A stretch of 8,397 bases of DNA, taken from positions 1-8,397 of the forward strand of contig JAKAXF010000024.1 in NCBI GenBank assembly GCA_021816645.1, given 5' to 3'. Positions 1 through 8,397 of the stretch are shown here, piece after piece. Source of the DNA: Microcaldota archaeon (lineage in GTDB: Archaea; Micrarchaeota; Micrarchaeia; Micrarchaeales; Micrarchaeaceae). Within the stretch, counting starts at the first letter, position 1; every line of letters starts with the position of its first letter. The notes beneath the pieces were generated by a model that saw nothing but the letters and a program-made list of their open reading frames with translations, did no database searches and was not told where the DNA came from. The translations under genes were made by a program, and so were the position numbers.

Positions 1-360
1 TTCATTTCGCTCCTTGCTTTTGTAGATGGAGTATACGAAATAGATTTCTCTTCCATCTACAGGTATGTAGTTGACGTGCTGGCTCATGCAGATGGCGCGA
101 CCATCGGAATAGTACAAACTGGCTCTCTAATCGAAAGAATAAACGCCCTGTCAGGGATAAACCAGAGCCTATCGCACGATCTGATTAAACTGCGCGCAGA
201 AATTTCACCATTGAGGAAGAGCGTTGCACGGTACAAAATGGTTCTCGGCGAGGTACTCGAATGGTTGCACAAGAACGGCTTTGCGGAAAACAGGGCGTTC
301 ATGGATGCCGTTGGTAACGGAATCTTACAACTGAACAATGAACTTGGGGTGCGCTGGTAA
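1..360 (+). CDS. 3' end of an unrecognised coiled-coil protein gene (truncated by window edge)
   Basis: The reading frame is open from base 1 to the TAA at 358-360, giving 119 residues, so the gene probably begins outside the window. A GTG at 76 would give a 94-residue protein, but the 25 codons before it are protein-like (FISLLAFVDGVYEIDF...) and no convincing Shine-Dalgarno sequence sits at the right distance. Residues about 43-90 of the visible part are a long charged and leucine-rich helix (LIERINAL, DLIKLRAEI, VLGEVLEWL) that could form a coiled coil. No catalytic motif or membrane segment is visible. Its stop overlaps the next start by one base (TAATG), so it belongs to the operon ending in the VirB4-like ATPase and may be a structural or adaptor part of that machine. 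The family is not recognised; the role is inferred only from context. Confidence 0.6.
   Translation, partial: FISLLAFVDGVYEIDFSSIYRYVVDVLAHADGATIGIVQTGSLIERINALSGINQSLSHDLIKLRAEISPLRKSVARYKMVLGEVLEWLHKNGFAENRAFMDAVGNGILQLNNELGVRW
21..61. repeat. 10-bp perfect inverted repeat inside the first gene
   Basis: TGTAGATGGA at 21-30 is the exact reverse complement of 52-61, with 21 bases between the arms, including the palindrome GTATAC. It lies within coding sequence. Its significance is unknown, and a repeat this size may occur by chance in a window of this length. Confidence 0.4.
346..351 (+). promoter_or_regulatory. Shine-Dalgarno site for the 248-aa membrane protein
   Basis: GGGGTG lies eight bases before the ATG at 360 and matches the archaeal anti-Shine-Dalgarno end of 16S rRNA. 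It lies inside the upstream gene, which supports the ATG at 360 as a coupled start overlapping the previous stop. Confidence 0.6.
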
Positions 361-1106
361 TGGCCGATCAACGATTGACTATGGTTGCACTCGCCATCCT
401 GCTTCTTACCGAGTCTGGAGCAATTTTCGGAGGGGCTGGCGGGCTACTCTACGGATTCGGGACGTTGCTGTACATACCGTTTGGCATCACGATACTCGTA
501 TTCTTCAGGTCGCTTTCAGAGGGATTGACTAGGCACGTCGTTCTGGAATACGATGACCAGCCTCGTGGAATCACTCACTTAACCGCAAAGCGTTTGCATG
601 ATCTGCGTGATTCTGCCAGCAATGAGCTCGACAGGCTCCTTGCGGTGAGCGGATTAGCCGTAAATGTACAAGAATTGAGGGAGGCAATCGTCAAGGAGCT
701 GGATGGAGACCCAAGCCTGGGCTTGGACGAGGAACTTTCGCGTTTGATAGAACAGCAGAATAGTGGCATGCTGGTAGACCACGGCGAAATGGTTATCTGT
801 AGCCTGAAGGATCCAAAAGGCTACATAATGAGGTACGGCTACGAAACCGCAGTAAAGGACGCGAGCGCGCTTGATATTGAAGGTCTAACAGTCCGCGCCA
901 AAAACGTTATTCTGTACTATGGAAGCTTAAGGCTCAAAAATATTTCAGAACGCGCGGTATCGAAAGCGGGTTACGAAATTTTTATTCCTAGCAGTAACTC
1001 CGCATCGAAGCTGCGCTACACCTTGACCGATTACGGCAGGAGGAGCGCGGCTGCGCTCTTTATGGTAACGAATGGAAATTTGAAGTTGATTGCATGCTCC
1101 AGGTAG
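360..1106 (+). CDS. membrane-anchored protein with possible winged-helix cytosolic part
   Basis: 248 residues. The N-terminus has two hydrophobic segments, roughly residues 8-30 and 33-50, separated by a Gly-rich turn (FGGAGG) and followed by a basic residue, so the rest is likely cytosolic. The middle (about 75-135) is charged and helical. The C-terminal third holds alternating strand-like stretches and a phrase near 219-226 (RYTLTDYG) that resembles the wing of winged-helix regulators (Y-x-L-T-x-x-G). The resemblance is by eye only and the family is not recognised. The start overlaps the upstream TAA by one base; the 3' end overlaps the next gene by 13 bases. Within a VirB4-type operon it could be an inner-membrane scaffold or a regulator, but neither is shown by the sequence. 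Arginine codons are mixed (CGC, CGT, AGG), unlike the AGG-rich lon and top6A genes. Confidence 0.8.
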   Translation: MADQRLTMVALAILLLTESGAIFGGAGGLLYGFGTLLYIPFGITILVFFRSLSEGLTRHVVLEYDDQPRGITHLTAKRLHDLRDSASNELDRLLAVSGLAVNVQELREAIVKELDGDPSLGLDEELSRLIEQQNSGMLVDHGEMVICSLKDPKGYIMRYGYETAVKDASALDIEGLTVRAKNVILYYGSLRLKNISERAVSKAGYEIFIPSSNSASKLRYTLTDYGRRSAAALFMVTNGNLKLIACSR

Positions 1107-1282
1107 TAAAGGGTGTGGCGCTCGTTGGCCTTGTTGCTAGCACGCTGATGTTCAGCGCGTGCGTCCTGAAATTAATAATTGAGGGTATGAAAAGAGAAGC
1201 AGATCGGCACGCGAGCAGCTTGAAGATGACACTCGGCGCTTCCCTGCTCCTTGCCGTATCTATATTCATGCTGGTGTCCTGA
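1094..1282 (+). CDS. 62-aa two-TM hairpin membrane protein, VirB2/CedA1-like in shape
   Basis: Small hydrophobic protein with one membrane helix at about residues 5-29 (VVKGVALVGLVASTLMFSA...), a short charged loop (KREADRH, 33-39) and a second helix at about 44-61. The charged loop is probably cytosolic, putting both ends outside. This two-helix hairpin is the topology of VirB2/TrbC pilin subunits and of the small CedA1/CedA2 partners of the crenarchaeal Ced DNA importer. No sequence-level match to those families can be claimed by eye. The start lies inside the end of the preceding gene (13-nt overlap) with no clear Shine-Dalgarno, suggesting coupled translation. The stop directly abuts the next start. 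No signal peptidase or class III pilin cleavage site is evident. Confidence 0.75.
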   Translation: MLQVVKGVALVGLVASTLMFSACVLKLIIEGMKREADRHASSLKMTLGASLLLAVSIFMLVS

Positions 1283-1558
1283 ATGTTTGATAACTTATTC
1301 GCGGCTATCGGCAAAACAAATCACTACGAAAATGCGCTCGCCGTAGTATCCGGAGCCGGAGCCTTGATATTCATTTTCTATATTGTAGGCGAAATAACAC
1401 ACGTCGGACTCGGATACGTTGTTGTGCCATACGTTGCCGCTATATCGGCCCTGGCGGTTCTCATACTCAAAAATGGCGTGGAGATGCACAGGGACGGCAG
1501 GGTACTCATGCTTGTCTCTCTCATGCTTGCGTTGTTGTCGTTCTCTCTTATAATATAG
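1283..1558 (+). CDS. 91-aa three-TM membrane protein, possible VirB3-like partner
   Basis: The ATG at 1283 immediately follows the TGA of the upstream gene, and GGTG at 1273-1276 is a well-spaced Shine-Dalgarno. The protein has a short polar N-terminus (about 17 residues), then hydrophobic helices at about 18-37, 42-63 and 73-91. A charged segment (KNGVEMHRDGR) lies between the second and third, and the protein ends within the last helix. It has no Cys pairs or catalytic motif. It lies directly before the HerA/VirB4-like ATPase, where conjugation systems usually encode VirB3/TrbD, a small membrane protein that docks VirB4. That analogy rests on position and topology only. The family is not recognised. 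Confidence 0.75.
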   Translation: MFDNLFAAIGKTNHYENALAVVSGAGALIFIFYIVGEITHVGLGYVVVPYVAAISALAVLILKNGVEMHRDGRVLMLVSLMLALLSFSLII

Positions 1559-1566
1559 GTCTTGCT

Positions 1567-3816
1567 ATGGTGTTGAAATTCTTTGAGGTTACGCGGCTGC
1601 CCGACCAGGAATTTGACAGGGAAGCGATGATGGAGCTGTTCGGGAAGAACGCTTTTATGATAGGTTACGACTTCGCGCTCAGGACCACGATCCTCGCGGT
1701 CGATGAACGTTCTGACGGCGCTGCGAGGCTTGGGCTGGTAGTCCCGGGAATGGAGCTGTCCGATGCTAAAGGCTATGGTGATAAGGTTGAACGGATACTC
1801 CTTCTCTCAGTATTCAGGGAAGCAGAGACCATGCATCCTACCACATTCAGCGACGTTTTCTCGCTGCGATTGGGAAGCGGTTTCTTGGGTTTTGTGTTCA
1901 GGCCGCTCGGCATAGATGAGATAGGGAAGAGTAAGAAGCTGGTCGAGGGATTGCTGGAGAAGAAGGTAGTGAGGGAGACGCTCTCTGTGCTCAACGGCTC
2001 TGTGATGAGCAGGATGAGCAACTCGCAGCAGCGCGACACGTTCAGCGGCTCGGAAGAGAGGATGCTGCTAGCCGAGATACTGGAATCGTTGAACCTGGCT
2101 GTGCTCAGCGGCATGCACGTATACGAGATATACGCGGTAATAATTGGACCGGAAGCGCTGGAGGAGTACACGAGGGAGAAGCTTTTCGTCATGGACAGCG
2201 TAGCACTTTCAACGAGGCTTCGCGACTGGCCATTCGAAAAGATGCCGAGGTCGTTGCCCGTTGGTATAGGGAGCGCCAAGAATTTCGTGAACTTCTACGG
2301 AGTAAGGGGCTTGTCGTATTCATTGAAGACCGCACAGGCGGAGGGCGGTGGTGCAATAAAGATAGGCACGTTCCTTGAAGATGGGGTTCATGATACGGGA
2401 GAGGAGGTACGCGTTGATCCGTCGCTCCTGAACCTCGGCTTTGTGCTCACTGGTCTTCCAGGTTCTGGCAAGACTATGGAGGCGATGAGTGTTATAGATT
2501 CCGTGCTGTCTGAGAAGAAGGGGACGAGAGTGGTAGTGCTCGCACCGACCGATGAATGGGACGGCTTTGCGTTGGATCATGGGATGCATCTCGTAAAGAT
2601 CTACCAGGACGGGGTCCCGATCAACTTCTTCAGGTGCGCAGAAGGCGTCGATGCATCAGTGTTCTACGAGGATCTCGCGATGCTCATATCCTCTTCTTCT
2701 GACGCAGGCCCGTACAGGAACCCGATGGAGAAGTGCCTGCTGAACGCCTTCAAGAACGTCTACCATGGAGACGAACGCGAACCCGATCCCGTCCTCGTTT
2801 ACAAAGAGATAGAGGAAGCGGTAATAAGGCTGCACGCTAAGAGAACGAACGTTGGCGTGAAGTACACGAAGCACGGGGAGAATATAAGGTCTGCCCTGGA
2901 GAACCTCAGGAGCATAATAAGGAGGCCTGAATATTCGTCGCGGAAGGGGATAAGGATTGAGGACGTTGCGGAAAGTGGCGTGGTGTTCAACATATCTGGA
3001 GTAAGCAACAAGATAAAACCGAGCATATACGCCCTACTGCTCAATCAGGCTTACACGCTTGCAAACGCTTACGATACGAACGGCGATGACGACCTCAGGC
3101 TTCTAGTTTGCCTCGAGGAGTCTCAGACGATACTGGGGCAGAGGGGAAGCGCTGCCGTGGAAGACCTGACATACAGGATACAGGATTTCAGGAAAAAGGG
3201 CGTGGGGCTCGTACTGCTGACCCACAACGCTGATGACATAGATGACAGGATAAGGAGGCTGTGCCAGCTCAAGCTCTACCTCAAGCAGTCTCCGGACGCA
3301 GCCGACGCGGCCGCAGGGGACCTGATGTTCACTTACGCGGACAATGAAACTGTGGCCAGGAAGCTTAAGCACCTTGACTCCAGGACCGGCGCGTTCGGAT
3401 ACCTGGTAAAGAAAGGAAGAGAGAAGGTGGCGTGCGACAGCGTATTCCTGCGAACCGCAGATTACGGCCCGCATCCCGAAATGAAATATGATGCAGAGGA
3501 CACGCCCCTTACTGAAGAGTATATGAAAATAAATAGCATTGAACGCCCTGCTTTAATAGACGCAAAGCTGCGTATAGAGATCCGGGCAGAGCCCGATAGC
3601 AGGGAGATGAAGCTGAAGGGACTTTCGATTGGCATCTACTACCTGTTGGAACCTGTAGTGCGATTTGATGTAGCGTCGTTACACGGCGGAGTTGCTGCCG
3701 CAAGGCTTGTGAATAGTAGAGTTTATGATGCATGTCTTGAGAATGCGAGCGGCAGGATCCTAAGTTCTTCGAGCTTCACTGCGAGCGGAAACACGAAAAT
3801 AAAATTCATTCTGTAA
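1567..3816 (+). CDS. HerA/VirB4-superfamily ATPase, probable DNA-transfer or secretion motor
   Basis: 749 residues. The N-terminal 290 residues are a mixed alpha/beta domain in the place of the VirB4 N-terminal domain. The ATPase core follows: Walker A GLPGSGKT at 296-303 (Lys302), Walker B LLVCLEE at 512-518 ending in the acidic pair Glu517-Glu518 (EE, as often in HerA proteins), a likely arginine finger at Arg542 (DFRKKGVG), and LLTHN at 550-554 in place of the usual TQ sensor. Between Walker A and B lies a helical insertion (about 345-470), typical of VirB4/HerA rather than FtsK. The last 110 residues are beta-rich and could be an added Ig/transthyretin-like sandwich. The likely role is a hexameric motor at the cytoplasmic membrane. 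It sits 8 nt after two small membrane-protein genes, with AGGT at 1557-1560 as Shine-Dalgarno. Family assignment is strong; the substrate (DNA or protein) is inferred. Confidence 0.88.
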   Translation: MVLKFFEVTRLPDQEFDREAMMELFGKNAFMIGYDFALRTTILAVDERSDGAARLGLVVPGMELSDAKGYGDKVERILLLSVFREAETMHPTTFSDVFSLRLGSGFLGFVFRPLGIDEIGKSKKLVEGLLEKKVVRETLSVLNGSVMSRMSNSQQRDTFSGSEERMLLAEILESLNLAVLSGMHVYEIYAVIIGPEALEEYTREKLFVMDSVALSTRLRDWPFEKMPRSLPVGIGSAKNFVNFYGVRGLSYSLKTAQAEGGGAIKIGTFLEDGVHDTGEEVRVDPSLLNLGFVLTGLPGSGKTMEAMSVIDSVLSEKKGTRVVVLAPTDEWDGFALDHGMHLVKIYQDGVPINFFRCAEGVDASVFYEDLAMLISSSSDAGPYRNPMEKCLLNAFKNVYHGDEREPDPVLVYKEIEEAVIRLHAKRTNVGVKYTKHGENIRSALENLRSIIRRPEYSSRKGIRIEDVAESGVVFNISGVSNKIKPSIYALLLNQAYTLANAYDTNGDDDLRLLVCLEESQTILGQRGSAAVEDLTYRIQDFRKKGVGLVLLTHNADDIDDRIRRLCQLKLYLKQSPDAADAAAGDLMFTYADNETVARKLKHLDSRTGAFGYLVKKGREKVACDSVFLRTADYGPHPEMKYDAEDTPLTEEYMKINSIERPALIDAKLRIEIRAEPDSREMKLKGLSIGIYYLLEPVVRFDVASLHGGVAAARLVNSRVYDACLENASGRILSSSSFTASGNTKIKFIL

Positions 3817-3851
3817 TAGGCTGTATTAGCACAGTATACTTACCAGTAGTT

Positions 3852-4010
3852 TTGGGAGATGTTAAACCCGCAGTCTTCGTACCAATAGTATCGTGGGTGA
3901 GTAAGTAGTACACCAGGGACGTTGAGCATGCGGTAATCTTCCTTATAATCGTCGCTACAATAATTATCTTCGCGACCCACTACATTATGAAAAAGAGGCG
4001 CGGCTTCTGA
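3852..4010 (+). pseudogene. remnant of a small single-TM membrane protein gene with in-frame TAG
   Basis: In one frame the sequence reads without a stop from 3741 to 3905, meets TAG at 3906-3908, and continues to TGA at 4008-4010. The part before the TAG reads LGDVKPAVFVPIVSWVSK. The part after it reads YTRDVEHAV, then a run of about 15 hydrophobic residues (IFLIIVATIIIFATH), then YIMKKRRGF. A transmembrane helix followed by a basic tail is a strong protein-like signal, and the codons (ATA, AGG) fit the neighbours. There is no ATG; TTG at 3852 is the only reasonable start and has no Shine-Dalgarno. TAG is used as an ordinary stop by nearby genes, so read-through is unlikely. The best reading is a decayed gene once belonging to the VirB4-like operon. 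A sequencing error at one base would instead make it an intact 52-residue membrane protein. Confidence 0.4.
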
Positions 4011-4042
4011 TGCTGCATCTATACTTCGCGTCTTTCCCGCTA

Positions 4043-4053
4043 CGAATTTAAAG
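4043..4053 (+). promoter_or_regulatory. candidate TATA promoter of lon
   Basis: The A/T-rich block CGAATTTAAAG lies about 50 nt upstream of the lon start. A TATA box here would place transcription start near 4072-4078 and leave a leader of about 20-25 nt that includes the Shine-Dalgarno AGGTAA at 4088-4093. A second A/T block at 4065-4070 would give a nearly leaderless transcript and cannot be excluded. Confidence 0.4.
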
Positions 4054-4097
4054 TTATTCGTACCTAAATTACGTGTAAATATTGTTCAGGTAACGTG

Positions 4098-6020
4098 ATG
4101 ATGAAGTTCAAGACAACCGCTGATATAAAGGTCTCCGACAAGCTCATAGACCAGGTAATCGGCCAGCAGAGCGCGGTCGAGATAATAAAGAAGGCAGCGA
4201 AACAGAGGAGGAACGTGCTCCTTATCGGAGAGCCTGGAACAGGCAAGACTATGCTGGCGCAGGCTATGGCAGAGCTTCTGCCGAATACAGACCTCGAGGA
4301 CGTACTGGCTTACAAGAACGTGAACGATGAGAACACTCCTATCATCAAAACCGTTAAGACGTATCCTGACGGGATAGACAAGGCGCCGAACGGCGACGGA
4401 CAGGGCAGGATAATACTGCAGAAGGAGAGGATGAAGAACAGGATGACGCTATCCAAGGGTAGCTCGATAGTGTCACCGATAGTGATGGTGCTGGTTATAC
4501 TGCTGTTCGGGCTTTCGCTGAGCGGCCTGATAAAGGGATATGAGATAATCGTGCTTGCGGCTCTGATCCTTGGTATATTCATATTCGGCGCTATGGCGGT
4601 TTTCATGAGCGGGCTCACGCGCAGGGTTGGTATTCCGGGAATGACTGATATAAACGAACCGAAGCTTATAGTAGACAACACTGGCCTGATTCACGCTCCG
4701 TTCGTAGACGCGACGGGAAACAAGGCCGGTGCCCTTTTTGGTGACGTAAGGCACGATCCGCTTCAGTCTGGTGGGCTCGGAACTCCCGCACACCTCAGGG
4801 TAGAAAGCGGTGCCATACAGAAAGCAAACAAGGGTGTGCTTTACATAGACGAAGTTTCAAGCCTGGATCCTCGTTCGCAGCAAGAGCTTCTTACCGCGAT
4901 GCAGGAAAAGAAGTACGCAATAACAGGGCAGAGCGAGATGAGCTCTGGAGCTCTGGTAAAAACCGAGCCAGCCCCCTGCGACTTCCTTTTGGTAGCGGCG
5001 GGAAACCTGCAGGACATGCAGCACATGCACCCAGCGCTCAGGTCTAGAATAAGGGGATACGGATACGAGGTATATATGGAGTCTTCGATAGCAGATACCG
5101 AAAAGAACCGTGAGGAGATAATAAGGTTCATAGCGCAGGAGGTAAAGAAGGACGGCAGGATACCGCACTTCGACGTGGGGGCCGCGAACATGATAATAGA
5201 GGAGGCGAAGAGAAGGTCTGGCAGGAAGAACAGGCTGACTATGATTCTGAGGGACCTTGGCGGCCTAGTAAGGGCGGCAGGAGATATAGCGATAGAGAGA
5301 AAGAAGGACGTCGTTACAAAGGATGAGGTCTTTGGCGCACTGAACCTTGCCAGGCCTATAGAATCACAGATCGTTACGCAGGAACTTGACTACAGGAAGG
5401 ACTACCAGGTTTTCACCACGCGCGGTTACAAGATAGGCAAGGTCAACGGGCTTGCTGTGCTTGGATCGTCTCCAACGCTCTCATCAGGGATAGTCATGCC
5501 GATAGTCGCCGAGGTAACCCCGGCGAGCTCGAGGGCGGAGGGCAAGTTTATACCTACGGGCAAGCTCGGCAAGATAGCCAGCGAGGCCGTGAAGAACGTA
5601 AGCGCCGTGATAAAGAAGCACATGGAGAAGGACGTTGCAAACTACGACATTCACGTGCAGTTCCTACAGACCTACGAAGGAGTAGAGGGGGACAGCGCGA
5701 GCGTGAGCGTTGCAGTAAGCGTCATATCCGCCATGGAGGGCGTGCCCGTGGATCAGTCCGTAGCCATGACAGGATCCATGTCGGTAAGAGGTGAGGTGCT
5801 GCCCGTAGGAGGCATAACGCAGAAAGTAGAGGCGGCGATAGAAGCGGGGGTCAAAACCGTCATGATACCGAAGAGCAACGAGCACGACGTCATAATAGAC
5901 AAGGCGAGGCTGAAGAAGGTAAAGGTGATACCCGTGAGGAGCCTGGCAGAAGTGATAAGGTATGCCCTGCGACCGGGGGCCAAGAGGGACGGGATCGTAA
6001 GGAAACTCAGAAGGGTATAA
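4098..6020 (+). CDS. lonB: archaeal membrane-anchored ATP-dependent protease LonB
   Basis: A 640-residue LonB, the usual length for the archaeal family. From the ATG at 4098 it has Walker A GEPGTGKT at 44-51 (Lys50), two adjacent transmembrane helices at about 124-145 and 149-170 inserted in the AAA+ module between Walker A and B, and Walker B VLYIDE with Asp251-Glu252. A C-terminal protease domain carries catalytic Ser533 in EGDSAS and Lys576 in [10 protein letters not shown]. The 43-residue spacing of this Ser-Lys dyad is what archaeal Lon shows. The enzyme unfolds and degrades damaged or regulatory proteins at the cytoplasmic face of the membrane. GTG at 4095 and ATG at 4101 are alternative starts; 4098 has the best spacing (6 nt) from AGGT at 4088-4091. 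No intein or frameshift is visible. Arg is almost always AGG and Ile mostly ATA, consistent with a well-expressed resident gene. Confidence 0.96.
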
Positions 6021-6036
6021 GTCCGAGCGGCCGGAC
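6021..6036 (+). terminator. possible hairpin after lonB
   Basis: GTCCG and CGGAC form a perfect 5-bp stem around a 6-nt loop directly after the lonB stop, followed ten bases later by a short T run (6043-6046). Archaeal termination depends mainly on T tracts, so this is a weak candidate. Confidence 0.25.
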
Positions 6037-6047
6037 CAAAGCTTTTG

Positions 6048-6055
6048 TATTTATA
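6048..6055 (+). promoter_or_regulatory. TATA box of top6A
   Basis: TATTTATA lies in a G+C-richer intergenic stretch about 40 nt upstream of the ATG at 6091. It predicts a transcription start near 6076-6080 and a short leader of about 10-15 nt, so top6A appears to be transcribed separately from lonB. Confidence 0.5.
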
Positions 6056-6090
6056 CTACGCAATCGTTATGCTAAACGCGGGTGTCGCTT

Positions 6091-7194
6091 ATGAAGAAGG
6101 AGAACGTTGACGTCGGTGCAATGCTTGAGGATTTTGGCAAGGATATAGTCGCGCAGGTTGAGAAGGGCAAGAACCCGTCATTCAACACAACTTCGCGCAC
6201 AAGGTCGAACGTGCACTATGATGAGAAGGGAGGGTTTTTGAAGTTGGGAAACGCGAAGGAGGAGCGCAGCTTCATAAACGTGGCGCAGACCAAGAGGTTC
6301 ATGCAGACCATGGCGGTTGCGGGGAAGTGCCACAAATTCGTGAAGGAGAACCTGCACACTACAATCAGGGGCCTTTTTTACCAGCTCAAATACTCGCTTG
6401 GAGAGGACGTTGACGAGAATATATTCAACGAGCAGAGCGAATCCAATCCGCTGATAGAGGACCTCGAGGTGGCGCTGGGAATCAGGAGGGAAGAACTGCA
6501 CCTCAACGCCAACAGGAAGGGCGTGCTGATAGGAAACATGAAGGTGAGGGACTACTTCGGAAAGGAGGAGCAGGAGATAGACGTAAGCAAGCTGGGAAGG
6601 AGCGGCTGGGGCATACCGAGCGATGTTGACAACGACATAGAATTCGTCGACGTGAAGGCGAAGTACGCGCTCGTAGTAGAAAAGGACGCACTCTGGCAGA
6701 GGCTGAACGAAGACGGATTCTGGAAGAAGGAGAACGCGATACTTATAAGCCCGCAGGGTCAGGCCGCCAGGGGAACGAGGCGCATAATAAGAAAGCTGGC
6801 AGACACGGGAATGCCCATCTACGTATTCAACGACTGCGACGCGTGGGGATGGTACATCTACTGGACGATAAAGACAGGGAGCATAAACCTTGCGTACATA
6901 GGCGGGGACATAGCCACGCCGGAGGCCAGATTCATAGGGGTGACGATGTCTGACCTGGACAGGTACGACTTCCTGAACAACATGACTATGAAGACCAACG
7001 AAGTAGACATAAAAAGAGCGCAGGAGATGCTCGAGTATCCCTGGATCAACCGACACGAGGAGTGGGTGTCAGAGCTTAAGAGGGTCATAAAAACGAAGAA
7101 GAAGCTGGAGCAGGACACGCTTGAGGGGCCCAGGCTGACTTTCGTGGACGATTATGTTAGGGAGAAGATAAAGAACAAGGAATTTCTTCCGTAG
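6091..7194 (+). CDS. top6A: DNA topoisomerase VI subunit A (Spo11 family)
   Basis: A 367-residue type IIB topoisomerase catalytic subunit, which cuts both DNA strands and relaxes supercoils together with the ATPase subunit B. The 5Y-CAP domain carries the nucleophile Tyr97 in TIRGLFY. The Toprim domain carries the metal ligands Glu197 in VVEKDA and Asp248/Asp250 in NDCDAWG, followed by the family phrase YIYWTIKTGS. Length is typical of the archaeal subunit and nothing is truncated. GTG at 6082 could add three residues, but GGGTG at 6079-6083 is a good Shine-Dalgarno for the ATG at 6091 and overlaps that GTG, so the ATG is preferred. The usual neighbour top6B is absent: upstream is lonB and downstream is a convergent gene two bases away. 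Codon use is strongly AGG/ATA, like lonB. Confidence 0.95.
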   Translation: MKKENVDVGAMLEDFGKDIVAQVEKGKNPSFNTTSRTRSNVHYDEKGGFLKLGNAKEERSFINVAQTKRFMQTMAVAGKCHKFVKENLHTTIRGLFYQLKYSLGEDVDENIFNEQSESNPLIEDLEVALGIRREELHLNANRKGVLIGNMKVRDYFGKEEQEIDVSKLGRSGWGIPSDVDNDIEFVDVKAKYALVVEKDALWQRLNEDGFWKKENAILISPQGQAARGTRRIIRKLADTGMPIYVFNDCDAWGWYIYWTIKTGSINLAYIGGDIATPEARFIGVTMSDLDRYDFLNNMTMKTNEVDIKRAQEMLEYPWINRHEEWVSELKRVIKTKKKLEQDTLEGPRLTFVDDYVREKIKNKEFLP

Positions 7195-7196
7195 GG

Positions 7197-7610
7197 TCAT
7201 ACTACGTTTATCATCATCCTCTTCTTGACGGCGTTTATTACGTGACCGTAGTCGCGGTAGTGCATTATTGCAGTCAGCGACAGGGTGTAGGAACCCTTTT
7301 CTGTAGCTGAACCTCCGAACAGGTCGACTTTCAGCTCTTTCTCCTCGTTGGGGTTCATGTTGCCTATCCTTATCTCCTTCTGCTTCGAGAGCCCCATTTC
7401 GTCGAAGCCTATCTTCGACGGCGCTTCGATTACGACCGAGGTTAGAAGCGGTTCTGTAGTCATGTTCGCAAGATGTATGAACATCGTGGCAACGCTCTTC
7501 TTGTTCGCTTCCAGCCTGTATGGCACAAGCTCGACCGAAAGCCTGTACGGAGGGTTCTTCATCAACTCTGAGCTGACGTCCTTCTTACCGAATATATTGA
7601 ACAACGACAT
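7197..7610 (-). CDS. conserved-looking archaeal beta-sandwich protein of unknown function
   Basis: 137 residues on the minus strand. After a short amphipathic N-terminus (MSLFNIFGKK) the rest alternates short strands with polar turns: YRLSVELVPYRLEANK, SVATMFIHLAN, PLLTSVVIEAP, EIRIGNMNPNEEKELKVDL, YTLSLTAIMHYRDY, and RMMINVV at the end. The pattern, including the NPNEEKEL turn before a strand, is typical of Ig-like or CARDB-like sandwiches that bind other proteins. There is no signal peptide or membrane helix, so it should be cytosolic. Similar soluble beta proteins seem familiar from archaeal genomes, but no function or name can be given. It converges on top6A with 2 nt between stops and has its own TATA promoter at 7655-7662. 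Confidence 0.85.
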   Translation of the reverse strand: MSLFNIFGKKDVSSELMKNPPYRLSVELVPYRLEANKKSVATMFIHLANMTTEPLLTSVVIEAPSKIGFDEMGLSKQKEIRIGNMNPNEEKELKVDLFGGSATEKGSYTLSLTAIMHYRDYGHVINAVKKRMMINVV

Positions 7611-7654
7611 TCTACCACTAAACGAAGTTTTAACGTTTTAATATTCAGCTTTGG

Positions 7655-7662
7655 TATTTATA
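7655..7662 (-). promoter_or_regulatory. TATA box of the minus-strand beta-sandwich gene
   Basis: Read on the minus strand this is TATAAATA, close to the archaeal TATA consensus. It lies 45-52 nt before the ATG ending at 7610, predicting a start of transcription near 7630 and a leader of about 20 nt that contains a GGTAG Shine-Dalgarno-like motif. Confidence 0.55.
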
Positions 7663-7720
7663 ATTTTTATTGTACGGTGCCGGAAGTGCGTAATAGCACT
7701 GCGTGAACCCCATAGGTAGC

Positions 7721-7728
7721 TTTAAATT
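7721..7728 (+). promoter_or_regulatory. TATA box of the 143-aa orphan gene
   Basis: TTTAAATT lies about 32-39 nt before the ATG at 7760 and predicts transcription starting near 7750, giving a very short leader. It lies inside the longer reading frame that opens at GTG 7703, which argues that the first 19 codons of that frame are not translated. TTTATAAAG at 7742-7750 is a second possible TATA element, which would suit the internal ATG at 7793. Confidence 0.45.
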
Positions 7729-7759
7729 CTTATTTCTACAATTTATAAAGCAAGATAGT

Positions 7760-8191
7760 ATGCCCATAAAGTATAATCTTACATGGGCCGATATGCTTTC
7801 AACAAAAATTCATAAAGCCGCGATAAAAAATTCTGAGAAGCTGGATGAGGAAGAGCACATTAGCATGCTGATAGGAGTAATAGTAGCGGCGCTCTCATCG
7901 GCACACTCCTGGCAGACATATAAGGCGACGAAAGAGGCGCCGACCGGCCTCGGCAAACAGGAGGTGAAGGATGAATACTTGAGAGCTCTCAGCGAAGGCT
8001 GGAAGAACATCACTTATACAGACATAAGCGAAATCGCTGAGGACAGCAACATAGAAAATTCGTTCAGTACGTGGCTCGCCTTCAACGTAGACAAAAAGGA
8101 GCACGACGACTACAAGGAGGCGTGGAAGACCCTGCTTGAGCAGATGAAGAGCAGCTGCGACGACGTAAAGAGAGGGGAGGAAAACCCCTGA
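7760..8191 (+). CDS. unrecognised 143-aa helical soluble protein
   Basis: The protein is predicted by eye to be almost entirely helical and polar. One more hydrophobic helix (about residues 34-48, ISMLIGVIVAALSSA) is too short and broken by small residues to be a confident membrane segment. The C-terminal half is rich in Glu, Asp, Lys and Trp (four Trp in total), and the protein ends with a charged tail. No nucleotide-binding, metal-binding or DNA-binding motif is evident. The frame is open back to GTG 7703, but that start would precede the TATA-like element at 7721-7728, so the ATG at 7760 is chosen; it lacks a Shine-Dalgarno, in keeping with a short-leader transcript. Codon use (AGG, ATA) fits the resident genome. 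Function unknown. Confidence 0.75.
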   Translation: MPIKYNLTWADMLSTKIHKAAIKNSEKLDEEEHISMLIGVIVAALSSAHSWQTYKATKEAPTGLGKQEVKDEYLRALSEGWKNITYTDISEIAEDSNIENSFSTWLAFNVDKKEHDDYKEAWKTLLEQMKSSCDDVKRGEENP

Positions 8192-8397
8192 CACAATATT
8201 AGTTCAATACTGTTTCTGGATATTCTGTACAGAGGGAGGGATAGAAGCGCATGGTTAGGAAGAAACGATGATTAAATGGCAAATTACGAGTATAATATCT
8301 GTAGATACAAAACTAAATTTTGCCGTTCTGTAGAGCCATCGGTCGTCGCTTAATATAATTCCTTTTTCATATATATGGAGTGTGATTTTTTAAGACC
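8192..8397. other. region with no clear gene; tiny ORFs, hairpin, possible edge promoter
   Basis: Only very short frames are present. A 6-codon frame starting at 8251 (MVRKKR) ends in TGA overlapping the ATG of a 21-codon frame at 8268-8333 (MIKWQITSIISVDTKLNFAVL). A GGGAGGG motif at 8234-8240 lies slightly too far upstream to be a confident Shine-Dalgarno. A stem GGCAAA/TTTGCC (8278-8283 with 8319-8324) encloses a smaller stem TATC/GATA (8296-8299 with 8304-8307). An A/T block at 8368-8376 (CATATATAT) could be a TATA box for a gene beyond the right edge. No tRNA or box C/D RNA is seen. Confidence 0.4.
8278..8324. repeat. nested inverted repeat (possible hairpin)
   Basis: The outer arms GGCAAA and TTTGCC pair perfectly over 6 bp, extendable by two pairs with one bulged T. 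The inner arms TATC and GATA enclose a 4-nt loop. It is not followed by a T run and could be a structured leader or RNA element, or chance in an A/T-rich stretch. Confidence 0.25.

Follow-up and report, generated by a model that had tools for sequence, protein, structure and literature searches.

The window, that is, the whole stretch of 8,397 nucleotides analyzed in this study, contained five coupled plus-strand genes at its start, and their junctions and lengths agreed exactly with those given in the first-pass annotation. ORF1 ended at position 360, where ORF2 started (1-nt overlap), ORF2 ended at 1106 and ORF3 started at 1094 (13-nt overlap), ORF3 (end 1282) abutted ORF4 (start 1283), and an 8-nt gap separated ORF4 (end 1558) from the ATPase gene (start 1567). 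ORF2, ORF3, ORF4, and the ATPase were 248, 62, 91, and 749 aa long, respectively. Hereafter, ORF1 to ORF4 are designated F5, F6, F7, and F8, and the ATPase is designated F9. The following features were identified:

1..360, plus strand: F5, 3' part of a 217-aa protein with a coiled-coil-like C-terminal half; family found 5' of the ATPase in 48 of 80 related loci (best 80 of 102)
360..1106, plus strand: F6, 248 aa, with a pair of membrane segments at the N terminus plus a further domain; L001 copy matched by the profile at 2.1e-28 (alignment A9)
1094..1282, plus strand: F7, 62-aa two-helix membrane protein; the L001 copy ranked first in the leave-one-out test (E 1.4e-6)
1283..1558, plus strand: F8, 91-aa three-helix membrane protein immediately 5' of the ATPase; the L001 copy ranked first in the leave-one-out test (E 1.9e-7)
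1567..3816, plus strand: F9, 749-aa VirB4-type ATPase; AlphaFold pLDDT 91.0, pTM 0.86; top PDB fold match full-length VirB4/TrwK, 7.1e-15
1567..2316, plus strand: F9 N-terminal domain, about residues 1-250, aligned to the VirB4 N-terminal region
2452..2475, plus strand: Walker A GLPGSGKT, residues 296-303, from conservation in 101 sequences
3094..3126, plus strand: Walker B region, residues 510-520; E517 nearly invariant, E518 invariant
3547..3813, plus strand: C-terminal beta-rich domain, about residues 661-749, past the VirB4-like part, from the secondary structure of the model

A near-identical locus (L001) matched the window at 99.43% over 8393 bases, with 48 mismatches and no gaps, and the ATPase genes of these two strains differed by 11 synonymous changes and 1 nonsynonymous change. 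F5 is cut by the window edge, so that 119 aa are visible and its 5' end lies outside; the whole protein has 217 aa in L001. Its predicted coiled coil derives from a homolog scoring just below the ZapB coiled-coil cut-off (31.1 vs 31.5 bits). The L001 copies of F6, F7, and F8 had 2, 2, and 3 membrane segments, as counted with Kyte-Doolittle hydropathy windows rather than a dedicated predictor. Direct Pfam and NCBIfam searches gave no convincing match for F5 to F8, and the F6 family was very divergent.

The small membrane genes were conserved beside the ATPase. With size and distance limits chosen after the loci had been inspected, an F8-type small membrane ORF was found directly 5' of the ATPase in 49 of 76 eligible related loci, compared with 6 of 486 control genes from the same loci, and the F7-F8 pair was found upstream of it in 37 of the 76, compared with none of the 486 controls. 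Leave-one-out profiles recovered 32 of 47 candidate F7-family members and 35 of 48 F8-family members at E<0.01. In terms of rank, the omitted member came within the first five in 36 of 47 cases for F7 but only 16 of 48 for F8. F8 may be termed VirB3-like by its place, which is the sole basis of the VirB3 label proposed earlier for this protein.

The model of F9 had full-length VirB4 of plasmid R388 as its best fold match, and HerA folds came next in the list. Residues 1..648 of the model were compared with TrwK, and 540 residues were aligned with an rmsd of 14.2 (whole model). F9 contained a P-loop domain of the FtsK-HerA type with Walker A and B motifs, preceded by a VirB4-type N-terminal region. 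In Walker A, L297, S300, and T303 were nearly invariant and all other positions were invariant across the 101 sequences. The C-terminal beta-rich domain was hardly covered by the fold matches, and its fold was not identified. CagE_TrbE_VirB, the Pfam model for the N-terminal domain of VirB4, was not among the matches listed for F9 or for the 29 members of A1, and remote relatives can escape such a profile search. F9 scored below all cut-offs of the Pfam and NCBIfam models, including the CedB equivalog NF041017 (10.6 bits vs a cut-off of 700), which had no match above cut-off in the genome of this lineage. From the fold comparison, the predicted architecture of F9 is VirB4-type; this top match bears out the earlier view of the ATPase as VirB4-like.

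The best PDB sequence match of F9 was HerA (8wiv, 5.3e-7). Together with the HerA folds listed after VirB4 and a convergent Nre repair gene that adjoined the ATPase in 16 of 80 loci (best 80 of 102; 13 among the 73 that have 1.5 kb or more of downstream sequence), this match would suit a HerA-type repair helicase to which the membrane genes are incidental neighbors. We rejected F9 as the HerA of a HerA-NurA pair, because full-length VirB4 was the better fold match and NurA (PF09376) had no match at E<=1 in a 700-kb draft of the lineage, in a search in which 7 of 14 controls were positive. The conservation of the membrane genes and the strong co-occurrence of F9 with F2, described below, even where the two are unlinked, also oppose the repair reading, which we regard as very improbable. 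The first-pass annotation had named a HerA-NurA pairing and small membrane proteins lacking conservation as findings that would count against a transfer machine, and neither was encountered.

Four further families, F1 to F4, preceded F5 to F9 in 38 of 80 related loci (best 80 of 102, at least two of which, L064 and L079, came from one MAG), in a constant order throughout; a gene order conserved in relatives was among the checks suggested in the first-pass annotation. In the lineage of the window, F1 to F4 lie on another contig of the 99.4% identical genome. This split is not an assembly break, since other genes precede F5 and an opposite-strand gene follows F4. Among 146 genomes, 53 had F9 and a strong F2 match, 3 had F9 only, 4 had F2 only, and 86 had neither; the threshold for a strong F2 match (1e-70) was set after the list was seen, and weaker F2 matches in 42 further genomes, including G039 and G054 among the three with F9 only, were scored as absent. 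F9 and F2 were unlinked in 25 of the 53 genomes carrying both. The genomes are drafts, and therefore absences are uncertain and locations on different contigs may partly be assembly breaks. Overall, many relatives have the nine genes in collinear order, and where the set is split its parts still occur together.

F1 was a VirB2/TrbC-like pilin, with 131 aa in the lineage of the window. Of the 19 members, 15 matched one Pfam pilin model and 14 another, with E values no higher than 1 (best, 4.1e-7 and 4.1e-5, respectively), and the copy of this lineage lay just below both cut-offs. Since a separate pilin-like protein belongs to the system, encoded on another contig, we rejected the 62-aa F7 as the VirB2 pilin that it had been taken for. 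F2, between the pilin and the ATPase, was a polytopic membrane protein with 6-8 hydropathy segments in the copies examined and no family match found; it may be VirB6/CedA-like by its topology and place. The polytopic gene that was to be sought beyond the window has a candidate in F2, accompanied by the pilin-like F1. After the published CedA1-CedA similarity, F1 and F2 were compared by hhalign and no similarity was found; a match of the F2 profile to the F1 of L091 in hmmsearch (0.0011) was not counted as kinship. PDB profile searches with F1, F2, and F3 gave no convincing match.

F3 had two membrane helices and a domain resembling VirB4 residues 221-376 (a moderate fold match), and F4 was a VirB4/HerA-type ATPase domain. 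Because of these resemblances, F3 and F4 look like a VirB4 cut in two in the models, with a suggested cut at the boundary between the N-terminal and ATPase parts. Pfam gave nothing recurrent for F3, and hhalign gave no match between F3 and F9. F9 is then the predicted second VirB4 of the system. A machine of nine genes with two VirB4-type motors is therefore not the minimal or stripped-down one first supposed, and it has more parts than the portions of the Ced and Ted accounts at hand describe. The earlier interpretation had the right kind of machine but misassigned its components. Overall, we consider it likely that the window holds F5 to F9 as the second half of a nine-gene chromosomal apparatus of Micrarchaeota derived from the machinery of type IV secretion and conjugation.

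Alternatively, F1-F4 and F5-F9 could form two functionally separate complexes whose genes happen to be joined in one operon in certain lineages. The genomes with F9 and F2 apart are compatible with this, as is a second T4SS-like locus in the L001 genome, which carried F1- to F5-type genes (F5 homolog, E 1.9e-21) and in which the F6 profile had no match and that of F9 hit nothing beyond the shared P-loop. However, the two halves co-occurred in 53 of the 60 genomes having either, and we regard their independence as quite unlikely.

The components are of T4SS type, and the F4 profile matched two ATPases of the archaeal conjugative plasmid pNOB8 (2.3e-16 and 1.1e-12), as might be expected of a part or remnants of an integrated conjugative element. 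The profiles of F1, F2, F3, F5, F6, and F9 gave nothing below E 0.03 against pNOB8. Several results argue against such an element: F9 occurred in 84 of 118 genomes of one order, with two hits in two of these; F9 had no relatives in IMG/VR and F2 no plasmid hit by tblastn; the ATPase showed few nonsynonymous changes between strains; and the PF03432 relaxase, the only relaxase family searched, was found in none of 10 draft genomes. The coupling protein family PF02534 (VirD4/TraG) had weak matches in three of the 10 genomes, one above the cut-off; by their place, the other two lay where F4 follows F2. We rejected a mobile element and regard an integrated conjugative element, whole or decayed, as highly unlikely. 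Given the presence of the genes across the lineage, almost always as one copy per genome, and the lack of PF03432 in the 10 genomes, the apparatus is probably domesticated and does not serve a mobile element.

We favor a type IV secretion apparatus that has been domesticated and forms a new variant alongside Ced and Ted; it probably now serves to carry DNA or protein from cell to cell. Its type IV secretion ancestry is very likely. F2 would form the membrane channel in the VirB6/CedA role, with F1 subunits as a pilus or conduit above it and the F3-F4 motor beneath. The small proteins F6-F8, together with the coiled-coil F5, would anchor F9 at the membrane as a second motor, and F9 may hand substrate to or from F3-F4, much as two VirB4-like ATPases, CedB and CedD, are employed in Ced. 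By analogy with Ced and Ted, DNA import is a first guess at the function, to which we give slightly less than an even chance; the chief alternative is an exchange of proteins or nutrients with host cells.

In that alternative, a contact-dependent machine would let an epibiotic archaeon deliver proteins to its host or draw material from it. The excerpts consulted propose the same role for VirB4/TraG giant proteins of nanohaloarchaea (PMC10266531), report that a saccharibacterial epibiont cannot grow without virB6 and PrgI (PMC12102498), and table ARMAN Micrarchaeota as possibly contacting Thermoplasmatales cells via pili-like structures (PMC7308576). Seven F6 relatives had an additional extracellular-looking stretch (alignment A9), which would fit contact with a host, but the F6 of the window lacked it, and neither an effector nor an adhesin was noticed, short of a systematic search, in the window or next to it. 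This role appears somewhat unlikely. A fuller proposal, which we consider unlikely as a whole, is a Micrarchaeota-specific apparatus in which VirB4 was cut into a membrane-anchored F3 and an ATPase F4, F9 with F6-F8 makes a two-motor relay, and a related, differently composed second apparatus shares its 0.7-Mb genome; together, the two would act as a cell-to-cell conduit, perhaps the ARMAN-Thermoplasmatales pili-like links, drawing in host DNA or other material.

The open question of how material passes between DPANN archaea and their hosts and relatives can be approached with a lineage-wide gene set for a predicted pilin, channel, and two motors, whose parts can be tagged, imaged, or removed in micrarchaeal co-cultures. 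The domesticated apparatus would extend such T4SS machines beyond Thermoproteota. In the abstracts and excerpts retrieved on Micrarchaeota or DPANN with VirB4, VirB6, type IV secretion, conjugation, or pilins, no description of this nine-gene system was found.

Among known systems, VirB4/TrwK of R388 shares the N-terminal region and ATPase with F9, and its residues 221..376 match F3. F9 differs from it in identity (about 10-12%), domain placement, and an extra C-terminal beta domain. HerA helicases (4d2i, 9x1l) have a related ATPase domain, whereas full-length VirB4 matches F9 better. The T4SS of Patescibacteria is likewise a T4SS-type machine in ultrasmall epibiotic cells (PMC12102498), although, as its partial account has it, of the bacterial MPF-FATA type, and the likeness is one of description. 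According to the sections consulted (PMC10266531), Nanohaloarchaeota, also DPANN, have two neighboring VirB4-family ATPases, one with its domain within a giant extracellular protein, unlike the micrarchaeal system.

The system fits the earlier suggestion of kinship with Ced/Ted-type domesticated transfer systems, having a VirB2/CedA1-type pilin (F1), VirB4/CedB-type ATPases (F9 and F4), and no PF03432 relaxase in the 10 drafts. In the published excerpts (PMC9905601, PMC11868833), Ced of Sulfolobales (CedA, CedA1, CedA2, CedB; CedD, CedE) is, similarly, a chromosomal domesticated T4SS derivative with a pilin, a polytopic channel, and a pair of VirB4-like ATPases, CedB and CedD, whose N-terminal parts cover different portions of the VirB4 N-terminal domain; these excerpts name no counterpart of F5-F8. 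In addition, the CedB model does not recognize the ATPase of the window, and in the micrarchaeal system one VirB4 is apparently split as F3 and F4 while the other, F9, is complete. Ted of Thermoproteales (TedA, TedB, TedC), as far as the excerpt describes it (PMC9905601), also has VirB6-, VirB4-, and VirB2-type parts in the chromosome, with one VirB4 (TedB) and often a HerA-like helicase and ParA-like genes in the locus, whereas the micrarchaeal system has split and complete VirB4-type motors and four further conserved proteins, F5-F8.

The five coupled plus-strand genes described by the first-pass annotation, together with their junctions, matched the sequence exactly. Numbered within a set of nine families, they are F5 (ORF1), F6 (ORF2), F7 (ORF3, 62 aa), F8 (ORF4, 91 aa), and F9 (the ATPase). 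ORF1 (family F5, the first of families F5-F9 in operon order) was truncated at its 5' end in the window and encoded 217 aa in L001, a near-identical locus (99.43% identity over 8393 bases) from Candidatus Micrarchaeota archaeon isolate YF1.bin22. On the 3' side lie a protease gene with Lon_C and LonB lid domains and a topoisomerase VI subunit A gene, both of which are outside the system; the F5-F9 half adjoins topoisomerase VI subunit A (window 4095-7194). The structure model of the F9 VirB4-type ATPase added the following feature:

3547-3813, + strand: extra C-terminal beta-rich domain of the F9 ATPase

Reading of the upstream genes in relatives showed that four extra genes often precede F5-F9:

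F1: about 130 aa, upstream of F5-F9, VirB2/TrbC-like pilin
F2: about 340 aa, polytopic membrane protein with 6-8 hydropathy segments in the copies examined
F3: about 250 aa, N-terminal membrane segments (one or two by hydropathy, two in the model), apparently one piece of a VirB4
F4: 370-460 aa, ATPase, apparently the other piece of that VirB4

Of the 80 loci, 38 had the complete F1-F4 set upstream in the same orientation; among the 61 loci whose upstream sequence reached at least 5.3 kb, the figure was 37. The order F1-F2-F3-F4-F5 was constant in 38/38 loci, in answer to the check for conserved gene order proposed by the first-pass annotation. The small membrane proteins beside the ATPase were likewise conserved, as F7 and F8 proved to be real families by place and profile, with F8 weaker than F7 by profile rank. 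Contrary to the VirB2-like reading in the first-pass annotation, the 62-aa F7 is not a VirB2, because the pilin-like gene is F1. F6 was divergent (mean column identity 23%), and its alignment contained, by eye, an extra N-terminal stretch in seven relatives (L003, L004, L010, L026, L028, L038, and L040) and not in the window; this added stretch looks like an extracellular domain.

In the remaining 24 of the 61 loci, including L001, F2 was absent upstream. The L001 genome nevertheless carried F2 (7.3e-126) and F4 (2.2e-108) on contig C11, where F1 (131 aa), F2 (343 aa), F3 (250 aa), and F4 (383 aa) formed a row in that order on a single strand; the next gene has the opposite orientation. Therefore, the operon of the window lineage was split in two and not lost. 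F9 coincided with a strong F2 (E<=1e-70) in 53 of the 146 genomes of the phylum; 3 carried only F9 (two with a weaker F2 match), 4 only F2, and 86 neither (Fisher 4e-31, without correction for ancestry). F9 and F2 lay within 10 kb in 28 of the 53 genomes, 69-311 kb apart on the same contig in 3, and on different contigs in 22. The retention of both halves even where unlinked argues for a shared function.

A protein search yielded 240 F9 homologs, and the organism names stated among the 120 listed were Micrarchaeota-type or Marsarchaeota, plus one Acidoferrales bacterium. A species-genome scan found 102 relatives, and the best 80 of 102 loci, which were retained, were all labelled Micrarchaeota, Micrarchaeaceae, or Marsarchaeota; no F9 relatives were found in the viral collection. 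F9 (E<=1e-20) was present as a single copy per genome in 56/146 genomes of the phylum, and in 84/118 genomes of the order, two of which had two hits. The gene set was also observed on contigs labelled Candidatus Marsarchaeota (L022, L025, L038, L041, and L077), which may reflect mislabelling or mixed bins. Additionally, a convergent archaeal Nre gene adjoined the ATPase in 16/80 loci (13/73 with at least 1.5 kb downstream), namely L003, L005, L006, L007, L025, L038, L044, L053, L057, L059, L065, L069, L070 (Pfam Nre_N 4e-77), L071, L079, and L080, possibly just as inherited order.

T4SS-like genes were also present on two more contigs of the L001 genome, along with a further HerA-like ATPase:

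L092 (G001:C25:10000-25137), 2979-15137: T4SS-like genes
L092, 1290-2954: nearby gene resembling topoisomerase VI subunit B, from reading of the sequence alone
L093 (G001:C50), 1-3451: T4SS-like genes
L088 (G001:C1), 829-2580: HerA-like ATPase, 583 aa, with a C-terminal extension; no NurA match in the draft L001 genome

Together, L092 and L093 encoded five F2-like polytopic proteins scoring below 1e-4, with a sixth at 0.006. Their other products were a 516-aa F4-like ATPase, two F3-like proteins, and a relative of F5 (1.9e-21); a TrbC-like frame fell short of the cut-off. The F5 relative adjoined a 793-aa, seemingly largely extracellular protein without a Pfam match. In these loci the F9 profile gave a P-loop match only, and the F6 profile gave no match.

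Judging from the parts, F2 (putatively VirB6-like) would form a channel and F1 a pilus or conduit; F3-F4 would act as a first motor and F9 as a second one, anchored by F6-F8 and F5. DNA import may be offered as a first guess for the role of the system, because of the Ced/Ted precedent, the lack of a PF03432 relaxase in the draft genomes searched (0/10), and the lineage-wide distribution. Against this scheme, the F1 pilin and F3 matches were modest, the CedB model rejected F9, and a likeness between F1 and F2, as known for CedA1-CedA, was sought and not seen; the missing relaxase and NurA matches concern draft assemblies. A search of 10 genomes for the VirD4/TraG coupling protein (PF02534) gave weak matches in three, one of them above the cut-off and the other two at the place where F4 follows F2. 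The main rival is that the system might instead pass proteins or nutrients between the cell and a host. Nanohaloarchaeal VirB4-type proteins are proposed to act on hosts (PMC10266531), virB6 and PrgI are reported to be indispensable to a saccharibacterial epibiont (PMC12102498), and ARMAN cells are listed as making possible contact with Thermoplasmatales through pili-like structures (PMC7308576).

The nine-gene system was undescribed in the accessible parts of the literature found on Micrarchaeota/DPANN VirB4, VirB6, type IV secretion, and conjugative pilins. This kind of system is already established by Ced and Ted, both described as domesticated T4SS (PMC9905601). Ced likewise has a pair of VirB4-like ATPases, CedB and CedD; their N-terminal domains are reported to cover distinct portions of that of VirB4 (PMC11868833). 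Compared with Ced and Ted, the novelty lies in the host group, Micrarchaeota, in an operon that is often split with both halves retained, and in the composition, which combines F5-F8 with an apparently divided VirB4 and a second, complete one.
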